Origin: Ruficoccus amylovorans
Lineage (GTDB): Bacteria; Verrucomicrobiota; Verrucomicrobiia; Opitutales; Cerasicoccaceae
Direction of reading: 5' to 3'
Length of the DNA stretch: 64,000 nucleotides
NCBI RefSeq assembly: GCF_014230085.1
Contig: NZ_JACHVB010000012.1
Coordinates: forward strand, 62,001 to 126,000
Shown here in pieces: positions 1-64,000 of this stretch (its first letter is position 1; each line of letters starts with the position of its first letter). The position numbers and the translations under genes were made by a program. The notes under the pieces were generated by a model. The model made no database searches. It was not told the DNA's origin and worked only from the letters and a program-made list of their open reading frames with translations.

Positions 1-41
1 TCCTTGGCTTTGGCCAGGGCGAGAACTTCCTTCGGAGTCAT
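1..41 (-). CDS. glnA: Glutamine synthetase, N-terminal fragment (cut by window edge)
   Basis: An ATG on the minus strand at 41-39 opens a frame that runs off the left edge and reads MTPKEVLALAKAK. This resembles the first residues of type I glutamine synthetases (typically M-T-P-K-x-V-L-x-L-A-K), the enzyme that joins ammonium to glutamate. Only 13 full codons are visible, so the assignment rests on the N-terminal signature alone and on the biological fit with a diazotroph. No convincing ribosome binding site is seen just upstream. It could be another protein; the sequence to the left of the window would settle it. Confidence 0.45.
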   Translation of the reverse strand, partial: MTPKEVLALAKAK

Positions 42-314
42 GATCGCGAATGGGTTAAAAGGTTCGGCGAAGGGCTCCTTTGACAGCCAGGGCGGCCCCG
101 TTGTTCGCCACTGGGGGAATCATTCCCGCCAGAGCAAGGGCTTTTCAAGCCTTTTCGCTCCGTTTGGGGCGTACGGTTGGGGGCAGCGTGGCGGATTTCA
201 GGGGCCAGGCGCGGGGGCGGAACCCGGTCGCGCGGCAAGTTTAGGTTTGCCGGTAGGGAATAAAAACCGTTAGAGGATGCCGCTTTTAAAGCCTGACATG
301 GCTTGCTCGCACTT

Positions 315-2294
315 ATGCCGCGCCCAAAGAATAGAACTTTGCAGTTCCGGGTCTTCCTGATCGGGGAACTCACGCTTTCCAATCTGCTCGACTGGCTCAT
401 CACCCTGACCCTGGGCGGGATATTGTGCTTCAATATCTGGCAATTGGGCGGGGTGCGCGCCGAGACGCAGTTGATGACGGCGTGGATGTGCGGCGGGCTG
501 TTGCTGTTGCATGGCCTGTGGTTCGCGATGAGTGCGCGGGAGGGCGTTTATATGCTCCAGCGCAGCGCCCTTCTGCTGGTGCCCTTTGTGGCCTACGCCC
601 TGGTACAATGGCTGCTGCTTTCCCCTGTGCCGTGGGAGGCTAGGCGGGATTTTATCGTCATTCTGGAGGGATTCATCGTGTTCTGGGTGGCGGTGCACAA
701 CCTGCGCAAGCGTGAACAGGTGTGGCTGTTGCTGGCGATCATCTGCTTCTTCGGCGCTCTGATGATCATGCCCGCGTTTAACCAGAGCATGCGGCGTCCG
801 GACTGGTCTCCGGCTATCGTGAACCCGATGGACGGGCGCTCCTACGGGGTGAAGCTATCGGCGGCCTTCGCGGGGAAAGCCGCGGGCAGCATGGGCTCGC
901 CGGCGGCTTTTGCCGGGTTGATGTTGCTGATTATAAGCCCCTTGCTGGTGGGGGCTTTTGGCCGACGCCTGAATCCGCCTGTCCGGTTCTTCTGCTTTTT
1001 CCTCGCCTTGTTGGCGATGTACGCGCTGGTCCTGACGCAAAGTCTCCCGGCCATCCTGGCCATGACCTGCGGGCTGCTGATGTGCCCGTTTCTGCTGGCT
1101 ACGCGCCCGAAGTGGAAGCTGTACTCCTTTCTGTGCGCGCTCCTGGTCCCGGTGGCGGGGATTGGATATCTGTATTTCACCCAGTCCGGATTTAAGGACA
1201 GTCTGGTCGGGCTGCTCGACGGGACGGTGAGCGATCCGCGTCCGGTGCTCTGGCTGGTCGGGATTAAGAACTTCCTGGCCGACCCGATCCTGGGCCAGGG
1301 GATGAGCGCCTATGCCTGGTTCTTTGAACTGCACCGTCCGGCGGGTTTTAACTACAACCCGCTCTACGCCCACAACGCCTATGTCAACTTTATCAGCGAC
1401 TTCGGGTTGATCGGGGTGGTGTGCGCGGCTCCGGTCGTGTGGATGGTGGTCCGCTCCTGCCGGGCACTGGCCGCGCAGCCTCAGTTTGTGCTGCTCGAAC
1501 ACCCGAACAAGCGCAAGGTTTCCCCGCATCGGCGGATGTTTCTGACCGCGACCCTGATGGCGCTTTTCGCCTTTGCGGTGCAGCTCTTTTTCGAGTTTAA
1601 CCTGCGGGTACCGGCTCTGCTGTTCATCGCCGCCATCTACCTGGCGATCATGGTGAAGTGCCAGCCAGCCGATGTTTACAAGTTCAAGGCCGGGCCACTG
1701 ACCGGCTTGCTCTGCCTCGGCACAGCGCTGGTGGCGACGGTTTTCCTGTTGAGTATTTCCAGCCAGTACCTGCTGGCGCAGGCCTATGGCTTTGAAAGTG
1801 AACGTCTGCTGGAAAAAATGGCCGACAACCTGCGCGAACGGCAGACCCCGGACCCGATTCTGGCCGAGGACACGCTGATTATCGCCCGGCGCGCGGTTGA
1901 GAGCGACCCCGACAATCCGCGGTTGTTGACGGACCTGGCACGTGCCTTCCTCAGCCAGAGCTACGTCTATCCCTCGCGGCACGCGGAATTCGGAGCCTTA
2001 GCCGAAGAGCAGATCCGCCAGGCGCTCGACATCAGCCCCGATTATATGGAGGCCTGGATCGCACTGGGTACGGCCAAGTGGATGCAGGGCGACTATGCCG
2101 GGAGCGGAGAGGCTTATCGCCGTGCGACTGAAATCGCTCCCAACAGCCCGGTGGCATGGTATCACCTGTCGGCGTACCTGAATATCGACCCGGACACGCG
2201 TGCGCAGGCCCTGGAAGCCATCGAGCGCGTGCTCGAACTGAACCCGGACGACCCGACCGCGCAAAGCATGCGCATGAAAATCCTCATCCCTTGA
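315..2294 (+). CDS. O-antigen ligase/polymerase-like membrane protein with C-terminal TPRs
   Basis: A 659-residue polytopic inner-membrane protein with about eleven hydrophobic segments between residues 20 and 490, followed by a soluble tail of tetratricopeptide-like repeats (roughly 530-655, with ALDISPDYMEAWIALG and ATEIAPNSPVAWYHL). The conserved Wzy_C/O-antigen ligase loop is visible near residue 330-365: G-Q-G-M-S followed by A-H-N-A-Y-V-N and F-G-L-I-G. Members of this family join or polymerise lipid-linked glycans at the periplasmic face. Fusion to TPRs is common in Opitutia and Planctomycetes. I chose the ATG at 315; a TTG at 303 in the same frame is an alternative and neither has a clear Shine-Dalgarno. 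The next gene starts six bases after the stop. The exact glycan substrate cannot be read from sequence. Confidence 0.8.
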   Translation: MPRPKNRTLQFRVFLIGELTLSNLLDWLITLTLGGILCFNIWQLGGVRAETQLMTAWMCGGLLLLHGLWFAMSAREGVYMLQRSALLLVPFVAYALVQWLLLSPVPWEARRDFIVILEGFIVFWVAVHNLRKREQVWLLLAIICFFGALMIMPAFNQSMRRPDWSPAIVNPMDGRSYGVKLSAAFAGKAAGSMGSPAAFAGLMLLIISPLLVGAFGRRLNPPVRFFCFFLALLAMYALVLTQSLPAILAMTCGLLMCPFLLATRPKWKLYSFLCALLVPVAGIGYLYFTQSGFKDSLVGLLDGTVSDPRPVLWLVGIKNFLADPILGQGMSAYAWFFELHRPAGFNYNPLYAHNAYVNFISDFGLIGVVCAAPVVWMVVRSCRALAAQPQFVLLEHPNKRKVSPHRRMFLTATLMALFAFAVQLFFEFNLRVPALLFIAAIYLAIMVKCQPADVYKFKAGPLTGLLCLGTALVATVFLLSISSQYLLAQAYGFESERLLEKMADNLRERQTPDPILAEDTLIIARRAVESDPDNPRLLTDLARAFLSQSYVYPSRHAEFGALAEEQIRQALDISPDYMEAWIALGTAKWMQGDYAGSGEAYRRATEIAPNSPVAWYHLSAYLNIDPDTRAQALEAIERVLELNPDDPTAQSMRMKILIP

Positions 2295-2299
2295 TCGCC

Positions 2300-2674
2300 A
2301 TGAAGACTCCCAGCCTTGTCCGTCTGTTTCAAGTGTTCGCTCTCGTGTCGGCCCCGCTCTGCCTGTGGGCCGCCGATAGCGCGCCCGCCGCGCAAGCCGA
2401 CTCGACCGTCCCGCCTGCGGCTCCCGCGACAACGAGCGCCTCGGTGCCTGCCGCCGCGGAATCTTCCCCCAGCGCCGCCAAGGAGGAAGGGCAAGTCGCC
2501 CGGGACAAGGCGATGGGGCCGGATGTCAAGTTGGCCAATCTTTTCCGCTACCAGGCTCCGCCCATGCCGATGGCGGTGTTGCCGCGGGTCACGCCGATTC
2601 ACGGGCAGGGGCCGAGCATCGTCATTGAGCGGAGCAGAGACGGGAGCATTAAATCGCCCTCCGGTGGCCAGTAA
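2300..2674 (+). CDS. Small exported Ala/Pro-rich protein
   Basis: A 124-residue protein starting six bases after the O-antigen ligase-like gene, so very probably cotranscribed. Residues 1-24 form a signal peptide (K at 3, R at 8, hydrophobic core, cleavage after C-L-W-A-A). The mature part begins with a low-complexity Ala/Pro/Ser/Thr linker (about residues 25-65), then a short conserved-looking C-terminal block ending in P-S-I-V-I-E-R-S-R-D-G-S. No enzymatic motif is visible. It may be a periplasmic or envelope accessory of the upstream glycan enzyme; that is inference from position. Function unknown. Confidence 0.65.
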   Translation: MKTPSLVRLFQVFALVSAPLCLWAADSAPAAQADSTVPPAAPATTSASVPAAAESSPSAAKEEGQVARDKAMGPDVKLANLFRYQAPPMPMAVLPRVTPIHGQGPSIVIERSRDGSIKSPSGGQ

Positions 2675-2721
2675 GACTTTTCGGTCACGTTTACTTGTCC
2701 CTCTCGCGGCGGCAGCATGTG

Positions 2722-2885
2722 TCCTATCGCGTTTTATGAAATATTATAGTCACAATGATGGAATGGTTAAATGGCTGATTGTTAATTGTTGGATACTGAA
2801 CGCGGGAAACAACAATTAACCATTTTAACCATTTAGCCATTCTACCTTTCAGTGACGGTTACGGCTTTGTTTAAACTGCCCTAAA
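2722..2885. repeat. MITE-like palindromic repeat, family 1, copy A (degenerate ends)
   Basis: About 164 bp of AT-rich DNA with an internal imperfect palindrome (AATGGTTAAATGGCT...GATTGTTAATTGTTG facing CAACAATTAACCATTT...AACCATTTAGCCATT). It matches, in inverted orientation and over nearly its whole length, the element at 31128-31289. The shared blocks include AAATATTATAGTCACAA, TGTTAATTGTTGGAT, AACAATTAACCATTT and GTGACGGTTACG. The outer ends (GCGTTTTA and TAAACTGCCCTAAA) are degraded versions of the 13 bp terminal repeats of copy B. Non-coding, between the small exported protein and the cyclase. Confidence 0.8.
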
Positions 2886-2932
2886 GAGGGTTGCCACCGT
2901 GTCGGTGAGAAACGATTAATAAATATCCCCTT

Positions 2933-5395
2933 ATGGCATCCGCCCGCGCCAGTAATTTCAAACTCTTCCTGGTCATGGCCCCGGTCGCGCTCCTGTGGCT
3001 GGCGCTGAGCGAATGGGAGCCGTTGCAGCCGGTTTTCAAGCCTCTGGAGAATCTCGCTATGGACTGGCGCTTCCAGATTCGGGGGGAGCGGGAGGTTCCC
3101 GAGGCCCGGCTCGTCTATGCCAATGTCGATGCCGCCACCTCCGATTATTGGGGGGAGCGCCCCTTCCCGCGTGGTGAATACGCCCGCCTGGCCCGTGTGC
3201 TCTTCGAGTACGGTGAGGCCCGCGCCGTGGGCTTCGACTTTGTGCTCTCGCCGCAGGCGCACTCGGTCATGGTGCCGAGGGAGACCATCATCGAGCAGGA
3301 CAAGTTGATGGCCCTGCTGACCCGTCTGCACCCCGAGACCGTGTACGCCGCCTTTTACAGTGGCTCGTTGCTGCCGCTCACGATTGAGGACCGCAAGAAG
3401 GACCGCAGCGTTGAATACGTGGAAGAAAAGCCCCGGAATTTCCCCTATCTGCGCGAGAATCCCGAGGCCGGGACCGAGGACACATTTCCGGAAATGCCGG
3501 CTTACCCCATCGTGCCGGGGCTGGGCGAGGGGCGTGTCGGCCTGATCGACATGGACCAGATACGCAATGCCGGGCCTGTGCAGCGCTGGATTCCGCTCTT
3601 TTCCCGCTCGCGGGGGCCGTACGAGACGCTGAACCACGTTGATGGCATTTACGCCAGCCTCGGGATCGATAAAAACGAGGCCCGCGAATTCGTCGATGAA
3701 CTCGACGGGAAGGTCTTCGTTTTCGACCGGGACTACAACCAGCTCGGCGTTTTCCCGACCCGGACCGAGCGGACTTTTTACACCCTTTCACTGGAGCTGG
3801 CCCTGATCGAACTCGGGCTGGAGCGCGACGCGATCAGCATCGACGAGGATTCGCTCCAGGTCACGGATGCCGAAGGCGAGGTCTTGATTGATGCCCCGCT
3901 GACCGACGGCCAGGTCGTCGAGACGAACTGGTTCTCCCGCTGGGATAACCGCGAACTGAACCCCGCCGCCAGCGCCCGCAAAATCTACGAGCAGGCCTAC
4001 AACCTCGAAGAATCCGGCGACGAGCAGCTCGAACGCGAGGCGCGGGAGTTTTTCAAAATGTTTAAGGACGCTGTTGTGCTGATCGGGCCGACGGACCCGC
4101 TCCTGCAGGATCTCGCGCCCACGCCCTTTGACTCGAATCCCGTGCCCAAGGTCAGCGTCCACGGGAACCTCTACAAAACGCTCATGAGCGGGCAGTACAT
4201 CACGCGGCTGCCCCGCTGGGCGGACGTCGTTATCCTGTGCGCGCTGACAGCGCTCGTCGCCTGGCTGGGGACGTACTCGGGCCGATCCAGCCTGTGGGCG
4301 AAGCTGGCCAGCTTCGCCGTCCTGGTGCTGTACGTCGGTGGCGTTTTCTGGGCTTTTAGCCAGTTCGGGCTGGTGGTTCCGTTGGTGGCGCCGGTGGCCT
4401 GCGCCGTCACCACGACGACGGCGGGAGCAATTTACCGCCTGTTGGTGGAGGAGAAGCAGAAGGGCCGGATCAAGGGGATGTTCGGCACCTATCTCTCGCC
4501 GCAGCTCGTCGAGCGCATGGTCGAGTCCGGCGAGGAGCCGCAGCTTGGCGGCGTGGATGAGACGATTACCGCCTTTTTCAGTGACATTCAGAGCTTTTCC
4601 AGTTTTTCCGAGCTCCTGGAGCCACACCAGCTCGTCGAGCTGATGAACGAGTACCTCACGGCCATGACGGACATCGTGCAGGAAGAGGGTGGTACCCTCG
4701 ACAAGTACATCGGCGACGCCATGGTGGCCATGTTCAACGCCCCCATCCACATCGAGCACCACGCCTACAAGGCCTGCCGCGCCGCTGCCCGCATCCAGCA
4801 GCGTCAGGCCATCCTGTGCCGCAAGTGGGCCGGGGAGGGCGATAAGTGGCCGCCCATCGTGCCCCAGATGCGCACCCGCATCGGGCTGAACACCGGACAC
4901 GCCACGGTTGGCAACATGGGCTCGGAGACGCGCTTCAACTACACCATGATGGGCGACACGGTCAACCTGGCCGCCCGCTGCGAAAGCGGGGCCAAGTCCG
5001 CCGGAGCCTTTACCCTCGTGACCGAGCAGACTCGCCGCGAAGCCCTCGCCGTGCGCGACGACCTGCTATTCCGGTTCGTGGACAAGTGGCAGGTCAAGGG
5101 CCGCGCCCAGCCGGTCGATATGTACGAGCTGGTGGGCTTTCGCGAGGAGCTTTCGCCCGAGGTCGTCGAAGCGGTGGGGATTTACGAAGCCGCCCTGCAA
5201 CGCTACTTCGCCTGCGATTGGGACGGCGCACGGGCGGACTTTGAAAAGGCAGCCCAGGGGGAACAATTCCAGCCGGGCCGCGATCCGGGAGTCTTTCTCA
5301 ATCCGAGCCTGGCCATGATCGCCCGCTGCGCCCAGATGAAGGCCAATCCGCCCCCGGCTGGCTGGGACGGCGTTTACGTCATGAAGACCAAGTAG
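2933..5395 (+). CDS. CHASE2 domain-containing adenylate/guanylate cyclase
   Basis: An 820-residue membrane sensor cyclase. Order of parts: N-terminal signal anchor (about 10-25), a large extracytoplasmic CHASE2 sensory domain (about 30-410, with V-Y-A-N-V-D, G-F-D-F-V-L-S and a late D-A-V-V-L-I-G-P-T-D strand typical of CHASE2), three membrane helices (about 428-500), then a class III nucleotidyl cyclase domain (about 535-770). The cyclase shows both metal-binding aspartates, in F-F-S-D-I-Q-S-F-S near 549 and Y-I-G-D-A-M-V-A-M-F near 594, and the G-D-T-V-N-L-A-A-R signature, so it should be active. Base specificity (cAMP or cGMP) is not certain. It probably makes a second messenger in response to an envelope signal. 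No Shine-Dalgarno is evident. It stands alone after a MITE-like repeat. Confidence 0.88.
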   Translation: MASARASNFKLFLVMAPVALLWLALSEWEPLQPVFKPLENLAMDWRFQIRGEREVPEARLVYANVDAATSDYWGERPFPRGEYARLARVLFEYGEARAVGFDFVLSPQAHSVMVPRETIIEQDKLMALLTRLHPETVYAAFYSGSLLPLTIEDRKKDRSVEYVEEKPRNFPYLRENPEAGTEDTFPEMPAYPIVPGLGEGRVGLIDMDQIRNAGPVQRWIPLFSRSRGPYETLNHVDGIYASLGIDKNEAREFVDELDGKVFVFDRDYNQLGVFPTRTERTFYTLSLELALIELGLERDAISIDEDSLQVTDAEGEVLIDAPLTDGQVVETNWFSRWDNRELNPAASARKIYEQAYNLEESGDEQLEREAREFFKMFKDAVVLIGPTDPLLQDLAPTPFDSNPVPKVSVHGNLYKTLMSGQYITRLPRWADVVILCALTALVAWLGTYSGRSSLWAKLASFAVLVLYVGGVFWAFSQFGLVVPLVAPVACAVTTTTAGAIYRLLVEEKQKGRIKGMFGTYLSPQLVERMVESGEEPQLGGVDETITAFFSDIQSFSSFSELLEPHQLVELMNEYLTAMTDIVQEEGGTLDKYIGDAMVAMFNAPIHIEHHAYKACRAAARIQQRQAILCRKWAGEGDKWPPIVPQMRTRIGLNTGHATVGNMGSETRFNYTMMGDTVNLAARCESGAKSAGAFTLVTEQTRREALAVRDDLLFRFVDKWQVKGRAQPVDMYELVGFREELSPEVVEAVGIYEAALQRYFACDWDGARADFEKAAQGEQFQPGRDPGVFLNPSLAMIARCAQMKANPPPAGWDGVYVMKTK

Positions 5396-5426
5396 CTGTT
5401 CTAAATCGAAATCCCCGATTTTTCTG

Positions 5427-5705
5427 ATGAAAGAAAACACTGAAAACGCGCCCGTCGAAGTCGTCCACCAGCCGCAACAGAACCGGTTCGTCACGGCGGA
5501 CGGGGGCTTGTTGACCTACGAGATCGACGGCGAAGGGCGTTTCGTCGTGCAGCACACCGGCGTGCCTGTGGAATTGAGGGGGCAGGGGATTGCCGCCCGA
5601 CTGGCGGAGGCCGCGCTGGTCTTTGCTGAAGGCAAGGGTTATCCAGTCGTCCCCCAGTGCGAGTACGTGGCGGTGTACATGAAGCGTCGCAGCCCTAAAG
5701 CCTAA
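5427..5705 (+). CDS. Small GNAT-like N-acetyltransferase (YjdJ/NATD1-type)
   Basis: A 92-residue protein with the compact GCN5-related acetyltransferase fold of the YjdJ/NATD1 family: strands around L-L-T-Y-E-I-D-G, a conserved H-T-x-V-P-x-E-L-R-G-Q-G-I-A-A-R-L acetyl-CoA loop at about 47-63, and a terminal C-E-Y-V-A-V-Y-M-K-R block. Family members are small stand-alone acetyltransferases of unknown substrate. It follows the cyclase by 31 bases on the same strand. Its TAA stop touches the left terminal repeat of a MITE-like element that begins at 5706, so the original C-terminus may have been altered by that insertion. Confidence 0.8.
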   Translation: MKENTENAPVEVVHQPQQNRFVTADGGLLTYEIDGEGRFVVQHTGVPVELRGQGIAARLAEAALVFAEGKGYPVVPQCEYVAVYMKRRSPKA

Positions 5706-5864
5706 GTCGTGTCTTCAAATGATCTCACGTCGTCCACTTGGTCGGATTTTGGCCCGTTTTTCGTTTCCTCGGTTCGACAATTCTTGAATTGCCTCACCTC
5801 GAAAGCCGAAAAACGGCCTCAAAACCACCCTGCGCGGACTCGCTCCGTAATTTGAAGACACGAC
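5706..5864. mobile_element. MITE-like element with 15 bp terminal inverted repeats and CTA flanks
   Basis: A 159 bp non-coding element bounded by perfect 15 bp inverted repeats, GTCGTGTCTTCAAAT at 5706-5720 and ATTTGAAGACACGAC at 5850-5864. It is also internally palindromic (TTTTGGCCCGTTTTTCG facing CGAAAAACGGCCTCAAAA). The triplet CTA lies at both flanks (5702-5704, with one extra A before the left repeat, and 5865-5867), compatible with the 3 bp target duplication typical of some IS5-family elements. No transposase frame is present, so it would need a helper in trans. Confidence 0.7.
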
Positions 5865-5953
5865 CTAGTCGGTGTCCCGTTGTCGAAATTCTTGCGCTTA
5901 ATGTTGGGGGCTCTGTGCCCCCAGGTTTCGCAACTGTCAGGGGGTAGAGGCCT

Positions 5954-6715
5954 TTATGGACGCGTAGGGGAACTTGTTCCCCTGTATGCTGCTCCAGCCG
6001 GAGTGGCAGCCAGTTGGGCTTCGCGCCGGAGGGCTTTGGGGAAGAGGACGTTGTTCTCTTTGTGGACGTGCTGGTGCATGTTGCGCTCCAGTTCGGCCAG
6101 CGCGTCGTAGAGGGCGCGAAAGGTGTTGCAGGCCCACTCCGGGGGCGTGTAGTCGTCGGTCAGCGAGCGGAACTGCGCGAGGGCGTTGCCTGCGCTGTCG
6201 TGCTCGCTTTCCATCTGGGAGATGGGGTTGGCGAGTGAACCGCAGTGGAACTGCGGGGCCGTGTCGGTGCTTTCGATCTCACGGATCATGGGGAAGAGGA
6301 CCTGCTCCTCCTTCAGCATGTGCGAGCTGAGCTCCTGCTCGAAAGCTATAAACACCTCGCGGATCGTGCGCAGGCGCGGCTCGGTGTCCCCGTGGACGGC
6401 GGCCACTTTGCGCGTCATGAAGTCGAGGCGGGGCAACTCCTCGCGCAGGTAGGCGTGGTGGGTCGCCTCGATATGGTCGGCCAGCGTGGAGAGGCTCATG
6501 GCATCGGCATCGACGAGGCGCTCATCCGCCCGGTCGGAGGCCTCAAGCTCGCGCAGGATCAGTGCCAGGTCGAGCTTGCGCTCGGCGCAGGCCTCGGCCA
6601 GCGGGCGTTTGCCGCCGCAGCAGTAGTCGATGCGGTGCTGTTCAAAGACACGCGAGCGGGCGGGACGCTCCCGCACGAGTTCGCCGACGGTGGTCTGGGC
6701 ATTGGGTTGGGTCAT
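5954..6715 (-). CDS. ric: Iron-sulfur cluster repair di-iron protein (Ric/YtfE/ScdA)
   Basis: A 253-residue cytosolic protein. The N-terminal ScdA/DUF542 domain carries the hallmark D-Y-C-C-G-G motif (cysteines 32-33), and the rest is a hemerythrin-like four-helix bundle with the expected di-iron ligands (H-H-A-Y-L-R-E-E, H-M-L-K-E-E-Q-V-L-F-P, E-S-E-H-D-S and H-V-H-K-E-N-N-V-L-F-P). The family restores Fe-S clusters damaged by nitric oxide or peroxide. It is divergent from an Rrf2 regulator at 6872, with a dyad between them that is a plausible shared operator. Length is slightly above the usual 220-245. The last ~25 residues are low-complexity. Confidence 0.92.
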   Translation of the reverse strand: MTQPNAQTTVGELVRERPARSRVFEQHRIDYCCGGKRPLAEACAERKLDLALILRELEASDRADERLVDADAMSLSTLADHIEATHHAYLREELPRLDFMTRKVAAVHGDTEPRLRTIREVFIAFEQELSSHMLKEEQVLFPMIREIESTDTAPQFHCGSLANPISQMESEHDSAGNALAQFRSLTDDYTPPEWACNTFRALYDALAELERNMHQHVHKENNVLFPKALRREAQLAATPAGAAYRGTSSPTRP

Positions 6716-6789
6716 GGAGTCTGATCGTTGGTGGTTAAGTCTGTGTAACGCGAGGTAGGCCAGTTCTATGGGGCCTGATTTTTTAAAAA

Positions 6790-6824
6790 ATAAGTATTAA
6801 AGCATTGAAGCTTTCTTTACTTAT
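6790..6824. promoter_or_regulatory. Imperfect dyad, candidate Rrf2-type operator
   Basis: ATAAGTATTAAAGC at 6790-6803 is mirrored by GCTTTCTTTACTTAT at 6810-6824, differing only in the middle of the arm. It lies in the divergent intergenic region between ric and the Rrf2 gene, 48 bases before the Rrf2 start. Rrf2/NsrR-type regulators bind AT-rich dyads of about this size, so autoregulation and control of ric is a reasonable inference; no binding evidence exists here. Confidence 0.5.
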
Positions 6825-6871
6825 ATGTGGACTTGAGATACAGTCTCGTCAATAAGTTTTCCTCAAACACT

Positions 6872-7315
6872 ATGAAATTACTCTCCGATGCTTCCGAATA
6901 CGCCCTGCGGGCCGTCGTCTGGCTGGCTCAGCGGCCGCGGGAGACATTTAAGCTGCGTGAGATCGCCGATGGCACCCGGGCGGCTCCCGGGTACCTGATC
7001 AAGGCCCTGCAAAGCTTGACCAGGGCCGGCGTACTCTCGGCCCAGCGGGGGAGTAACGGCGGGTTTATGCTGATTCGCGACCCGAAGGGCATTTCCGTGC
7101 TGGAGGTGGTTAACGCGGTCGATCCCCTCCAGCGGATTCACACCTGCCCGCTGGGGCTGGCCTCTCACGGGACTTGCCTGTGTCCGATGCACAAGCGCAT
7201 CGATGACGCCGTGGCCACGATTGAGGCGAGCTTCGGAGCCTCGACCATCAACGACCTGCTGGAGGAAAAAAGCCCGTCGCGCCCGCTCTGCGATGCGCTC
7301 ACCCATCAGGAGTGA
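6872..7315 (+). CDS. Rrf2-family transcriptional regulator (NsrR/IscR-like)
   Basis: A 147-residue DNA-binding protein with an N-terminal winged helix (K-L-L-S-D-A-S-E-Y-A-L-R-A-V, then L-R-E-I-A...A-P-G-Y-L-I-K-A-L and the wing G-S-N-G-G-F). Three cysteines at 92, 102 and 104 are positioned like the cluster ligands of Fe-S sensing Rrf2 proteins, although the spacing (C-x9-C-x-C) differs from canonical NsrR and IscR. The ATG at 6872 gives the normal Rrf2 N-terminus; an upstream in-frame codon at 6827 would add atypical residues. The divergent ric gene and downstream HugZ-like gene suggest a nitric oxide or iron/redox response. Sensor signal is inferred. Confidence 0.88.
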   Translation: MKLLSDASEYALRAVVWLAQRPRETFKLREIADGTRAAPGYLIKALQSLTRAGVLSAQRGSNGGFMLIRDPKGISVLEVVNAVDPLQRIHTCPLGLASHGTCLCPMHKRIDDAVATIEASFGASTINDLLEEKSPSRPLCDALTHQE

Positions 7316-7466
7316 AGGGCAGGCATCGCGCTGGCGACCGGTCGCACGCTGCCCCCGGTCAACCCGCCAGCAAGGCAGCTGCCACCGCACTTTTGCCCCG
7401 GCACCACCGGTAAAAACAATCTCTCAACACCAATCCTACTGAATCAACCAACGTATCGATTAATAT

Positions 7467-8015
7467 ATGACACAAGCCACGACATCCCCTTCCTCTGCGG
7501 CCAACGACCTGGGCAAAATCCAGGACCAGTACGAGCAACTGCTCGGGGCGTTCCAGAGCTTGCAGCTCGCCACCGTGGACGCCGAGGGCGTGCCGACCGC
7601 CAGCTACTCGCCCGCCGTGCTCGACGACGAGCGCAATTTCTACATCTACGTGAGTGAGATTGCCAACCACACGGGCAACCTCCTGGCCAACGGTAAGGTC
7701 TCCTTTATGGTGATCGAGGACGAAGCCACCTCGGGCCAGATTTTCGCCCGCAAGCGTATCTCCTTCAAGGCCGAGGCCACCGAAGTCGAACGCGGAAGCG
7801 AGTCCTGGGAAGCCATCCTTGGGCGCTTCGAGGAAAAATTCGGCCGCGTGGTCGAGCACTTGAAGGGCATGACCGATTTCCACCTCTTCCGCCTGGCTCC
7901 GCAGGACGGTCGCCTGGTGCTCGGTTTCGGGCGGGCGTACTCCATTTCGGCGGACCTTTCTCAGGTTGAGCACCTGAAGGGCCTCGATGGCGACGGCCAT
8001 CGCCAGGGCAATTAA
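7467..8015 (+). CDS. HugZ-like pyridoxamine 5'-phosphate oxidase-fold protein
   Basis: A 182-residue protein with a split-barrel FMN-binding (PNPOx-like) fold of the HugZ group: L-A-T-V-D-A-E-G-V-P-T-A-S-Y-S-P at about 37-52, Y-I-Y-V-S-E-I-A-N-H-T-G-N-L at about 69-82 and a late H-L-F-R-L-A-P-Q-D-G-R-L-V-L-G-F-G-R-A-Y block. The H-T-x-N-L and G-F-G-R-A motifs are those seen in heme-binding/heme-degrading HugZ proteins. It may bind or degrade heme, or be a flavin oxidoreductase. It lies 151 bases after the Rrf2 gene on the same strand and ends at a strong terminator, so it may belong to that stress module. Confidence 0.8.
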   Translation: MTQATTSPSSAANDLGKIQDQYEQLLGAFQSLQLATVDAEGVPTASYSPAVLDDERNFYIYVSEIANHTGNLLANGKVSFMVIEDEATSGQIFARKRISFKAEATEVERGSESWEAILGRFEEKFGRVVEHLKGMTDFHLFRLAPQDGRLVLGFGRAYSISADLSQVEHLKGLDGDGHRQGN

Positions 8016-8041
8016 GCCGAAGCTCAAGCTGATATGGCAGG

Positions 8042-8067
8042 GCCGGGAATGTGTTCCCGGCTTTTTT
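8042..8067 (+). terminator. Rho-independent terminator after HugZ-like gene
   Basis: GCCGGGAA-TGTG-TTCCCGGC forms a perfect 8 bp stem with a four-base loop, directly followed by a run of T. It sits 26 bases after the HugZ-like stop codon. Confidence 0.92.
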
Positions 8068-8343
8068 GTGCCCGACTAACAGAGGGTGGCGGGTGGCGTG
8101 TTTTTCCGCAGGAAACGGTTTCGTGGTGAGCGACTTGTCCGGTGAGGTGGAATTCCCATGTTTACTCTCATCGGCCGCTTTTACGCTGGCATCGTACAGA
8201 CAATCCCTTGCAGCTCTAAGCCCTATAATACTTTGAATATGAAGTATATAAGAATGGACAACGCATTCTCCAGCGCCGCGAAGGCAGGGCCTTGGTTTGT
8301 ATGACGTATGGCCGAACTGTAGTGACTCCTGCGTGCCCGGACA
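8068..8343. other. Intergenic region, no gene recognised
   Basis: About 276 bases between the HugZ-like terminator and the convergent GH20-like gene. Reading both strands I see no protein-like frame, RNA gene or repeat. There is a short AT-rich stretch near 8222-8260. Confidence 0.6.
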
Positions 8344-10245
8344 TCAGGCGATCGTGCTCGGCGTCGCCGTCTGCCGGTGGGTGAGGGTGACGGTGTTGGT
8401 CTGCTCCGGCGGCCACAGTTGTTGCGGCGCGCACTCCAGTTCGTCGATTTTTACCGACGGGTCCTGAAGGTGAAGGGCCAGCTTGCGCTTGAGGGTATGG
8501 AGGCGGGAGAGCAGCCCGGCGTAGCGGCGCTCAAGCACCTCCCATCCGAAGCTGCGGTAGTTCTCGTGCCAGAGGGATTCGTGAACGTCGCGCAACTGCC
8601 CGACCGAGTCGCTCAACTGCCCCAGCAGCGAATCGTGGACGCGGCGCAGTGTGGGTAAATCGTTGCTCTGGTAAGCCGGGCGCAGGGTCAGGTGGAGCTC
8701 GCACTTGGCGTGCAGGAGTGAGGCCACCCGGCGGGGAAAGTCCAGTCGCCGGTCCTCGTGGCGGTTGGCGGGAGCCTGGCTGAGTGCCTCGGCAGTGCGC
8801 TTGAAATGGGCGGCGTATTCGTGGCGTATCTGGTGTTCGAGAAAGCCCAGCAGCGGGTCGTGCCAGAAGATCCACTTGTCGGCGTTGGCCTCGTAGTCGG
8901 CGGGGCTGTCCGCCGGGACGAGGGCGGGAGCGCTGGCTGCGAACCAGGAGTCAAACGTGCCGTCCACGCTCCCGGCGAAGTTCGAGGCGTGCGTGCAGGC
9001 GGTATCCTCCGGGGATTGGCCGTAGGCGAGGTCTCCGAATATCTGCACGGCGGGCAGGGCCGAGAAAATGTCGCACTCCATACCGTCGTCGCCCCACATG
9101 GTAACGACGGCCTCGTCGAGCTTCTCGCGGCGGGCGGCGGCCATCCCGGCGTTCAGTGTGTCGCGGGAGTGGGGGAGCTGGGCCCAGAAGCGGTTCCAGG
9201 TCCAGATGCCCGCCGCGAAGAGCGGTTTTTTGCCCAACTGTCGGTGACGGTCGATCCACTCGTCGTAAAACTCGCTCTGCGTGTGGTAGTAGTCCCAATA
9301 GACAAGCTCAACGCCCTCGGGAATCTGCGCGCTGATGGCGGGGTCGATACGGGAGTCGCGGTCGTAGTAATTGTTGGTCCTCGAGCCGAGCCGGAAAAAC
9401 ATGTCGCTCCAGATCATGGGATGCAGGCCGTGGCGCTCGCAGGTGGCGACGGTTTTGCTCAGATGCTCGCAGAGGATTTCAAAGGGCGGGCGCAGGCCGT
9501 TCTTGAGCCGGTACAGGCCGGAGCCGATACCGTGCGCCTCGTCCATGCCGATGTGGATGCGTTTGCTGCGGAAGGGGGTCGAGGCTGCGACGATCATTTT
9601 TTCGACAAACGCGTCGGTCTCGTCATCCCCGGCCAGCAGGACGCCGTCGGTATCTTTCAGGTGCCGGTAGGTAGGCCACTGGAGCACCTGCTCAAGGTGA
9701 CCGAGCGTCTGGATGCACGGGATGACCTCCATCCCGAAGGCGGCGGCGTAGTTATCAATACTTTTCAACTCCTCCTGGCTGTAGCCGCCCCGAAAATAGC
9801 CGAAAACCGGTTCGCCGGGGATCTCGTAAGTGTCCTCGGTGTAGAGCATCACCTCGTTGATCCCGATCAACGCGAAGTGCCGGATGAGCTTCTTGACCGT
9901 ATCCAGGCGCAGGACGCCGTTGCGGGAGACATCGAGCATCGCCCCGAGCTGACGAAAACTGCTCTTCTGATCCAGCGAAACTGGCGGTAGCCCGGACTCC
10001 AACTGCCCCATCAAAATACCCAGCGCCCGGAAAGCCGCCGCCGGTTGCGAGTAGTAAATCCGGGCCGTCTGGCCCGGCCCGGCCTCAAACAGAAATCCGG
10101 GCCGTTCCGCCGGACAGGGGACGAACTCGATTTCCCAGCCTAGCGCGTTGTCGCGGAAGCGGTGCGGAAAAGCGCGTGTGATCTCATCGAGTGCGACTGA
10201 CAACTCCGCCGGAGTGCGACGAAAAATTTTGAGCGTGCGGGGCAT
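8344..10245 (-). CDS. GH20-like beta-N-acetylhexosaminidase family protein
   Basis: A 633-residue protein with an N-terminal alpha/beta domain (about 1-95) and a TIM barrel like glycoside hydrolase family 20, which removes terminal N-acetylhexosamines by substrate-assisted catalysis. The catalytic Asp-Glu pair is visible in I-H-I-G-M-D-E-A-H-G-I-G near residue 235, with barrel strands around R-N-G-V-L-R-L-D-T-V-K-K and E-V-I-P-C-I-Q-T-L-G-H. The C-terminal 200 residues are helical. The ATG at 10245 (MPRTLKIF) is preferred over an upstream frame extension that would overlap the gene above. No signal peptide is seen, implying cytosolic action on imported sugar. It follows the exported protein at 10292 by 46 bases, so both probably share the operator-bearing promoter at 10957-10975. 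Substrate is inferred. Confidence 0.82.
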   Translation of the reverse strand: MPRTLKIFRRTPAELSVALDEITRAFPHRFRDNALGWEIEFVPCPAERPGFLFEAGPGQTARIYYSQPAAAFRALGILMGQLESGLPPVSLDQKSSFRQLGAMLDVSRNGVLRLDTVKKLIRHFALIGINEVMLYTEDTYEIPGEPVFGYFRGGYSQEELKSIDNYAAAFGMEVIPCIQTLGHLEQVLQWPTYRHLKDTDGVLLAGDDETDAFVEKMIVAASTPFRSKRIHIGMDEAHGIGSGLYRLKNGLRPPFEILCEHLSKTVATCERHGLHPMIWSDMFFRLGSRTNNYYDRDSRIDPAISAQIPEGVELVYWDYYHTQSEFYDEWIDRHRQLGKKPLFAAGIWTWNRFWAQLPHSRDTLNAGMAAARREKLDEAVVTMWGDDGMECDIFSALPAVQIFGDLAYGQSPEDTACTHASNFAGSVDGTFDSWFAASAPALVPADSPADYEANADKWIFWHDPLLGFLEHQIRHEYAAHFKRTAEALSQAPANRHEDRRLDFPRRVASLLHAKCELHLTLRPAYQSNDLPTLRRVHDSLLGQLSDSVGQLRDVHESLWHENYRSFGWEVLERRYAGLLSRLHTLKRKLALHLQDPSVKIDELECAPQQLWPPEQTNTVTLTHRQTATPSTIA

Positions 10246-10291
10246 AAGAATGGAGAAAGTGACCTGTGTGCCGAATGCGTCTGCGGCAGGA

Positions 10292-10915
10292 TTACTGGAT
10301 GAGCGTGATCGACTCCACGTAGGCGTCCTGCCGGGTGTTGGCGGCTTCCTCGTTTTCAAAACGCAACCGCAGGTCACCGACCTTGGACAGGGTCTCGCTC
10401 AGGCTGCTGCGCCCACTCTCGCGTGTCATGGTTTTCTGTGACAGCGGGAGAATCAACGTGACGGTTTCGCCGCCGGGGACCGGTGGCATGGCGTCTGCGT
10501 CGGTCTGCCAGATCGTTTCATCCGCACCGCCGCGCACGACGAGGCGGAGCTTTGTGGGCGCGGAGGGCTGGCCGTAGCCGCCCGAGTCGTCCGCGAGCCG
10601 GAGCGTGACCGCGACCGACTGATAGCCGCTGAGGTCTTGCAGATTTTCCGGCAAGGCGGCCAGCCGCATGTTGGCATTGTTACCGGCGTCCCAGTTGAGC
10701 TGGAAAAGCGCGGCTTTGCCGCCTGTCTGGCTGGGAGCCTTGGACAGGGTGGCGGGACCGGCGGAGGCCGCGCTGCCGAATGCGTTCCAGCGCTTTTGCA
10801 GGTCGGCGGTAGTGGCGTAGCTATCAAAGTTTTCGAGGACGATTTCCGCCGCCTGGGTGGAAACGGTAAGCACGGAACACAGAATCAGTGCGAGAATAGG
10901 TGCGCTTAGCTTCAT
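10292..10915 (-). CDS. Secreted protein, paralogue of the PEP-CTERM protein at 17658 but without the sorting tail
   Basis: A 207-residue protein with a signal peptide (M-K-L-S-A-P-I-L-A-L...T-Q-A-A). The mature part is clearly homologous to the protein at 17658-18362: E-N-F-D-S-Y-A-T-T-A-D-L-Q-K-R-W-N-A-F-G against D-N-F-N-E-Y-S-T-T-G-E-L-Q-A-V-W-N-S-F-G, both with D-W-x-A-G-N-N-A-N-M-R and L-R-L-R-F-E-N near the end. It looks like a single carbohydrate-binding-like beta-sandwich. It ends at I-T-L-I-Q, exactly where the paralogue continues into its PEP-CTERM tail, so it should be released rather than surface-anchored. First gene of a two-gene minus-strand unit with the GH20-like hydrolase. 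Start ATG at 10915. Confidence 0.75.
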   Translation of the reverse strand: MKLSAPILALILCSVLTVSTQAAEIVLENFDSYATTADLQKRWNAFGSAASAGPATLSKAPSQTGGKAALFQLNWDAGNNANMRLAALPENLQDLSGYQSVAVTLRLADDSGGYGQPSAPTKLRLVVRGGADETIWQTDADAMPPVPGGETVTLILPLSQKTMTRESGRSSLSETLSKVGDLRLRFENEEAANTRQDAYVESITLIQ

Positions 10916-10956
10916 GGCCTTAATATAAATATATTCCCATCGTGTAATCAATTAAA

Positions 10957-10975
10957 AACTTCATTAAGTGAAGTT
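10957..10975. promoter_or_regulatory. Operator site A of the ROK-linked regulon
   Basis: AACTTCATTAAGTGAAGTT is a 19 bp dyad with perfect 7-base arms. It lies 42 bases before the secreted-protein gene read leftward. The same core TTCATTAAGTGAA recurs at 11060-11072 (reverse), 16193-16205 and 17595-17607. Confidence 0.75.
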
Positions 10976-11031
10976 ATTGGGGTGTGCGAATGCTTATGTG
11001 ATTAAAGCGAACATGCTCTAGCTGTTTTACG

Positions 11032-11060
11032 TTGACACAAGAGTACGGTTGTGAATTATT
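11032..11060 (+). promoter_or_regulatory. Candidate sigma-70 promoter for the SSS symporter
   Basis: A perfect -35 TTGACA at 11032-11037 is followed after 16 bases by AATTAT at 11054-11059, which abuts operator site B. This spacing places the operator over the -10 and start site, as expected for repression. The same arrangement (-35, ~17 bases, weak -10 merging into the operator) is seen before the ROK gene and the PEP-CTERM gene. Confidence 0.55.
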
Positions 11061-11074
11061 TCACTTAATGAAAT
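11058..11074. promoter_or_regulatory. Operator site B of the ROK-linked regulon
   Basis: ATTTCACTTAATGAAAT, a 17 bp dyad whose core TTCACTTAATGAA is the reverse complement of the core of sites A, C and D. It is placed just downstream of a consensus -35 box and about 95 bases before the symporter start codon. Confidence 0.75.
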
Positions 11075-11169
11075 AAATACCCTTGCACTGCCCCGTAATC
11101 ATTTGCCGTGGACGGCAGGCGGTACTAGGTGTGACTCTCCCCGACGCCGAAGCGAATAACATCTTTCCC

Positions 11170-13227
11170 ATGAATCTACACTGGATCGACTGGCTGATAA
11201 TCGGCCTGCTGCTGGCCTTCCTCATCGGCGTGGCCGTCCGCACGCATATGCTGACGCGTAGCGTGGCCGACTTCCTGGCGGGCAACCGTTGCGCGGGGCG
11301 CTATCTGCTGACGATGGCGGACGGGATGGCCGGGCTGGGGGCGATCTCCATCGCGGCGAATTTCGAGAAGTTCTACGAGGCTGGGTTCGCGGGCGCGTGG
11401 TGGGAGCAGGTGCTGGCGCCGCTCGGACTGATCCTGGCGTTGTCCGGGTTTGTCATCTATCGCTACCGCGAGACCCGCGCCCTGACCATGGCGCAGTTTT
11501 TCGAGATGCGCTACAGTCGCCGCTTCCGTGTCTTCGCCGGGATGCTGGCGTTTCTGTCGGGTGTGCTCAACTACGGGATATTCCCCGCCGTGACGGCGCG
11601 CTTTCTGGTTTACTTCTGCGGCTTGCCGGTGCGGATGGAGGTGCTGGGGTTTTCCTTTCCGACTATCGCACCGGTCATGTTTCTGTTGCTGGCGGTGGCG
11701 CTGACACTGACGCTGTCGGGGGGGCAGATTGCCGTCATGATTACGGATTTCTTCCAGGGGCAGATGGTGCAGATTACGATCCTGATCTGCTTCTTCGTGT
11801 TGATTTCGCAGATCAGTTGGACGGAGTTGATCGAGGGGCTGAAAATGGCCCCCGAGCAGGCTTCACGGCTGAACCCGTTCGAGCAGGAGGATACGAAGGG
11901 ATTCAACCCGGCGTTCTTTGTCATGATCGGGATTTTGAACGTGTACGGCTTCAAGGCCTGGCAGGGTTCGCAGGGCTACAACGCCGCGCCGAAAAGCCCG
12001 CACGAGGCACGCATGGCAAACATCCTGGGGATGTTCCGGGCACAGGTGTTGTTTCTGCTCTCGATGCTCTGTCCGTTGTTTGTTTTCGCCATGCTGCATC
12101 TGCCGCAGTTTTCCGGGCAGGCCGAGACGGTCAACGCCGTGCTGGCCACGATTGAAAACCCGCAGATACAGGAGCAGATGCGAGTGCCCGCCGGCTTATC
12201 TGAACTGCTTCCCATCGGCGTGATGGGGCTCTTTGTGGCAATGATTATTTCGGCGGCCGTTTCCACAGACGATACCTATCTGCACTCGTGGGGGTCGATT
12301 TTTATCCAGGATGTGGTCATGCCATTGCGCAAAAAACCGCTCAGCCCGAAGGCCCATATGTGGCTCCTGCGCGGGGCGATCGTTGGGGTGGCGGCCTTTG
12401 CATTCTGCTTTAGCCTGCTGTTCCCGCTGAACGAATACATCTACATGTACTTCCAGATCACGGGGGCGATTTACCTGGGTGGGGCCGGAGCGGTCATCCT
12501 TGGGGGGCTATACTGGAAACGCGGCTCGGTGGAGGGCGCGTGGGCGGCGATGATTATCGGCTCGGCGGTGGCGGTGTGCGGGATCGTGCTACGCAACATT
12601 ATCTGGCCATACCTGCTGCCGGACTGGAAGCTCGCGCATCCTGCGCAGGGGTGGCTGCAAGGGCTGCCCGAGGCGTTTCCGCTCGATGGGGTGCAGATGT
12701 CGCTGATCGCGGCCCTGTCGGCGGCGACAGCGTATGTGGCTGGTTCTCTGCTGTCGAAGCGCCCGCCGGTCAATATGGACAAGCTGTTGCACCGGGGGCA
12801 GTACGCGGTCGAGCAGGCCGGGCACCATCCGGCGGGTTCGGCTGAGCAGCCGGGGACGCTGGCCGTCCCGCGTCCGGCGAGTTGGAGAAAACGCGCCTAC
12901 CTGCTGCTGGGGATCAGCGCGGACTTCACGCGCGGTGACCGGTTCATATACCTGTTCGCCACTTGCTTCGCGCTGTTCTGGTTTGCCTGCTTCCTGGTCG
13001 GGACTCTCATCGCAACGACCACCGGCATCTCGGAGGAAAGCTGGATTCACTGGTGGGGCTTCAAGGTCGCGGTCACGATCCTGATCGCGCTGGTGGCAAC
13101 GGTCTGGTTCCTGATTGGGGGTATCCGCGACTTGGGGGATTTCGTGCACCATTTGAAAGCCGTCAAACGCGACGTCAATGATGATGGCTCCGTCCGCGGC
13201 GACGAGCATTTGCAGGAAAGCGATTAA
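11170..13227 (+). CDS. SSS-family sodium:solute symporter
   Basis: A 685-residue polytopic inner-membrane protein of the sodium:solute symporter family. It has about thirteen hydrophobic helices over residues 1-560, the early R-S-V-A-D-F-L-A-G-N-R-C-A-G-R-Y-L segment typical of the family, F-V-I-Y-R-Y-R-E-T-R-A-L-T-M-A-Q-F-F-E-M-R-Y in the fourth helix region and D-D-T-Y-L-H-S-W-G near residue 370. The C-terminal 140 residues form an extension with two further helices, shared with the paralogue at 49080-51113. It should import a sugar or related solute with sodium; position between GH20-like genes suggests amino sugars or their oligomers, which is inference. The ATG at 11170 gives a typical N-terminus. 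Operator site B lies upstream and a strong terminator downstream. Confidence 0.88.
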   Translation: MNLHWIDWLIIGLLLAFLIGVAVRTHMLTRSVADFLAGNRCAGRYLLTMADGMAGLGAISIAANFEKFYEAGFAGAWWEQVLAPLGLILALSGFVIYRYRETRALTMAQFFEMRYSRRFRVFAGMLAFLSGVLNYGIFPAVTARFLVYFCGLPVRMEVLGFSFPTIAPVMFLLLAVALTLTLSGGQIAVMITDFFQGQMVQITILICFFVLISQISWTELIEGLKMAPEQASRLNPFEQEDTKGFNPAFFVMIGILNVYGFKAWQGSQGYNAAPKSPHEARMANILGMFRAQVLFLLSMLCPLFVFAMLHLPQFSGQAETVNAVLATIENPQIQEQMRVPAGLSELLPIGVMGLFVAMIISAAVSTDDTYLHSWGSIFIQDVVMPLRKKPLSPKAHMWLLRGAIVGVAAFAFCFSLLFPLNEYIYMYFQITGAIYLGGAGAVILGGLYWKRGSVEGAWAAMIIGSAVAVCGIVLRNIIWPYLLPDWKLAHPAQGWLQGLPEAFPLDGVQMSLIAALSAATAYVAGSLLSKRPPVNMDKLLHRGQYAVEQAGHHPAGSAEQPGTLAVPRPASWRKRAYLLLGISADFTRGDRFIYLFATCFALFWFACFLVGTLIATTTGISEESWIHWWGFKVAVTILIALVATVWFLIGGIRDLGDFVHHLKAVKRDVNDDGSVRGDEHLQESD

Positions 13228-13256
13228 TACCGACTCCAGGTAGCTTTTAGGGTTAT

Positions 13257-13292
13257 GCGAGAGGGTGTTTTTTGAAAAAAACACCCTCTCGC
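13257..13292. terminator. Strong hairpin terminator after the symporter
   Basis: GCGAGAGGGTGTTTTTT is followed almost at once by AAAAAAACACCCTCTCGC, a perfect 17 bp inverted repeat with A/T-rich tip. It lies 30 bases after the symporter stop. The stem is symmetrical, so it could act in both directions, but the nearest minus-strand gene on the right ends at 13507. Confidence 0.8.
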
Positions 13293-13506
13293 GCTCTCCA
13301 AAAAACCTTTGAGCCAGAACTTCGTTCCTTCGCAAAAACGGCAACCTTCAAACCCGGAGCGAATCGGTTTTTAGGCGATGGCCAGGTTGGGACAACTGCC
13401 TTGTATCCTCAGCTCGATTCGGAGCAGATGGATAAACTACTTAGGCGAAGATCACTCTATGCCATTCGGTCTTTGAGCAGGCGGCTACGACTCTATTTAA
13501 ACCGCG

Positions 13507-14364
13507 CTAGCGGTCAGCAATGACGTTGGCATAGGTCACGGTGCCTTTTTTCATCAACTCCGTGTGGCCGTCCACAAAGGCCACGGGGACGGCACCGCGG
13601 GCACGGTAGCGGAGAGCTCCGCCGACACCATCGGCGTCCGATCCGGTCGGGATCAGCCGGTCCAGGGGTTCCGGGCTGTCGGAGGTGCGAAAGGCGGAAG
13701 GGTTGGAAAAGCTGGCGTTGGAGTAACTGCTGTTGCTGCGCTGCGTGCCCTCGCCGACGAGAATGACCTCGGTCGGCCTTAGGATTCCGGATTGGCGCAG
13801 GCGTGTGTCCCCGTTGCTGATGTCTGCGCAGATCAGGCCGTGCACGGAATAGGTGGAGGGGACGACACCCTGCCTGAAACTGCCGTCACGGACCGGGATT
13901 TCCGCCAGCGGCGAGACGAAAATGTTTCTGGCGCTCTCGCCGGAGCCGCTCTCCTGGTTGAGGTAGGGCGAAAGCTCGACTGTCCAGATGCGCTCGCCCT
14001 CGCCGGGCTTATAGAAGTAGCCGGGCGGGTAACGGCCCTCGTGCTCGGTGGCGTAGAGATTCAACGCGGTGGCAATCTGGCGCAGGTTGCTGATGGAGGT
14101 CGATTCCCGGGCCGACTGACGGGTGTACTGGACGACGGGGATGAGGATGGCGCTGAGGATGGCGATGACCGCAATCACCGTCAGCAGTTCAATCAGGCTG
14201 AAGGCGGGGGTGCAACTGCGGCCCGGTGCCGGGGCCGTCGTGCCGGAGAGACGCGTGCGCTGGTTGTTTCCGCGGATGTGGGTTTGCGCCTGTGATATGC
14301 GTGCCTGCAAGGTGGTGCCTGCTGCCGGTTTTGCTCGTTCAGCCTGTGTGCCTGTCATTGTCAT
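13507..14364 (-). CDS. Type II pseudopilin-like protein (prepilin N-methylation domain)
   Basis: A 285-residue protein with a class III prepilin signal, A-F-S-L-I-E-L-L-T-V-I-A-V-I-A, here preceded by an unusually long ~54-residue basic leader instead of the usual 5-25. Ala rather than Gly sits before the cleavage Phe. The mature part has the helix N-L-R-Q-I-A-T-A-L-N-L-Y-A-T-E-H-E-G-R-Y-P-P-G and the late F-V-D-G-H-T block found in the large pseudopilin-like family of Verrucomicrobiota and Planctomycetes, whose role is not well understood. The ATG at 14364 has a plausible TAAGG ribosome binding site eight bases upstream. It lies within the ROK-linked locus but no copy of the operator is seen upstream. 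Confidence 0.8.
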   Translation of the reverse strand: MTMTGTQAERAKPAAGTTLQARISQAQTHIRGNNQRTRLSGTTAPAPGRSCTPAFSLIELLTVIAVIAILSAILIPVVQYTRQSARESTSISNLRQIATALNLYATEHEGRYPPGYFYKPGEGERIWTVELSPYLNQESGSGESARNIFVSPLAEIPVRDGSFRQGVVPSTYSVHGLICADISNGDTRLRQSGILRPTEVILVGEGTQRSNSSYSNASFSNPSAFRTSDSPEPLDRLIPTGSDADGVGGALRYRARGAVPVAFVDGHTELMKKGTVTYANVIADR

Positions 14365-14648
14365 CGCCTTAATGCCTGTGTGGTTAAGTTTTCTGTTCGT
14401 TCGGGATTTACTGAGCGGGGCTCCAGGTTGTGTGGGAGTAGGTTGTTTATGCCTGAGAGTATGTGTGCTAGGATAAATGGGTCAAATGCGGGCGTGCATA
14501 TTCGAGAGTGGATGAAGTGGAGTCTTAGCGGAAAGCAGGCCCTGGGCCAATCCCGGCAAGCCGCTGCGTATGATGATCGGATTGTGTATGTGACCGATGG
14601 TAAAAAGGATGCGTTTTATGTTAATAAGCGGATTAAGCTCAGCGGAAT

Positions 14649-16100
14649 TCAGGATGCGCTCAGCGCGACATCTTCGGGCGTGGGAGCACAGGCGCTCAGG
14701 CTGTGCCGGAAGTTGATCAGCAGGTATTCGTTGCGTTCCCAAGGGAAGAGGGGGGTGTGCCTGCGCGGGTCGTCGGGGAAGCGTTCGTGTTCCCAGACCG
14801 TTTCGAGCCAGGCCAGCCAGTCGCGGCCTTCAGCGGCGAGGGTGTCGTCGAGGATCGTGCCTGGTCCCTGTTCGGCGAGAACGGCGCCTCGTCGGTAGAG
14901 GTAGGCCATCCAGCCGGTGAATTTACACAACGTCTCGTAGGCTCGCCGCTCGCGGCGGATGTGACCGGTGGCGCCACTCAAGCAATCAAAGACTTCGTTC
15001 CAGTCTTCGGACCGTTGCTGTAAGTGGGCGACGGTATTGCTGCCCGGCTCGGCTTTGAGGATGGCCAGGTATTCGTCGCGCCGGGGGGAAAGTTCAAACA
15101 TGCGGCACAGCGGTTGGACGAGATCGGGATGGGGGACAGCCCCGTGGAAATCCTCTACATGCGAACGCACGGAGCGCACAAGGGTGAGCGAACCGGTAGC
15201 CATCGCATCGGAGGCGACACGGAGTGCGGGCCACAGGCAGTCGTGCAGGTAGCGCATCGGCGTCCATATGGTTGTGAGGGCGCCGAGGATTTCGCCGCGT
15301 CCGCGCAGGGATTGGTAGGAGCACATGCGCTCGATGTTTGGCAGAGCGAAGTCGCCCGGCAGCGCCTGCTGGTCGTAAGTAATCAGCCCCGGGCAGAGCA
15401 GCGCCTGGAAGCCTTTATCCAGTACGGAGCGGGTGAGTCCGTCGGTGACTTCGGGCGCGTACTGCCAGAGCGCGATGACGATGTCGGCCGGGATGATATC
15501 CAGCAGTCCGGTGTCGTAACTGGCCTGATCGACCCACATGATCATTTTGCGTCCGAGCGCCTGAAGCTCTCCGTGGATGAAGCGGACGTACTCGGCGAAA
15601 ATATCCACCTCGCGACGTGTACGCAAAGCCTCCGCGGTCAGCGGATGGCCGCCGAGGTTGACCTCGTCGAGCCCGACGTGGATGTACTCGGAGGGGAAAA
15701 TGTCCGTGAGCTCGCGCAGGAGTTTCTGCATCAGTGCGCGTGTGTCCGGGTGCAAGGGACAGATCGCGGTAAAGTCGTCGTCGCTCTCCTTCAAGTGGTG
15801 GTACGCGGGGTGGCGGGTCAGGTAACGCGAGTGGCCGAGCGTTTCCAATTCGGGGATGAGCGTGACACCCCGGTCCTGCGCGTAGCGGACCAGCGCCCGC
15901 ATCTCGTCCCCCGAGTAGGCATGTGGATCTCCGATGCCGGGCACCCCCGTGAAATCCAGGCTGCACCCCTGGTCGTCGCTGAAGTGCCACAGCAGGGTAT
16001 TCATCCCTTGCCCGGCACAAAAATCGATGAGCCGCTCGTAGAACTCGCGTTTCTCCAGACAGCGGGCGCTGTCGATCATAAATCCGTGTATCTTGCTCAT
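14649..16100 (-). CDS. GH20-like glycoside hydrolase (second copy)
   Basis: A 483-residue soluble protein with a family 20-like TIM barrel starting almost at the N-terminus (G-F-M-I-D-S-A-R, then N-T-L-L-W-H-F-S-D-D-Q-G, T-L-I-P-E-L-E-T-L-G-H). The catalytic Asp-Glu pair is in Y-I-H-V-G-L-D-E-V-N-L-G-G near residue 140. It lacks the N-terminal alpha/beta domain of typical GH20 enzymes and has no signal peptide. It may process N-acetylhexosamine-containing products in the cytosol. It is divergent from the ROK regulator, and operator site C lies between the two (about 93 bases before this start), so both are likely controlled by that site. It shares only barrel-level similarity with the hydrolase at 8344. 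Confidence 0.78.
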   Translation of the reverse strand: MSKIHGFMIDSARCLEKREFYERLIDFCAGQGMNTLLWHFSDDQGCSLDFTGVPGIGDPHAYSGDEMRALVRYAQDRGVTLIPELETLGHSRYLTRHPAYHHLKESDDDFTAICPLHPDTRALMQKLLRELTDIFPSEYIHVGLDEVNLGGHPLTAEALRTRREVDIFAEYVRFIHGELQALGRKMIMWVDQASYDTGLLDIIPADIVIALWQYAPEVTDGLTRSVLDKGFQALLCPGLITYDQQALPGDFALPNIERMCSYQSLRGRGEILGALTTIWTPMRYLHDCLWPALRVASDAMATGSLTLVRSVRSHVEDFHGAVPHPDLVQPLCRMFELSPRRDEYLAILKAEPGSNTVAHLQQRSEDWNEVFDCLSGATGHIRRERRAYETLCKFTGWMAYLYRRGAVLAEQGPGTILDDTLAAEGRDWLAWLETVWEHERFPDDPRRHTPLFPWERNEYLLINFRHSLSACAPTPEDVALSAS

Positions 16101-16192
16101 ACCAAAGAGAAGAGGAGGCGCTGGGCCGGAGCGCTTTCCGCGCCTTGTGATTACTATTCAAAGTTGAAAAGCGGAATCGGTCAACTAAATAT

Positions 16193-16205
16193 TTCATTAA
16201 GTGAA
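16193..16205. promoter_or_regulatory. Operator site C between GH20-like gene and ROK repressor
   Basis: Core TTCATTAAGTGAA within the 17-base ATTTCATTAAGTGAACT (16191-16207). A rightward -35-like TTGAAA lies at 16164-16169, so the site would cover the -10/start region of the ROK promoter, giving autoregulation. Confidence 0.72.
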
Positions 16206-16317
16206 CTTTTAGGTGGCGGGATTTGGATGGCCTGGAAATCGGAAGGTATGGGTGATTGCTCCTCTGGGTGAACTATTAATCTTGCGCCGGTGGGAGTCCT
16301 GGCGGAGAACTGAAGGG

Positions 16318-17466
16318 ATGGAGATTGTGGATCGTAAGCGTGTGGCGCCCGCGGTGGAGCCACGTGAGGGCGGTAAGCCGATGAATAACCGCAAGCAGGC
16401 TCAGGTCGCCAACCGGCTGCGTGTCCTGCGGCTGATTTATTCGCGCGAAGAGTACTCCCAGCGGCGGATTGCCGCGGAGACGCATATGCAGGCCTCCACG
16501 ATCTCGAACATCATCGCGGAGCTTATCAGCTCGGGCCTGGTGGTGGAAGGCGAGGCGCGGGAGAGCCGACGGGTCGGCCCGAAGGAAACCCTGCTGCGCA
16601 TCAATCCCCAGGCCGCCTGTTCGGTGGGGATCAACTTCCACGCCGCTGCGCACGAGATATGTGTTTTTGACGGGGACGGCACCTTGCTGGCGGAGGCTGT
16701 CTTTGAAAAGGACTGGGATGAAAAGATGCCCGCCCGTCTGCCCGCGCAGATCAAGTCGCTGGCCCGAAAGGCGGGACTGGACATGGCGCAACTCTGTGGG
16801 GTTGGCGTGTCCGTGCCCGGTGTCGTCAACCGCGAGAGGGGGACGGTGATTCTGTCGCGAGCGCTGAACCTGCAGAACTATCCGATGCAGGAGCACCTGC
16901 AAAGCAAGCTGAAGCTTCCGGTCTTCGTTGATCGCAACGTCAACTACGGCAGTTACTACGAGCAGCACATGAATCCGGGCGAGTATTGGTACAACTCCGG
17001 CTATTTGCTGGTGAAGCGCAATCGGGTTGTCTCGCTGGGCTCGCCCTATTCGCTGGGGCTGGCCATCACCGTCAACGGCGAGATCTACCGCGGGGCCAAT
17101 TACGCGGCGGGCGAATTGGAGGCCGTGGGAGAGGAGGATGCGGTCCTGATTCCCTCGGAACTACGAAAAATGGGCCTGCGCGGGCACGACGATGCCACAG
17201 TCTTTTTCTCCCGACTGGGGCGGCATCTGGCCTCGGTTGTCAATCTGCTCGACATCGGCCACCTTGTCGTGGCGACCGAGTATGCCTCTATGGAGGGGGA
17301 GTATTTCAACGTGCTCGCGGATGCCTTGCGCGGCTACCTGATCCCGATTTCAAATCGCGTCTTCGACATTCGCTTCGCCGAAAACGGGCTGGCCGATCTC
17401 TCCAAAGGTGCCGCGCTCGCGGTCCTGCACCACTCGCTGGAGACGGCCTTGGCACGGGCGTATTGA
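16318..17466 (+). CDS. ROK-family transcriptional repressor
   Basis: A 382-residue regulator with an N-terminal winged helix-turn-helix (N-R-L-R-V-L-R-L-I-Y...Q-R-R-I-A-A-E-T-H-M-Q-A-S-T-I-S-N-I-I) followed by an ROK sugar-kinase-like domain (G-V-G-V-S-V-P-G-V-V-N near 185, V-F-V-D-R-N-V-N-Y-G, A-A-G-E-L-E). The family represses sugar genes and is released by a sugar or sugar phosphate. The Cys-rich zinc motif of typical ROK proteins (C-x-C-G-x2-G-C-x-E) is absent after A-A-G-E-L, an oddity. I give the ATG at 16318; ATG 16381, with GAGGG upstream, is an equally good start. It sits centrally in the locus and is the natural candidate to bind the four TTCATTAAGTGAA sites. Confidence 0.85.
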   Translation: MEIVDRKRVAPAVEPREGGKPMNNRKQAQVANRLRVLRLIYSREEYSQRRIAAETHMQASTISNIIAELISSGLVVEGEARESRRVGPKETLLRINPQAACSVGINFHAAAHEICVFDGDGTLLAEAVFEKDWDEKMPARLPAQIKSLARKAGLDMAQLCGVGVSVPGVVNRERGTVILSRALNLQNYPMQEHLQSKLKLPVFVDRNVNYGSYYEQHMNPGEYWYNSGYLLVKRNRVVSLGSPYSLGLAITVNGEIYRGANYAAGELEAVGEEDAVLIPSELRKMGLRGHDDATVFFSRLGRHLASVVNLLDIGHLVVATEYASMEGEYFNVLADALRGYLIPISNRVFDIRFAENGLADLSKGAALAVLHHSLETALARAY

Positions 17467-17566
17467 GAGCAGTCCGGTTTAACCTCTCTCGGCCTCAAGC
17501 CCCCGGTATGCACATGGAGAGCGAGGCTGCCCGGTCAGCCACAGCTGGGAAATTTTGAGAAAAAAG

Positions 17567-17595
17567 TTGACGGAATGAAAAGTTGGTGAAATACT
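17567..17595 (+). promoter_or_regulatory. Candidate sigma-70 promoter of the PEP-CTERM gene
   Basis: TTGACG at 17567-17572, a 17-base spacer, then AATACT at 17590-17595, which merges into operator site D. The geometry matches that before the symporter. Confidence 0.55.
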
Positions 17596-17610
17596 TCATT
17601 AAGTGAAGTA
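17592..17610. promoter_or_regulatory. Operator site D of the ROK-linked regulon
   Basis: TACTTCATTAAGTGAAGTA, a 19 bp dyad with perfect 7-base arms, 48 bases before the PEP-CTERM protein start. It shares ACTTCATTAAGTGAAGT exactly (17 bases) with site A. Confidence 0.78.
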
Positions 17611-17657
17611 AATCACGATTCTCTCTGATCTCCCAAAACCATCAACGCAAGACGTAT

Positions 17658-18362
17658 ATGAACAAGCTGTTAACATGCTCATTGTTCGTGGCTGTGGCCA
17701 CTGCCGGAAATCTGTTCTCCCAGGTTACAATCGATAATTTCAACGAGTACTCGACGACGGGCGAGTTGCAGGCGGTCTGGAACTCATTCGGCGGGGCGGC
17801 CTCGGCCGGAGCGGCGGTTTTGGCTCCCGGCGAGGGCGTGGGCGGCTCGAACGCGGCCTTGTACTATCTCGACTGGAGCGCGGGTAATAATGCCAATATG
17901 CGTATGGCCACTGTCCCGTCCGCTGTGCAGGATCTTAGCGCTGCCACCTCGGTTGAAGTCACGCTCTATCTCGTGACGCGGGATGGTTATGACGCTCCGG
18001 CTTCCGACACCCAGTTGCGGCTGGCTATCCAGGGCGGGACGAGCAGCTCGATCTGGCAGACGACAAGTGCGTACGCGGTCGATTTGAACTCAGCCAGCTA
18101 CACCACGATCAGCTTTAACCTGAACACGACGGAAATGGAACGGGTCGATGGCAGCGGATCACTCAGCGATACGCTGGCGGCGATCACGAGCATCCGCCTG
18201 CGCTTTGAAAACGATCAGCAGAGCAATGTGCGGCAGGATGTCTATGTCGATTCCATCAGCGCCGTCATGGTCCCGGAACCCGGCGAATACGCCGGCATGG
18301 CGGGCCTGGGGACGGTTCTGCTGGTGGCCTTCCTCCGCTGGCGCGGGCGCCGTCAGCGGTAG
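17658..18362 (+). CDS. PEP-CTERM sorting domain protein (ROK locus)
   Basis: A 234-residue exported protein: signal peptide at 1-21, a beta-sandwich-like body homologous to the protein at 10292, and a C-terminal PEP-CTERM signal (V-P-E-P-G-E-Y, then a hydrophobic helix and the basic end R-W-R-G-R-R-Q-R). Such tails direct exosortase-dependent processing and surface display. The body has D-W-S-A-G-N-N-A-N-M-R-M and repeated L-R-L strands and may bind a polysaccharide; that is inference. It is directly downstream of operator site D, so it is probably induced together with the symporter and GH20-like enzymes. Confidence 0.85.
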   Translation: MNKLLTCSLFVAVATAGNLFSQVTIDNFNEYSTTGELQAVWNSFGGAASAGAAVLAPGEGVGGSNAALYYLDWSAGNNANMRMATVPSAVQDLSAATSVEVTLYLVTRDGYDAPASDTQLRLAIQGGTSSSIWQTTSAYAVDLNSASYTTISFNLNTTEMERVDGSGSLSDTLAAITSIRLRFENDQQSNVRQDVYVDSISAVMVPEPGEYAGMAGLGTVLLVAFLRWRGRRQR

Positions 18363-18573
18363 GCCGGAGTGGTCCGGTTTCGCTGCCCGGTTAATCGGGG
18401 GCGGGGCGATGCCGACTCAGGATTATCCTGTCGGTTCCACCTGAGATTTCGAATCAAGCAAGTTGAGCTTCGATCCGCGTTGCGGGAAGAAGCTTGGGAC
18501 CGCGTGCGCTCAGAACAAATGTAGAGCGGGCGCTGTCCGACACTGATGTAAAAACACCATTCACCCTAGAGAG

Positions 18574-19656
18574 ATGAACGAACGATTTCCTTTTGACCGT
18601 ACCGAAGTGCTCCGCTTAGGCGGAAAAGCCCGAACCCTCTGCGCGCTGGCTGCGCTGGCGGTATTGCCGGTGGTGGCGTCTGCTGCCAGCCCGGTGACGG
18701 CGGTGGCTACTGATTCCACTCCCGTGGGGGAGAACGGGGTGGCGTCGGCTGGGGAGACCCTGATCGCGCCCGGCGCGAACCTCGGGATGTGGGTGTGGCG
18801 GGCGGAGCCCTTGTCCGACCCTCAGGAGCGTGAAGCCCTGATTGCGTTTTGCCGTGAGCTCGGGATTTCCCGGATATTTGTGCAGGTCCGCTTCGATAAG
18901 GAGGCGGGCGCGTATCAACTTTCCAATACGGAGGACTGGGTGGCGCTGATGGCGATGGCCCGTGAGGCCGGAATCAGCGTCGAGGCGCTGGATGGGGCCG
19001 GTGACATGGGGTTCGCGGCGAACAGGGCCGACACACTGGCCCGCCTCGACGCCGTGCTGGCCTTTCATGCGGCCCAGCCGGATGAGGCCGGGTTCAGCGG
19101 GTTTCACTACGACATCGAGCCGTACGTGACGAAGCGCTGGAAGACCTCCGACAAGAAGCAGGTCGCGCTCGAACTGCTGGAGACGATGCGGGCCATCGAC
19201 GACAAGGTAAAGGCCGTCGACCCGGAGCTGACCATCACGCACGACATCCCGTTCTGGTACAACGGACGGGAGGAACTGGCGGTCGAATTTGGGGGGAGCA
19301 CGAAGTTTTTGGATGAGCACATCCAGGACCTTTCCGACGGCATCGGGATCATGTCCTACCGGACGAAAATGACCGGCGGTAACTCGGTCGTGGACATTTC
19401 CAGCGAAGAGTTGGACTACGCCCGCCAGACCGGCGGCTCCGTTTACCTGTCGCTGGAGACGGTCACGCTGGATGAGACGCCCAGCATTACCTTCCACGGA
19501 CGCGAGGGCAGCGAGTTGATCGCCGCTGTGCGCGAGCTCAATGCCGCGCTTGCCGGTGATCCCGCTTTTGCGGGGATAAACCTGCACTGCTACCGGACCC
19601 TGCGGCCGATGCTTGAGCCCAAGCCTCCGGCAACTGACAGTGCGTCGGAGGGCTGA
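18574..19656 (+). CDS. Exported TIM-barrel glycosidase-like protein, function unknown
   Basis: A 360-residue protein with a long signal peptide (basic start, hydrophobic L-C-A-L-A-A-L-A-V-L-P-V-V-A, cleavage after about residue 38). The mature part starts L-G-M-W-V-W-R and shows alternating strands and helices of a TIM barrel: I-S-R-I-F-V-Q-V-R-F, A-G-I-S-V-E-A-L-D-G-A-G-D, F-S-G-F-H-Y-D-I-E-P-Y, I-T-H-D-I-P-F-W-Y, I-G-I-M-S-Y-R. The F-H-Y-D-I-E-P-Y strand is like the catalytic acid-bearing strand of GH18/GH-D type barrels. I do not recognise a named family. It stands alone 211 bases after the PEP-CTERM gene, without an operator copy. Possibly a periplasmic glycan-acting enzyme. Confidence 0.7.
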   Translation: MNERFPFDRTEVLRLGGKARTLCALAALAVLPVVASAASPVTAVATDSTPVGENGVASAGETLIAPGANLGMWVWRAEPLSDPQEREALIAFCRELGISRIFVQVRFDKEAGAYQLSNTEDWVALMAMAREAGISVEALDGAGDMGFAANRADTLARLDAVLAFHAAQPDEAGFSGFHYDIEPYVTKRWKTSDKKQVALELLETMRAIDDKVKAVDPELTITHDIPFWYNGREELAVEFGGSTKFLDEHIQDLSDGIGIMSYRTKMTGGNSVVDISSEELDYARQTGGSVYLSLETVTLDETPSITFHGREGSELIAAVRELNAALAGDPAFAGINLHCYRTLRPMLEPKPPATDSASEG

Positions 19657-19979
19657 TTGCCAGGCCATTGTCGAAGTGTTGCCGGGCATGAACCGCCCAG
19701 TGGCATCCGGTTATTCTGTCCCGCGCGTGTCCTTCGTCGCGCGGTGATTTTTTCCAAATGATGGACGGCTGCGGCGCTCACCGGACGCGCACGGCGCACA
19801 GGTAATTGTACGTTGTCCGGGTTTTTGGTTGTTATATTCAGTTGTTTGTAAACGCCTTATGTATTTGGGGTCGCCCGAGTCTCGTGTGGCTGAGGCTTGG
19901 CGAGGCAGCCCCTGGGCAGGTGGGTAAAAACACGCTTCGCGCCTTGCCATAAGAGAGACTTCTTGCACCTTAAGCGGTG
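19657..19979. other. Intergenic region upstream of carbonic anhydrase
   Basis: About 320 bases with no recognisable gene, RNA or repeat. An AT-rich segment near 19820-19870 may hold the carbonic anhydrase promoter; no clear -35/-10 pair can be asserted. Confidence 0.5.
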
Positions 19980-20615
19980 ATGATTAATGCGTTGGAAGCA
20001 CTCTCACGGCTGCAGGAAGGTAACAAGCGTTTCGCTACCGGTATACGTAGTCTTGATACTATGTTGAGCCAGGCTCACAAGCCGGACCTGGTGGCCGGGC
20101 AAGCGCCCTTTGCGGTCATTCTTGGATGCTCGGATTCGCGTGTGCCGGTGGAGATCGTGTTCGATCAGGGGCTTGGGGATCTTTTCGTCATCCGCGTGGC
20201 CGGTAATGTGGTGGCTTCCTCGCAGATCGGGAGTGTCGAGTTTGCGGCGGAATCTTTTGGCACCCGGCTGGTTGTCGTCATGGGGCATAGCCGTTGCGGG
20301 GCAATCAGCGCGACGCTTGACGCGATCCGCAACCCTGAGTGCAAAAATACCCGCGGCCTGTCGTCGATCGTGAACCGCATACGTCCGGCGGTTGAGGAAC
20401 TGATCCACGAGGGCGAGGACGAGGCGACGCTCAAGCACCGGGCCGTCCGGTCCAATGTACGCATGGCCGCCCAGTCGCTCAGAAGCGGCTCCGAACTACT
20501 CGAACGCCTGATCCTCAACGAAGGCCTGCTGGTCGTTGGAGCCGAGTATTCGCTGGAAACCGGGCTGGTCGATTTCTTCGACGGCGTTCCAGCGGAAATG
20601 CGCACAGAGAAATAG
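19980..20615 (+). CDS. Beta-class carbonic anhydrase
   Basis: A 211-residue cytosolic zinc enzyme that interconverts CO2 and bicarbonate. The zinc ligands of the beta class are present: Cys and Asp in G-C-S-D-S-R-V-P-V-E near 48-52, then His and Cys in M-G-H-S-R-C-G-A near 101-104. The A-G-N-V-V-A strand and the G-x-E-Y-S-L-E-T-G-x-V-D-F-F end are also typical. Length is normal for the family. The ATG at 19980 is preferred; a GTG lies one codon earlier. Monocistronic, convergent with kdpE. Confidence 0.93.
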   Translation: MINALEALSRLQEGNKRFATGIRSLDTMLSQAHKPDLVAGQAPFAVILGCSDSRVPVEIVFDQGLGDLFVIRVAGNVVASSQIGSVEFAAESFGTRLVVVMGHSRCGAISATLDAIRNPECKNTRGLSSIVNRIRPAVEELIHEGEDEATLKHRAVRSNVRMAAQSLRSGSELLERLILNEGLLVVGAEYSLETGLVDFFDGVPAEMRTEK

Positions 20616-20699
20616 CCCGCTTCCCCCGCTTGTGGGTAAATAGAGGGCTGTTTCCGGTGAGCAGTGTATCCGCTCTTGGTGCTTTCTGTGTGCGCGTAC

Positions 20700-21389
20700 T
20701 CAGCTCTTGCGCGCGGCTAGCCGGTAGCCGACTCCGGTCTCGGTCTGGATGAGGTCGTCGCAACCGCGGACGCGCAGCTTCTTGCGGATGGCGGCGAGGT
20801 GGACGCGCAGGTGCTCGTCGGTGGTAGTGCCCGCGCCTCCCCAGACCTGTTGCAGCAGGGTTGATTTTGTGACGATCTTGCCGTGGTGCCGGGCGAGAGT
20901 CTGGAGAATACGGTACTCGGTCGGCGTCAGCTCTACGGGGTGTCCGCCCGCGCTCACTACGCGTCCGAGAAAGTCGATCCGAAGCGGTCCGGCTTCAAGG
21001 AGGGCTCCCTGCTCGGCGGGGTGGAGGCGCTTGCAGACGCTACGGATGCGGGCGAGCAGTTCGCCGGTGTGAAAGGGTTTGGTGATGAAATCGTCCGCCC
21101 CCGAGTCCAGGGCGGCGATTTTCTCTTCGGGCTCGTCTCGGACTGTGATGATGATGACGGGAACATCTGTCCACTCGCGCAGGCGGTCGAGGACTTCCAG
21201 CCCGTCCATGTCGGGCAGGCCGAGGTCGAGCAGGACCACGTCGGGCTGGCGTTGGGCAACGCAGATGAGTCCGTCTGCGCCGTTGCCGGCCTCGACGGTG
21301 CGGTGGTGTTCACCTTCGAGCGCGGTTCGAAGGAGTCGCCGGATTGCGGGCTCGTCGTCGATGAGGGCGATGGTCAGGGGAGCTGTCAT
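20700..21389 (-). CDS. kdpE: KdpE-type response regulator (OmpR/PhoB family)
   Basis: A 229-residue response regulator with an N-terminal receiver (acidic D-D-E at 11-13, phospho-acceptor Asp at about 55 in L-L-D-L-G-L-P-D, Lys in I-T-K-P-F near 105) and a C-terminal OmpR-type winged helix (L-T-P-T-E-Y-R-I-L...G-V-G-Y-R-L). The wording of the receiver and DNA-binding domain is that of KdpE, partner of KdpD. The start overlaps the kdpD stop by four bases, so the pair is translationally coupled. In normal kdp loci it activates the kdpFABC potassium pump, but no pump genes are intact here, so its present targets are unknown. Confidence 0.9.
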   Translation of the reverse strand: MTAPLTIALIDDEPAIRRLLRTALEGEHHRTVEAGNGADGLICVAQRQPDVVLLDLGLPDMDGLEVLDRLREWTDVPVIIITVRDEPEEKIAALDSGADDFITKPFHTGELLARIRSVCKRLHPAEQGALLEAGPLRIDFLGRVVSAGGHPVELTPTEYRILQTLARHHGKIVTKSTLLQQVWGGAGTTTDEHLRVHLAAIRKKLRVRGCDDLIQTETGVGYRLAARKS

Positions 21390-24013
21390 GGCTGAGCGGA
21401 TACAGTGGGGGGCGGAAGTGTGGCCGAAAAGCGTGCGCCGCCGCCGGGTTCATTATCGGCAGTGAGCGAGCCGCCGAGATTTTCACAGATGCGCCGGGCG
21501 ATGGAAAGCCCGAGGCCGAGGCCCTTGGATCGGTGTTGGGGACCGCGTGAAAAAGGTGCGAAGAGCGAATCGGGGTTATCCGGCAGACCGGGACCGTTGT
21601 CACGGACGACAAGGCTCAAGTCGTTGTCGGCCAGCTTTAGTTCGCAATGGATTTCAGTTCCGGTAGGGGTGTGGCTGAGGGCGTTGCGCAGGAGCTGATT
21701 GAGGAGTTGGAAGAGCAAAGCTTCGTCGCTCTGGAACGACTCGACACCGAGCGTGAAGCCAATGTCCGCCGCACGATCCCCAAACTCCTCGGCCAACTCG
21801 GAGCGGAGGCGCCGGACCAGGTCATGCAGGTCCACGTATTCGGTCCTGTGGCGGATGGTCCCGCTCTCGAAACGGGTCAGGTCGAGCAGCATGTTGACAT
21901 TGCGCAGGAGGCGGCGCGAGGAGCGTTCGGCCTGTTGGAGCAGGTCGGCCTGGAGGGGGGCTTCGCTCAGGCTGGGAGCAATTTGTTCGAGGGCGCCGAG
22001 GATGACGGTCAAGGGCGTCTTCAACTCGTGGCTGACGGTGTCGAGCAGGGTTTTTTGCAGGCGCTGGGAAGCTTCCAGTAGTTGGGCTTCCTCCAGGCGG
22101 GAGCGCATGGCTTCGCGTTCGAGGAAGCGCCCCAGCAGACGCGCCATCTGCATCAGCAGGTCGCGGCTGGCCAGCGAAAGAACGTCGGTCTCAAGCTCGA
22201 CGCGCAGGACTCCGAGCGCTTTCTCGCCAGATTCCACAGGCAGGAAAAGCGATGGAATCTCGGGCAAATTCTGCGTACTGGCCCCAGCCATGTCGCGGTT
22301 TTTGACCACCCAGGAGATGACGCCGCTCTCGCGGCTGTCGAGTTGGACTGCGTCCGGAAACGCGTCCCGTCCGTTGATCTGCGTCCCGTCAAGCAGCAGG
22401 TTGACACGGCAGCCGGTGACCTCGCGCGCGTGGGTCAGTGCCTCGTCGATGGTTTCCGCAGGCGCGGCCTGGCGGCTGAGGCAGTCCAGAAAGCGGTAGA
22501 GAGCATAGGTGCGCGTTTCCCGGCGGCGTTCGGCGAGGTTGAGCGCGTGGAGACGGGCGGTCAATTGCCCCATGCTGGCGGCGACCAGCAATAGCAGGCA
22601 GAACAGCAGGATGTCCTGCCCGGAGTTGATGTGAAAAGTGAACTGGGGCGGCACGAAGAAAAAGTTCCACGCGCAGGCCGAGAGGACGGCCAGCGCGAGC
22701 ACCGCGCTCCTTCCGAGGAAAAGCCCGCCAAGAATGGTCAGCGCCAGATAGAGCAGGGCCACGCTGAGGTAGCCGATGTCTGCGCGGAAAGGATAACTGA
22801 CCAGTCCAAGGAGGCCGACGCCGCCCACGGCCAGGAGGTAATCGCGGAGGCGGTTGACGCCTGTTTCCTGAAGGCGTTTCCAGCGAGGCTTGGCAGGAGG
22901 GGACTCGGCGGGAACGACGTGGACGGCGATGGGGCCGGACTCGGAAACCAGCCGGTCCGTGAGCGAACCGCCCGTGAGCCGCCGCAGCCAGGATGCGGGC
23001 GAGCGTCCGGCCACGATCTGCGTGACCAGTTCCCGGCGGGCCATGCGCAACAGGCTTTCGGCGACATTTTCGCCCGAGGTCGAGACGATTTCCGCACCCA
23101 GAGTGCGGGCGAGCTGGAGGTTGGCGTGCAGGCGCTGTTCGGCGTCGGGCGGGAGAGGTTCGGGGCTTTCGACATGGACGGCGACCCAGCTCGCATTAAG
23201 GCTGGCCGCGTAGCGCTTCGTCCAGCGGACGAGGCGGTTGCTGTATGGGCTGGGTCCGACTGCGACCATGATTCGCTCGCCGGTGGGCAGGGGTCGGGCT
23301 TCGCGCTCGTGCTTGAGGGCGCGAAGCAGGTCGAGGTTAACCCGTTCGGCGGTCGAGCGCAGGGCCATCTCACGCAGGGCGGAGAGGTTTTTTTCCGAGA
23401 AAAAAGCGTCCGCCGCCGTCACCGCCTGATCGCCGAAATAGACCTTTCCCTCGGCCAGACGCTCGCGCAGTTCTTCCTGCGAGAGGTCGATGACTTCGAT
23501 CTCGTCCGCCCACTCAAGCACGGTGTCCGGCACGCGTTCACGCACTTGTGCCCCGCTGAGTGCCTCCACGGCATCGGCGCGGCTTTCCAGATGCTGGACG
23601 TTGAGCGTAGTGTAAACGTTGATGCCGTGGTCGAGCAGTTCGCGCACATCCTGGTAGCGCTTCGGGTGGCGGCTGCCGGGGATGTTGCTGTGGGCAAGTT
23701 CATCGACGAGGGCGAGCTGCGGGGAGCGGAGGAGCATACCGTCGAGGTCGAACTCCGCGAACGAAGCGCCGCGGTAAGCCAGCCGTGCCGGGGGCAGCGG
23801 CTCGATCCCTTCGAGCAGGGCCTCTGTCTCCTGCCGTCCGTGGGCTTCGACAACTCCGGCCACCACATCAAGTCCTTCGCGCCGCCGGGCCTGGGCATTT
23901 TCCAGCATGGCGTAGGTTTTGCCGACGCCGGGTGACATCCCGAAAAATATCTTCAGGCGACCTTTGCGGGACGGTGGTCCGGAGGGAGACGAGGCTGGTG
24001 TTTCCGGTGACAT
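21386..24013 (-). CDS. kdpD: KdpD-type sensor histidine kinase
   Basis: An 875-residue membrane kinase with full KdpD architecture: N-terminal KdpD domain with the Walker-like F-G-M-S-P-G-V-G-K-T-Y near 25-35, a universal stress protein-like domain (about 235-365), four membrane helices (DUF4118, about 385-485), a GAF-like region, then HisKA with the phospho-acceptor His in D-T-V-S-H-E-L-K-T-P near 660 and a HATPase domain (N-Q-L-L-R-N-A, D-N-G-P-G-L-P, G-L-G-L-G-L-S). It senses potassium/turgor in known systems. The ATG at 24013 gives MSPETPAS; an upstream TTG at 24037 is possible. Only a kdpC fragment precedes it. Confidence 0.92.
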   Translation of the reverse strand: MSPETPASSPSGPPSRKGRLKIFFGMSPGVGKTYAMLENAQARRREGLDVVAGVVEAHGRQETEALLEGIEPLPPARLAYRGASFAEFDLDGMLLRSPQLALVDELAHSNIPGSRHPKRYQDVRELLDHGINVYTTLNVQHLESRADAVEALSGAQVRERVPDTVLEWADEIEVIDLSQEELRERLAEGKVYFGDQAVTAADAFFSEKNLSALREMALRSTAERVNLDLLRALKHEREARPLPTGERIMVAVGPSPYSNRLVRWTKRYAASLNASWVAVHVESPEPLPPDAEQRLHANLQLARTLGAEIVSTSGENVAESLLRMARRELVTQIVAGRSPASWLRRLTGGSLTDRLVSESGPIAVHVVPAESPPAKPRWKRLQETGVNRLRDYLLAVGGVGLLGLVSYPFRADIGYLSVALLYLALTILGGLFLGRSAVLALAVLSACAWNFFFVPPQFTFHINSGQDILLFCLLLLVAASMGQLTARLHALNLAERRRETRTYALYRFLDCLSRQAAPAETIDEALTHAREVTGCRVNLLLDGTQINGRDAFPDAVQLDSRESGVISWVVKNRDMAGASTQNLPEIPSLFLPVESGEKALGVLRVELETDVLSLASRDLLMQMARLLGRFLEREAMRSRLEEAQLLEASQRLQKTLLDTVSHELKTPLTVILGALEQIAPSLSEAPLQADLLQQAERSSRRLLRNVNMLLDLTRFESGTIRHRTEYVDLHDLVRRLRSELAEEFGDRAADIGFTLGVESFQSDEALLFQLLNQLLRNALSHTPTGTEIHCELKLADNDLSLVVRDNGPGLPDNPDSLFAPFSRGPQHRSKGLGLGLSIARRICENLGGSLTADNEPGGGARFSATLPPPTVSAQP

Positions 24014-24075
24014 GGGAATGGGAATAAGAATAGCCAAAAGACCGTCGTTGACGAGTCTTGCTTCGGGCGGGGAAA

Positions 24076-24426
24076 TTATCTCCCGGCGTCGGTGCGCGTG
24101 GAGCCGGGCGAGCCGGGGGAGGCGGGATACTCCGGGCTTAGCTGGTCAAGCGCGAGGTTGAGTTCAAGCACGTTGACAACCTCCGCGCCTCCCGCCAAGC
24201 CGCCGGTCCCGGTCGCGCATTCTTTGATAAGCGCGTTTACGACAACTGGTGAAAGCCCCCGCGCCGCCGCCACGCCGGCCACCTGATACTGCGCTGCGGA
24301 CAAGGAAATGTGCGGGTCCAGACCGCTGCCGGACATCGTGACAAGGTCTGCCGGGCGCGGATTCGCCAGCAGGGCTCCCCGGATCAGCTTGGCTGACCAG
24401 GGGGATTGCGATGCCTTGTTCTTCAT
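24076..24426 (-). pseudogene. kdpC: Truncated kdpC fragment (C-terminal half of potassium ATPase subunit C)
   Basis: A 116-residue frame whose residues about 20-100 match the C-terminal half of KdpC: P-A-D-L-V-T-M-S-G-S-G-L-D-P-H-I-S, A-A-Q-Y-Q-V-A-G-V-A-A-A-R-G-L-S and the terminal V-N-V-L-E-L-N-L-A-L-D. Normal KdpC is about 190-200 residues with an N-terminal membrane helix; that half is missing and is not found in another frame in the ~110 bases upstream. kdpA and kdpB are also absent. The fragment lies 62 bases before kdpD, the normal kdpC position, so this looks like the scar of a kdpFAB plus 5'-kdpC deletion. The remaining frame is open and could still be translated. Confidence 0.8.
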
Positions 24427-24482
24427 GCGCCCAGTTTACCCCGATAATGGTCGCCAGGGTAGTTAAGGTCAGGGCGCTTTCC

Positions 24483-24499
24483 ATTAAGATTTTGTTAAG
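24483..24499 (-). promoter_or_regulatory. Direct repeat with 11 bp period, candidate PhoB/KdpE-family binding site
   Basis: On the minus strand CTTAAC and CTTAAT are separated so that they repeat every 11 bases (CTTAACAAAATCTTAAT). This period is characteristic of binding sites for OmpR/PhoB-family response regulators. It lies about 57 bases upstream of the kdpC fragment. Whether KdpE or a phosphate regulator uses it is not known. Confidence 0.4.
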
Positions 24500-24534
24500 A
24501 CAGGGAGCGGGCAGGCGAGCGAAACGGCGCGGGG

Positions 24535-26070
24535 TCAGGTGCCGCCGTTGATGTTGTTGTAAACCAGTACGCTGTCGATGGCACCGTTGAGGAGGTAGGA
24601 CTTGCGCTTGCCGAGCCAGACCTCGGTGGGGGTGGCGATCGGTTTACCGCTGTGGGTGTTCGTCATCGTGCCGAGGCTGACGCCGTCCTCGAACAGCTCG
24701 AAGGTGATGTTGCCGAAGCGGTTGTAGGTGGCCACGGCCTTGTAGGAAGAAGTGGTCTGCACGGATACCGGGTAGTGCGTCCAGGTGGCGGTCCCGTCGG
24801 GATGGCCGACCACGAAGGTGATTTTGTCGAAGGCCTCGTTGACGAGGATGCCGTAGCCTTCGCCGCCGGTATCGGTTTTGGCGTAAAAAACTCCGGCTGT
24901 GCCGCTCAGAGGGCCGGTGACTTTGAAGTTTGTCTCGATGCGCAACTGGTTGCCCACGTCAAAGTCGGCCAAGCCGCCCCCGGTGGTGGTGGGGACGGAC
25001 ATGACGGCGTAGTCGTCGGTCCCGTCGAGGTAGAGCCAGGTGCCGCTCCAGGTGGCTCCGTTTTTGAGGGTGATGTTGTTTCCGCGACTGCTCTGGTCGG
25101 TGTTCTTGTAGCCGAGCTTGAGGATCTGGCGGGCGTTTCCGATCAGGCCGTCGCGCAGGGAGCGGGCGTCGGTGTCGGCATAGCGGATGGAGTCGTAGAG
25201 GGCGCTCCACCAGTGGTCTTTGCCCATGTAGCCGCCGAGCTTGAACTTAAACTCGGGGTTGGTGCCGGCGGGATAGGCTTTGCCGACGTCGTCGATGTTG
25301 GTGCCGTCGTAGGCCATTTCCCAGAGGCCGCTTTGGAGGTTCATGATCTCAAGCCGGATGATGCCGTCGTTGTCACGCCCGGGTTTGAGGGTGAGGCGGA
25401 AGTGGTACCACTGGCCCGCCTGCATGTACCAGCCATCGTCGGCGCTTTCCCACAGGGTAGCGCGTTCGGTGTCGGCATCGTTGTAGTCGTCGTTCTGGAA
25501 GTCCCGTTTGGCCAGTTCGAGGGAGTTGTCGCTTTTGACGGAGAGGAAAACGGGCGGCCTGCCCGCGTCGGATTGCCAAAGTTGCGCGAGGAAGACCCAG
25601 TTCTGCCCCGTGCCTCCTGTATAGAGCGAATCGGTATCGAGCGCCTTGAAGGCGAAGCTGACGTAAACCGTGTCGCCGAAGCGAATCTTGCGGCAGACGA
25701 TGTTTTCGCTGCGTCCGTTGCCGGTGGTGCTGCTCAGGTCAGGATCGACATGGGAATACCAGGCGCAGTTGCCGAGGTAGGGGATATCGTCCGCCGTGGT
25801 GGCGATTGCCCAGGGCTGTCCGCCGCCGTCGGTCGGGTGGTAGGTTTTGCGGATGCCTGCCGGGTCGAAGATACCGCGAAAGCCGCCCGCGTCGATGTCC
25901 ACATACTGGCCCAGGTCGGGGTCAAAAGTATACTCGGGGTCGGCTGCTTCGATCTCGTCGGCCGCGTGCAGTAACGGGCAACCGAGAAGTGCCAGGGCGG
26001 TGATGCACAGCTGCGGTGTCAAGCGGAGGGAAGGTCGTCGGGGTGAGAGGTCATCAACGGAGACTTGCAT
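24535..26070 (-). CDS. Exported protein with lyase-like jelly roll and LamG-like domains
   Basis: A 511-residue exported protein. Residues 1-37 form a signal peptide (basic N-terminus, L-C-I-T-A-L-A-L-L-G-C-P-L-L-H-A-A). The N-terminal half (about 60-310) resembles the beta jelly roll of heparin lyase-like polysaccharide lyases (W-Y-S-H-V-D-P, V-Y-V-S-F-A-F-K-A, W-Y-H-F-R-L-T-L-K-P-G, R-Y-A-D), and the C-terminal half (about 340-508) resembles a LamG/concanavalin-like domain (W-L-Y-L-D-G-T-D-D-Y-A, V-A-T-Y-N-R-F-G-N-I, D-S-V-L-V-Y-N). It probably binds or cleaves a polysaccharide outside the cell. The lyase assignment is tentative since catalytic residues cannot be confirmed by eye. The ATG at 26070 is chosen because it starts a normal signal peptide. 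Confidence 0.65.
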   Translation of the reverse strand: MQVSVDDLSPRRPSLRLTPQLCITALALLGCPLLHAADEIEAADPEYTFDPDLGQYVDIDAGGFRGIFDPAGIRKTYHPTDGGGQPWAIATTADDIPYLGNCAWYSHVDPDLSSTTGNGRSENIVCRKIRFGDTVYVSFAFKALDTDSLYTGGTGQNWVFLAQLWQSDAGRPPVFLSVKSDNSLELAKRDFQNDDYNDADTERATLWESADDGWYMQAGQWYHFRLTLKPGRDNDGIIRLEIMNLQSGLWEMAYDGTNIDDVGKAYPAGTNPEFKFKLGGYMGKDHWWSALYDSIRYADTDARSLRDGLIGNARQILKLGYKNTDQSSRGNNITLKNGATWSGTWLYLDGTDDYAVMSVPTTTGGGLADFDVGNQLRIETNFKVTGPLSGTAGVFYAKTDTGGEGYGILVNEAFDKITFVVGHPDGTATWTHYPVSVQTTSSYKAVATYNRFGNITFELFEDGVSLGTMTNTHSGKPIATPTEVWLGKRKSYLLNGAIDSVLVYNNINGGT

Positions 26071-26320
26071 ATGCGGGTATCGGTAGGGGTTAGGTGTCAG
26101 CCCGAAAAGCGGTCTGACAGGCCGCATTATTACGCTTCTGTGACGGGCGGACAAGGGAGCCGGAAGTTATATTGAAAACCTCGTCTGGCGCCAAACCCGT
26201 TGAGGCCGGGCTGGGAACGGCCATTTCATCAAATCATTAAGACAAACGCAGGTGGTTCTACGTTGACCCGGATTCGATTTTAAGGTTTATAGCCTATGTC
26301 TTTATGGGTGGTAATGCTTA

Positions 26321-26866
26321 ATGGTTGAAGCGATGGAAAGGGCTCGTTTATTTTTCGACAGGACCCCGGTTTATCGCGGAAAGATCGCCTATTCGCTCGT
26401 TGAGGTGATGATCGGCATGTTTATTCTGAGCCTGGTGCTGATGGCCTGCATTGCGGCGCTGCCACAGTTGCGTAAAATCTCCTACCGCTCGGATTCGGTC
26501 CGGATGGGCTTTACCCAGCTCAATGCCGCCATCGAAGCCTATCGGACGCGGACTTTTGAGCAGATGGCGGACGAGATCGACGGCACGGGTGCCTCTTCCG
26601 CCAACGTCGCGCTGATGATCAGCCTCCTTGGGGATGACATTTCCACGCCGTCCGACAAGCTCAGTCACGATCTGGATGAGATCGTGCAGAATAACGTGAC
26701 CTACACTGTGGACAGTTTTCTCCAGTATGTGGACGGAGATTCGGAGCTGATAAAAGCGACCGTCGTCGTGCACTGGAGCCAGAGTGGCGAAGATCACCTG
26801 ATCTGTAGCCACGCAGTTTTTTCAGAAAATGGATTATCCGACAAAAAATTCAGCCTCGCGAACTGA
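26321..26866 (+). CDS. Pseudopilin, GspI/PilV-like
   Basis: A 181-residue protein with a type IV prepilin-like leader, I-A-Y-S-L-V-E-V-M-I-G-M-F-I-L-S-L-V-L-M, whose Glu5 of the mature helix is conserved. The pre-cleavage residue is Ala rather than Gly. It is the first gene of a three-gene unit of minor pseudopilins, overlapping the next by 38 bases. Minor pseudopilins prime assembly of a type II secretion or type IV pilus-like filament. The machinery itself (ATPase, secretin) is not in this window. Confidence 0.8.
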   Translation: MVEAMERARLFFDRTPVYRGKIAYSLVEVMIGMFILSLVLMACIAALPQLRKISYRSDSVRMGFTQLNAAIEAYRTRTFEQMADEIDGTGASSANVALMISLLGDDISTPSDKLSHDLDEIVQNNVTYTVDSFLQYVDGDSELIKATVVVHWSQSGEDHLICSHAVFSENGLSDKKFSLAN

Positions 26867-27401
26867 GGCTTGCGGGCTCGCTGACCGCGGAGACAAGGGT
26901 TTCTCCCTGGTTGAGCTGCTGATCGCGACAAGTATCCTGTCTCTGGTATTGGCCGGAACGTATTCGGCTTTCTATTCCGTGGGGCAGAGTACGCGGGTGT
27001 CGCTCCAGCATGTGGACCAGTCGTCCGAGTTGCAGTTTGCCTTCGAGTCGGTACTGCGCTCGATGCGGGCTGTCAGCCAGGTGCACCAGACCGACAGCGA
27101 TGTGTTCGAGTTTACCACGGTACGGATGGACGGCAGCAGCGAACGCCTCCGGTACGCCTTCGATCCGGATGGGCAGGCTTTCGTCCGCACCTCGGTGAGC
27201 GACGGGACGTCCCGGAAATTGATCGGTAACGTGACACACGTGCTTTTCACCTACTACGACCGTTTCGGAGAGGAAACTGGTACCCAGATCGACATGAATG
27301 CCGCCCGCCTTAGGGTAACTTCCGAGCGTGAAGGCATGGGTGGAAGCAAATCCGTCGATACCGAAACGGCCATGATAACCTTCAGAAACAAGACGCTATG
27401 A
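26829..27401 (+). CDS. Pseudopilin, GspJ/PilW-like
   Basis: A 190-residue protein with a classic prepilin leader, D-K-G-F-S-L-V-E-L-L-I-A-T-S-I-L-S-L-V-L, with Gly-Phe at the cleavage site and Glu5 present. The body has the E-S-V-L-R-S-M-R-A-V and F-E-F-T-T-V-R strands typical of GspJ/PilW-type minor pilins (S-E-R-L-R-Y-A-F-D, I-G-N-V-T-H-V-L-F-T-Y-Y-D). It overlaps the upstream pseudopilin by 38 bases and the downstream gene by four, so translation is coupled. Confidence 0.82.
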   Translation: MDYPTKNSASRTEACGLADRGDKGFSLVELLIATSILSLVLAGTYSAFYSVGQSTRVSLQHVDQSSELQFAFESVLRSMRAVSQVHQTDSDVFEFTTVRMDGSSERLRYAFDPDGQAFVRTSVSDGTSRKLIGNVTHVLFTYYDRFGEETGTQIDMNAARLRVTSEREGMGGSKSVDTETAMITFRNKTL

Positions 27402-28798
27402 AAGACCGTTCCGCTCGCCGTGGCTCCGTTATTCTGGTGACGCTGATCTTCGCCACCGCCGCCTTGCTGATCATTCTCAGCCAGACCCGGACGCTTATGC
27501 AGCAGTACGAGACAACGGTGGATTACGGGATCGGTCAGTCCGCCTTCCATCTCTCGGAGTCGGGGCTTGAGCGGGCCATGCACGCCATCACCGAGGGCGA
27601 CATGGGTTCGGATGGCTGGAATCCGCAGGGCACGCGCTCCTGGTCAAAGTCTTTTTCGGAAAAACTCTACCGGAGCTACGAGGCCGACACGACCGTTTCA
27701 GTCAATCTCGATACGGATCAGGTTTACACCATCACCGCGTTGACGGGGGTAAAGGTCGGCGGCGAATTGGTCCAGAGCGCGGTGGAGATCAAGGTCCGGG
27801 CCTCGCGCACCGTTGCGCAGGAGGAGAACTCTTCCGGCAGCGGCATTTTCGGTTACGGCATGGTGGCCAAGGACGGCCTCAAGCTCAACCACAACAACCC
27901 CGGTATGCGCGTAGCCAGCTACAACAGCGACACCGACTACGGAGTCCCTGTCTTCGGGCAGAATACCGGGTACGACATCGTCGTCGCCACCCCGTCGAAG
28001 AACGGCTGGGCGATCAACATCAACAATGCCTACATCCACGGCGCGGTGCGCAGCGGCGGTGGCACGATCGGTTATTCGAACTCTCACCCGCACGACCCTC
28101 GGCAGAATGCCACCGTCATCGGGCCGGATTCCGGCATGACGTATGGGGTGGACCCGAACCGGATATCCACGGATTTTGACGCGGAAATCCCGAGCCCGGA
28201 CTACCCCACGACTGAAGGACGAGCCGTCTCGACCATGGATCAGAACGACTGGCAAAACAAGGCGCGGATCAGCCTCGGCTCGTGGAACCAGCCGACGTGG
28301 GTTAGCACCGAGCGCATCAACTCCAATAACGGCTCGCAGATCAACATCGTGGGGGATGTCGTGATCGACGCGCAGCGCAATCTCAACCTCGGGGCTGATG
28401 TCAATATAGCGCCGGGTGCGACCCTCATCATCATGGCCGGCGAGAACATCCATATCAACGCGCAGCAAATTGACCAGCAGTACCCAGCGCAGTTGCAGAT
28501 CATCGCGAAAAACAACCAGGACGTGGTGCTGAACAATTTCAAGGTATTCACCGGCGTCATCAACGCCCCCAACTCCAACGTGCGGCTGGCCGGGGTGGGT
28601 GGTTCTCCGAAGTCGCAGTTCCGGGGGGCGATTGTGGCCCGGTATATCGAGGTCACTAACGGAGCTGAGTTTTACTACGACACAAATCTGGGTGGTGGCG
28701 GTCAAAGCGACTCCGAGGATGCTGGCGGCTCATCCGGCGGCATTGCCGAGCTCAAGCTGCTAAGCTGGCGGGAGGTTTCCCCGGCTTCGCTCCAGTAA
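27398..28798 (+). CDS. PilX-like pilus assembly-associated protein
   Basis: A 466-residue protein that begins R-R-G-S-V-I-L-V-T-L-I-F-A-T-A-A-L-L-I-I, an N-terminal helix like PilX/GspK-type minor pilins, followed by F-H-L-S-E-S-G-L-E-R-A-M-H as in PilX N-terminal domains. The long remainder (about 130-450) is Asn/Gly-rich with short repeating strands (I-N-I-V-G-D-V-V-I-D-A, A-D-V-N-I-A-P-G-A-T-L), suggesting a beta-helix. It overlaps the GspJ/PilW-like gene by four bases and completes the operon. It may form the filament tip or an adhesive part; that is inference. Confidence 0.75.
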   Translation: MKDRSARRGSVILVTLIFATAALLIILSQTRTLMQQYETTVDYGIGQSAFHLSESGLERAMHAITEGDMGSDGWNPQGTRSWSKSFSEKLYRSYEADTTVSVNLDTDQVYTITALTGVKVGGELVQSAVEIKVRASRTVAQEENSSGSGIFGYGMVAKDGLKLNHNNPGMRVASYNSDTDYGVPVFGQNTGYDIVVATPSKNGWAININNAYIHGAVRSGGGTIGYSNSHPHDPRQNATVIGPDSGMTYGVDPNRISTDFDAEIPSPDYPTTEGRAVSTMDQNDWQNKARISLGSWNQPTWVSTERINSNNGSQINIVGDVVIDAQRNLNLGADVNIAPGATLIIMAGENIHINAQQIDQQYPAQLQIIAKNNQDVVLNNFKVFTGVINAPNSNVRLAGVGGSPKSQFRGAIVARYIEVTNGAEFYYDTNLGGGGQSDSEDAGGSSGGIAELKLLSWREVSPASLQ

Positions 28799-28827
28799 GA
28801 GCCTGCAGAGTGGGAGCTGTGGTCGGT

Positions 28828-28854
28828 TAAAGCTCCCGAAAAGAGGGAGCTTTG
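28828..28854 (+). terminator. Hairpin between pseudopilin operon and recQ
   Basis: AAAGCTCCC and GGGAGCTTT form a 9 bp stem around a short A-rich loop, 30 bases after the last pseudopilin gene. The T-tract is short, so strength is uncertain. Confidence 0.6.
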
Positions 28855-28884
28855 CTCTTGGCTTTCACCGGAGGGTCCGTATGG

Positions 28885-31008
28885 ATGGGCCGGGTGCAGC
28901 AGGCAAGACAGGTACTGAGGAAACACTTTGGGTTTGATGATTTTCGCGATGCTCAGCAGCAGGTGGTGTCCAGCATCCTCGAGCGGCGCGACACGCTCGT
29001 GATCATGCCTACCGGGGGCGGTAAAAGCCTCTGCTACCAGCTCCCCGCGCTCATGATGGACGGGGTGACACTGGTGGTCTCGCCCCTCATCGCGCTGATG
29101 AAGGACCAGGTAGATGCGCTGCGCGCTCGGGGTATCCCCGCTGGCATGATTAACAGCTCGCAGAATTGGGAGGAACAGAAAGAAGTGCTGGATTTGATGC
29201 GCCGGGATGAGATCAAGCTCGTTTACGTTTCGCCGGAGCGCTTCCGGGCGGCCTCATTCACACGCTCGTTGGAGACGACGCGCATCGCCATGCTGGCCAT
29301 CGACGAGGCGCACTGTATCAGCCAGTGGGGGCACGATTTTCGGCCAGACTACATGCGGCTCGGCAGCGTGGTCGAGCAACTGGGCCGTCCGCTATGCTCG
29401 GCTTTCACCGCGACGGCGACCCCCGATGTCCGGGAGGACATCCAGCGCCAGTTGGGATTGCGTGAGCCGTCGGTCTTCGTCTCGGGTTTCGCCCGGGACA
29501 ACCTTAGTTTCAACGTCTCTGAGATCGACCGCAAGATCGACAAATCCGTCCGCCTGCGCGAACTCATCGACGCCTACGGCACCGGCATCATCTACTGCGC
29601 CACGCGCAAGAGCGTGGAGGCCGTGTCGGCGGAACTGCGGGAGGACGGGATCGCGCACTGTGCCTACCACGCCGGGCTATCGAACTCAGAGCGCGAGGCC
29701 GCGCAGGAGCGCTTCATGCGCCGGGAAGTCCCTGTCGCCGTGGCCACGAGCGCTTTCGGCATGGGTATCGACCGGGCGGACATTCGCTTCGTCTGCCACT
29801 ATGAAATGCCCGGCAGCGTGGAGGCGTTTTATCAGGAAGCCGGCCGCGCCGGGCGCGACGGTAAGCCCGCCTATTGCGAACTGCTTTTCATGTACGCGGA
29901 CAAGCGCGTGCAGGACTTTTTCGTCGAAGGAGCGAATCCGGAGGTGCGCAAGATCCGCGAGGTTTACGACTTCATCCGCTCGCGCTGCAATGACCAGCAC
30001 GAGATGTTTCTGCCGGTGGACGAAATCACCGAGGCCCTGCCGGGCAGGAACAACCCAATGGCCGTTCATACCGCGATCGGGCACCTGGTACGCCGGGGCT
30101 ACCTGGAGCGCTTCGATGTGCCCGGTGAGCAGTTGCGCGGCACCCGCTTGCTCAAGCCTGAAGTGGATGCGCGCGGGCTGGAGCTTCCCGAAGCGGACCT
30201 GCTCGAAAAACGCCGCCGCGATCTGGACAAGCTCAAGGCCGTGGTCCAGATGGCCTACGCCAAGGAGTGCCGCCAGTCGTGGATCCTGCGGTACTTCGGC
30301 GAACCGGTGGAGAAGGATTGCGGGCGCTGCGACCAGTGTTCGCGCGAATCGGTCGCGCGGACGCTCCTGCCGGACGAGTTCGTCATCCTGCAAAAAGCTC
30401 TCAGCGGAGTCGCGCGGATGTCGTACCGGCACAGTCGCTACGAATGGCAGCCACGTTACGGGCGGACGAAGATTATGCACTGCCTGCTGGGTAAAAACGA
30501 TGCCCGCCTGACCCAGTCCGGGCTCGATGAGTTGCCGACCTTTGGCATCCTTCAGGAGCTGGGAGCGAAATTTATCAGTCGCTTGTTTGAGGCGATGGAA
30601 GAAGCCGGACTCGTTGAAATCGAGCAGGGTGAGTACCCGTTATTGCGCCTGACCGAGAGCGGGGCGCGGGTCATGTTCGGCGAGGACGAGGTCGCCCTCG
30701 ACTGGCCGGAAGCGGCACGTCCGGCCCCCTCCCGCAAAAAGAAAGCCGCTGTCGCCAGTCCCGACGATGTGCAGGATCGCGAGCTTTACCGCAAGCTGGT
30801 CGCCCTGCGTGACCGCATGCGACGGGCCCGCGGTAATGCTCCGGCCTACACAATTTTTCCCAACGCCGTCCTGGCGCAACTGGCGGATCTGAAGCCCGCC
30901 GACGCCGACGCGGCCATGCAGGTCAAGGGTATCGGTCCGGCCAAGGCCGAGTCGATCCTTCCGGCTTTTCTGGAGCTTATCGCTGGCCGGGAGCCCGAGG
31001 AAGTTTGA
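28885..31008 (+). CDS. recQ: ATP-dependent DNA helicase RecQ
   Basis: A 707-residue 3'-5' superfamily 2 DNA helicase acting in recombination and replication repair. Visible motifs: Walker A in M-P-T-G-G-G-K-S near 40, D-E-A-H-C-I-S-Q-W-G-H-D-F near 140, T-A-T-A-T-P, motif VI in Q-E-A-G-R-A-G-R-D-G near 320, and zinc-binding cysteines in C-R-Q-S-W and C-G-R-C-D-Q-C near 460-485, then an RQC winged helix and a C-terminal HRDC-like domain with V-K-G-I-G-P-A-K-A. The ATG at 28885 has GGAGGG upstream; an earlier in-frame TTG lies inside the preceding hairpin. Length is slightly above the E. coli enzyme owing to a linker before HRDC. Confidence 0.95.
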   Translation: MGRVQQARQVLRKHFGFDDFRDAQQQVVSSILERRDTLVIMPTGGGKSLCYQLPALMMDGVTLVVSPLIALMKDQVDALRARGIPAGMINSSQNWEEQKEVLDLMRRDEIKLVYVSPERFRAASFTRSLETTRIAMLAIDEAHCISQWGHDFRPDYMRLGSVVEQLGRPLCSAFTATATPDVREDIQRQLGLREPSVFVSGFARDNLSFNVSEIDRKIDKSVRLRELIDAYGTGIIYCATRKSVEAVSAELREDGIAHCAYHAGLSNSEREAAQERFMRREVPVAVATSAFGMGIDRADIRFVCHYEMPGSVEAFYQEAGRAGRDGKPAYCELLFMYADKRVQDFFVEGANPEVRKIREVYDFIRSRCNDQHEMFLPVDEITEALPGRNNPMAVHTAIGHLVRRGYLERFDVPGEQLRGTRLLKPEVDARGLELPEADLLEKRRRDLDKLKAVVQMAYAKECRQSWILRYFGEPVEKDCGRCDQCSRESVARTLLPDEFVILQKALSGVARMSYRHSRYEWQPRYGRTKIMHCLLGKNDARLTQSGLDELPTFGILQELGAKFISRLFEAMEEAGLVEIEQGEYPLLRLTESGARVMFGEDEVALDWPEAARPAPSRKKKAAVASPDDVQDRELYRKLVALRDRMRRARGNAPAYTIFPNAVLAQLADLKPADADAAMQVKGIGPAKAESILPAFLELIAGREPEEV

Positions 31009-31082
31009 GGCATAACCACGTTTCTGCTGCCTGTGACCGATATGGCGATTTGCCATTGTTTTCCAATACGGGAATCGGCCAC

Positions 31083-31117
31083 AAAAAAAAACGCCTTGCC
31101 CCGATGGGCAAGGCGTT
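31083..31117 (-). terminator. Rho-independent terminator for the minus-strand PEP-CTERM gene
   Basis: Read on the minus strand, CGCCTTGCCC and GGGCAAGGCG form a stem followed by a run of eight or more T. It lies beyond the MITE-like repeat at 31128-31289, so transcription from the gene at 31302 would pass through the repeat before stopping here. recQ ends 75 bases away on the other strand. Confidence 0.8.
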
Positions 31118-31127
31118 GGCGTGCATG

Positions 31128-31289
31128 TTTAGAGCGTTTCCAATAAAGTCGTAGCCGTCACAAAAGGGCCAAATGTCTAAATGATTAAATGGTTAATTGT
31201 TATTTCCTATGTTCGGCATCCAACAATTAACAATTAGCCATTTAGCTATTCAAAGTTTGTGGCTATAGTATTTTTTGAAACGCTCTAAA
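31128..31289. mobile_element. MITE-like palindromic repeat, family 1, copy B (intact ends)
   Basis: A 162 bp element bounded by perfect 13 bp terminal inverted repeats, TTTAGAGCGTTTC at 31128-31140 and GAAACGCTCTAAA at 31277-31289. The interior is AT-rich and imperfectly palindromic (AAATGGTTAATTGTT facing CAACAATTAACAATTAGCCATTT). It is the inverted match of the copy at 2722-2885. No frame codes for protein. It is inserted between a PEP-CTERM gene and its terminator. Confidence 0.85.
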
Positions 31290-31301
31290 GGTTATTGGCC
31301 G

Positions 31302-32042
31302 TTAGCGACGCTTGGACAAGAATTTCTTCCGGCCCAGGGTCAGGAGCAGGGCCAGGGCGGCGAAGACCGGGCCGATCACGGCGGGCTCGGGGATCACAGT
31401 CGAGCCTTCGACAGTGACATTGTCGAGCCGGTAGTAGATCGTGGTGACGGGCGTGGAGGTAACGTAGGCGTAGATGCGAAGCTCGATGGTTTCCAACCCT
31501 TGGTATTGGGCGCCGCTCAGATCGACCGTGAAGGTGTTATAGGACGGGGACGTTGTGTTGAAGGTCGTTGAGGCGATGGTATCTCCGCCGGTATTAACGG
31601 CCAGGTCGTTGGTGTAGTTATCGGCGCTCGTGCGGACGACGGCATTAACAGTGTAGTTGTTGCTGCCAGAGTTGCGAGTGCCACCCAGGTCGAACGTAAG
31701 CGAGTTCAGGTACAGAGCGCTTCCCTCGTCGGCGGTAAGAGTAATGCTCAGGAATTGGGTGTCATTAAAGCTCTGGCCGAGATTGGCCGTTTGGGTCCAG
31801 GCGCTATTGTAGGTGCCTCCGTAACCCGAGCCCGTGCCGTTGATGCCTTCCCACGTGGCATTGTCAGCGGTGATATTTTCATCGACGATGGTTGGGCCAT
31901 TCACGGGCGAAGACGTACTCTCAAACTGGTACTCGACCAGGACAGCCGCGTTGGCGGCGCAGGCCAGGGACAAGAGTCCGGCTGCGCCGATGAGGGCTGA
32001 TTTCAAGGGCAGGGCAGAACGTGTTAATGCATTCATGGTCAT
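31302..32042 (-). CDS. PEP-CTERM sorting domain protein
   Basis: A 246-residue exported protein with a signal peptide (about 1-33, ending A-C-A-A-N-A-A), a Thr/Asn/Ser-rich beta-sandwich body and a C-terminal PEP-CTERM signal: V-I-P-E-P-A-V-I-G-P, a hydrophobic helix and the basic end G-R-K-K-F-L-S-K-R-R. It should be displayed or released by an exosortase-dependent route. Function of the body is unknown. The ATG at 32042 is chosen (a second at 32036); upstream in-frame codons would not improve the signal peptide. A MITE-like repeat begins 13 bases after the stop. Confidence 0.82.
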   Translation of the reverse strand: MTMNALTRSALPLKSALIGAAGLLSLACAANAAVLVEYQFESTSSPVNGPTIVDENITADNATWEGINGTGSGYGGTYNSAWTQTANLGQSFNDTQFLSITLTADEGSALYLNSLTFDLGGTRNSGSNNYTVNAVVRTSADNYTNDLAVNTGGDTIASTTFNTTSPSYNTFTVDLSGAQYQGLETIELRIYAYVTSTPVTTIYYRLDNVTVEGSTVIPEPAVIGPVFAALALLLTLGRKKFLSKRR

Positions 32043-32608
32043 GGTATTTTGAGTCGTTGGTTCGGGGCGATATTGTATCGGTGCCATCTGTCTTATGGGC
32101 ACTCATACGGGTAATTAACTGCTATCAGGCTAGGTTCGAAAAAGGATAGCAGCAAGCGGACATGGTTATGTTTTTTAGGAATCAGGTTAGAAAAAAGCGC
32201 GATAAACAGTAAGGGAGCGAGTGGTGATAGGGACGTATGAAGCGTTTTATTGGTAACCACTTGATTGTTTTTCCTAACCTCATCTCATTGCGAGGGTAGC
32301 CGCGTATGGGCTATAACCGATGTCTCTCATGCCTTTCCTGTGCTCGTTGTCTGATGGGCTTTGCCCGTTTTTGCCTCAGTGTTATGCGTGCGAATGAAAT
32401 GCTCATGAGCCGAGCCATGATTGTTGGATGTATATATATGGATTCTTAATAATAATATTCGTTTTAGGATATGCCATTACTTGGGAAAACGGTGTATGAT
32501 TGAGAGATGTGATGATTTGAAGAAATTCCACGTTGGTAGATATGCCTCACAGACGTTGCGAAGTATAAGTGTTTGCCCTGAGGATGTCATGAGTAGGAAG
32601 GCAGGAGA
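32043..32608. other. AT-rich divergent intergenic region
   Basis: 566 bases between the PEP-CTERM gene and the AraC regulator, clearly more AT-rich than the surroundings. No gene is recognisable. It contains the composite upstream element described at 32164-32284. The AraC gene has GGCAGGAG just before its ATG. Confidence 0.6.
32164..32284 (+). promoter_or_regulatory. Composite upstream element, copy 1
   Basis: Two blocks, 32164-32198 (GGTTATGTTTTTT...CAGGTTAGAAAAAAGC) and 32245-32284 (TTTTATTGGTAACC...TTTTTCCTAACC), reappear in the same order and nearly the same spacing on the opposite strand at 44408-44281. The recurring GGTTA half-sites suggest direct-repeat binding, as for AraC-type regulators. 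Confidence 0.6.
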
Positions 32609-33481
32609 ATGAAGCCGGCCTCTTTGCTCCAGTTTCGCGATTGGTCGAGCCTGCATGCCGACTTGGCTTGGGTGTACAAGGGAAGCGTACCAGATGAGTT
32701 TCGTAAACGGCATTGCCCTTCAGATTTTCTGGGCGCATGGCTGGTGCTGGAAGGCTCGGTGCGAGTTAGCCAGCGTCACCGGGAAGTATGCGCCGCGCCG
32801 GGTGACTGGCTGATCATGGCTCAGAATGAGGGCTATCAGGAGTTTTCCGAGGGGGCGCAGATATTGTCTATCCGCTACTGCGCGGAGTGGCCTGACCGCA
32901 AGCCGTTCTTCGAGTTGGGACTGCCGCTGATTATGCGCGGAGCAGATCACCCCGAGCTGGAACTGCGAGCTCAGGAGCTGCGGGTCGCGGTGGAAAAAGT
33001 CCTGCCCCCGGTGCCGACCGAATTGCAGGGGCAGTCGGTGAACCTGAGCAGCTTTATCGCGGTGCGGGCGAAGTTCTGGGAGTGGTTTGGTGAACTATAC
33101 GAAGCGCTGAGCGGGCGCGGTATCTCTCCGACCAGGGTTGGAATTCAGGATGAACGTGTGTCCCAGATGGTGCACTATCTCGACCACCTGGAACTTTCCG
33201 AGCGGGTACGTGAGAGCGATCTGGCGCGTCTGGCGGGACTCTCCACCGCGTATTTTGTGCGCCTTTTTCGGGATGAAGTCGGGGTGACTCCAAAGCGGTA
33301 CTTCGATGAGCGGCGTCGTGATGCCTGCCGTCGTCTGCTTGGGGCGGCCGATATTCCCATCAAGGAAATCTCCTACAATCTCGGTTTTACGCGCCTGTCG
33401 GATTTCTCTGCCTGGTTCAGTGATGAACACGGGGTCTCGCCGCGTAAATACCGGGAGCTTGAGCAGGCTCGTGGGGATTGA
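32609..33481 (+). CDS. AraC-family transcriptional regulator (paralogue 1)
   Basis: A 290-residue regulator with an N-terminal cupin-like sensing part (A-W-L-V-L-E-G-S-V-R-V, A-A-P-G-D-W-L-I-M) and a C-terminal double helix-turn-helix (D-L-A-R-L-A-G-L-S-T-A-Y-F-V-R-L-F-R-D-E-V-G-V-T-P-K-R-Y, then I-K-E-I-S-Y-N-L-G-F-T-R-L-S-D-F-S-A-W-F). It is a clear paralogue of the regulator at 41100-41963, sharing D-L-A-W-I/V-Y-x-G and D-F-x-G-A-W-L-V. Start is supported by GGCAGGAG. The genes between the two paralogues and the sulfatase next door are likely targets, by position. Confidence 0.88.
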   Translation: MKPASLLQFRDWSSLHADLAWVYKGSVPDEFRKRHCPSDFLGAWLVLEGSVRVSQRHREVCAAPGDWLIMAQNEGYQEFSEGAQILSIRYCAEWPDRKPFFELGLPLIMRGADHPELELRAQELRVAVEKVLPPVPTELQGQSVNLSSFIAVRAKFWEWFGELYEALSGRGISPTRVGIQDERVSQMVHYLDHLELSERVRESDLARLAGLSTAYFVRLFRDEVGVTPKRYFDERRRDACRRLLGAADIPIKEISYNLGFTRLSDFSAWFSDEHGVSPRKYRELEQARGD

Positions 33482-33616
33482 TAGCAACCGCTTTAAGTAG
33501 AACCGTTCCTTCAGCCCCTGTCGCCAGGAATATTTTCATCTGCGATAGCTCAAACTCGTTGGCGAGATTTAGCGGCGAAGTTTAAGATATACCCGGCTCT
33601 GTTTCCGTCCTTCCTT

Positions 33617-33657
33617 AAGCGTAACTTTTTGACCGTTTTTCCTAAGGAGCATTCGTT
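33617..33657 (+). promoter_or_regulatory. Partial copy of the composite upstream element (second block only)
   Basis: GTAACTTTTTGACCGTTTTTCCTAAGGAGCATTCGTTG resembles the second block of the elements at 32245-32284 and 44319-44281 (GGTAACC...CCGTTTT-CCTAACC-GCATTC). It lies about 50-90 bases before the gene at 33706. The first block is not seen here, so the match is weaker. Confidence 0.4.
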
Positions 33658-33705
33658 GACCGGTGCGGGTTGTGGATTAACCTTTGATGTAACTCTTATC
33701 TCTTT

Positions 33706-34449
33706 ATGTGGCACCCCTTTGATATAATGACGGATGAGTTGGCCTTGCCCGACGGTATGAAGTCGGTGGCGGGAAACTCCCAGGTCCGGCGCGTCTATGG
33801 CGAGCGTGTGACCCGGTGGTTCAAGGACAAAAGCAGCGCGGATTCGCAGTGGCCGCCTACGGTGGACAAACGCCCTGGCATCAGGCTCGATATCCGGACT
33901 GAACGCGGCGGATTCGATCTTGGAATCACGCACGAGTGGCCCCTCACATCGAATTTTACCCTTTCCGGCGAAATGCGCTGCGCCGATAACGCCTGGCGCA
34001 GCCCAACGATCTGGAATCTCGCGCAGACTTTCACCACGACCCGCGGGAATGAGATCTTACCTGCTATCGTCGAGCAAGGCCGTTGGGAAAACGCGAGAGT
34101 GCAGACGGTAACAACTCAGGGCACGCGGGAAATACGAAATGCCCGCGCGGCACCGGCCTTCGCGTCCGTTTATGCCTTGATGGCCGCTTTTCCGGACGTT
34201 TCGCGGGGCGGTTTGGGCGAGGCCTTGCTTCAGGAGGAGACCTTGAGTTTTGTCACCTCCGCCCGGATAAAAAATGCCCCGAAAGAGCTTCAGCGCAATA
34301 AACTGGCCCAGGGTTTGACGGGCTATACCGTTTATACAGCGACCGGTTATCCCGCCGATTACTGGCTCAATGAGAATGGCGTCGTGATCTATGTGTGCTG
34401 GGGGCCGAACCGCGCCTTTGTGCTCGAACAGTCGGAGGAGTTGGCATGA
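33706..34449 (+). CDS. Unknown protein translationally coupled to sulfatase
   Basis: A 247-residue protein without signal peptide or membrane segment. I do not recognise it. It starts M-W-H-P-F-D-I-M-T-D-E-L-A-L-P-D-G and ends G-Y-P-A-D-Y-W-L-N-E-N-G-V-V-I-Y-V-C-W-G-P-N-R-A-F-V-L-E; the middle is rich in Thr and Arg strands. Its TGA overlaps the ATG of the Tat-exported sulfatase (ATGA), so the two are one translational unit. A related use in sulfated-carbohydrate breakdown is possible from context only. No Shine-Dalgarno is evident; ATG 33727 is an alternative start. Confidence 0.55.
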   Translation: MWHPFDIMTDELALPDGMKSVAGNSQVRRVYGERVTRWFKDKSSADSQWPPTVDKRPGIRLDIRTERGGFDLGITHEWPLTSNFTLSGEMRCADNAWRSPTIWNLAQTFTTTRGNEILPAIVEQGRWENARVQTVTTQGTREIRNARAAPAFASVYALMAAFPDVSRGGLGEALLQEETLSFVTSARIKNAPKELQRNKLAQGLTGYTVYTATGYPADYWLNENGVVIYVCWGPNRAFVLEQSEELA

Positions 34450-35804
34450 ATGCATTATCTCGAAGAAACTTCCTGAAAACCGCAGCCATCGTTGGAGCGG
34501 GCGCGAGCCTGCCACAGTGGGGCAGGGGACAGTCACCAGCCATCCTGAAAAACCGGAAGCCGAACATCCTCATGATCAGCACGGACCAGTGGCATGCCGA
34601 TGCTTTCGGATACCGGGGCAATAACTTCCTGCAAACGCCGCACTCGGACCGCATCGCTGCTATGGGCGTGGACTTCCCGATGTCGTACTCGCCAGATCCG
34701 GTTTGCGGGCCGACGCGCACTTCCTGGCTGACGGGACTCATGCCGGTCGAACACGCAGTCACCTGGAACGGAGTTAAAATCGACCCGGCGATTGTCGATT
34801 TTGGCCAGTGGTTCGGAGATCACGGCTACGAGACCGCCCATTTCGGCAAGTGGCACACCTCGGGACGCGATCCGGCCAAGAGCTTCCAGTACTACACGGG
34901 GATGCACCCGGCGGGCCAGTACGGGGATCTGCCTGCTGGCGCAGTGGCGAGATCTTACCTGCTGAGCCGGACGAAGGACAAACCGTTTATCGCGCATGTT
35001 TCGCTGATGAACCCCCACGACATTTGTCAGGTGGCCTGCATGCGTACTGCGGACGGCCAGTTGCCGGTGGACATTGATGACTTGCCGCCGCTGCCCGATA
35101 ACTTCTATGCCCGCCCGCCGGAACCCGAGGTCGTCACCATGAAAGTGCGCAACTCCCCGCGCCGTCTGCCCGTGAGCACATGGACGGAGACCGACTGGCG
35201 CTTTTACCGGTGGATGTACTACCGCTACTGTGAGATGGTGGAAGTCGCCATCGGCCAGGTCCTCGACGCCCTCGAAGCCTCGGGCCAGAGCGAGAACACC
35301 GTGATCCTATACACCTCGGACCACGGGGAAGGTCTTGGCCATCACGGCCTGAGCGCGAAAGCTTTTCTTTACGACGAGGCTGCCCGCGTCCCGATGGTAA
35401 TCGCTGCGCCGGATCGCCTGCCGCAAGGCGTGATAGATGACCGGACCTACACTTCCGGCATCGATCTTTTCCCGACCTTCTGCACGCTGGCCGGTATCCC
35501 GACTCCTCCTAATCTGTGCGGCTACGACATTATCGGCCAACATGTGTCCGGTAAGCGCGCGCGCGACATCCTTGTGACGGGAGCTTCCTTTGAGGGCGCG
35601 ATGGGGCGCGATGAGCGCTATAAGTTGATTCGCTACACGGATCGCTATGTGCCCAGCCCAACGCAACAGTTATTCGACATGCGCAGCGACCCGGGCGAAA
35701 CGATCAACCTGGCCGAAGACCCCAATTATGCCGCTGTTATGGCCCGCCTGAGCGAAGGCATCGATGACTTTCAGGCGCGGCTGACTCCTTACCGAAAGTC
35801 ATAA
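34446..35804 (+). CDS. Tat-exported sulfatase (Cys-type, formylglycine-dependent)
   Basis: A 452-residue arylsulfatase-family hydrolase. The N-terminus (S-R-R-N-F-L-K-T-A-A-I-V-G-A-G-A) is a twin-arginine signal, so it is folded before export. The active-site motif C-G-P-T-R at residue 87 (C-x-P-x-R) supplies the Cys converted to formylglycine, and metal ligands are in I-S-T-D-Q-W near 45 and Y-T-S-D-H-G-E-G-L-G-H-H-G near 295. The end, L-F-D-M-R-S-D-P-G-E-T-I-N-L-A-E-D-P, is typical. It removes sulfate esters from carbohydrates or similar. An anaerobic or FGE-type maturase must act in trans. The remnant of a second sulfatase follows at 35867. Confidence 0.92.
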   Translation: MNALSRRNFLKTAAIVGAGASLPQWGRGQSPAILKNRKPNILMISTDQWHADAFGYRGNNFLQTPHSDRIAAMGVDFPMSYSPDPVCGPTRTSWLTGLMPVEHAVTWNGVKIDPAIVDFGQWFGDHGYETAHFGKWHTSGRDPAKSFQYYTGMHPAGQYGDLPAGAVARSYLLSRTKDKPFIAHVSLMNPHDICQVACMRTADGQLPVDIDDLPPLPDNFYARPPEPEVVTMKVRNSPRRLPVSTWTETDWRFYRWMYYRYCEMVEVAIGQVLDALEASGQSENTVILYTSDHGEGLGHHGLSAKAFLYDEAARVPMVIAAPDRLPQGVIDDRTYTSGIDLFPTFCTLAGIPTPPNLCGYDIIGQHVSGKRARDILVTGASFEGAMGRDERYKLIRYTDRYVPSPTQQLFDMRSDPGETINLAEDPNYAAVMARLSEGIDDFQARLTPYRKS

Positions 35805-35866
35805 ATGGTGGCTGCGGGGCGAACGTGAACTGTGCAGCCCAAGTCATGTTTCAGGAATTTTCCTGA

Positions 35867-36112
35867 GATGGAAGTGCTGTTTATAACCCGACTATTATCT
35901 GGGCGAACACGCTGCGCACGGAGACGGATAAACTGGTGACTTATCCCGGCCATCCTGAGTGGACGGAGGCTTTTGATCTGCAGGAGGACCCGAAAGAAAA
36001 AAGCAACGTGATCGGCTCTCCGGAATTCGCTTCGCGACGGGAGCAACTCATCGAGCGACTTCAGGATGAATTGACGGATACAGGGTTGGCGATACCCGAT
36101 ATTCCCCGGTAA
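35867..36112 (+). pseudogene. Sulfatase C-terminal remnant
   Basis: An open stretch of 81 codons without a start codon, beginning after an in-frame stop at 35864. It reads Y-N-P-T-I-I-W-A-N-T-L-R-T-E-T-D-K-L-V-T-Y and then A-F-D-L-Q-E-D-P-K-E-K-S-N-V-I-G-S-P, the standard C-terminal signature of sulfatases (R-T-x-x-x-K-L-x-x-Y ... L-x-D-P-x-E-x-x-N). The catalytic N-terminal 80% is missing. It differs from the C-terminus of the intact sulfatase, so it derives from a separate gene, deleted down to its tail. A terminator follows. Confidence 0.75.
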
Positions 36113-36132
36113 ACGCGATGACGACCTTGCGA

Positions 36133-36162
36133 GCAGGAACGGCGATTCCTGCCCGTCTTTTT
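36133..36162 (+). terminator. Rho-independent terminator after the sulfatase unit
   Basis: GCAGGAA and TTCCTGC form a 7 bp stem around CGGCGA, followed after CCG by TCTTTTT. It ends the rightward unit containing the 33706 gene, the sulfatase and the sulfatase remnant. Confidence 0.8.
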
Positions 36163-36233
36163 GCGGTAAAACCGGAGAGCGATTTATCACATAAATTCTG
36201 TGAGGGCGAATAATCCTCCCGGGCGAAGTTGCT

Positions 36234-39200
36234 CTACATCGCGAAGCTGATCTCGATCCGCTTGATTCTTCCGGTGCGGCCAATCAATTCCTCTGCGAGG
36301 TCTTGCGGCAGGGTGTCGGAGGGGATTGTCCGGCTCGAACCGTCCGCTAAATACACTTCCATGCGGGTGTCGGGCGATTCGTCAAGGTGGTAGATTACCG
36401 GCACTTGCGCCAGGGTGAAAAGCAGTCCGCCGACGGGCACAGTGTAATGCGTACTGAGTCCAGCCGTGTCGATAATATCGACGCTACGCGGTTGGCTAAG
36501 GAATTCCTCGCGCCTCAGCAGCCGGGGCCGAAAGACGACTTCGCCCTTACGATAGGAGACACCCAGCTCGGCGAAGCGGCACAGGATGCCCTCCTTGACC
36601 ATCCCGGTCAGGCCTGGCTGCTGCGCACCTGCATGTGCGGGCGTATGAGAATAGGCATCTGCCGGGAACGCGCCGTACTCCTGCGGAGTCTTGCGGAAGC
36701 CAAGGCCGTTCTGAATCGTGTAGTATTGGTGCCGGAGCGCGGCGAAGCTTGCGCTGTCGTTGATGCGTGAGGCTTGCAGGGAAAGTTCGGCTGCGGCCAG
36801 CATCAGCTTGGAAACCATATGCCAGTAAATGCTCCCCAGCCCTTCGTAAGCGAACATCGAACCGCTGCGCCCGGTGAATGAGCGGTGGTTGAAGGTGGCT
36901 TCGTAGAGCGCGAGCACCGCCTCGCGGCTGTTGATGAGCAGTTCCTTCCGTTCGGGGTCGCGGTCGATCTCGTCGAGGCGTTTTTCCAGTGCGAAGCGGT
37001 TGACCATCGCAGGGTGGAAGCGCAGGCATTTTTCCTTTGGTGAAGAGATTAGCAGCGTGTTGTCCCTTGCGTCGATCATGGCCTTGAGCAGGGGGATGGC
37101 TCGGGCGTCGTCGGGCTTGACGCGGTTGGTTTCCAGAAAGCGCGGAAGCTCGCGGTCGGTGTAGAGGATGTAGCTTTGGCGGTGGGGACAGTAGAGCGGG
37201 CTTTCGGCGAGCAGATCGAGGATGCGCACGGCTTCGGCGGGAGAGATTGCGCCTGAGCTGAGCACGGCGACCTGGCCTTCGAGCATCAGGCCAAGGCGCT
37301 CGATGTTTGCAGTCTGATGGCTGGGTTCGATATGGAGGACATTATAGGAGTGGTAGAGGCCGTCGTTGCGCTGGTTGCCCCGGATGCACGCAAACAGGTG
37401 TGCCCGTGCCCGCCCGAGGAAAGCGAGTATCTGCGAGACCTCAAGCTGGGTGCGCGTGCCGCTCTCGCCCCGGTAAACGCTGCTTCGGTAGGCTTCTCCG
37501 GCCTTGCCCAGCGCACGGATGGAGGCGTAGGTGCGTTTGGGGTTGGGTTTCTTGTCCACGGCCGGCGTCGACTGAAAGAAAGCGTCGAGATGCTCGAGAA
37601 ACTGGTGGAAATTCTCATGGCAATCGAACTCGCCCTGGACGGGTTTGAGCAGCTTTTCGAGGAAGCCGACGTAGCGGTGCAGGTATGCGGTTGTTACCAT
37701 GGACAGGCCGTAACCGGCGAGGGCATTGTTGGCATCGTTCCATTCTGGGCGTTGGGTGTTCATCCAGATGCCACCGCCGGGGACGAGGTTGCTCAGCTTG
37801 ACGGCGAGCGGGATGAGCAACTTTTCAAGAAGGCTGGCCGTGACAAGGCGGCCGGCGCTGTCATGGAGCAGGCGTCCGTCAGATCCTTCGGTCCGGGTGC
37901 GCTCGCTTATCTGGCGGTCTCGTTCCGCATTGAAGTGGATGGAGTGGTTAGGGTCGCGCTCCAGTTGCTCGAAGGGTTTGATCTCATAGGGCACATCCGC
38001 GAAGACGTAATCAGCATTGCCCAACCGGTTGCGCAGGCTCTCGGAGTCGAGGTCGAAGGAGAACTCCAGGAACTTGAGCAGGTAAATAATCTGGTGGTCG
38101 CCCCAGTAGCCGATAGAGGCCCAGGGGTCCTCGGGGTCGGGCTTTTCCCATTCGATGCCTGAGGAGGTCAGGCGATACGGGTTGTAACCGTCGGCAGTGG
38201 AGGCGTTGAGAAACTGGGCAAGGAAAGCGTCATTGTAGCGCGGAAAGCTCCAGGCGAGTGACTCCCAGTTCTGGAAAATGTCGCGCCAGTTCCCCTGAAA
38301 CCCGACGACGGGTTGGCCATTGGCGTCGCGGGTCTGAATGGCAAAGTTGTTCCAGGGGCGGCTGGGGTCACCGTGCCGGCGACTGAAGGTCAATGGGAGG
38401 TACTGCTGGCAGAGCCTGGCCAATGGGCCTCCGACTTCCTCCCGCGAGCGGGCGACCAACTCAGGGAAGGAAAGCGTCTCAGGCAGATGAGCGAGCCAGG
38501 CTTTTTCGGTTTCGGTAAGGCGGGTGTGGTGTGTTTCTATATGACGCGTTAGGAGCTCGCGGCTGACTGTGTAGTTATCTTCGAATACGCCGCCGCGCAT
38601 GATGTTGAAAAGAACGTTGGCGTGATGGTGAGCGGTGACGGCCTCCTCGGCTGATAGCTGCTGCGCGTCGGACGAGGCTACCAGTGCCTGCAGACGGCTG
38701 TGTCCCCGGTCGATGTCCGTAAGCACGTCCTGCCAGATCTTTTCCGGATTCTTCAGGTGGAGTTGGAGTTCGGCCACCTGCTGCTGTGTTTGCCGGATAT
38801 CGGCCACCTGTACCCATGCCTTGGTGCCCTTGGCTTTGAGAGAAAAATGACCGGCGTTCAGGTAGCATCCGCGCATGGCCCGGACGCTCTCGACTACTTT
38901 GTGTTTTGACGGAGCTGAAAGAAAGGCGTCCGCATCCTCGTGCCGAAGGAGCACTTCGCTGCCGTCCCAGCCGTGCGACCATACGGCAGTCGCCAGCAGG
39001 CACTCCATTGGGACTGCCTCGTCGGTGAGCGAAGACGCCATCCGGTGGATCAGCAGCTTGCGTTCGGTGTCAAGTTCGCTCAGTTTGTAGGCGTCGCCGA
39101 GGCAACTGTAGTGGAGCTGGGTGCGTGCATCCAGGCCGGCGGGCATAAAATTACACAGTCCGTCAACAACGGCCAATTTTCGGCTGACTGGCCCGGTGTT

Positions 39201-39698
39201 TTCGAGTTTTACCTGTCGGACAAAGCCGTATTTCGGCGAGGTCTGCCAACTATAGCTGAAGCGCAATTGCAGGTCGCCGTTTGTCTCCTCGAAAATGATG
39301 ATGTCTCCGTCGATACTCTTGAGGAGGCGCTGGTTGACTGGATACTGGAGCCTGGAGTAGGGTTTGAATGGTTCCCAGCGGCAGCCGTCAGCTACAATGA
39401 TGGTCTGCGGCCCGGTTGTGTTCCAGTTGTCAATGATCTTGTCAACGGTGTAGTAGGGGAACAGGGAGGTGTCGGGTGATCCGCGTCCGGCGCTGAGCGC
39501 ACCGTTGCTGGCGGCAAACATCCAGTGATTCTCCGGGCTGATCACGCTGAAAAAGAACGGCGGCATTTGCTCTACATGCTCAATGCACTGGAAGCGTGTC
39601 CCGTCGATGGTGACAAACGTGTCGTTCGGGCTAGTTGTTGCCGGGGCGCAAGCGGATTTGGACGCCGAACGGGGGCGGGAGATTTTTTCTTTGCTCAT
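36234..39698 (-). CDS. Large uncharacterised protein, possibly carbohydrate-active (super-sandwich plus helical barrel)
   Basis: A 1154-residue soluble protein with no signal peptide. I cannot assign it to a named family. The N-terminal ~330 residues look beta-rich (N-H-W-M-F-A-A-S-N-G-A-L-S-A-G-R, Q-L-R-F-S-Y-S-W, Y-G-F-V-R-Q-V-K-L-E-N) like the super-sandwich of GH94-type phosphorylases, and residues about 400-950 are helical with W-R-D-I-F-Q-N-W-E-S-L-A-W-S-F-P, S-I-G-Y-W-G-D-H-Q-I-I-Y-L-L-K, and G-L-G-S-I-Y-W-H-M-V-S-K, resembling an alpha/alpha barrel. The role could be intracellular phosphorolysis or hydrolysis of an oligosaccharide. It is divergent from a LacI regulator, with repeated TTGCAT sites between them, so probably controlled by it. 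Confidence 0.6.
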   Translation of the reverse strand: MSKEKISRPRSASKSACAPATTSPNDTFVTIDGTRFQCIEHVEQMPPFFFSVISPENHWMFAASNGALSAGRGSPDTSLFPYYTVDKIIDNWNTTGPQTIIVADGCRWEPFKPYSRLQYPVNQRLLKSIDGDIIIFEETNGDLQLRFSYSWQTSPKYGFVRQVKLENTGPVSRKLAVVDGLCNFMPAGLDARTQLHYSCLGDAYKLSELDTERKLLIHRMASSLTDEAVPMECLLATAVWSHGWDGSEVLLRHEDADAFLSAPSKHKVVESVRAMRGCYLNAGHFSLKAKGTKAWVQVADIRQTQQQVAELQLHLKNPEKIWQDVLTDIDRGHSRLQALVASSDAQQLSAEEAVTAHHHANVLFNIMRGGVFEDNYTVSRELLTRHIETHHTRLTETEKAWLAHLPETLSFPELVARSREEVGGPLARLCQQYLPLTFSRRHGDPSRPWNNFAIQTRDANGQPVVGFQGNWRDIFQNWESLAWSFPRYNDAFLAQFLNASTADGYNPYRLTSSGIEWEKPDPEDPWASIGYWGDHQIIYLLKFLEFSFDLDSESLRNRLGNADYVFADVPYEIKPFEQLERDPNHSIHFNAERDRQISERTRTEGSDGRLLHDSAGRLVTASLLEKLLIPLAVKLSNLVPGGGIWMNTQRPEWNDANNALAGYGLSMVTTAYLHRYVGFLEKLLKPVQGEFDCHENFHQFLEHLDAFFQSTPAVDKKPNPKRTYASIRALGKAGEAYRSSVYRGESGTRTQLEVSQILAFLGRARAHLFACIRGNQRNDGLYHSYNVLHIEPSHQTANIERLGLMLEGQVAVLSSGAISPAEAVRILDLLAESPLYCPHRQSYILYTDRELPRFLETNRVKPDDARAIPLLKAMIDARDNTLLISSPKEKCLRFHPAMVNRFALEKRLDEIDRDPERKELLINSREAVLALYEATFNHRSFTGRSGSMFAYEGLGSIYWHMVSKLMLAAAELSLQASRINDSASFAALRHQYYTIQNGLGFRKTPQEYGAFPADAYSHTPAHAGAQQPGLTGMVKEGILCRFAELGVSYRKGEVVFRPRLLRREEFLSQPRSVDIIDTAGLSTHYTVPVGGLLFTLAQVPVIYHLDESPDTRMEVYLADGSSRTIPSDTLPQDLAEELIGRTGRIKRIEISFAM

Positions 39699-39884
39699 GG
39701 GGAACCGATCTCTCTTGGGATGGGTTTGGGATTTATGTGAATGTTGACGGGAGGTATCTCCGATAACTGGCCGGTCGAAGGCGGGTGAGTGCCAGGAGTG
39801 TGTCTTTCCGTCCGCCAGCGCCGTGCCATACTGAGACTCGGTATTTCGGAAATGGGCGGAGGCAGCATTTCTTTAATGCCAAAA

Positions 39885-39945
39885 TTGCATAAAATTGCAT
39901 TTCAATGGTCAAGGCTTTTCCTTGATTTGTTGCATGTAATTGCAA
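39885..39945. promoter_or_regulatory. Array of TTGCAT half-sites, candidate LacI-family operators
   Basis: TTGCAT occurs at 39885-39890, 39895-39900 and 39930-39935, and the last pairs with TTGCAA at 39940-39945 to make the 16-base dyad TTGCATGTAATTGCAA. A separate short palindrome, TCAAGGCTTTTCCTTGA, lies at 39909-39925. All are 30-90 bases upstream of the LacI-type gene and upstream of the divergent 1154-residue gene, so control of both is plausible. Confidence 0.5.
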
Positions 39946-39974
39946 ATAACGGGAGAGATCGTTTCGACTTATTC

Positions 39975-41030
39975 ATGACCCAGACCAACCAGCAGGAAAT
40001 CGCCGACAAACTCGGCCTTTCGCGCGCGACCGTATCGCGCTGTTTCACTAACCACCCGGGCATCAATCCTGAGACCCGGGCGCGTGTGTTCGAGCTGGCT
40101 TCAAAGCTTGGCTATAATCACATGGTCATGCGTGGAGGCAAGGCGGGGGCTAAACGCTCCCGGCTGACATTCGGAGTGTTGGTTTGCACGAGCGAGGAGG
40201 AGTATCATCGGCTCGACTACGAGAGTCCCGGTCGCCTGCTGATCAAGGGCATATCCGAGTATTGCCAGTTGAGTGGGGTCGGCATGTCGGTGCACTTCAT
40301 CGATCCAGCGGTGCAGACGGTGGAGGATGAGGCTTATGCGGAACTCTTCAATACCGCTGGCCGCCACTGGTCGGGGCTGCTGCTGCTCTATCCCTTTCCT
40401 TCCCGCGTGGTGGTGGAACTGGCCTTGAAATACCCTTGTGTCTCGCTGGTGGAGCAGGCGGACGCCCGTAATCTCGACTGTGTGGATGTTAACCATTACC
40501 AGGGTGTCGGTATGGTGATCGACCGGCTTCATGGGTTGGGGCATCGCAGGGTCGGCTTTTATTCCAAGGCGTACGCGGTGGAGGCTGGGTGGGCGTTGAG
40601 GCGTTTCGGAGCCTACATGGAACGAATGACGCAAATCGGGTTACGCATGCGCTCCGGGGACATGATCAACACGCATCCGTCGCGCATGGTCGGGCTGGAG
40701 GAGAGTTTTGACCTCGCTGCCCAGCGAGTGCGCGAAGGCGTGACAGCCTTTGTCTGTGCGGCTGATCACCAGGCCTACGACTTGATCCGGGCATTGCTCA
40801 AGCGCGGCCTGCGGGTGCCTGAAGATGTCTCCGTTACCGGGTTTGATGGTATTCACGTTCCCGCCGGGATGCCCCGCTTGAGTACGGTTTGCATTCCGTA
40901 TCGAAATATCGGATACGTAGCTTCCAACCGGCTGAGTGATTTGCTCGGTAAGCGTTACGGCCCGGCGCAACACATCCTGCTTGACGGCCAGATGCGTGAA
41001 GGCGAGACGGTGTGTGCTCCGAAGAAATAG
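39975..41030 (+). CDS. LacI-family transcriptional regulator
   Basis: A 351-residue repressor-type protein with an N-terminal LacI helix-turn-helix (T-N-Q-Q-E-I-A-D-K-L-G-L-S-R-A-T-V-S-R-C-F, hinge E-L-A-S-K-L-G-Y-N) and a periplasmic-binding-protein-like ligand domain (F-G-V-L-V-C-T, H-R-R-V-G-F-Y-S-K, F-V-C-A-A-D-H-Q-A-Y-D, V-T-G-F-D-G-I). The ATG at 39975 gives the standard start a few residues before the HTH; the upstream in-frame extension covers the operator-like repeats and is not protein-like. The ligand is probably a sugar. It is divergent from the large gene at 36234-39698. Confidence 0.9.
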   Translation: MTQTNQQEIADKLGLSRATVSRCFTNHPGINPETRARVFELASKLGYNHMVMRGGKAGAKRSRLTFGVLVCTSEEEYHRLDYESPGRLLIKGISEYCQLSGVGMSVHFIDPAVQTVEDEAYAELFNTAGRHWSGLLLLYPFPSRVVVELALKYPCVSLVEQADARNLDCVDVNHYQGVGMVIDRLHGLGHRRVGFYSKAYAVEAGWALRRFGAYMERMTQIGLRMRSGDMINTHPSRMVGLEESFDLAAQRVREGVTAFVCAADHQAYDLIRALLKRGLRVPEDVSVTGFDGIHVPAGMPRLSTVCIPYRNIGYVASNRLSDLLGKRYGPAQHILLDGQMREGETVCAPKK

Positions 41031-41099
41031 CTGCCGCCGAATTCCGTGTTTTGGACGAGTGGAGTCGAGATCAATGCCCGACCGGCTGGGCGTGTAGGC

Positions 41100-41963
41100 T
41101 CAGTGCTCGGTGGCCATCGTGCGGTAGTCGCGCGGAGAAATGCCTTCGTTGGCCCGGAACCAGGCGGAGAAGTCCGACAGGCGCTTGAAGCCGAGATCGT
41201 AGGCGACTTCTTTGATCGGGACTTCCGAAAAAGCCAGCAGGCGACGGCAGGCGTTGAGCTTGCGGTTGAGAAAGTAGCGCTTCGGCGTGACCCCGATCTC
41301 TTCGCGGAATTTACGGTTGAACTGGCTGATCGACACGCCCGCCTGCTCGGCCATGTCCTTGATCGTCGGCTGGTTGACGAGCGGCATGTGGTTGAGCTGA
41401 TGGAGGATGTTGAGGGCGGTATTGTCCTGAATATCACCGCGTGAGGCATGGACACCCAAACTGTTGAGGTGGTTGTGTAGCTTGATAAACCACTTGTTGA
41501 ACAGCGAACGTATTTCCATGAAGCAGTCGAAAGACACCGTCTGCGTGCGCAGTTCGTAGTTAGCTTTGAGGCCGGAGTTTTGGATGTACTCCAACAGTTC
41601 GGTGGAGAGAGTCTCCAGCTCGGGGCAGGCGGAGGCGGGCGTTTTTATGCTGAGCCCCTTGTTGAAAAAGGGCTGGCCGTCCGGCCACTCGGCCTGAAAG
41701 CGGATCGAGCGGATACGCGTGTTTTTGGCGAAATGCTGCGTGCCATAGGCGAGCTTGAGGATTAGCCATTCGCCGGGGTAGGCCACGATAGTTTTTCCCT
41801 GTTGCTGCAGCTTGATTTCGCCGTCGATAACGAGCCATGCCCCCATGAAGTCGGGCTGGCAATGCGCATCCCTGAAGGCTTCGGGGACAATACCGCTGTA
41901 GATCCACGCCAAGTCCAGGTGCAGGTTGGCATAGTCGCGGTATTCAAGCTGGGAGGAGGACAT
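41100..41963 (-). CDS. AraC-family transcriptional regulator (paralogue 2)
   Basis: A 287-residue regulator with the same layout as the protein at 32609: N-terminal sensing part (L-D-L-A-W-I-Y-S-G-I-V, D-F-M-G-A-W-L-V-I-D-G-E, A-Y-P-G-E-W-L-I) and C-terminal AraC DNA-binding domain (I-K-D-M-A-E-Q-A-G-V-S-I-S-Q-F-N-R-K-F-R-E-E-I-G-V-T-P-K-R-Y-F, then G-F-K-R-L-S-D-F-S-A-W-F). It is convergent with the LacI gene and lies after an FAD oxidoreductase gene on the same strand, 177 bases apart. ATG 41963 is preferred to a TTG at 41981. Likely regulates neighbouring catabolic genes. Confidence 0.88.
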   Translation of the reverse strand: MSSSQLEYRDYANLHLDLAWIYSGIVPEAFRDAHCQPDFMGAWLVIDGEIKLQQQGKTIVAYPGEWLILKLAYGTQHFAKNTRIRSIRFQAEWPDGQPFFNKGLSIKTPASACPELETLSTELLEYIQNSGLKANYELRTQTVSFDCFMEIRSLFNKWFIKLHNHLNSLGVHASRGDIQDNTALNILHQLNHMPLVNQPTIKDMAEQAGVSISQFNRKFREEIGVTPKRYFLNRKLNACRRLLAFSEVPIKEVAYDLGFKRLSDFSAWFRANEGISPRDYRTMATEH

Positions 41964-42024
41964 GGTTCCTGTCAGTCGCAAAATAGGATATTACCCTCCG
42001 GGGCAAGCAAAAACAGGGAAGCGT

Positions 42025-42085
42025 CCCGGTAAGTACGATGGGCCATACCGGGATTTGCGTATCCCTACACCTCGCTTACGCGAGG
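42025..42085 (-). terminator. Paired hairpins after FAD oxidoreductase 1
   Basis: CCCGGTA...TACCGGG (about 42025-42052) and CCTCGC-TTAC-GCGAGG (42070-42085) are both able to form stems just past the stop of the minus-strand gene at 42140. Neither has a strong T-run, so factor-independent termination is uncertain. Confidence 0.4.
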
Positions 42086-42139
42086 ATTTACGTCACCGTT
42101 TGCGCCGGGATGGTGGCCCGTGCAGCGTGTGAGATATAT

Positions 42140-43999
42140 TCAGTGCGCGGACGCGACCGTCTGCCGGGCTTGTAGGTCAGGGTAGGAGGGCGCGTTGTTG
42201 CGAGCCAGCTCTTCAAGGCGCTGGTAAAGGACGGACATCGTATCGTATTTGCGGATATTGTGGGCGATGTCGAGAGTCGTGCGAATGTCCATGACATCGG
42301 TTCCGTTCTCTTTCAACTGATCCACAACGCGGTGGAATTCAGGCCGGATCTGGCAGAGGCTGTGTTCGCTGTCAGCACGTAAGTGTGTGGCAGCACCGGT
42401 CCAGACCCCGCGCACGGCGAGCATCTGGAAAGCTTCAAACGCCGGGTGCTCGAATGTAATGTCCTCGTACCAGTAAAGCGGGATACCGGCGCGCACGAGC
42501 TCCTGCTGGTAGCGGTGCAGGTCCCAGCCGGCGAGTGGCCATTCGTGTTCCTGGTGGGTGAGGCAGTAAGCGGCCATTACCCCGGCGGCCTGGCCGATGG
42601 CCCACTCCTCGGGGTGGAGTCGGTAGGCGCCGTTGGCGATCTGCGTCACACCGAGGCATTTTCCGGCCACGGAAAAATTCACGAGTTCGTCGGTGACCAT
42701 CGCCGTGTACGGTATCTGGTAAGCCGCAGTTGGCTCCCACAGGCCCCGGCCTCCACCGCTGCATTTGTGGACATCCAGCCAGTATCCGCCGAGTCCGATG
42801 GAGTCGTTGAAAATACTCCCCCGCGCGGTTTCGAAGCAGTCGCGGTGGACATCCTGTTCGCGTACAATGGTGCGGGCACGCAGGCGACGCGACTCACGGA
42901 TGTACGGGGCCATGGCAATGCCGTCGGGCGTGCCGGTGGCCTCGGGGACGGGGCGGATTTCCGGGTAGCCAAAACCGCCCTCGTCGCGAGGCGCTTCGTT
43001 TTGCAGCCAGTACAGGTAGCATTGTGTGAGGTGCCGGGCGTCGGCCAGAACGCGCTCGGGGGATTCGCTTTCGAGCAGGGGCTCTTCGTGATAGTCGTTG
43101 CTTGGGACGTTGATAACGGCTCGCGGGCGGGCATCATCGGCGAAATTTTTCGGGTCAATGACCGAGCGGTAAAACCAGCTCGGGACACACAGCTCGCCAT
43201 TCGGGGTACGGGAGGTTTTCCACATGTAGGCGGGGCGGCTCTGACTCCGTCCGGGAGAAAAGAGGAAGAAACCGCCCTGACGTTCGCGTACAGCCTCATA
43301 GTTCTCGGGTTTGGGCAGGGCATTGTTTTCGCCGGGGGCCCACTCCACGGTGGCACAGAAGGTGATCGACTGGATGGAATTCGGACGGGCTTCTTCGGGC
43401 GCGTGCGGTTCGCCGAATTCAGACCGTGATTCGCTGCCCTTCATGTAGGGCAGTAGCAGCAGCGGAAGCGTGTCGCCCATCTCCGTGCCGTCGAGGAAGA
43501 ACGAGCCCTCGATACGCATCAATTCACCGTTGGAAAGGTTCTTGAAAATAGCGGCTGTGACGCGCTTGCCGATTTTTTCCATCTCGTGGATCTTCCAGCC
43601 GGTTTTTATCGTCAGCCGCCCTTCGTCCACGGCGGGCTTGAGCCATTCGAGGATGACGCGATGTGCGATATGCGACTCCGCAGCCAGATGCGAGCACAGG
43701 GCATTGCCGGGGTTGAGGTGGATTTGCGCCTTGCCGAAAGCGGACAGCTCGCGGTGCTTGCGGTAGTGTGCACGCACGCGCTCGCGGAACTGATAGTAGC
43801 TGCGGTTGACGCCGGCTTTTTCGGAGATGGGGTCATGCATGTCATCCAGCACGCAAAGGCCCTGGCTGGTGGCTTGCCCGCCGATCCAGTCAAATTCATC
43901 CACGAGGACGACTGTATGGCCGGTGCTGGAGAGGGTTTGAGCGGCAGCGACCGCGCCGAAGCTGCCGCCGACGATTACAACATCATGGTGATTGCTCAT
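42140..43999 (-). CDS. FAD-dependent oxidoreductase 1 (FAD_oxidored family)
   Basis: A 619-residue cytosolic flavoprotein. The N-terminal Rossmann motif V-V-I-V-G-G-S-F-G-A-V-A-A-A (about 8-21) and the flavin-contacting I-G-G-Q-A-T-S-Q-G (about 40-48) are followed by F-L-D-G-T-E-M-G-D near 168, the arrangement of the FAD_oxidored family seen with secreted or cytosolic carbohydrate-related oxidoreductases in Bacteroidota, Verrucomicrobiota and Planctomycetota. There is no signal peptide, unlike the related protein at 44670. Substrate unknown. The composite upstream element (44281-44408) lies about 280-410 bases before its start and points toward it. No Shine-Dalgarno was seen. Confidence 0.82.
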   Translation of the reverse strand: MSNHHDVVIVGGSFGAVAAAQTLSSTGHTVVLVDEFDWIGGQATSQGLCVLDDMHDPISEKAGVNRSYYQFRERVRAHYRKHRELSAFGKAQIHLNPGNALCSHLAAESHIAHRVILEWLKPAVDEGRLTIKTGWKIHEMEKIGKRVTAAIFKNLSNGELMRIEGSFFLDGTEMGDTLPLLLLPYMKGSESRSEFGEPHAPEEARPNSIQSITFCATVEWAPGENNALPKPENYEAVRERQGGFFLFSPGRSQSRPAYMWKTSRTPNGELCVPSWFYRSVIDPKNFADDARPRAVINVPSNDYHEEPLLESESPERVLADARHLTQCYLYWLQNEAPRDEGGFGYPEIRPVPEATGTPDGIAMAPYIRESRRLRARTIVREQDVHRDCFETARGSIFNDSIGLGGYWLDVHKCSGGGRGLWEPTAAYQIPYTAMVTDELVNFSVAGKCLGVTQIANGAYRLHPEEWAIGQAAGVMAAYCLTHQEHEWPLAGWDLHRYQQELVRAGIPLYWYEDITFEHPAFEAFQMLAVRGVWTGAATHLRADSEHSLCQIRPEFHRVVDQLKENGTDVMDIRTTLDIAHNIRKYDTMSVLYQRLEELARNNAPSYPDLQARQTVASAH

Positions 44000-44669
44000 G
44001 GAAAGAGTTTAATTGATTGAGTGACCGTTATTGATCTGCGTCGCAGCTGTACATCAGCGTCTGATGTGAATCGCGTAATGGGTTTAAGTTTGAGGTGAAT
44101 CGTCCTCTATTATGACTATTGTCATTGAAAATATGATGAATTCATTGAGACGGGATTCGCAGGACGTGGACTTGTTTGAGATATTGAGGGACGCGTGATT
44201 TTACATGCGCGGTATGCAATGGAGCTGACGTCGGATATGATGGGGTAACCGTAGGTGATTCGGTTCTGTCGCTGCAAATGAATGCGGTTAGGTAAAACGG
44301 TAAAAAGGTTACCAATAAATCGGTAGATGGCGGTCGAATGAAGGTACGCGAATCAGTGCGAAGAGAGTACTGTGCTTTTTACTAACCTGTTTTGAGAAAA
44401 ACATAACCGGCCTTGCTTGCAGGTTGAAAAAACTGCACCAAATGTAGGTAGCGTCGGTTTTTCGGTAGATGAACGAAACGCTGGCCCGAGGCCGATGAAC
44501 CCGGCCTCTGATCACCGAGCGAGTTTCTGTCGATCGGTAATTTTGATAACCCCGTGAGACCTCTAGTTATGTATAAGTTGATGTGCCCCACGTATGAGTA
44601 AGTTCGATGGTGGATTGGTGGTTGCAAGTATCAGAAAACTATAAAACTTTTAATCTTAGAATATACGTT
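44000..44669. other. AT-rich divergent intergenic region
   Basis: 670 bases between two divergent FAD oxidoreductase genes without any recognisable gene. It holds the second copy of the composite upstream element at 44281-44408. Confidence 0.6.
44281..44408 (-). promoter_or_regulatory. Composite upstream element, copy 2
   Basis: On the minus strand the block GGTTATGTTTTTC...CAGGTTAGTAAAAAGC (44408-44374) is followed by TTTATTGGTAACC...CCGTTTTACCTAACCGCATT (44319-44281). The same two blocks in the same order lie at 32164-32284 on the plus strand. Outside the blocks the two loci do not resemble each other. Confidence 0.6.
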
Positions 44670-46694
44670 ATGACTTCTCCGTTTATGCCCCGATATTTGA
44701 TTCTGAAGCTTTTCCTGTTCTCACTGTTGTGTACGCAAGCAGTTCGGGCCGACAGCCTTTCGGCGGACTACGATCTTGTCGTCTACGGAGGGACGGCGGC
44801 TGGTGTCATGGCGGCGGTTCAGGCGGCGCGTTCCGGTGACTCGGTCATTCTGCTGGAGCCAGGCGAATTTCTCGGCGGGATGACCACGGGCGGGCTGGGC
44901 GCGACGGACACTGGCCGCGGGAGTACTGTAGGCGGCCTGGCGATGGAGTTTTACCGTCGCGTCTATGATCATTACCTCAACGAAGGCAACTGGACGCACG
45001 AGACCCGCGAGGACTATCTTCCGCGCCACCACCTCAATGTGAACGATTCGCTGAAGGCGCATTGGTTTTTCGAGCCGAAAGTAGCCAGCGACGTGATGGC
45101 GGAGATGATCGAGGAGAATGCCTTCCCTGTTGTCTATCACGCGCGTCTCGACCGTGAAAACGGCGTGACCAAAGACGGGAACCGCATCACCGGGATCCGT
45201 ACCGAGGACGGGAAAAGCTACCGGGCAAAATACTTTATCGACGCCACTTACGAGGGCGATCTGATGGCTGAGGCAGGTGTTTCCTACATCGTTGGTCGCG
45301 AGTCCAACGACGATTTCAAGGAGACGCTAAACGGCGTGCAGACCTTGCCCGCCTACCGGGCCGCGCACGTTTCGCCGTACAAGGTGGCGGGTGATCCCTC
45401 CAGCGGGCTGCTGCCGCGCATCCTGCCGGAGCGTCCGGGGCCGGAAGGCTCGGCTGACGGGCGCACGCAGGCCTATAACTTTCGGCTTTGCCTGACCGAC
45501 GTTCCCGAAAACCGCATCGCTATCGAAAAGCCCGAGGGCTACGACCCGATGGAATACGAGGTGGTGCTGCGCCACATCCAGGGCAGTCCCGACATCATGC
45601 CCGGCAACGGTAAGAAGAGCGGTTTGTTCACGCTTACCCCGATGCCCAATCGCAAGACAGACTCGAACAACAAGAACCTTTTCTCCACCGACTATGTGGG
45701 CATGAGTTGGGACTGGGCCGAGGCCTCCTACGGGGAGCGCGAGCAAATCTGGAACCAGCACAAGACTTACACTCAGGGCTTGCTCTGGTTTCTGGGCAAC
45801 GACCCTCGCGTGCCCGCTCACATCCGCGAGGAGGTGCTTCGCTGGGGCCTGCCCAGGGACGAGTTCGTGGACAACGGGCACTGGCCGCACCAGCTCTACG
45901 TCCGTGAGGCTCGTCGCATGCGCGGCGCGGCTGTCGTGACCGAGCACAACGCAACGGGCGAGGATGTGGCGGCGGATTCAATCGCGCTGGCCTCGTATCC
46001 GCTCGATTCGCATTTGGTCAGCCTCTACGTCGGGCCGGACGGGACGCTTATGCTGGAGGGCGCGTTTTTCCTGCCGGTGACGCCGTTCCCCGTCGGCTAC
46101 GAGACGATCACGCCGCGCCGTGAGGAGTGCGAAAACTTGCTCGTGCCGGTTTGCCTGTCTTCGACGCACTCGGCCTTCGGGTCGATCCGCATGGAGCCGG
46201 TTTTCATGATGCTCGGGCAGGCCGCGGCCGCCGCCATCGGGATTGCCGAGCAGAACGGGGCCGCTGTGCAGGATGTGCCTTACGCTGATTTGCGCGCCCA
46301 GTTGCTGGACCTGGGAATGGTGCTCGATCCCGCGTCGAAACCGGCGGCTTCTCCCAAGGCCGCCTCGCAGGCCGAGTCGGGCTCAACGGCGGTAGCGGTC
46401 GATAAACTCGCGAAGGCCGGCTACATCAGCAACGCGAACTACTGGACGGCGCTTGCCCGCCCCGGGAAGCAAATGTCGGGCACGAATGTTGGCGTGCTCA
46501 CGCTGAAGGTTGTTTCCAAGAATATCGAGCCGGTGGAAAATGTCACCCAGGCCTTCGAGGTACTTGAGCGCGAGGGCCTCATCACCAGCAGCGACTATTG
46601 GGCAAAAAGAGCAATCCCCGGCGGTAGTTGTGATGGGGGCCATGTGGCGGCTTTGCTTGAGCGCCTGTCGTCTCTGCTGCCCGGCCAGTCATGA
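44670..46694 (+). CDS. Exported FAD-dependent oxidoreductase 2 (FAD_oxidored family)
   Basis: A 674-residue flavoprotein with a signal peptide (Y-L-I-L-K-L-F-L-F-S-L-L-C-T-Q-A-V-R-A). The Rossmann segment Y-D-L-V-V-Y-G-G-T-A-A-G-V-M-A-A (about 34-49), F-L-G-G-M-T-T-G-G-L-G-A near 66-77, and F-I-D-A-T-Y-E-G-D near 190 are family hallmarks, as is the late S-S-T-H-S-A-F-G-S-I-R-M-E-P-V-F-M-M-L-G-Q-A-A-A. After a Ala/Ser linker (about 560-580) there is a C-terminal extension of ~90 residues rich in repeats of the type L-A-K-A-G-Y-I-S. Acts outside the cytoplasm on an unknown substrate. ATG 44670 is chosen; 44685 is possible. Confidence 0.82.
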   Translation: MTSPFMPRYLILKLFLFSLLCTQAVRADSLSADYDLVVYGGTAAGVMAAVQAARSGDSVILLEPGEFLGGMTTGGLGATDTGRGSTVGGLAMEFYRRVYDHYLNEGNWTHETREDYLPRHHLNVNDSLKAHWFFEPKVASDVMAEMIEENAFPVVYHARLDRENGVTKDGNRITGIRTEDGKSYRAKYFIDATYEGDLMAEAGVSYIVGRESNDDFKETLNGVQTLPAYRAAHVSPYKVAGDPSSGLLPRILPERPGPEGSADGRTQAYNFRLCLTDVPENRIAIEKPEGYDPMEYEVVLRHIQGSPDIMPGNGKKSGLFTLTPMPNRKTDSNNKNLFSTDYVGMSWDWAEASYGEREQIWNQHKTYTQGLLWFLGNDPRVPAHIREEVLRWGLPRDEFVDNGHWPHQLYVREARRMRGAAVVTEHNATGEDVAADSIALASYPLDSHLVSLYVGPDGTLMLEGAFFLPVTPFPVGYETITPRREECENLLVPVCLSSTHSAFGSIRMEPVFMMLGQAAAAAIGIAEQNGAAVQDVPYADLRAQLLDLGMVLDPASKPAASPKAASQAESGSTAVAVDKLAKAGYISNANYWTALARPGKQMSGTNVGVLTLKVVSKNIEPVENVTQAFEVLEREGLITSSDYWAKRAIPGGSCDGGHVAALLERLSSLLPGQS

Positions 46695-46857
46695 TAACCC
46701 TGAAGAATGGCTGGAATACCCGAAGATGCTCAGTTTTCCTAACTATTGGGACGAGTAAGGAAACCTGAAAAACTGGCGATAAATAAAGACACACGGCATA
46801 CTGACTGTAAATGAGGCAAGGCCCTCGAACCCCATAAATTCAAACAAAACTACTCCC

Positions 46858-47490
46858 ATGATATCTAACGTCACCAGCCGGTCGCGGCTATCGGACGGAT
46901 CGTATGCTTTTACCATCATCGAGTTGCTGGCCGTCATCGCCGTGATCGGTATCTTGGGCGCGATCCTGATGGCGGCGGTTCAGAAGGTATCGACATCCGC
47001 CCAGTCAGCCCAATGTGGCTCCAACCTGCGGGTGTTGCACGGAGCGTTTATGATGGCCACGGTCGATAATGAGGGGAAATTCCCTTACGAAGAGGCCAGT
47101 GATGATGATCAACTCCCACAGTGGTGGCACCGCCGGATTGGCGCTTACGTCGAAATTCCCAAAAGTATGGACTGGAAGACAGGCGCGCAGGCCAGCGGTA
47201 TTTATCTCTGCCCGACTGACGAGAAACCCTACGCCAGCGTGATGAGCTACGGGATCAACAAGAGGTTTATGGACCTGAGTATGGGCACGCTGTCCGGTGG
47301 CGGCAACCCGATCCTGCTGGCCGATGCTGATTCATTCGAGATACATTCCACCGCCTCAAGAATCCAGCACGTTATGTTTCGGCATGCGGGCGGATATACA
47401 CAGGTAATTTTGCTGGACGGCAGTGTCCACCGCTATACCGAAGACGAACTCAAGCCGCTGGGTGAGGCGGACGGTCTGTGGCGGCCTTGA
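46858..47490 (+). CDS. Pseudopilin-like protein (prepilin N-methylation domain)
   Basis: A 210-residue protein with a class III leader, S-Y-A-F-T-I-I-E-L-L-A-V-I-A-V-I-G-I-L, with Ala before the cleavage Phe and Glu5 present. The body has C-G-S-N-L-R-V-L-H-G-A-F-M-M-A-T and M-F-R-H-A-G-G-Y-T-Q-V-I-L-L-D-G-S-V, the pattern of the pseudopilin-like family common in Verrucomicrobiota. Related in type to 13507-14364, with a normal short leader (17 residues). Like that gene, it sits inside a glycan-use neighbourhood. Its role is not established. Confidence 0.82.
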   Translation: MISNVTSRSRLSDGSYAFTIIELLAVIAVIGILGAILMAAVQKVSTSAQSAQCGSNLRVLHGAFMMATVDNEGKFPYEEASDDDQLPQWWHRRIGAYVEIPKSMDWKTGAQASGIYLCPTDEKPYASVMSYGINKRFMDLSMGTLSGGGNPILLADADSFEIHSTASRIQHVMFRHAGGYTQVILLDGSVHRYTEDELKPLGEADGLWRP

Positions 47491-47605
47491 CGCGGCAGGC
47501 CAGCGGAGGCTGTCGCCTCTCGGTCGATGACTTTAAAACGCAGATCCCGGCGGCACGTGTTTCGCCGGGCACCACGATGATAACCCCTTATGATGAAGCA
47601 GTGAT

Positions 47606-48952
47606 ATGATGACCTGGTTTTACAAAACAGTGCCCTTGGCTTCCCTGAACCTTTTGTGCCTGGGTGCCTGTGGCAACAACAGCACCGAAAGCACTACTGC
47701 GAATGCCGCTCCAGAAGAACCCGAACAGGTCTGGGTCGAGATCGTGCAGGACACGGACGGTAACTACAGCCTGACGCGCAACGGAGAACCCTACCAGATA
47801 AAGGGGGCGGGAGGCCCGAGCCGTTATGAAAAACTCGCGGAAGAGGGAGGAAACACCACCCGCACCTGGGGCATCAACCAACTCTACCCGCGCGACGATA
47901 ACGGTAAGAACCTGCTCGACCGCGCCCACGAGGCGGGTATTGCCGTGGTGGCCGGAATCTGGGTGCAGCAACTGCGCAGCGGCTTCGATTACACCGACCA
48001 GGCCTCGCTCGAAAAGCAGCGCGAGTTGATCCGTCAGGGCGTCCGTGATTTTCGCGACCATCCGGCCATCCTCATGTGGGGGCTGGGCAATGAAATCGCG
48101 ATCACAACGCCGGGTGACAATGACGCGATGTGGAAAGAGCTCAATGTGCTGGCCGAGATCGTGAAGGAAGAGGACCCGTTCCGTCCGGTCATGACGGTGA
48201 TCGCCGGCGCGCACGAGGGCCGGATCAAGGGGTTACTGGCGAATACGCCCGCCATTGATGTTCTCGGCGTGAACGCCTACGGCGGCGGATCGAATGTGCC
48301 CGAACGCCTGCAGCGCTTTGGCTGGACGAAGCCCTATGTACTTTCCGAGTACGGCCCGCGTGGCCATTGGGAAGTGCGGAAGACCCAGTGGGGCGCGCCG
48401 ATTGAGCCTTCCCCGATCGACAAGGCCCGGCTCTACCTCGACACCTATCAGGCGTTGGAGGAAAACGGCGGCGGCAATTATCTGGGCAGTTTCGCCTTCC
48501 TGTGGGGCGACCGGCAGGAGGTCACGCCGACATGGTTCAGCATGTTCCTTTCGACGGGGGAGAAAACTCCCGCCGTCGATTACATGTCCTACGCCTGGAC
48601 AGGGGAGTGGCCGGAGGAGCTGGCCCCCTGGGTGGAGGACTGGACGGTGCCCTTTGCTGAGAAAAAAGTGAAGGCGGGAGAAGTTTTCACTGTTGAGGCC
48701 AAGGTCCACGCCGACCATGCCGACACGCTGGAGTGCGAGTGGTGGGTGCTCCCCGAAAAGAAGGGGCCGTCGGTCGGCGGTGATCCCGAAAAGTGGCTGA
48801 CACCGATCGAGGGCGTGATCATGGCCAGCGACGGCCCGACGGCGACCGTCCGCATGCCGGAAAAACCGGGAGCCTATCGGCTTTACCTCAAACTCAGTAA
48901 CGGCAAGGGCGGTGCCAGCGTGCAGAATACCCCCTTCTACGTGGAGGAATAA
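47606..48952 (+). CDS. Lipoprotein glycoside hydrolase, clan GH-A (GH2-like catalytic domain)
   Basis: A 448-residue lipoprotein: signal peptide ending in the lipobox L-G-A-C (Cys22), then a linker and a TIM barrel of the clan GH-A/GH2 type. The acid/base is in M-W-G-L-G-N-E-I-A near 160 and the nucleophile is likely the Glu of V-L-S-E-Y-G-P-R-G near 247. An early I-K-G-A-G-G strand and N-T-T-R-T-W-G match GH2 catalytic domains. The last ~90 residues form a beta-sandwich. It should hydrolyse a beta-linked glycan at the cell surface. It is followed 127 bases later by an SSS symporter, a logical uptake partner. Confidence 0.78.
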   Translation: MMTWFYKTVPLASLNLLCLGACGNNSTESTTANAAPEEPEQVWVEIVQDTDGNYSLTRNGEPYQIKGAGGPSRYEKLAEEGGNTTRTWGINQLYPRDDNGKNLLDRAHEAGIAVVAGIWVQQLRSGFDYTDQASLEKQRELIRQGVRDFRDHPAILMWGLGNEIAITTPGDNDAMWKELNVLAEIVKEEDPFRPVMTVIAGAHEGRIKGLLANTPAIDVLGVNAYGGGSNVPERLQRFGWTKPYVLSEYGPRGHWEVRKTQWGAPIEPSPIDKARLYLDTYQALEENGGGNYLGSFAFLWGDRQEVTPTWFSMFLSTGEKTPAVDYMSYAWTGEWPEELAPWVEDWTVPFAEKKVKAGEVFTVEAKVHADHADTLECEWWVLPEKKGPSVGGDPEKWLTPIEGVIMASDGPTATVRMPEKPGAYRLYLKLSNGKGGASVQNTPFYVEE

Positions 48953-49079
48953 CACCTTGTCTTTTTGCGATCCGCTTCCGATTGCGCAACGGCTTGTTTC
49001 TGCTGCTGTGCGGAGTGTGATTGTGCCGGCAAACTTTTCACAACGTTTCGTGGCGGGCTGACCTTTTCTCTCTTTTTTC

Positions 49080-51113
49080 ATGCATACCATCGACTGGCTT
49101 TTTGTCATCACGCCACTGCTGATCGTTTTCAGCATCGGGGCTTTTACGCAGAAGTACATGCGCAGCGTGGCGGACTTCATGTCCGGCGGGCGTGTGGCGG
49201 GACGCTACCTGCTGGCGGTTTCCAAGGGGGAGATGGCGGCCGGGGCCGTGGTCTTTGCCGCAGTCTTCGAGGTGATCGCGCGCGCCGGGTTTACCTGGAC
49301 CTGGTGGCAGTGGATAAACATCCCGGTCGGCCTGCTCGTGGCCACGACGGGCTTCGTCGTTTACCGCTACCGCGAGACGCGGGCCATGACGCTGGCGCAG
49401 TTTTTCGAAATTCGCTACAGCAAGCGTTTCCGCGTGTTTACCGGGTTCCTCGGGTTCTTCGCCGGGCTGGTGAACTTCGGAATCATCCCGGTGATCGGGG
49501 CACGCTTCATCACGGCGTTTGTCGGCCTGCCGCCCGTGTTGAATATTGCGGGTGTGGACGTGGGAACGCATCTGCTGGTCATGGCGGTGTTGCTGTCGAT
49601 CACGCTGTTTCTGACCCTTGCCGGGGGGCAGATCACAGTGATGGTGACAGATTGCCTGGAGGGCATGCTTTCGCAGATCCTTTATCTGGTCATCATCGGC
49701 TGCCTGGTGTGGATGTTCAGTTGGAGCGAAATCTCGGACGTGCTTTCCAACCGTCCGGCAGGCGAGTCGTTGATCAACCCCTTCGACTCGATGGCGTTGG
49801 AGGATTTTAATCTGTGGTATGTGCTGATGGCCGCCTTTACCAGCGTCTATGGCACGATGGCGTGGCAGAATCAGAGTGCCTACAACTCCGCCGGGCTGAC
49901 CCCGCACGAGAACCGCATGGGCAACATCCTCGGGCGCTGGCGCGAGTACGGTAAGCAGGCGCTGGTCTATCTGCTGGCCATGTGCGCCATGACGTACCTG
50001 CTGCACCCGGATTTCGCCGAGCAGGCGAAGGTGGTCATGCAGGAGCTCTCGCTCATCCCGGATACGCGGGCGCAGGAGCAGATGCGCATCCCCATGGCTG
50101 TGTCTCACATGCTACCCATTGGCGTGAAGGGGGCCTTCTGCGCGGTGCTTATCATGGGGATCTTCGGCGGGGATTCCACGCACCTGCACTCATGGGGGAG
50201 TCTTTTTGTGCAGGACGTGCTCGTACCGCTGCGCAAGCGTCCCTTCGGCCCCAGACAGCACATCCGTGTGCTGCGCCGCTCGATCACCGGGGTGGCGATT
50301 TTCGCCTTCATCTTTGGGGCGCTCTTTCCGCAGACGGAGTTCATCGTCATGTGGTGGTCGGTCACGATGGCCATTTACATCGGGGGAGCCGGGGCGGTTA
50401 TCATCGGCGGGCTTTACTGGAAAAAAGGCACGACGGCGGCGGCTTGGACGGCGTTGCTGGCCGGTTCCGGCCTGAGTGTGGGCGGGATTATCGCCCGCAC
50501 CGTGCTGAAGGACGATTTTCCCCTCAACGGCATGCAGGTCTCGTTTTTCTCCTGCCTGATCGCCATCGGGCTATACGTGCTCGTATCGTTGCTGACGTGC
50601 AAGGAGAACTTCAACATGGACCGCATGCTCCACCGCGGCAAGTACGCCAAGCTGACCCGTGCGGTGGGCGATCCGCGCGCACCCGAGCCGAACCGCCGCC
50701 GGGGCTGGCTGGCGAGAATCCTCGGCATTGATGAGAACTTTAGCCGTGGCGACAAGATCATTGCCGGTGGCCTGGTGGGCTGGGGGATGTTCTGGTTCAG
50801 CGTCTTCATCGTCGGCACGACCTGGAACCTGCTCGCTCCGTGGCCGGTCGAGGTGTGGAAGCAGTTCTGGCACGTGGTGGGGATCGGGATTCCGGTGTTC
50901 ATGTCGCTGGCGACGGCGATCTGGTTCACCTGGGGCGGCACGCGGGATATTTTCGCGCTCTTTGGCCACCTCAAGTCGCAGGTCGTGAACGAACTCGACG
51001 ACGGCACCGTGGTTGGGCACCAGAATCTCGACGAAGCCGCCGTCACGCATGAAACCGACGGCGCTACGCAGAGCGAGACCATCCACCCGGAAAATCTCCC
51101 TGACAGGCGGTAG
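49080..51113 (+). CDS. SSS-family sodium:solute symporter (second copy)
   Basis: A 677-residue polytopic membrane protein closely related to the symporter at 11170: both carry R-S-V-A-D-F, F-V-V/I-Y-R-Y-R-E-T-R-A, A-Q-F-F-E-I/M-R-Y-S, N-x-x-G-x-x-A-W-Q, D-S/D-T-H/Y-L-H-S-W-G-S and an identical style of C-terminal extension (N-M-D-R-M-L-H-R-G-K-Y). About thirteen helices are predicted by hydrophobicity. It probably imports products of the lipoprotein glycosidase upstream. No copy of the ROK operator is seen here, so control differs from the first symporter. Confidence 0.88.
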   Translation: MHTIDWLFVITPLLIVFSIGAFTQKYMRSVADFMSGGRVAGRYLLAVSKGEMAAGAVVFAAVFEVIARAGFTWTWWQWINIPVGLLVATTGFVVYRYRETRAMTLAQFFEIRYSKRFRVFTGFLGFFAGLVNFGIIPVIGARFITAFVGLPPVLNIAGVDVGTHLLVMAVLLSITLFLTLAGGQITVMVTDCLEGMLSQILYLVIIGCLVWMFSWSEISDVLSNRPAGESLINPFDSMALEDFNLWYVLMAAFTSVYGTMAWQNQSAYNSAGLTPHENRMGNILGRWREYGKQALVYLLAMCAMTYLLHPDFAEQAKVVMQELSLIPDTRAQEQMRIPMAVSHMLPIGVKGAFCAVLIMGIFGGDSTHLHSWGSLFVQDVLVPLRKRPFGPRQHIRVLRRSITGVAIFAFIFGALFPQTEFIVMWWSVTMAIYIGGAGAVIIGGLYWKKGTTAAAWTALLAGSGLSVGGIIARTVLKDDFPLNGMQVSFFSCLIAIGLYVLVSLLTCKENFNMDRMLHRGKYAKLTRAVGDPRAPEPNRRRGWLARILGIDENFSRGDKIIAGGLVGWGMFWFSVFIVGTTWNLLAPWPVEVWKQFWHVVGIGIPVFMSLATAIWFTWGGTRDIFALFGHLKSQVVNELDDGTVVGHQNLDEAAVTHETDGATQSETIHPENLPDRR

Positions 51114-51278
51114 CCGGTAGATTGCTTCCGATCACGCAGCCATTGGCGGGGCGGTATTGTTGATATGCCTTTTCCGGCGAGCCTGACTTCGGCCCGAAAA
51201 GTGTATTCCCGGCCTGCTCCATCTTGGAAATGATAAACAGGGTTGGCTTGGCCAGCGGGGTTTATCTAGTGTGGCCCG

Positions 51279-51968
51279 ATGAAACTTCGGAGCATTGACT
51301 TTTTCGGACGCATCAGGGGGCGCGTGCGCGACCTCAGCGGCTTCCGTAAAGGCGTCCACCGCGTACCCGATTCCGTCTCCGAGCGGACCCGGGAGTTTGT
51401 CGCGCGTATCGCCGCCGCCGATCTGGAAGAGGAAGCCAACACCCTGCGCGAGCGCCTGAAGAAGAACTTCGGCTACAAACGCAAGGAGTTGACCTATGCC
51501 TGCGAGGGGGCCAGCGCCTTGCTCTCGACGAGGGACTTCGACCTGGCGCTGTCCTATGCGCAGGACGACGAAGACCGCCAGAGCTACGTCGTCAGCTATC
51601 AACTGACCAACATTAAAAACCCCGAGACCCTGCGCGATGCGGGCTTGCAGGCGATCCTGTTCCGCAATTTCGATGAGGTGCGGCTCACGCTCGACGCCTC
51701 GTACCGGATCGAGGACCTCATCGACACCGTGGAAGAAGAAGAGCCGGAAAACGTCGAACTCGAGTACCCCGAGGATTGCTCGCAATTGACGATCCTCATC
51801 GCCGGACGTAACTGGTACCTGCGCTTCATGCCGCACGGGGCCGCGATTTTCAGCCGCTCGCCCGGCTCCCCGCTCCAGATGATTAACCATGTGCAGGAGT
51901 GTCAGGAGTGGGTGCGCGAGACCCCGGCACTGGGCGCACTGCTCGAAGGGGCAAAACCGGCCAATTGA
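51279..51968 (+). CDS. Conserved-looking hypothetical protein
   Basis: A 229-residue soluble, acidic protein I do not recognise. Residues 30-75 are strongly helical and charged (F-V-A-R-I-A-A-A-D-L-E-E-E-A-N-T-L-R-E-R-L), a possible coiled coil. The later part is mixed alpha/beta with D-L-A-L-S-Y-A-Q-D and W-Y-L-R-F-M-P-H-G-A. No signal peptide or membrane segment. Stand-alone between the symporter and the tRNA gene. Confidence 0.6.
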   Translation: MKLRSIDFFGRIRGRVRDLSGFRKGVHRVPDSVSERTREFVARIAAADLEEEANTLRERLKKNFGYKRKELTYACEGASALLSTRDFDLALSYAQDDEDRQSYVVSYQLTNIKNPETLRDAGLQAILFRNFDEVRLTLDASYRIEDLIDTVEEEEPENVELEYPEDCSQLTILIAGRNWYLRFMPHGAAIFSRSPGSPLQMINHVQECQEWVRETPALGALLEGAKPAN

Positions 51969-52055
51969 CCATTTTTCTCGTGCTTCCGCTCCGAAAGCAC
52001 TTAATGGCCCCTCCCGGCGAATACTGATAAAACCTGCTCCCGAAGAGGAAAACAA

Positions 52056-52132
52056 TGGTGGGCCCGCGGGGACTCGAACCCCGAACCAAAGGATTATGAG
52101 TCCTCTGCTCTAACCGATTGAGCTACAGGCCC
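52056..52132 (-). tRNA. tRNA with CAU anticodon (likely tRNA-Ile2; elongator Met possible)
   Basis: Read on the minus strand it begins GGGCCTGTAGCTCAATCGG and ends in GCGGGCCCACCA, with encoded CCA. The cloverleaf is complete: 7 bp acceptor stem, D loop with GGTTAGAGC, anticodon loop CTCATAA, T arm GGTTCGAGTCC. The anticodon is CAU. The GGACTCATAATCC anticodon arm is like that of many tRNA-Ile2 genes whose C34 becomes lysidine, but elongator tRNA-Met cannot be excluded by eye. Confidence 0.93.
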
Positions 52133-52426
52133 TTAGGTTTTAAAATAATCAGTATGTGAAGAACTGGGACGCTCTGCAAGCGCTTTTCCGGATGGAGTGC
52201 GGGCTGCCGGGCCGCGAGGGCCGACGCGTGGCCACACGCCACAGGGAAAGCGCGTAGCAAACACGGCCTCGACGGTGAGTTCAAGACCGAAAGCAGGCCC
52301 GCCTCAACGGCCCCGGTGGGCGGAGTCTGGGGCTTGGCGGAGGTGAGTGAAGGCGTGCGCGTCGGGGGCAGTGTCAGCGGGGGCAAGCGGCATAAAGGGG
52401 AAGATCGGGCTTCAGCCGGGGCGGGA

Positions 52427-53464
52427 ATGTCCGATTCAGGGCTTGTCGATTCGACGCGGCGGATTTTTAACCGTGTTTCTCACTCAGATTTTTTTATTCT
52501 TCCTGACCATATGCACCTGGCCGACCTCCCCGTAGAAGATTCCCCGAGCCTGCTCGATGAGCACGGTCCGGTTTTTATCCTCGGCTGTCCCCGTTCGGGG
52601 ACGACCTTCCTGTCGAGTTGTGTGGCGGCGATTCCCGGTGTGAGAGAATTTGTCGGGGTACTGGCCCCCCCGCGCATGATGCACCTGATCGGTTCCGGCG
52701 TGTCCACGCCCATTCGCGAAGAGTTGCTCTCGTGCGTGCGGGATATTTTCTGGCAGGCGTTCTGGCGGCGTGTTTATTTTCGCGGGGAAAAGCTTTCCCT
52801 ACTGGTCGAGCGCAGTATCGGCACCCGTGAGTTTCTGGAAAAACCGGACATGGACGGGAAAATCTTCTGTTACAAGGAGCCGTTCCTGTGCTTCGCGGCG
52901 GAGCACTTCGCGACGCATTTCCCGAAATCGAAATTTATCCACATTATCCGCGACGGACGCGACAACGCCGACTCTATGGTGCGCACCTACGGCGAAGCGC
53001 TCTCGGATGATGTGCTCGCCTCCGACCAACTCAGCTACAACAAGGTGTCGGAGATTGGCACCTGGCGGCGCATCGACGGCTTCAACTTTCCCTGGTGGCT
53101 CCCCGAGGCGGAGGAGACGGCCTTCCGGCAGATGTCAAAGTACGGTCGCTACGTGCGCCTGTGGAAGGAAATGACCCTGCGCTGCCGCGCGCTCGGTAAA
53201 ACGCTCCCGCCGGAGCGTTACTACGAGGTCAAGTACGACGAGTTCGTCAAGGAACCCGTCGCGCAGGGCAACCGCATCCGCGAATTTCTCGGTCATCCCG
53301 ACTCGGCCCAGTTCCAGAAGCGCCTGAACAAGGCCTTTACGAAATCGACCGGCATCTCCGGTCGTAACCAGCCGCCGGAGCAACTGGCCGAGGCACTCGC
53401 CATCGCCGGGGACCTGCTGGCCGAGCTTGGCTACTGCGAGCCGGACGGACAGGTGGGAGCCTGA
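52427..53464 (+). CDS. Sulfotransferase family protein
   Basis: A 345-residue enzyme that transfers sulfate from PAPS. The 5'-phosphosulfate-binding loop is at residues 51-62 (I-L-G-C-P-R-S-G-T-T-F-L) and the 3'-phosphate-binding segment is I-I-R-D-G-R-D-N-A-D-S near 165-180. A P-loop-like fold with late Y-E-V-K-Y-D-E-F-V-K-E-P is typical. The ATG at 52427 has GGGGCGGGA before it; an ATG at 52511 is a shorter option. Acceptor unknown; sulfated exopolysaccharide or lipid is a guess in keeping with sulfatases nearby. Confidence 0.85.
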   Translation: MSDSGLVDSTRRIFNRVSHSDFFILPDHMHLADLPVEDSPSLLDEHGPVFILGCPRSGTTFLSSCVAAIPGVREFVGVLAPPRMMHLIGSGVSTPIREELLSCVRDIFWQAFWRRVYFRGEKLSLLVERSIGTREFLEKPDMDGKIFCYKEPFLCFAAEHFATHFPKSKFIHIIRDGRDNADSMVRTYGEALSDDVLASDQLSYNKVSEIGTWRRIDGFNFPWWLPEAEETAFRQMSKYGRYVRLWKEMTLRCRALGKTLPPERYYEVKYDEFVKEPVAQGNRIREFLGHPDSAQFQKRLNKAFTKSTGISGRNQPPEQLAEALAIAGDLLAELGYCEPDGQVGA

Positions 53465-53568
53465 AACATCCGCTTTCCGTTGCGGAGAGCCACTGTCCCG
53501 AATCGGGCCGGTGCGGGCGGCGACAGCTCCGTGGACTATTCCGTGTGCGGGCTGCGCGTGTATCAGTT

Positions 53569-54519
53569 TTACAAATACAAACCGAGTGTGGCAAGGATGT
53601 GCTTGCCCCGCAGGGCGTTGATCCAGCGTTCGGGGATGTCCTCGCGTCCGTAGCGCACCCCCGCGATGCCCCCGGCGACGGCTGCTGTGGTGTCGGTGTC
53701 GTTGCCGAGCGAGACGGCTTTTTTTATGATGCGCTCGTAGCCGTACTCCTCGCAGGCGAGGCGGGCCGAGTTGAGGCAGTCCACCACGTAGCCCGTGCCG
53801 CTGCCCTTGGGCGGATCGTCGGGGCGGACGTGCTCCTCCAGCTCCCGCGCCGAGACCGGGTCAGCCGCGTAGATCATGCGCAGCGTGGCCACGGCGTCGC
53901 CCCACGGGTCGGGGTGGCGCTGCATCTCCCGTCGCGCCCACAGGCAGTACAGCGCGCAGCACACCTGCGAACGCGGATGCCGGTGTGTGAGCCGCGACTG
54001 CCGGTGTGCATCGAGCACCAGCGCCAGGTCGTTGCCCAGGTGCTGGAGGGCCAGCGGCAGGCAGCGCATGAGTGAGCCGTTACCGTTATTGCGGACACCG
54101 GACAGGCCCGAGTGGCTGGTGGAGATGCCTTTTTTCAGCCGGGCCAGGGCGACGCTGGTCTGGTTACCGATGTCGAAGGCGTAGCCGTCCACCGCCATGT
54201 ACCCGAAGTCGTGCCACTGCACGAGGCGGCGGGAGAAATCGAAGGCGTGGTAATAACCGCACTCCTGCAGTGAGGCGAGGAGGCAGAGAGCCTGTGCGCC
54301 GTCGTCGGACCAGGTGCCGGTTGGGACATCGGCGTAGGTGCGCAGGAAGCCCCGGGGCGGCTCCATATCGAGCAGGTCGAAGGGCGGCAACTCGTGCGGC
54401 AGTCGAAATTCGTAGGGCACGCCGACAGCGTCGCCGATCAGCATGCCCAGCAGCCCGGCTTCGAGCTGTTCCGGCGTGGCCAGCCGGGAAGGCGTTCTGG
54501 CATTGACCAGGCAGTTCAT
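53569..54519 (-). CDS. draG: ADP-ribosyl-[dinitrogen reductase] hydrolase
   Basis: A 316-residue ADP-ribosylglycohydrolase. Di-metal ligand motifs are present: G-M-L-I-G-D-A-V-G near 25, T-W-S-D-D-G-A near 72, and N-D-T-D-T-T-A-A-V-A-G near 265. It removes ADP-ribose from the nitrogenase Fe protein (NifH), restoring activity. It is the last gene of the nif unit, 34 bases after draT, which fixes the assignment over other ADP-ribosylglycohydrolases. The ATG at 54519 has AAGGA six bases upstream; longer in-frame extension would overlap draT. The family is usually near 300 residues, so length is normal. Confidence 0.9.
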   Translation of the reverse strand: MNCLVNARTPSRLATPEQLEAGLLGMLIGDAVGVPYEFRLPHELPPFDLLDMEPPRGFLRTYADVPTGTWSDDGAQALCLLASLQECGYYHAFDFSRRLVQWHDFGYMAVDGYAFDIGNQTSVALARLKKGISTSHSGLSGVRNNGNGSLMRCLPLALQHLGNDLALVLDAHRQSRLTHRHPRSQVCCALYCLWARREMQRHPDPWGDAVATLRMIYAADPVSARELEEHVRPDDPPKGSGTGYVVDCLNSARLACEEYGYERIIKKAVSLGNDTDTTAAVAGGIAGVRYGREDIPERWINALRGKHILATLGLYL

Positions 54520-54553
54520 GGTGTTCCTTGATGAATAATAAAATACGCTGCAT

Positions 54554-55360
54554 TCAGTACAGCAGTTCCCGGACCCAGTAGTTGCCGCCGACGACAAGAT
54601 ATTCATCTTCACCCTTGAGTAGTTGGCTGGGTAATAGCTGGCTGAAGAAAACGACTTTGGCCGCGGCCACGGTAGCCTGCCAGACTGTCGAGCCGAACTC
54701 CCAAGCCCTTTCCCGGTCGTCGGTGAAGGAGATGAGGTTGTTCAGACGCACGCATGACTCGCGCCGCGCCCGGGTTTCGAAAACGGGGTGCTCCTCCGGG
54801 TCGAAGGTGCCGCGATAGAGGGTGAGCACCTCGCGCTCCGGCCAGCGGCGGGCCAACTCGTATTGGCAAAACTCATAGAGCAGATCGAGCTGGGAAAAAA
54901 TGCAGTTGGTCTTGGCGCTGCCGCGCATGCGGTCCAGGGCAAAACGGTGGTCTTCCTCCCCTCCGTCGAGCGGGCGGAGCACGCCCCGGTGGTAGGTGGG
55001 CAGGATGCCGAAGCGGCTCTGAACCCAGCTCTTGAGCACCGCGCCTTCGATGCCGTTGCTGTCCACGCCCCAGCCGCGCAGGAAGCGGATATAGCTGTTG
55101 CGCAGGCTGCTGCGGGCCTTGCCGTGGTAGTTCTCCCACTGGTGCAGGGCAAACTTCACAGAGACGTAGTCGTGAAAAACCTGCCCGCGCTCCATCGGGT
55201 CGGGGATTCCCTCCAGCCTCCGGAAGAGGTGGACATTCGACTCGCGCACGCCAGCGATGCTGAGTGGGACCGGTGCGAGGTTAAACTCATCCGAGGCGAT
55301 AATCCAGGGTGGGATTTCGCAATGGTTGATGGTAGGCTGGCCCGGTCCTTGGGAGATCAT
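54554..55360 (-). CDS. draT: NAD+-dinitrogen-reductase ADP-D-ribosyltransferase
   Basis: A 268-residue enzyme that switches off nitrogenase by ADP-ribosylating an arginine of NifH using NAD+. Signature blocks are visible through the protein: P-W-I-I-A-S-D-E-F-N-L near 17, L-R-N-S-Y-I-R-F-L-R-G-W-G-V-D-S-N near 85, Q-L-D-L-L-Y-E-F-C-Q-Y-E-L near 160, V-R-L-N-N-L-I-S-F-T near 205 and A-W-E-F-G-S-T-V-W near 222. It precedes draG by 34 bases in the usual draTG order. ATG 55360 is preferred; TTG 55366 is in frame. It is separated from the flavodoxin gene by 154 bases, so it may have its own promoter. Confidence 0.93.
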   Translation of the reverse strand: MISQGPGQPTINHCEIPPWIIASDEFNLAPVPLSIAGVRESNVHLFRRLEGIPDPMERGQVFHDYVSVKFALHQWENYHGKARSSLRNSYIRFLRGWGVDSNGIEGAVLKSWVQSRFGILPTYHRGVLRPLDGGEEDHRFALDRMRGSAKTNCIFSQLDLLYEFCQYELARRWPEREVLTLYRGTFDPEEHPVFETRARRESCVRLNNLISFTDDRERAWEFGSTVWQATVAAAKVVFFSQLLPSQLLKGEDEYLVVGGNYWVRELLY

Positions 55361-55514
55361 TGGCAAAGGGCTTGAGCGAGATTCATGCCGGGGAGCAATT
55401 GTGTGTATTCAAAATCCGATACGGGAAAGCGGAAAAACGGGCACAGCTAACACCAGCCCCTGATTTTCCCAGCGGAGTAGTGGCTATTTGGCGGATGTTA
55501 ATTTGCGAAAAAAA

Positions 55515-55985
55515 TCAGGCGGCCCCGACGCCGTAAACGTCCTTCATGGCCTTCCAGAAATCCTTCGACCAGCCGATGTAAGTGACCATGAAGTCTGCGC
55601 CCATGTCAGTGCGGGGAAGCACCGCTTTGGCACCGAGAGCGGCGAGCTTGGCATCGACTTTTTTGCCGCACTCGCAGAACTGCATGTACTCGTTGTCGCC
55701 GAGCGCGAGCACGGCATACTCCAGGTGGCTGAGGTCAACGCTGGCGGCAAAAAGTTCATCGCAAAAGTCCACGCACGTGGGGGGGGGCGCGCCGTCGTCC
55801 CAGGTGGAGATGATGACGAGGACCGGATTCTGGATGGCGGCTAGCTTTTCCACCGAGTAGTCGGAGAGATCGACGAGATCGACCGTGACTCCGTTTTTCT
55901 CGCCCTTGGCGGCGACTTTCTTGGCAAGCCCTTCGCTGTTGCCGGTTTCGGTTCCGTAGAGGACGGTTAACTTGATATCTGACAT
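55515..55985 (-). CDS. Flavodoxin, probable nitrogenase electron donor
   Basis: A 156-residue FMN protein. The phosphate-binding loop is Y-G-T-E-T-G-N-S-E-G (10-19), and later I-I-S-T-W-D-D-G-A-P-P and L-G-D-N-E-Y-M-Q-F-C line the isoalloxazine site. Sequence is closer to the flavodoxin module of sulfite reductase-like proteins than to classical NifF. Placed in the nif unit, it most likely carries electrons to NifH. A run of seven G/C bases (P-P-P) near 55780 is intact in frame. Confidence 0.85.
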   Translation of the reverse strand: MSDIKLTVLYGTETGNSEGLAKKVAAKGEKNGVTVDLVDLSDYSVEKLAAIQNPVLVIISTWDDGAPPPTCVDFCDELFAASVDLSHLEYAVLALGDNEYMQFCECGKKVDAKLAALGAKAVLPRTDMGADFMVTYIGWSKDFWKAMKDVYGVGAA

Positions 55986-56064
55986 GGCTGGTTGCTGTGG
56001 TTGTGGGTTGGCTGTTGTTTAAAGGCTGTGGTCGGAGTGGATGGCGGGAGGCTGATTAGGCGGT

Positions 56065-56550
56065 TCAGGTGCAGACTGTGGCGCCTATGTTCATCTTCGG
56101 GCGGCTCCAGCGAAACCTGCCCCCGGCGATACCTCCGGTGAGGCCGAGCGCCTCCAGCATCTGGCGGTTGTCAGCGGGCGGCTCACAGGAGAAGTCGTCT
56201 TTAAAGGTCTGGCCGAGGCTGCCGGGCGAGCCCTGATAAAGGATCTTGCAGGCCAGTACGACGTCCGAACTGTCCTCCTCGGAGCTTCCCTGGATCGCGA
56301 ACACGCGGTGGAGGCTGACTTCGGTCAGGCTTTCGGGCAGCATGTCGAGCACGATCAGGTGCGTGTCCGCCGGAAGCTTCGGGTCGATCAGCGGGATGAG
56401 ATCCTTGTTTATCAGGTTCCAGGTGTAAGGCGTATCGGCGCTCGTGTGCTGCAAGAGGTAGCGCGCGAGCAGCCCGTCCTCTCCGGTCAGTTTGACCGGG
56501 CCGAGCCGGGTGTAGTGGTTGTTTTCGCAGTGATAAAGCCAAAAACTCAT
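56065..56550 (-). CDS. Unknown protein coupled to nifV
   Basis: A 161-residue soluble protein I do not recognise. It starts M-S-F-W-L-Y-H-C-E-N-N-H-Y-T-R-L-G and ends S-R-P-K-M-N-I-G-A-T-V-C-T, with a conserved-looking L-I-V-L-D-M-L-P-E-S-L-T-E-V-S-L-H-R-V-F-A-I-Q-G segment split by strands. Its ATG overlaps the nifV stop by four bases (ATGA), so it is translated with homocitrate synthase. That and its place before the flavodoxin point to a role in nitrogen fixation. Cys residues at 8, 105, 122 and 160 could bind metal, but that is speculation. Confidence 0.6.
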   Translation of the reverse strand: MSFWLYHCENNHYTRLGPVKLTGEDGLLARYLLQHTSADTPYTWNLINKDLIPLIDPKLPADTHLIVLDMLPESLTEVSLHRVFAIQGSSEEDSSDVVLACKILYQGSPGSLGQTFKDDFSCEPPADNRQMLEALGLTGGIAGGRFRWSRPKMNIGATVCT

Positions 56551-57689
56551 GACCAGACCTCGTTGTGATTAAGAAGAAAGTTCTCCAGGGCGTGTTTAAA
56601 CTCCTCGCTCGAAAGCCCGCGTCCGAGACGTTCGGCCTCGCGGCGGACAAGAGGCAAAAGATCCTGCGCCAGCGTACGGGTGAGCGGTGTGCCCAGTTCG
56701 GTCGCGGCTTGCGCAAGCGCGGCTGACCCGCTGTGGCGGCCGATGACAAAAGACTGCCGCGCGCGACCGACATCCTCGGCACGCACGGTCTCGTAGCTGG
56801 CGCGATCTTCTGCCAGGCCGCGGCAGTGGATGCCGGACTCGTGCTGAAAACACCCCGCGCCGGTGACCGGCTTATCCCAGGCCAGGCGGCGCCCGGAGGC
56901 GTTGGCGACGAGGTCGCTCAGTGCGGCGAAGCTTTTAAAATTTATGCCCAGATCCATGTCAGCCGTGTGTCGCAAAGCGGCAGCGGTGACTTCGAGGGCG
57001 GCGTTACCGGCGCGTTCACCGAGGCCGTTGACGGTTACACTGGCGCAATCGGCCCCCGCGATAAACGCGGCCACGGTATTACCCACGGCCATACCGAGGT
57101 CGTTGTGCCCGTGGAACTCGATTTCCATGTCTGTGGCACCTCGGATTGCGCGGATGAGATCCATCGTGCTCTGCGGGTTAAGACAGCCGACGGTATCGGC
57201 CAGTCGTAACCGGCGCGCGCCGACGGACTCGGCCGCCTGCGCAAACTCGACGAGATAACCCGGATCGGCCCGGGAAGCGTCCTGTGCGCCCACGCTGAAG
57301 TAGGTGAAATGGCGCTTCGCCTCGCACGCCAGTTCTGAAAGCATGGCCAGCGCCCACGCCGCATCTTTTTTCCAGATACGCATGTGCAGGGCGCTGGCGG
57401 GCAGAGAAAAGTGAAACCCGTCAGCCCCGGTCTGGGCCGCAGCCTCCAGGTCCTGATGGGTGGCGCGCCCCCACGTCGTGAGGCGGCAGGGAAGGCGCTG
57501 GGCGATGATGGCCTGGATGTGCTCTACCTCATTCGGGCCCATGACGGGGATGCCCACCTCCAGCTCGGTCACGCCGGCCTCGGCGAGTTGGCGGGCGATG
57601 GCCATCTTTTCTGCAAGGGTGAAAACAACGCCCGCCGCCTGTTCGCCGTCGCGCAGGGTGGTGTCGATCAGATAGCGAGTGTGTTTCAC
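56547..57689 (-). CDS. nifV: Homocitrate synthase NifV
   Basis: A 380-residue enzyme condensing acetyl-CoA and 2-oxoglutarate to homocitrate, the organic ligand of FeMo-co. Visible: I-D-T-T-L-R-D-G-E-Q near 8-17, the metal-binding F-H-G-H-N-D-L-G-M-A near 190, V-N-G-L-G-E-R-A-G-N near 222 and H-E-S-G-I-H near 279. Length is typical of NifV rather than of the longer isopropylmalate synthases. It follows the Mop gene by five bases and overlaps the next gene by four, in the middle of the nif unit. Confidence 0.94.
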   Translation of the reverse strand: MKHTRYLIDTTLRDGEQAAGVVFTLAEKMAIARQLAEAGVTELEVGIPVMGPNEVEHIQAIIAQRLPCRLTTWGRATHQDLEAAAQTGADGFHFSLPASALHMRIWKKDAAWALAMLSELACEAKRHFTYFSVGAQDASRADPGYLVEFAQAAESVGARRLRLADTVGCLNPQSTMDLIRAIRGATDMEIEFHGHNDLGMAVGNTVAAFIAGADCASVTVNGLGERAGNAALEVTAAALRHTADMDLGINFKSFAALSDLVANASGRRLAWDKPVTGAGCFQHESGIHCRGLAEDRASYETVRAEDVGRARQSFVIGRHSGSAALAQAATELGTPLTRTLAQDLLPLVRREAERLGRGLSSEEFKHALENFLLNHNEVWS

Positions 57690-57694
57690 GAATG

Positions 57695-57907
57695 TTAGTC
57701 CTCTATGCCGAGCAGGACGCTGCTGGCCTTGATGACGGCGACCGCGCAGCCACCGACACTCAGGCCGAGCGACTCCACTGCGTGGTTCGTGATGATGCTG
57801 ACGACCTCCTCGCCGCCTGCCAGGGCGATGACGACTTCGGAATTAACCGAGCCCTTTTCAATAGAGACGACTTTGCCCTTCAGTTGATTGCGTGCGGATA
57901 TTTTCAT
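57695..57907 (-). CDS. Molybdopterin/molybdate-binding protein (Mop, TOBE domain)
   Basis: A 70-residue single TOBE/Mop domain: M-K-I-S-A-R-N-Q-L-K-G-K-V at the start, then V-N-S-E-V-V-I-A-L and V-A-V-I-K-A-S-S-V-L-L-G at the end. Such proteins assemble into hexamers that store molybdate for nitrogenase cofactor synthesis. It lies five bases before nifV in the nif unit. Confidence 0.9.
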   Translation of the reverse strand: MKISARNQLKGKVVSIEKGSVNSEVVIALAGGEEVVSIITNHAVESLGLSVGGCAVAVIKASSVLLGIED

Positions 57908-57931
57908 GTATTTTATGTTGGATGGTTGTGG

Positions 57932-58243
57932 TCAGTCTTCGGAAATGAGGTTGGTCTTGCAGACCTCGCCATCTTCTATCGAGTCGAGTATCTCATCAAT
58001 CAGCTCTTCGGTCGCTTTCTCGTAGAAATGACCGGCGGGGTAGTCGATGATGACCGGGCCGCGTGTACACATGTTAAGGCAGCCGGTCATGGACACCTCC
58101 ACGCCGTTGAGCATGCGGTCCTGCACCTCGCCCTGAGCGTAGGAGAGCAGGTTGATGGATTCCTTGTTGCAGCACACGCCTTTGAGTTCGCCGGAGGCGC
58201 GGGCACTGCCGCAGATGAACAGGTGATGTTCGGGCTTATTCAT
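57932..58243 (-). CDS. Thioredoxin-like [2Fe-2S] ferredoxin
   Basis: A 103-residue ferredoxin of the thioredoxin-like fold. The likely cluster cysteines are C11, C24/C25, C55 and C59 (F-I-C-G-S-A-R, V-C-C-N, T-G-C-L-N-M-C), the spacing of the family. It ends E-V-C-K-T-N-L-I. Members often sit in nif clusters, in some species as FdxD, and may protect nitrogenase or carry electrons. It lies between nifB and the Mop gene. Confidence 0.88.
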   Translation of the reverse strand: MNKPEHHLFICGSARASGELKGVCCNKESINLLSYAQGEVQDRMLNGVEVSMTGCLNMCTRGPVIIDYPAGHFYEKATEELIDEILDSIEDGEVCKTNLISED

Positions 58244-58321
58244 GATTAAGGTCAGATTGATTGCTAATGGTTAATCGTTGGTTGTGTCATTGAATTTGAA
58301 TACAAGGCTCTCGACGCGTGC

Positions 58322-59638
58322 TCAGCCGCAGCCGGTCCCGTCGCCCCCGCAACTGACGCCGGAGCCGCACCCCTTGAAACTGCGGACCAGGCTCGGGGGG
58401 AGCTCCGTCCCGTGAAAGACGGCCGCCAGCCCGGCGTCAATCATTCCCTCCATCTCAATCACGCGGATGCCTCCTGCCTTGAGCGCCTGCTTTGGGGTTG
58501 AACCGGCGGCATTGACCAGAACGGCCCGGCAGTCCTGAAGCATCGTGGCGAGTTCCAGCCAGCGCCGGTCGCCGCAGCCTGCCTCCGGGGCGGTGCGCTT
58601 CTCGACGGCGATAAACTCCTCCTCGTCACCGGGATCGACCGCGAAGATGGTGAACTCACGCGCTTCGCCCAAGTGCTGGTTTACGAGCATGCCCTCGCGG
58701 GTGGCCACAGCCACGTACTCGCGGGTCTCCTGGGGGTTCAGCGGGAGCCGTGAGCAGTCGCGGATCAGCTGCTGAATCTCCTCGGTGTTCTGCTGGCCCA
58801 GCCGGCCCACCGCGTCGGCGCGGCAGCGCGCGCAGTGCGTCATCAGGTTGATGTGCTCGCCGCACTTGAGCCGTACGCCGAATCGCATCTTGGCATCCGG
58901 TTCGGGAAGGTTCTCAAAAACCGTTTCAGCCGTGGGCAAGAGCGGGATGCAGTTCATGATGTCCGCGCCCAGCGAGGAGACCGTTTTGGCAATCTGCGGC
59001 AGGTGCGTGTCGTTGACGCCGGGGACGATGATCGAGTTTACTTTGGCAATCATGCCGTACTGCTTGATCCAGCGGATGGCCTGGAGCTGGCTCTCGATCA
59101 TGAGTTCGCCCGCCTGGCGGTGGCGGTAGATGCGCTTGTCGTGGCGCGCCCAGGCATAGACCTGCCCCGCGATTTCCGGGTCCACACCGTTCATGGTGAT
59201 GGTGACGTGCGAGACTTTCAACTCGGCCAGCTCGCGGACGTAGTTTTCGGTCAGTCCGAGACCGTTGGTGGAGAGGCAGAGAATCATCTTCGGGTACTTC
59301 TCCCGCACGAGCCGGAAGGTCTCCATCGTCTCCGTCGGGTTGGCGAAAGGGTCGCCCGGGCCGGCGATGCCAACGACTGCTATGTCGTCTCGCATCTCCA
59401 TGACTTTATCGAGGTAGGCAAGCGCCTGTCCGGGGGAAAGTACGGCGGAGGTGACACCGGGTCGGCTTTCGTTGACACAGTCAAAATCGCGGTTGCAGTA
59501 GTTGCACTGGATGTTGCACTTCGGCGCGATAGGCAGGTGGATGCGCCCATAAGTAGCGCAGGCCCCCTTGCTGAAGCACGGGTGGTTGTCGAGGTTGATT
59601 TCCGAAGGGTCGATGTTCGTCGCAGTCGCTGTGGTCAT
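58322..59638 (-). CDS. nifB: Nitrogenase cofactor biosynthesis protein NifB
   Basis: A 438-residue radical SAM enzyme that makes NifB-co, the Fe-S-C core of FeMo-co. The N-terminal radical SAM cluster motif is C-N-I-Q-C-N-Y-C (Cys 41, 45, 48), with the preceding H-P-C-F-S-K-G-A-C and later R-P-G-V-T-S that are NifB-specific. The C-terminal ~110 residues form a NifX-like domain (V-A-V-A-T-R-E-G-M-L-V-N-Q-H-L-G), so no separate nifX is needed here. The tail, G-C-G-S-G-V-S-C-G-G-D-G-T-G-C-G, is Cys/Gly-rich. An AGAGGA lies upstream of the start. Confidence 0.96.
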   Translation of the reverse strand: MTTATATNIDPSEINLDNHPCFSKGACATYGRIHLPIAPKCNIQCNYCNRDFDCVNESRPGVTSAVLSPGQALAYLDKVMEMRDDIAVVGIAGPGDPFANPTETMETFRLVREKYPKMILCLSTNGLGLTENYVRELAELKVSHVTITMNGVDPEIAGQVYAWARHDKRIYRHRQAGELMIESQLQAIRWIKQYGMIAKVNSIIVPGVNDTHLPQIAKTVSSLGADIMNCIPLLPTAETVFENLPEPDAKMRFGVRLKCGEHINLMTHCARCRADAVGRLGQQNTEEIQQLIRDCSRLPLNPQETREYVAVATREGMLVNQHLGEAREFTIFAVDPGDEEEFIAVEKRTAPEAGCGDRRWLELATMLQDCRAVLVNAAGSTPKQALKAGGIRVIEMEGMIDAGLAAVFHGTELPPSLVRSFKGCGSGVSCGGDGTGCG

Positions 59639-59687
59639 GATGTTTTCCTCTCTGGCTGTGCCGGGTAGTGTAAAGTAGCGGTGTGTT

Positions 59688-61093
<1,406 letters not shown>

Positions 61094-61097
<4 letters not shown>

Positions 61098-62533
61098 GCC
61101 GCACCTCCTTTGCTGGCGAGTGTACCTGGATCTTGATTGGCGGATTCATCAGAGCCGGGCAGGCGCAGGGCCTTGACCTGGCGGCGGGGGGCGAACTTCC
61201 AGACCGGCGAGCAGGCGCTGTTGGCGACCTCCTCGGCGAAGTGAAGCATCCCCTCGAATCCTGCCAGCGGGATCTTGCGCTCGTGGTTGTGGTCGCAGAA
61301 GGCGACCCCGAGCTTGAAGGCGATAGGGCGCTCCTTGACGCCGCCGATGAAAAGGTCTACGTCTTTTTCCAGAACAAACTTGGCCAGTTCCAAAGGGTTG
61401 GAGTCGTCCACGATGACGGTGCCTTGGTCGCAGATTTCCTTGAGCTGTTCGTAATCCTCGGCACTGCCGGTTTGGGTGCCGGCGAGCACGGTCTTCATCC
61501 CCAGCGCCCGCAGCGCGAGCACGAGCGAGAAGGCCTTGAATGCGCCGCCCACATAGAGGGCGGCTTTTTTGCCTTTGAGGCGCTTTTTGTACTGCTTGAG
61601 CTTCGGCGCGTAGAGGGAGATTTCCTCGCGGACAAGCTCCTCGGCACGGCGCAGCAGCTCAGGGTCGCCGAAGTGCTCGGCGGCGGTGTAGATAGCACGG
61701 GCTGTATCCTCGAAACCGAAGAAGGAGACACGCTCCATCGGGATGCCGTAGTTATCTTTGAGCAGTTTGGAAAGGTGGGTCATCGACCCGGAACACTGCA
61801 CGAGGTTCAGCTTCGCCCCGTGGCAGCGGCGCAGGTCGTCCACCCGGCCATCGCCGGTGATGGTGGAGACGACCTGGATGCCGATTTTCTCAAAGTAGCC
61901 CCGGATCATCCAGGCTTCCCCGGCGATGTTGAACTCACCCAGCAGGTTAATACTGTAGGGGGAAATACCGCTGGTGTCTCCGGTGCCAACGAGCTTGTAA
62001 GCAGCTTCGCAGGCGGCCTGGTAGCCGCTCTTTTTCGTACCCTTGAAGCCGGGCGAATCGACCTGGATGCAGTCGATGCCGGTTTCCTTTGTGACCTGCT
62101 TGCAGACCGCTTCGACATCGTCACCGATGAGGCCGACGATGCAGGTCGAGTAAACAAAGGTTGCCTTGGGGCGGTAATAATGGATCAGCTCGATGAGCGA
62201 AGCCTTGAGCTTTTTCTCGCCGCCGAAGATGACTTCCTTTTCCGCCAGGTCGGTCGAGAAGCTGTTGCGGTTGAGCTGCGGACCGGATGAAAGGGAGCCG
62301 CGGATGTCCCAGTTATAAACCGCGCACCCGATCGGGCCGTGGACGATGTGCAGCGCGTCGGCGATGGGGTAGAGCACGACTCGCGAGCCGCAGAAGGCGC
62401 ACGCGCGCTGGGTGACGGAACCGGCGGCGCTCTTTTTGTCGCAAGAAAATTCCTTGCCCGACCCCTTGGTCCAGACCTGGCCCGACCGCTCCTCAAGTAC
62501 GCGAATTGAACTGGGTGTGTTGACGCTGTTCAT
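61094..62533 (-). CDS. nifE: Nitrogenase iron-molybdenum cofactor scaffold NifE
   Basis: A 479-residue protein, alpha subunit of NifEN, on which NifB-co matures to FeMo-co. Typical features: V-L-E-E-R-S-G-Q near 12, Q-R-A-C-A-F-C-G-S-R-V-V near 42, I-V-H-G-P-I-G-C-A-V-Y-N-W near 64, S-T-C-I-V-G-L-I-G-D-D-V near 130 and G-G-A-F-K near 328. It overlaps nifN. A sigma-54-like box lies close upstream (62550-62563). No Shine-Dalgarno is evident before the ATG. Confidence 0.95.
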
Positions 62534-62549
62534 CGGTAATTAAGGTTAA

Positions 62550-62563
62550 GCTTTAAGCGTGCC
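62550..62563 (-). promoter_or_regulatory. Candidate sigma-54 (-24/-12) promoter of nifE
   Basis: On the minus strand GGCACGCTTAAAGC matches the -24/-12 pattern GG-N10-GC with a full GGCACG left half. It would start transcription about five bases before the nifE ATG, which is short, so either the message is nearly leaderless or this is a chance match. No NifA-type TGT-N10-ACA site was found in the same gap. Confidence 0.35.
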
Positions 62564-62635
62564 TGATGTTCGTTGTTTTAGGTTTTTTGTCTTATTTATA
62601 AAATTATAATAGAGCTATAATTTTTCGGTCATGAA

Positions 62636-63127
62636 TCAGCCGTCTTCGAACTCCTTGACTATATGCCGATCAAGGGCGTAAATGGAGCCGGCGCACTCGG
62701 CGCGGGCTACCAGGGTGATCATTTTTGCGGCCCAGGCTTCCTCCTCTACCTGCTCGCCGATGAACCACATCAGCATGGGCTGTGAGTCGAAGTCCTTCGC
62801 CTCCAGGGCGAGCGAATAGCACTGGCGGATGTTGGAGCTGTTCTGCTGCTCCAGCTTCTGCGCGTAGCAGGCAAGCTCGTTGAGGGAGGTGAACTCACCC
62901 CGCGGCGCCTCGATGGAACCGACCTTTGGCTGGACACCGCGGTCCAGCAGATGTTTGAAGAATCTGGCCCCGTGTTCACGTTCTTCGGCTGCCTGGGCGA
63001 AGAAGAATTTGGCAAAACCGGTGTAGTCACGTGACTGACACCAGTAGGCCATAGCTTCATAACAGTGGGCTGAAAGAAGTTCGTGATTAGCCTGATCGTT
63101 GAGGACTGTTATTATAGACGGTTCCAT
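62636..63127 (-). CDS. Ferritin-like iron storage protein
   Basis: A 163-residue non-heme ferritin with four-helix bundle and the ferroxidase ligands in L-N-D-Q-A-N-H-E-L-L-S-A-H-C-Y-E-A-M near 10-26, A-A-E-E-R-E-H-G-A near 47-55, and F-I-G-E-Q-V-E-E-E near 127. It stores iron as ferric mineral. It lies between nifK and nifE, an unusual place, and probably buffers iron for nitrogenase cluster assembly. Gaps of about 100 bases to nifE and 77 to nifK suggest it may have its own signals. Confidence 0.92.
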   Translation of the reverse strand: MEPSIITVLNDQANHELLSAHCYEAMAYWCQSRDYTGFAKFFFAQAAEEREHGARFFKHLLDRGVQPKVGSIEAPRGEFTSLNELACYAQKLEQQNSSNIRQCYSLALEAKDFDSQPMLMWFIGEQVEEEAWAAKMITLVARAECAGSIYALDRHIVKEFEDG

Positions 63128-63204
63128 CTCGGCGTAGGGCGGATTATGGTTATCTGATTATCTCAGTTTTGATTGCATGTATTATCTGGCGTAAACGGTC
63201 CTAA

Positions 63205-64000
63205 TCAGAGCACCAGCTCGACTTCGTGGTCAGGGTCCTCGCGGTCGCGCTTGTCGAAGACCGCGTCCGTGATCTTCTCGATGATGCGCATGCCGCCCGC
63301 GTAGCCGACCGTGGGAAAGGCCCGGTGGCCGACGCGGTCGAGGATGGGGAAGCCGAAGCGCACATAGGGAAGGTTTTCCGTGCGCGCGACGTACTTGCCG
63401 AAGGTGTTGCCCATGATCAGATCGACCGGGTTGTTTTTGATCCACTGGTGCATGTAGTGGATGTCGCTGAAGGCGAGGAACTGCGTGTCGGGATTGGTCT
63501 CGGCGCAGATTTCCTGCATCTTGGTTTCCCACTTTTTGCCGGGCGTGCCGGTGATGACGATCATGGGCTTGGCGCCCATTTCGACCAAAAAGCTGACCAT
63601 GCTCGTGAGGTGGTCCGGATCGCCGAAGATCGCCACCCGTAGGTTGTGCAGGTACTGGGACATGTCGCTGATCATGTCGATCAGACGGCCGCGCTCTTTC
63701 TCCAGAGCGGAGGGGACTGTGGTGTCCCCGGCCAGGCGCAGGGCGTTGACGTACTCGTCGGTCGCCTTTACCCCGATTGGAAGTTCGAGCACCTTGTTCG
63801 GTACTTTGCACTTCTTTTCCAGCTCAGTGGCGGCGGGACCGCTGGCGAGCGGGCCGAGGGCGATGGTGAGGAAACTGTCACCCATGGCCTTGAGCTGGGC
63901 AATGGTGGTACCGCCGTCCGGATACATGTGGTACTTGCCGTCATGCGGGGAGTCGAGCACGTCGGAGGTGTCGGGTGCGAGGATGTACTCGACACCGACC
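63205..64000 (-). CDS. nifK: Nitrogenase molybdenum-iron protein beta chain, C-terminal part
   Basis: The last 264 residues of NifK; the gene continues beyond the right edge. The segments E-Y-I-L-A-P-D-T-S-D-V-L-D, G-G-T-T-I-A-Q-L, A-I-F-G-D-P-D-H-L, P-V-D-L-I-M-G-N-T-F-G-K-Y and P-Y-V-R-F-G-F-P-I-L-D-R-V-G are characteristic of the MoFe protein beta subunit, which carries P-clusters and pairs with NifD. nifD and nifH are expected just outside the window. Confidence 0.95.
   Translation of the reverse strand, partial: VGVEYILAPDTSDVLDSPHDGKYHMYPDGGTTIAQLKAMGDSFLTIALGPLASGPAATELEKKCKVPNKVLELPIGVKATDEYVNALRLAGDTTVPSALEKERGRLIDMISDMSQYLHNLRVAIFGDPDHLTSMVSFLVEMGAKPMIVITGTPGKKWETKMQEICAETNPDTQFLAFSDIHYMHQWIKNNPVDLIMGNTFGKYVARTENLPYVRFGFPILDRVGHRAFPTVGYAGGMRIIEKITDAVFDKRDREDPDHEVELVL

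Follow-up and report, generated by a model that had tools for sequence, protein, structure and literature searches.

Within the window, by which we mean the whole stretch of 64,000 nucleotides of Ruficoccus amylovorans DNA that was analysed, a gene for a ROK-family regulator lies among genes for two GH20 enzymes, a sodium:solute (SSS) symporter, a pseudopilin-like protein, two CBM-like proteins (SECR and PEPC) and a TIM-barrel protein, and four copies of one palindromic operator are interspersed with them (Table 1). The start codon of the ROK gene is uncertain (16213, 16318 or 16381).

Table 1. Genes and operator sites of the ROK locus, in window coordinates
Feature	Position	Strand	Remarks
GH20C-type (GcnA-like) beta-N-acetylhexosaminidase	8344..10245	-	second gene of operon behind site 1
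SECR, exported soluble CBM-like beta-sandwich protein	10292..10915	-	hydrophobic N-terminal segment
Operator site 1	10957..10975	-	core 10960-10972 (+); upstream of SECR-GH20C
Operator site 2	11058..11074	+	core 11060-11072 (-); upstream of SSS gene
Sodium:solute (SSS) symporter	11170..13227	+	start taken as ATG 11170, ORF from 11083
Pseudopilin-like exported protein	13507..14364	-	prepilin N-terminus, DUF1559; PF07596, TIGR02532
GH20 beta-N-acetylhexosaminidase	14649..16100	-	divergent from ROK gene
Operator site 3	16191..16207	+	core 16193-16205 (+); between divergent GH20 and ROK
ROK-family regulator	16318..17466	+	winged HTH + ROK domain; Pfam ROK, MarR_2
Operator site 4	17592..17610	+	core 17595-17607 (+); upstream of PEP-CTERM gene
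PEPC, putatively PEP-CTERM-anchored CBM-like beta-sandwich protein	17658..18362	+	AlphaFold, Foldseek
Exported TIM-barrel glycoside-hydrolase-like protein	18574..19656	+	conserved neighbour of CBM-like genes

The initial annotation had described four operator copies, each in a promoter region and with none elsewhere in the window, and had proposed a genome-wide search for the motif. That search, run as exact and one-mismatch pattern scans of 4,506,184 bases (a genome 97.8% complete), found TTCATTAAGTGAA exactly four times, always in a promoter and all inside one 6.65-kb stretch of the locus; the four annotated cores are thus the sole exact matches, and the motif is confined to the locus rather than scattered over unrelated genes. 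Between 0.024 (iid) and 0.035 (first-order Markov) exact core matches were expected by chance, and the symmetric pattern TTCAYTNARTGAA gave four genomic sites versus none for the reversed control, which together rule out a chance motif. About 87% of the locus is coding sequence, and all four sites fall outside the assigned genes. A single one-mismatch copy occurs elsewhere in the genome (C35:183146, TTCATTAACTGAA); it precedes an unrelated ORF, its symmetry is broken, and it was not counted as a site of the regulon.

The placement of the sites relative to promoter elements bears on how they might act. For three of them, a -35 box followed by the operator at the -10 position had been claimed, and this arrangement holds for sites 2, 3 and 4. 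Site 2 directly follows TTGACA-16-AATTAT, which precedes 11060; site 3 overlaps the -10, with TTGAAA-18-AATATT toward the ROK gene running into 16193; and site 4 abuts TTGACG-17-AATACT, which runs into 17595. Three of the four sites therefore overlap or abut a -10 and are preceded, at 28-29 nt, by a TTGA box. The pattern recurs in relatives with TTGAC 23-29 nt away; of 14 exact sites, 9 have TTGAC at this distance upstream on one strand. This is the geometry of the NagR repressor, 10 of whose 11 operators overlap promoter elements (PMC9599254), and it argues for repression. Site 1 (10960), however, lies just upstream of the -35 TTGATT (10951) of its promoter (TTGATT-18-TATATT, minus strand), and for the GH20 gene at site 3 the operator is likewise upstream of the likely -35; simple occlusion is thus not the explanation for every promoter. 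As activators exist among ROK factors (PMC9599254), these two placements would also suit a ROK protein that activates, or both activates and represses, but given the arrangement at the other promoters we consider this unlikely.

Cerasicoccus frondis NBRC 105381, C. maritimus NBRC 105382 and three MAGs of the same family share this locus, and the palindrome TTCAYTNARTGAA again precedes the same transcription units. Orthologues of the target genes occur in every related ROK locus, the operator stands at or beside the ROK gene, and the ROK locus holds 15 of the 20 exact sites counted over the six family genomes that have the ROK orthologue. At equivalent places lacking exact copies, one-mismatch copies were found (the SECR and SSS promoters in JB024; the PEPC promoter in Co_bin.226 and 5_bin.45). 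Strong matches to the CBM-like family (E<1e-70) were restricted to 7 of 273 genomes, exactly those whose ROK orthologue is close (at least 38% identical); most lie only a few kb from that gene, and none lies farther off than about 13 kb. A more distant Opitutia locus, whose ROK protein is 39% identical, held no exact site; its copies all carry one or two mismatches. It might be argued that a different transcription factor, encoded elsewhere, reads the palindrome and simply counts the ROK gene among its targets, as sites persist in three family genomes without a ROK orthologue (two in G054, two in G069 and eight in G083). However, one genome of the same genus that lacks the ROK orthologue (G020) has no TTCAYTNARTGAA site, most of the sites inspected in relatives beyond the ROK locus fall inside open reading frames, the operator accompanies the ROK gene in a locus that behaves as a single conserved unit, and ROK regulators usually have palindromic operators (PMC9599254); we regard such a factor as very improbable. 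The genome-wide search, together with the conservation of operator, ROK gene and targets across the family, lends strong support to the compact, one-operator ROK regulon of the initial annotation. The targets originally listed are right, but the list lacked the pseudopilin gene and the TIM-barrel gene, so that the regulon would extend over 8344-19656.

The regulator itself has a ROK domain (PF00480, 55.7 bits against a gathering score of 22.9) and an N-terminal winged helix-turn-helix (PF12802, MarR_2, 29.5 bits against 27). This is the architecture of Escherichia coli NagC and Mlc, and the NagC model NF047937 is the best NCBIfam match, but at 62.7 bits it lies far under the equivalog cut-off of 650, and identity with NagC was rejected. 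A zinc motif, CxCGxxGC, is typical of the ROK family and is taken as dispensable for a regulator. On motif inspection, it is absent from the window protein, unlike in NagC and Mlc, and also from six orthologues and from a second ROK paralogue in the genome. The DxGGT phosphate loop of ROK sugar kinases is also missing from the window protein, and DRNVN occupies what we take to be the position of the catalytic Asp; a sugar kinase was rejected on these grounds, and with neither zinc nor kinase motifs the protein should be a pure regulator. Its closest solved sequence relative is Listeria Lmo0178 (5f7p, 5f7q and 5f7r; 5f7r E=6e-20), from another phylum, the alignment being confined to the N-terminal two thirds. 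The second paralogue adjoins nagBA elsewhere in the genome (contig C60), where a pattern search found no operator; the last catabolic step thus lies outside the control of this switch.

The larger GH20 enzyme combines catalytic and GH20C C-terminal domains (PF00728 and PF18088, both above cut-off, the latter at 143.9 bits) and carries its catalytic pair in HIGMDEA. It matches the GcnA and GH20C exo-beta-N-acetylglucosaminidases over nearly its full length, C-terminal domain included, with GcnA (2epk, E=1.5e-93) and pneumococcal GH20C (5a69) as nearest solved chains; unlike them, it is accompanied in its regulon by another, shorter GH20. The latter (PF00728, 102 bits) matches solved GH20 relatives and has its Asp-Glu pair in HVGLDE. 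Both have low N-terminal hydrophobicity and no signal peptide, and so are probably cytoplasmic, acting after uptake rather than at the surface. The symporter scores 62.6 bits for Pfam SSF (gathering score 22.8), falls below the cut-off of TIGR00813 and weakly matches the sodium/glucose cotransporter 2xq2; its orthologues in two related ROK loci are 83-85% identical, while the Cerasicoccus locus has an ABC sugar importer in its place. The initial annotation had read the locus as a system for glycan sensing, surface display, uptake and hydrolysis. Sensing and uptake are plausible and gain strength from the nagA, nagB and ABC importer genes in the loci of relatives, which point to GlcNAc-type oligosaccharides as the substrate; surface display and hydrolysis need changing, as the GH20 enzymes lack signal peptides and the exported components are instead the two CBM-like paralogues, the TIM-barrel protein and the pseudopilin.

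SECR and PEPC are paralogous (42% identity over 201 aa, E=7e-50), and SECR orthologues are present in related ROK loci. No Pfam match and no PDB sequence match was found for this family. The AlphaFold model of PEPC (pLDDT 89) matches CBM11, CBM28, CBM4 and CBM16 folds in Foldseek at a TM of about 0.5, a predicted likeness to CBMs in fold alone, and the fold does not fix the ligand. The PEP-CTERM HMM is weak on PEPC (14.4 bits against a cut-off of 16) and exceeds the cut-off on two orthologues (22.8 and 24.6), and the genome has three exosortase matches. The TIM-barrel protein, present in every related ROK locus, has a profile match to 10yv_A of Cellulomonas fimi (E=3.9e-14) and a well-modelled core (pLDDT about 90) for which Foldseek returned Cwp19, GH191 and GH18; it has no Pfam glycoside hydrolase family match, so that its likeness to GH191 and GH18 is in fold only. 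The pseudopilin gene, downstream of the shorter GH20 on the same strand, recurs in six of six related ROK loci. GH20 enzymes tolerate several HexNAc linkages, and the TIM-barrel fold resembles that of GH191 alpha-galactosaminidase as well as GH18; with a CBM-like fold open as to ligand, the glycan may carry HexNAc as a mere side group (a glycoprotein, a mucin-like or a bacterial envelope glycan) rather than being a chitin-type oligosaccharide. The nagA and nagB genes of relatives show only that GlcNAc-6-P is an end product and do not decide the matter; we consider a side-group substrate a serious possibility, somewhat short of even, and one that would leave the mechanism unaffected.

Taken together, our results suggest, with a probability of roughly 85%, that 8344-19656 is a single-regulator catabolic regulon in which the ROK protein reads the four operators and which serves the use of an amino-sugar glycan. 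The sequence itself shows the operator, the gene content, their joint conservation and the overlap with promoters. In the mechanism that we infer, each of the four promoters, among them the one that the ROK gene shares with the divergent GH20 gene, would be bound by the ROK protein, presumably as a dimer, at its copy of TTCAYTNARTGAA (here TTCATTAAGTGAA). At three of them the bound protein would mask the -10/start region and keep RNA polymerase out. Its release, by an amino-sugar oligosaccharide or a GlcNAc-type product, would switch on four units: SECR-GH20C, the SSS symporter, GH20-pseudopilin with the divergent ROK gene, and PEPC with the TIM-barrel protein. Outside the cytoplasm, the glycan may then be captured and trimmed by the exported CBM-like pair, of which one member would be free and the other held by a PEP-CTERM anchor, and by the TIM-barrel protein, likewise exported. 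Small glycosides would enter through the symporter (in Cerasicoccus, the ABC importer), and HexNAc would be freed for NagA/NagB by the two GH20 enzymes in the cytoplasm.

By analogy, the locus is in kind a local ROK regulon like those of Thermotoga ChiR or Bifidobacterium NagR. Through a single confirmed site, ChiR controls nagAB as well as a transporter and a hydrolase for chitobiose, and chitobiose abolishes its binding (PMC3750489). The homologous Cerasicoccus locus, with a sugar ABC importer, hydrolases and nagAB, resembles it; in contrast, the locus described here is served by four sites and encodes two GH20 enzymes, a pseudopilin and a CBM-like pair specific to the family; an SSS symporter takes the place of the ABC importer, and nagBA lie beyond the regulon. 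NagR is a ROK repressor of the use of GlcNAc-containing oligosaccharides, with a palindromic operator overlapping promoter elements, and acts as a global regulator of 29 genes through 11 sites (PMC9599254). The resemblance is one of layout, and our regulon is local, with four sites in one locus. A limited literature search found no experimentally studied ROK regulon of this kind in Verrucomicrobiota.

In summary, a single conserved locus contains the operator, its presumed regulator and every target, and this confinement allows function to be assigned, by regulon membership, to two undescribed families of exported proteins. We tentatively propose, at rather less than even odds, that the CBM-like paralogues, one soluble and one with a predicted PEP-CTERM anchor, make up a new family of glycan-capturing proteins that in this verrucomicrobial family, together with the pseudopilin, does the work of SusD-type binding proteins, and that the TIM-barrel protein is the first member of a new glycoside hydrolase family, with the same glycan as its target. 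Across the family, one transporter type appears to have replaced another, SSS or ABC, under a constant operator.

A ROK-regulon reading of the locus is very likely from its sequence (see the table). The initial annotation had proposed a self-contained ROK-repressor regulon at 8344-18362, with four operator copies and none elsewhere in the window. All four copies proved real and exact, and a motif search of the whole genome (4.5 Mb, 64 contigs, completeness 97.8%) found no other exact match to TTCATTAAGTGAA and a single site with one mismatch; the chance expectation of an exact match, from window composition, is 0.024 (iid) or 0.035 (first-order Markov). The symmetric form TTCAYTNARTGAA has 4 genome sites versus 0 for the reversed control. 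When up to two mismatches were allowed, the genome search gave 29 matches versus 21 in the control, a small excess, which indicates that the operator signal does not extend beyond these four copies. None of the four cores overlaps an assigned gene, in a locus that is about 87% coding, and site 3 stays upstream of the ROK gene even with a start at GTG 16213. The genes originally named do belong to the predicted regulon; its extent was underestimated, as the TIM-barrel gene lies outside that interval.

Features of the candidate ROK regulon (window positions)
Feature	Position	Strand	Basis
GH20C-type hexosaminidase	8344-10245		Pfam; GcnA 2epk, E=1.5e-93
SECR, exported soluble CBM-like protein	10292-10915		
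Operator core 1, TTCATTAAGTGAA	10960-10972	+	exact match
Operator core 2, TTCATTAAGTGAA	11060-11072	-	exact match
SSS symporter	11170-13227		profile search; weak PDB match
DUF1559/prepilin-type protein	13507-14364		Pfam/NCBIfam profiles
GH20	14649-16100		Pfam; solved relatives
Operator core 3, TTCATTAAGTGAA	16193-16205	+	exact match
ROK protein, winged HTH	16318-17466		Pfam; nearest PDB chain Lmo0178
Operator core 4, TTCATTAAGTGAA	17595-17607	+	exact match
PEPC, putatively PEP-CTERM-anchored CBM-like protein	17658-18362		
Exported TIM-barrel protein	18574-19656		predicted structure; fold matches Cwp19, GH191, GH18

Promoters were called by a consensus scan for -35 and -10 boxes. TTGACA-16-AATTAT ends at 11059, one base ahead of core 2, while TTGAAA-18-AATATT and TTGACG-17-AATACT end on the first bases of cores 3 (16193) and 4 (17595). 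In 9 of 14 exact sites, taken from the window and from five related loci, one strand carries TTGAC 23-29 nt ahead of the core, orthologous sites being non-independent. This spacing is the predicted geometry of a repressor that would cover the -10/start region. Simple occlusion does not fit the GH20 side of site 3, nor site 1, where the -35 box of a minus-strand promoter (TTGATT-18-TATATT, 10951-10922) has core 1 on its upstream side.

The putative regulator is assigned to the ROK family by its Pfam score; CxCGxxGC and DxGGT were absent from it and from its orthologues in a motif check. Identity as a NagC equivalog was considered and rejected. Thermotoga ChiR, also a ROK regulator, controls a chitobiose transporter, a hydrolase and nagAB, and is released by chitobiose (PMC3750489). 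Bifidobacterium NagR is a ROK repressor that responds to GlcNAc and its phosphates and whose palindromic operators overlap promoter elements (PMC9599254). The present locus may resemble both in its mode of working, a likeness and not an established orthology to either.

Close ROK orthologues occur in Verrucomicrobiota bacterium JB024, Co_bin.226, Cerasicoccus frondis, C. maritimus and 5_bin.45, and a more distant one in an Opitutia MAG. In all but the Opitutia locus, GH20, GH20C, two CBM-like paralogues, the TIM-barrel protein and the pseudopilin are encoded near ROK. In related loci the operator reads TTCATTNAATGAA or TTCACTCAATGAA and stands both in the promoter of ROK and ahead of SECR or PEPC genes, with a third copy ahead of PEPC in both Cerasicoccus genomes. 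The six family genomes that carry ROK have 20 exact sites between them, 15 of which fall inside the ROK locus. Copies with one mismatch precede SECR, SSS and a pilus-like gene in JB024, while Co_bin.226 and 5_bin.45 share one, TTCATTCAATGGA, ahead of PEPC; in 5_bin.45 the ROK-GH20 copy is degenerate (two mismatches). A pilus-like protein of about 1030 aa adjoins the regulon in relatives (L074:13438-16536 in JB024, L076:6685-9786 in Cerasicoccus) and has roughly 20 scattered paralogues in the window genome, none in this locus.

Both GH20 enzymes keep the Asp-Glu pair and are probably cytoplasmic, because neither has the hydrophobic N-terminal segment present in SECR, PEPC and the TIM-barrel protein. 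The predicted glycan hydrolysis step is thus probably intracellular. The Cerasicoccus locus also holds nagB and nagA (the latter by PDB, E=3e-34; TIGR00221 172 bits, below cut-off) and a sugar ABC importer comprising a binding-protein/permease fusion, a permease and a UgpC/MalK-type ATPase. In this importer (L076:11085-15701, L077:11085-15698) the fusion is unusual, at 914 aa, and the second permease has a long N-terminal extension with a weak Glyco_hydro_42 match. JB024 has nagB and a nagA-like gene at the equivalent place. In the window genome such genes lie at G000:C60:85832-88716 (L065), immediately ahead of the gene for a second ROK protein, a paralogue that shares 33-34% identity with the one in the window; TTCAYTNARTGAA is absent there, so that this is likely a separate GlcNAc regulon. 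Ribokinase-like and nucleoside-hydrolase-like genes are nearby. Gene content makes GlcNAc-type oligosaccharides the candidate substrate and suggests that SSS and ABC transporters are alternatives under one switch.

SECR and PEPC are paralogues (42% identity), and the predicted PEPC structure is a beta-sandwich (pLDDT 89) whose fold matches are a mannanase CBM, CBM11, CBM28, CBM4 and CBM16 (TM about 0.4-0.5). This CBM-like family has no sequence match among PDB chains or Pfam families. Among 273 genomes of the order, the seven that have a close ROK orthologue, and no others, gave strong matches to it (E<1e-70), on ROK's contig and in most cases only a few kb away from ROK; a phylum-wide sample gave no additional strong match. 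In two CBM-like paralogues of the Opitutia locus (L079:1996-2841, L079:7791-8594), an extra C-terminal domain of about 70 aa replaces the PEP-CTERM anchor. The TIM-barrel protein has a profile match to a Cellulomonas fimi structure, 10yv, the one solved relative, labelled putative GH97; members of its family occur across the phylum, in many cases within proteins of 600-1200 aa. The CBM-like pair and the exported TIM-barrel protein are the least known parts of the regulon, and the latter might merit classification as a separate family.
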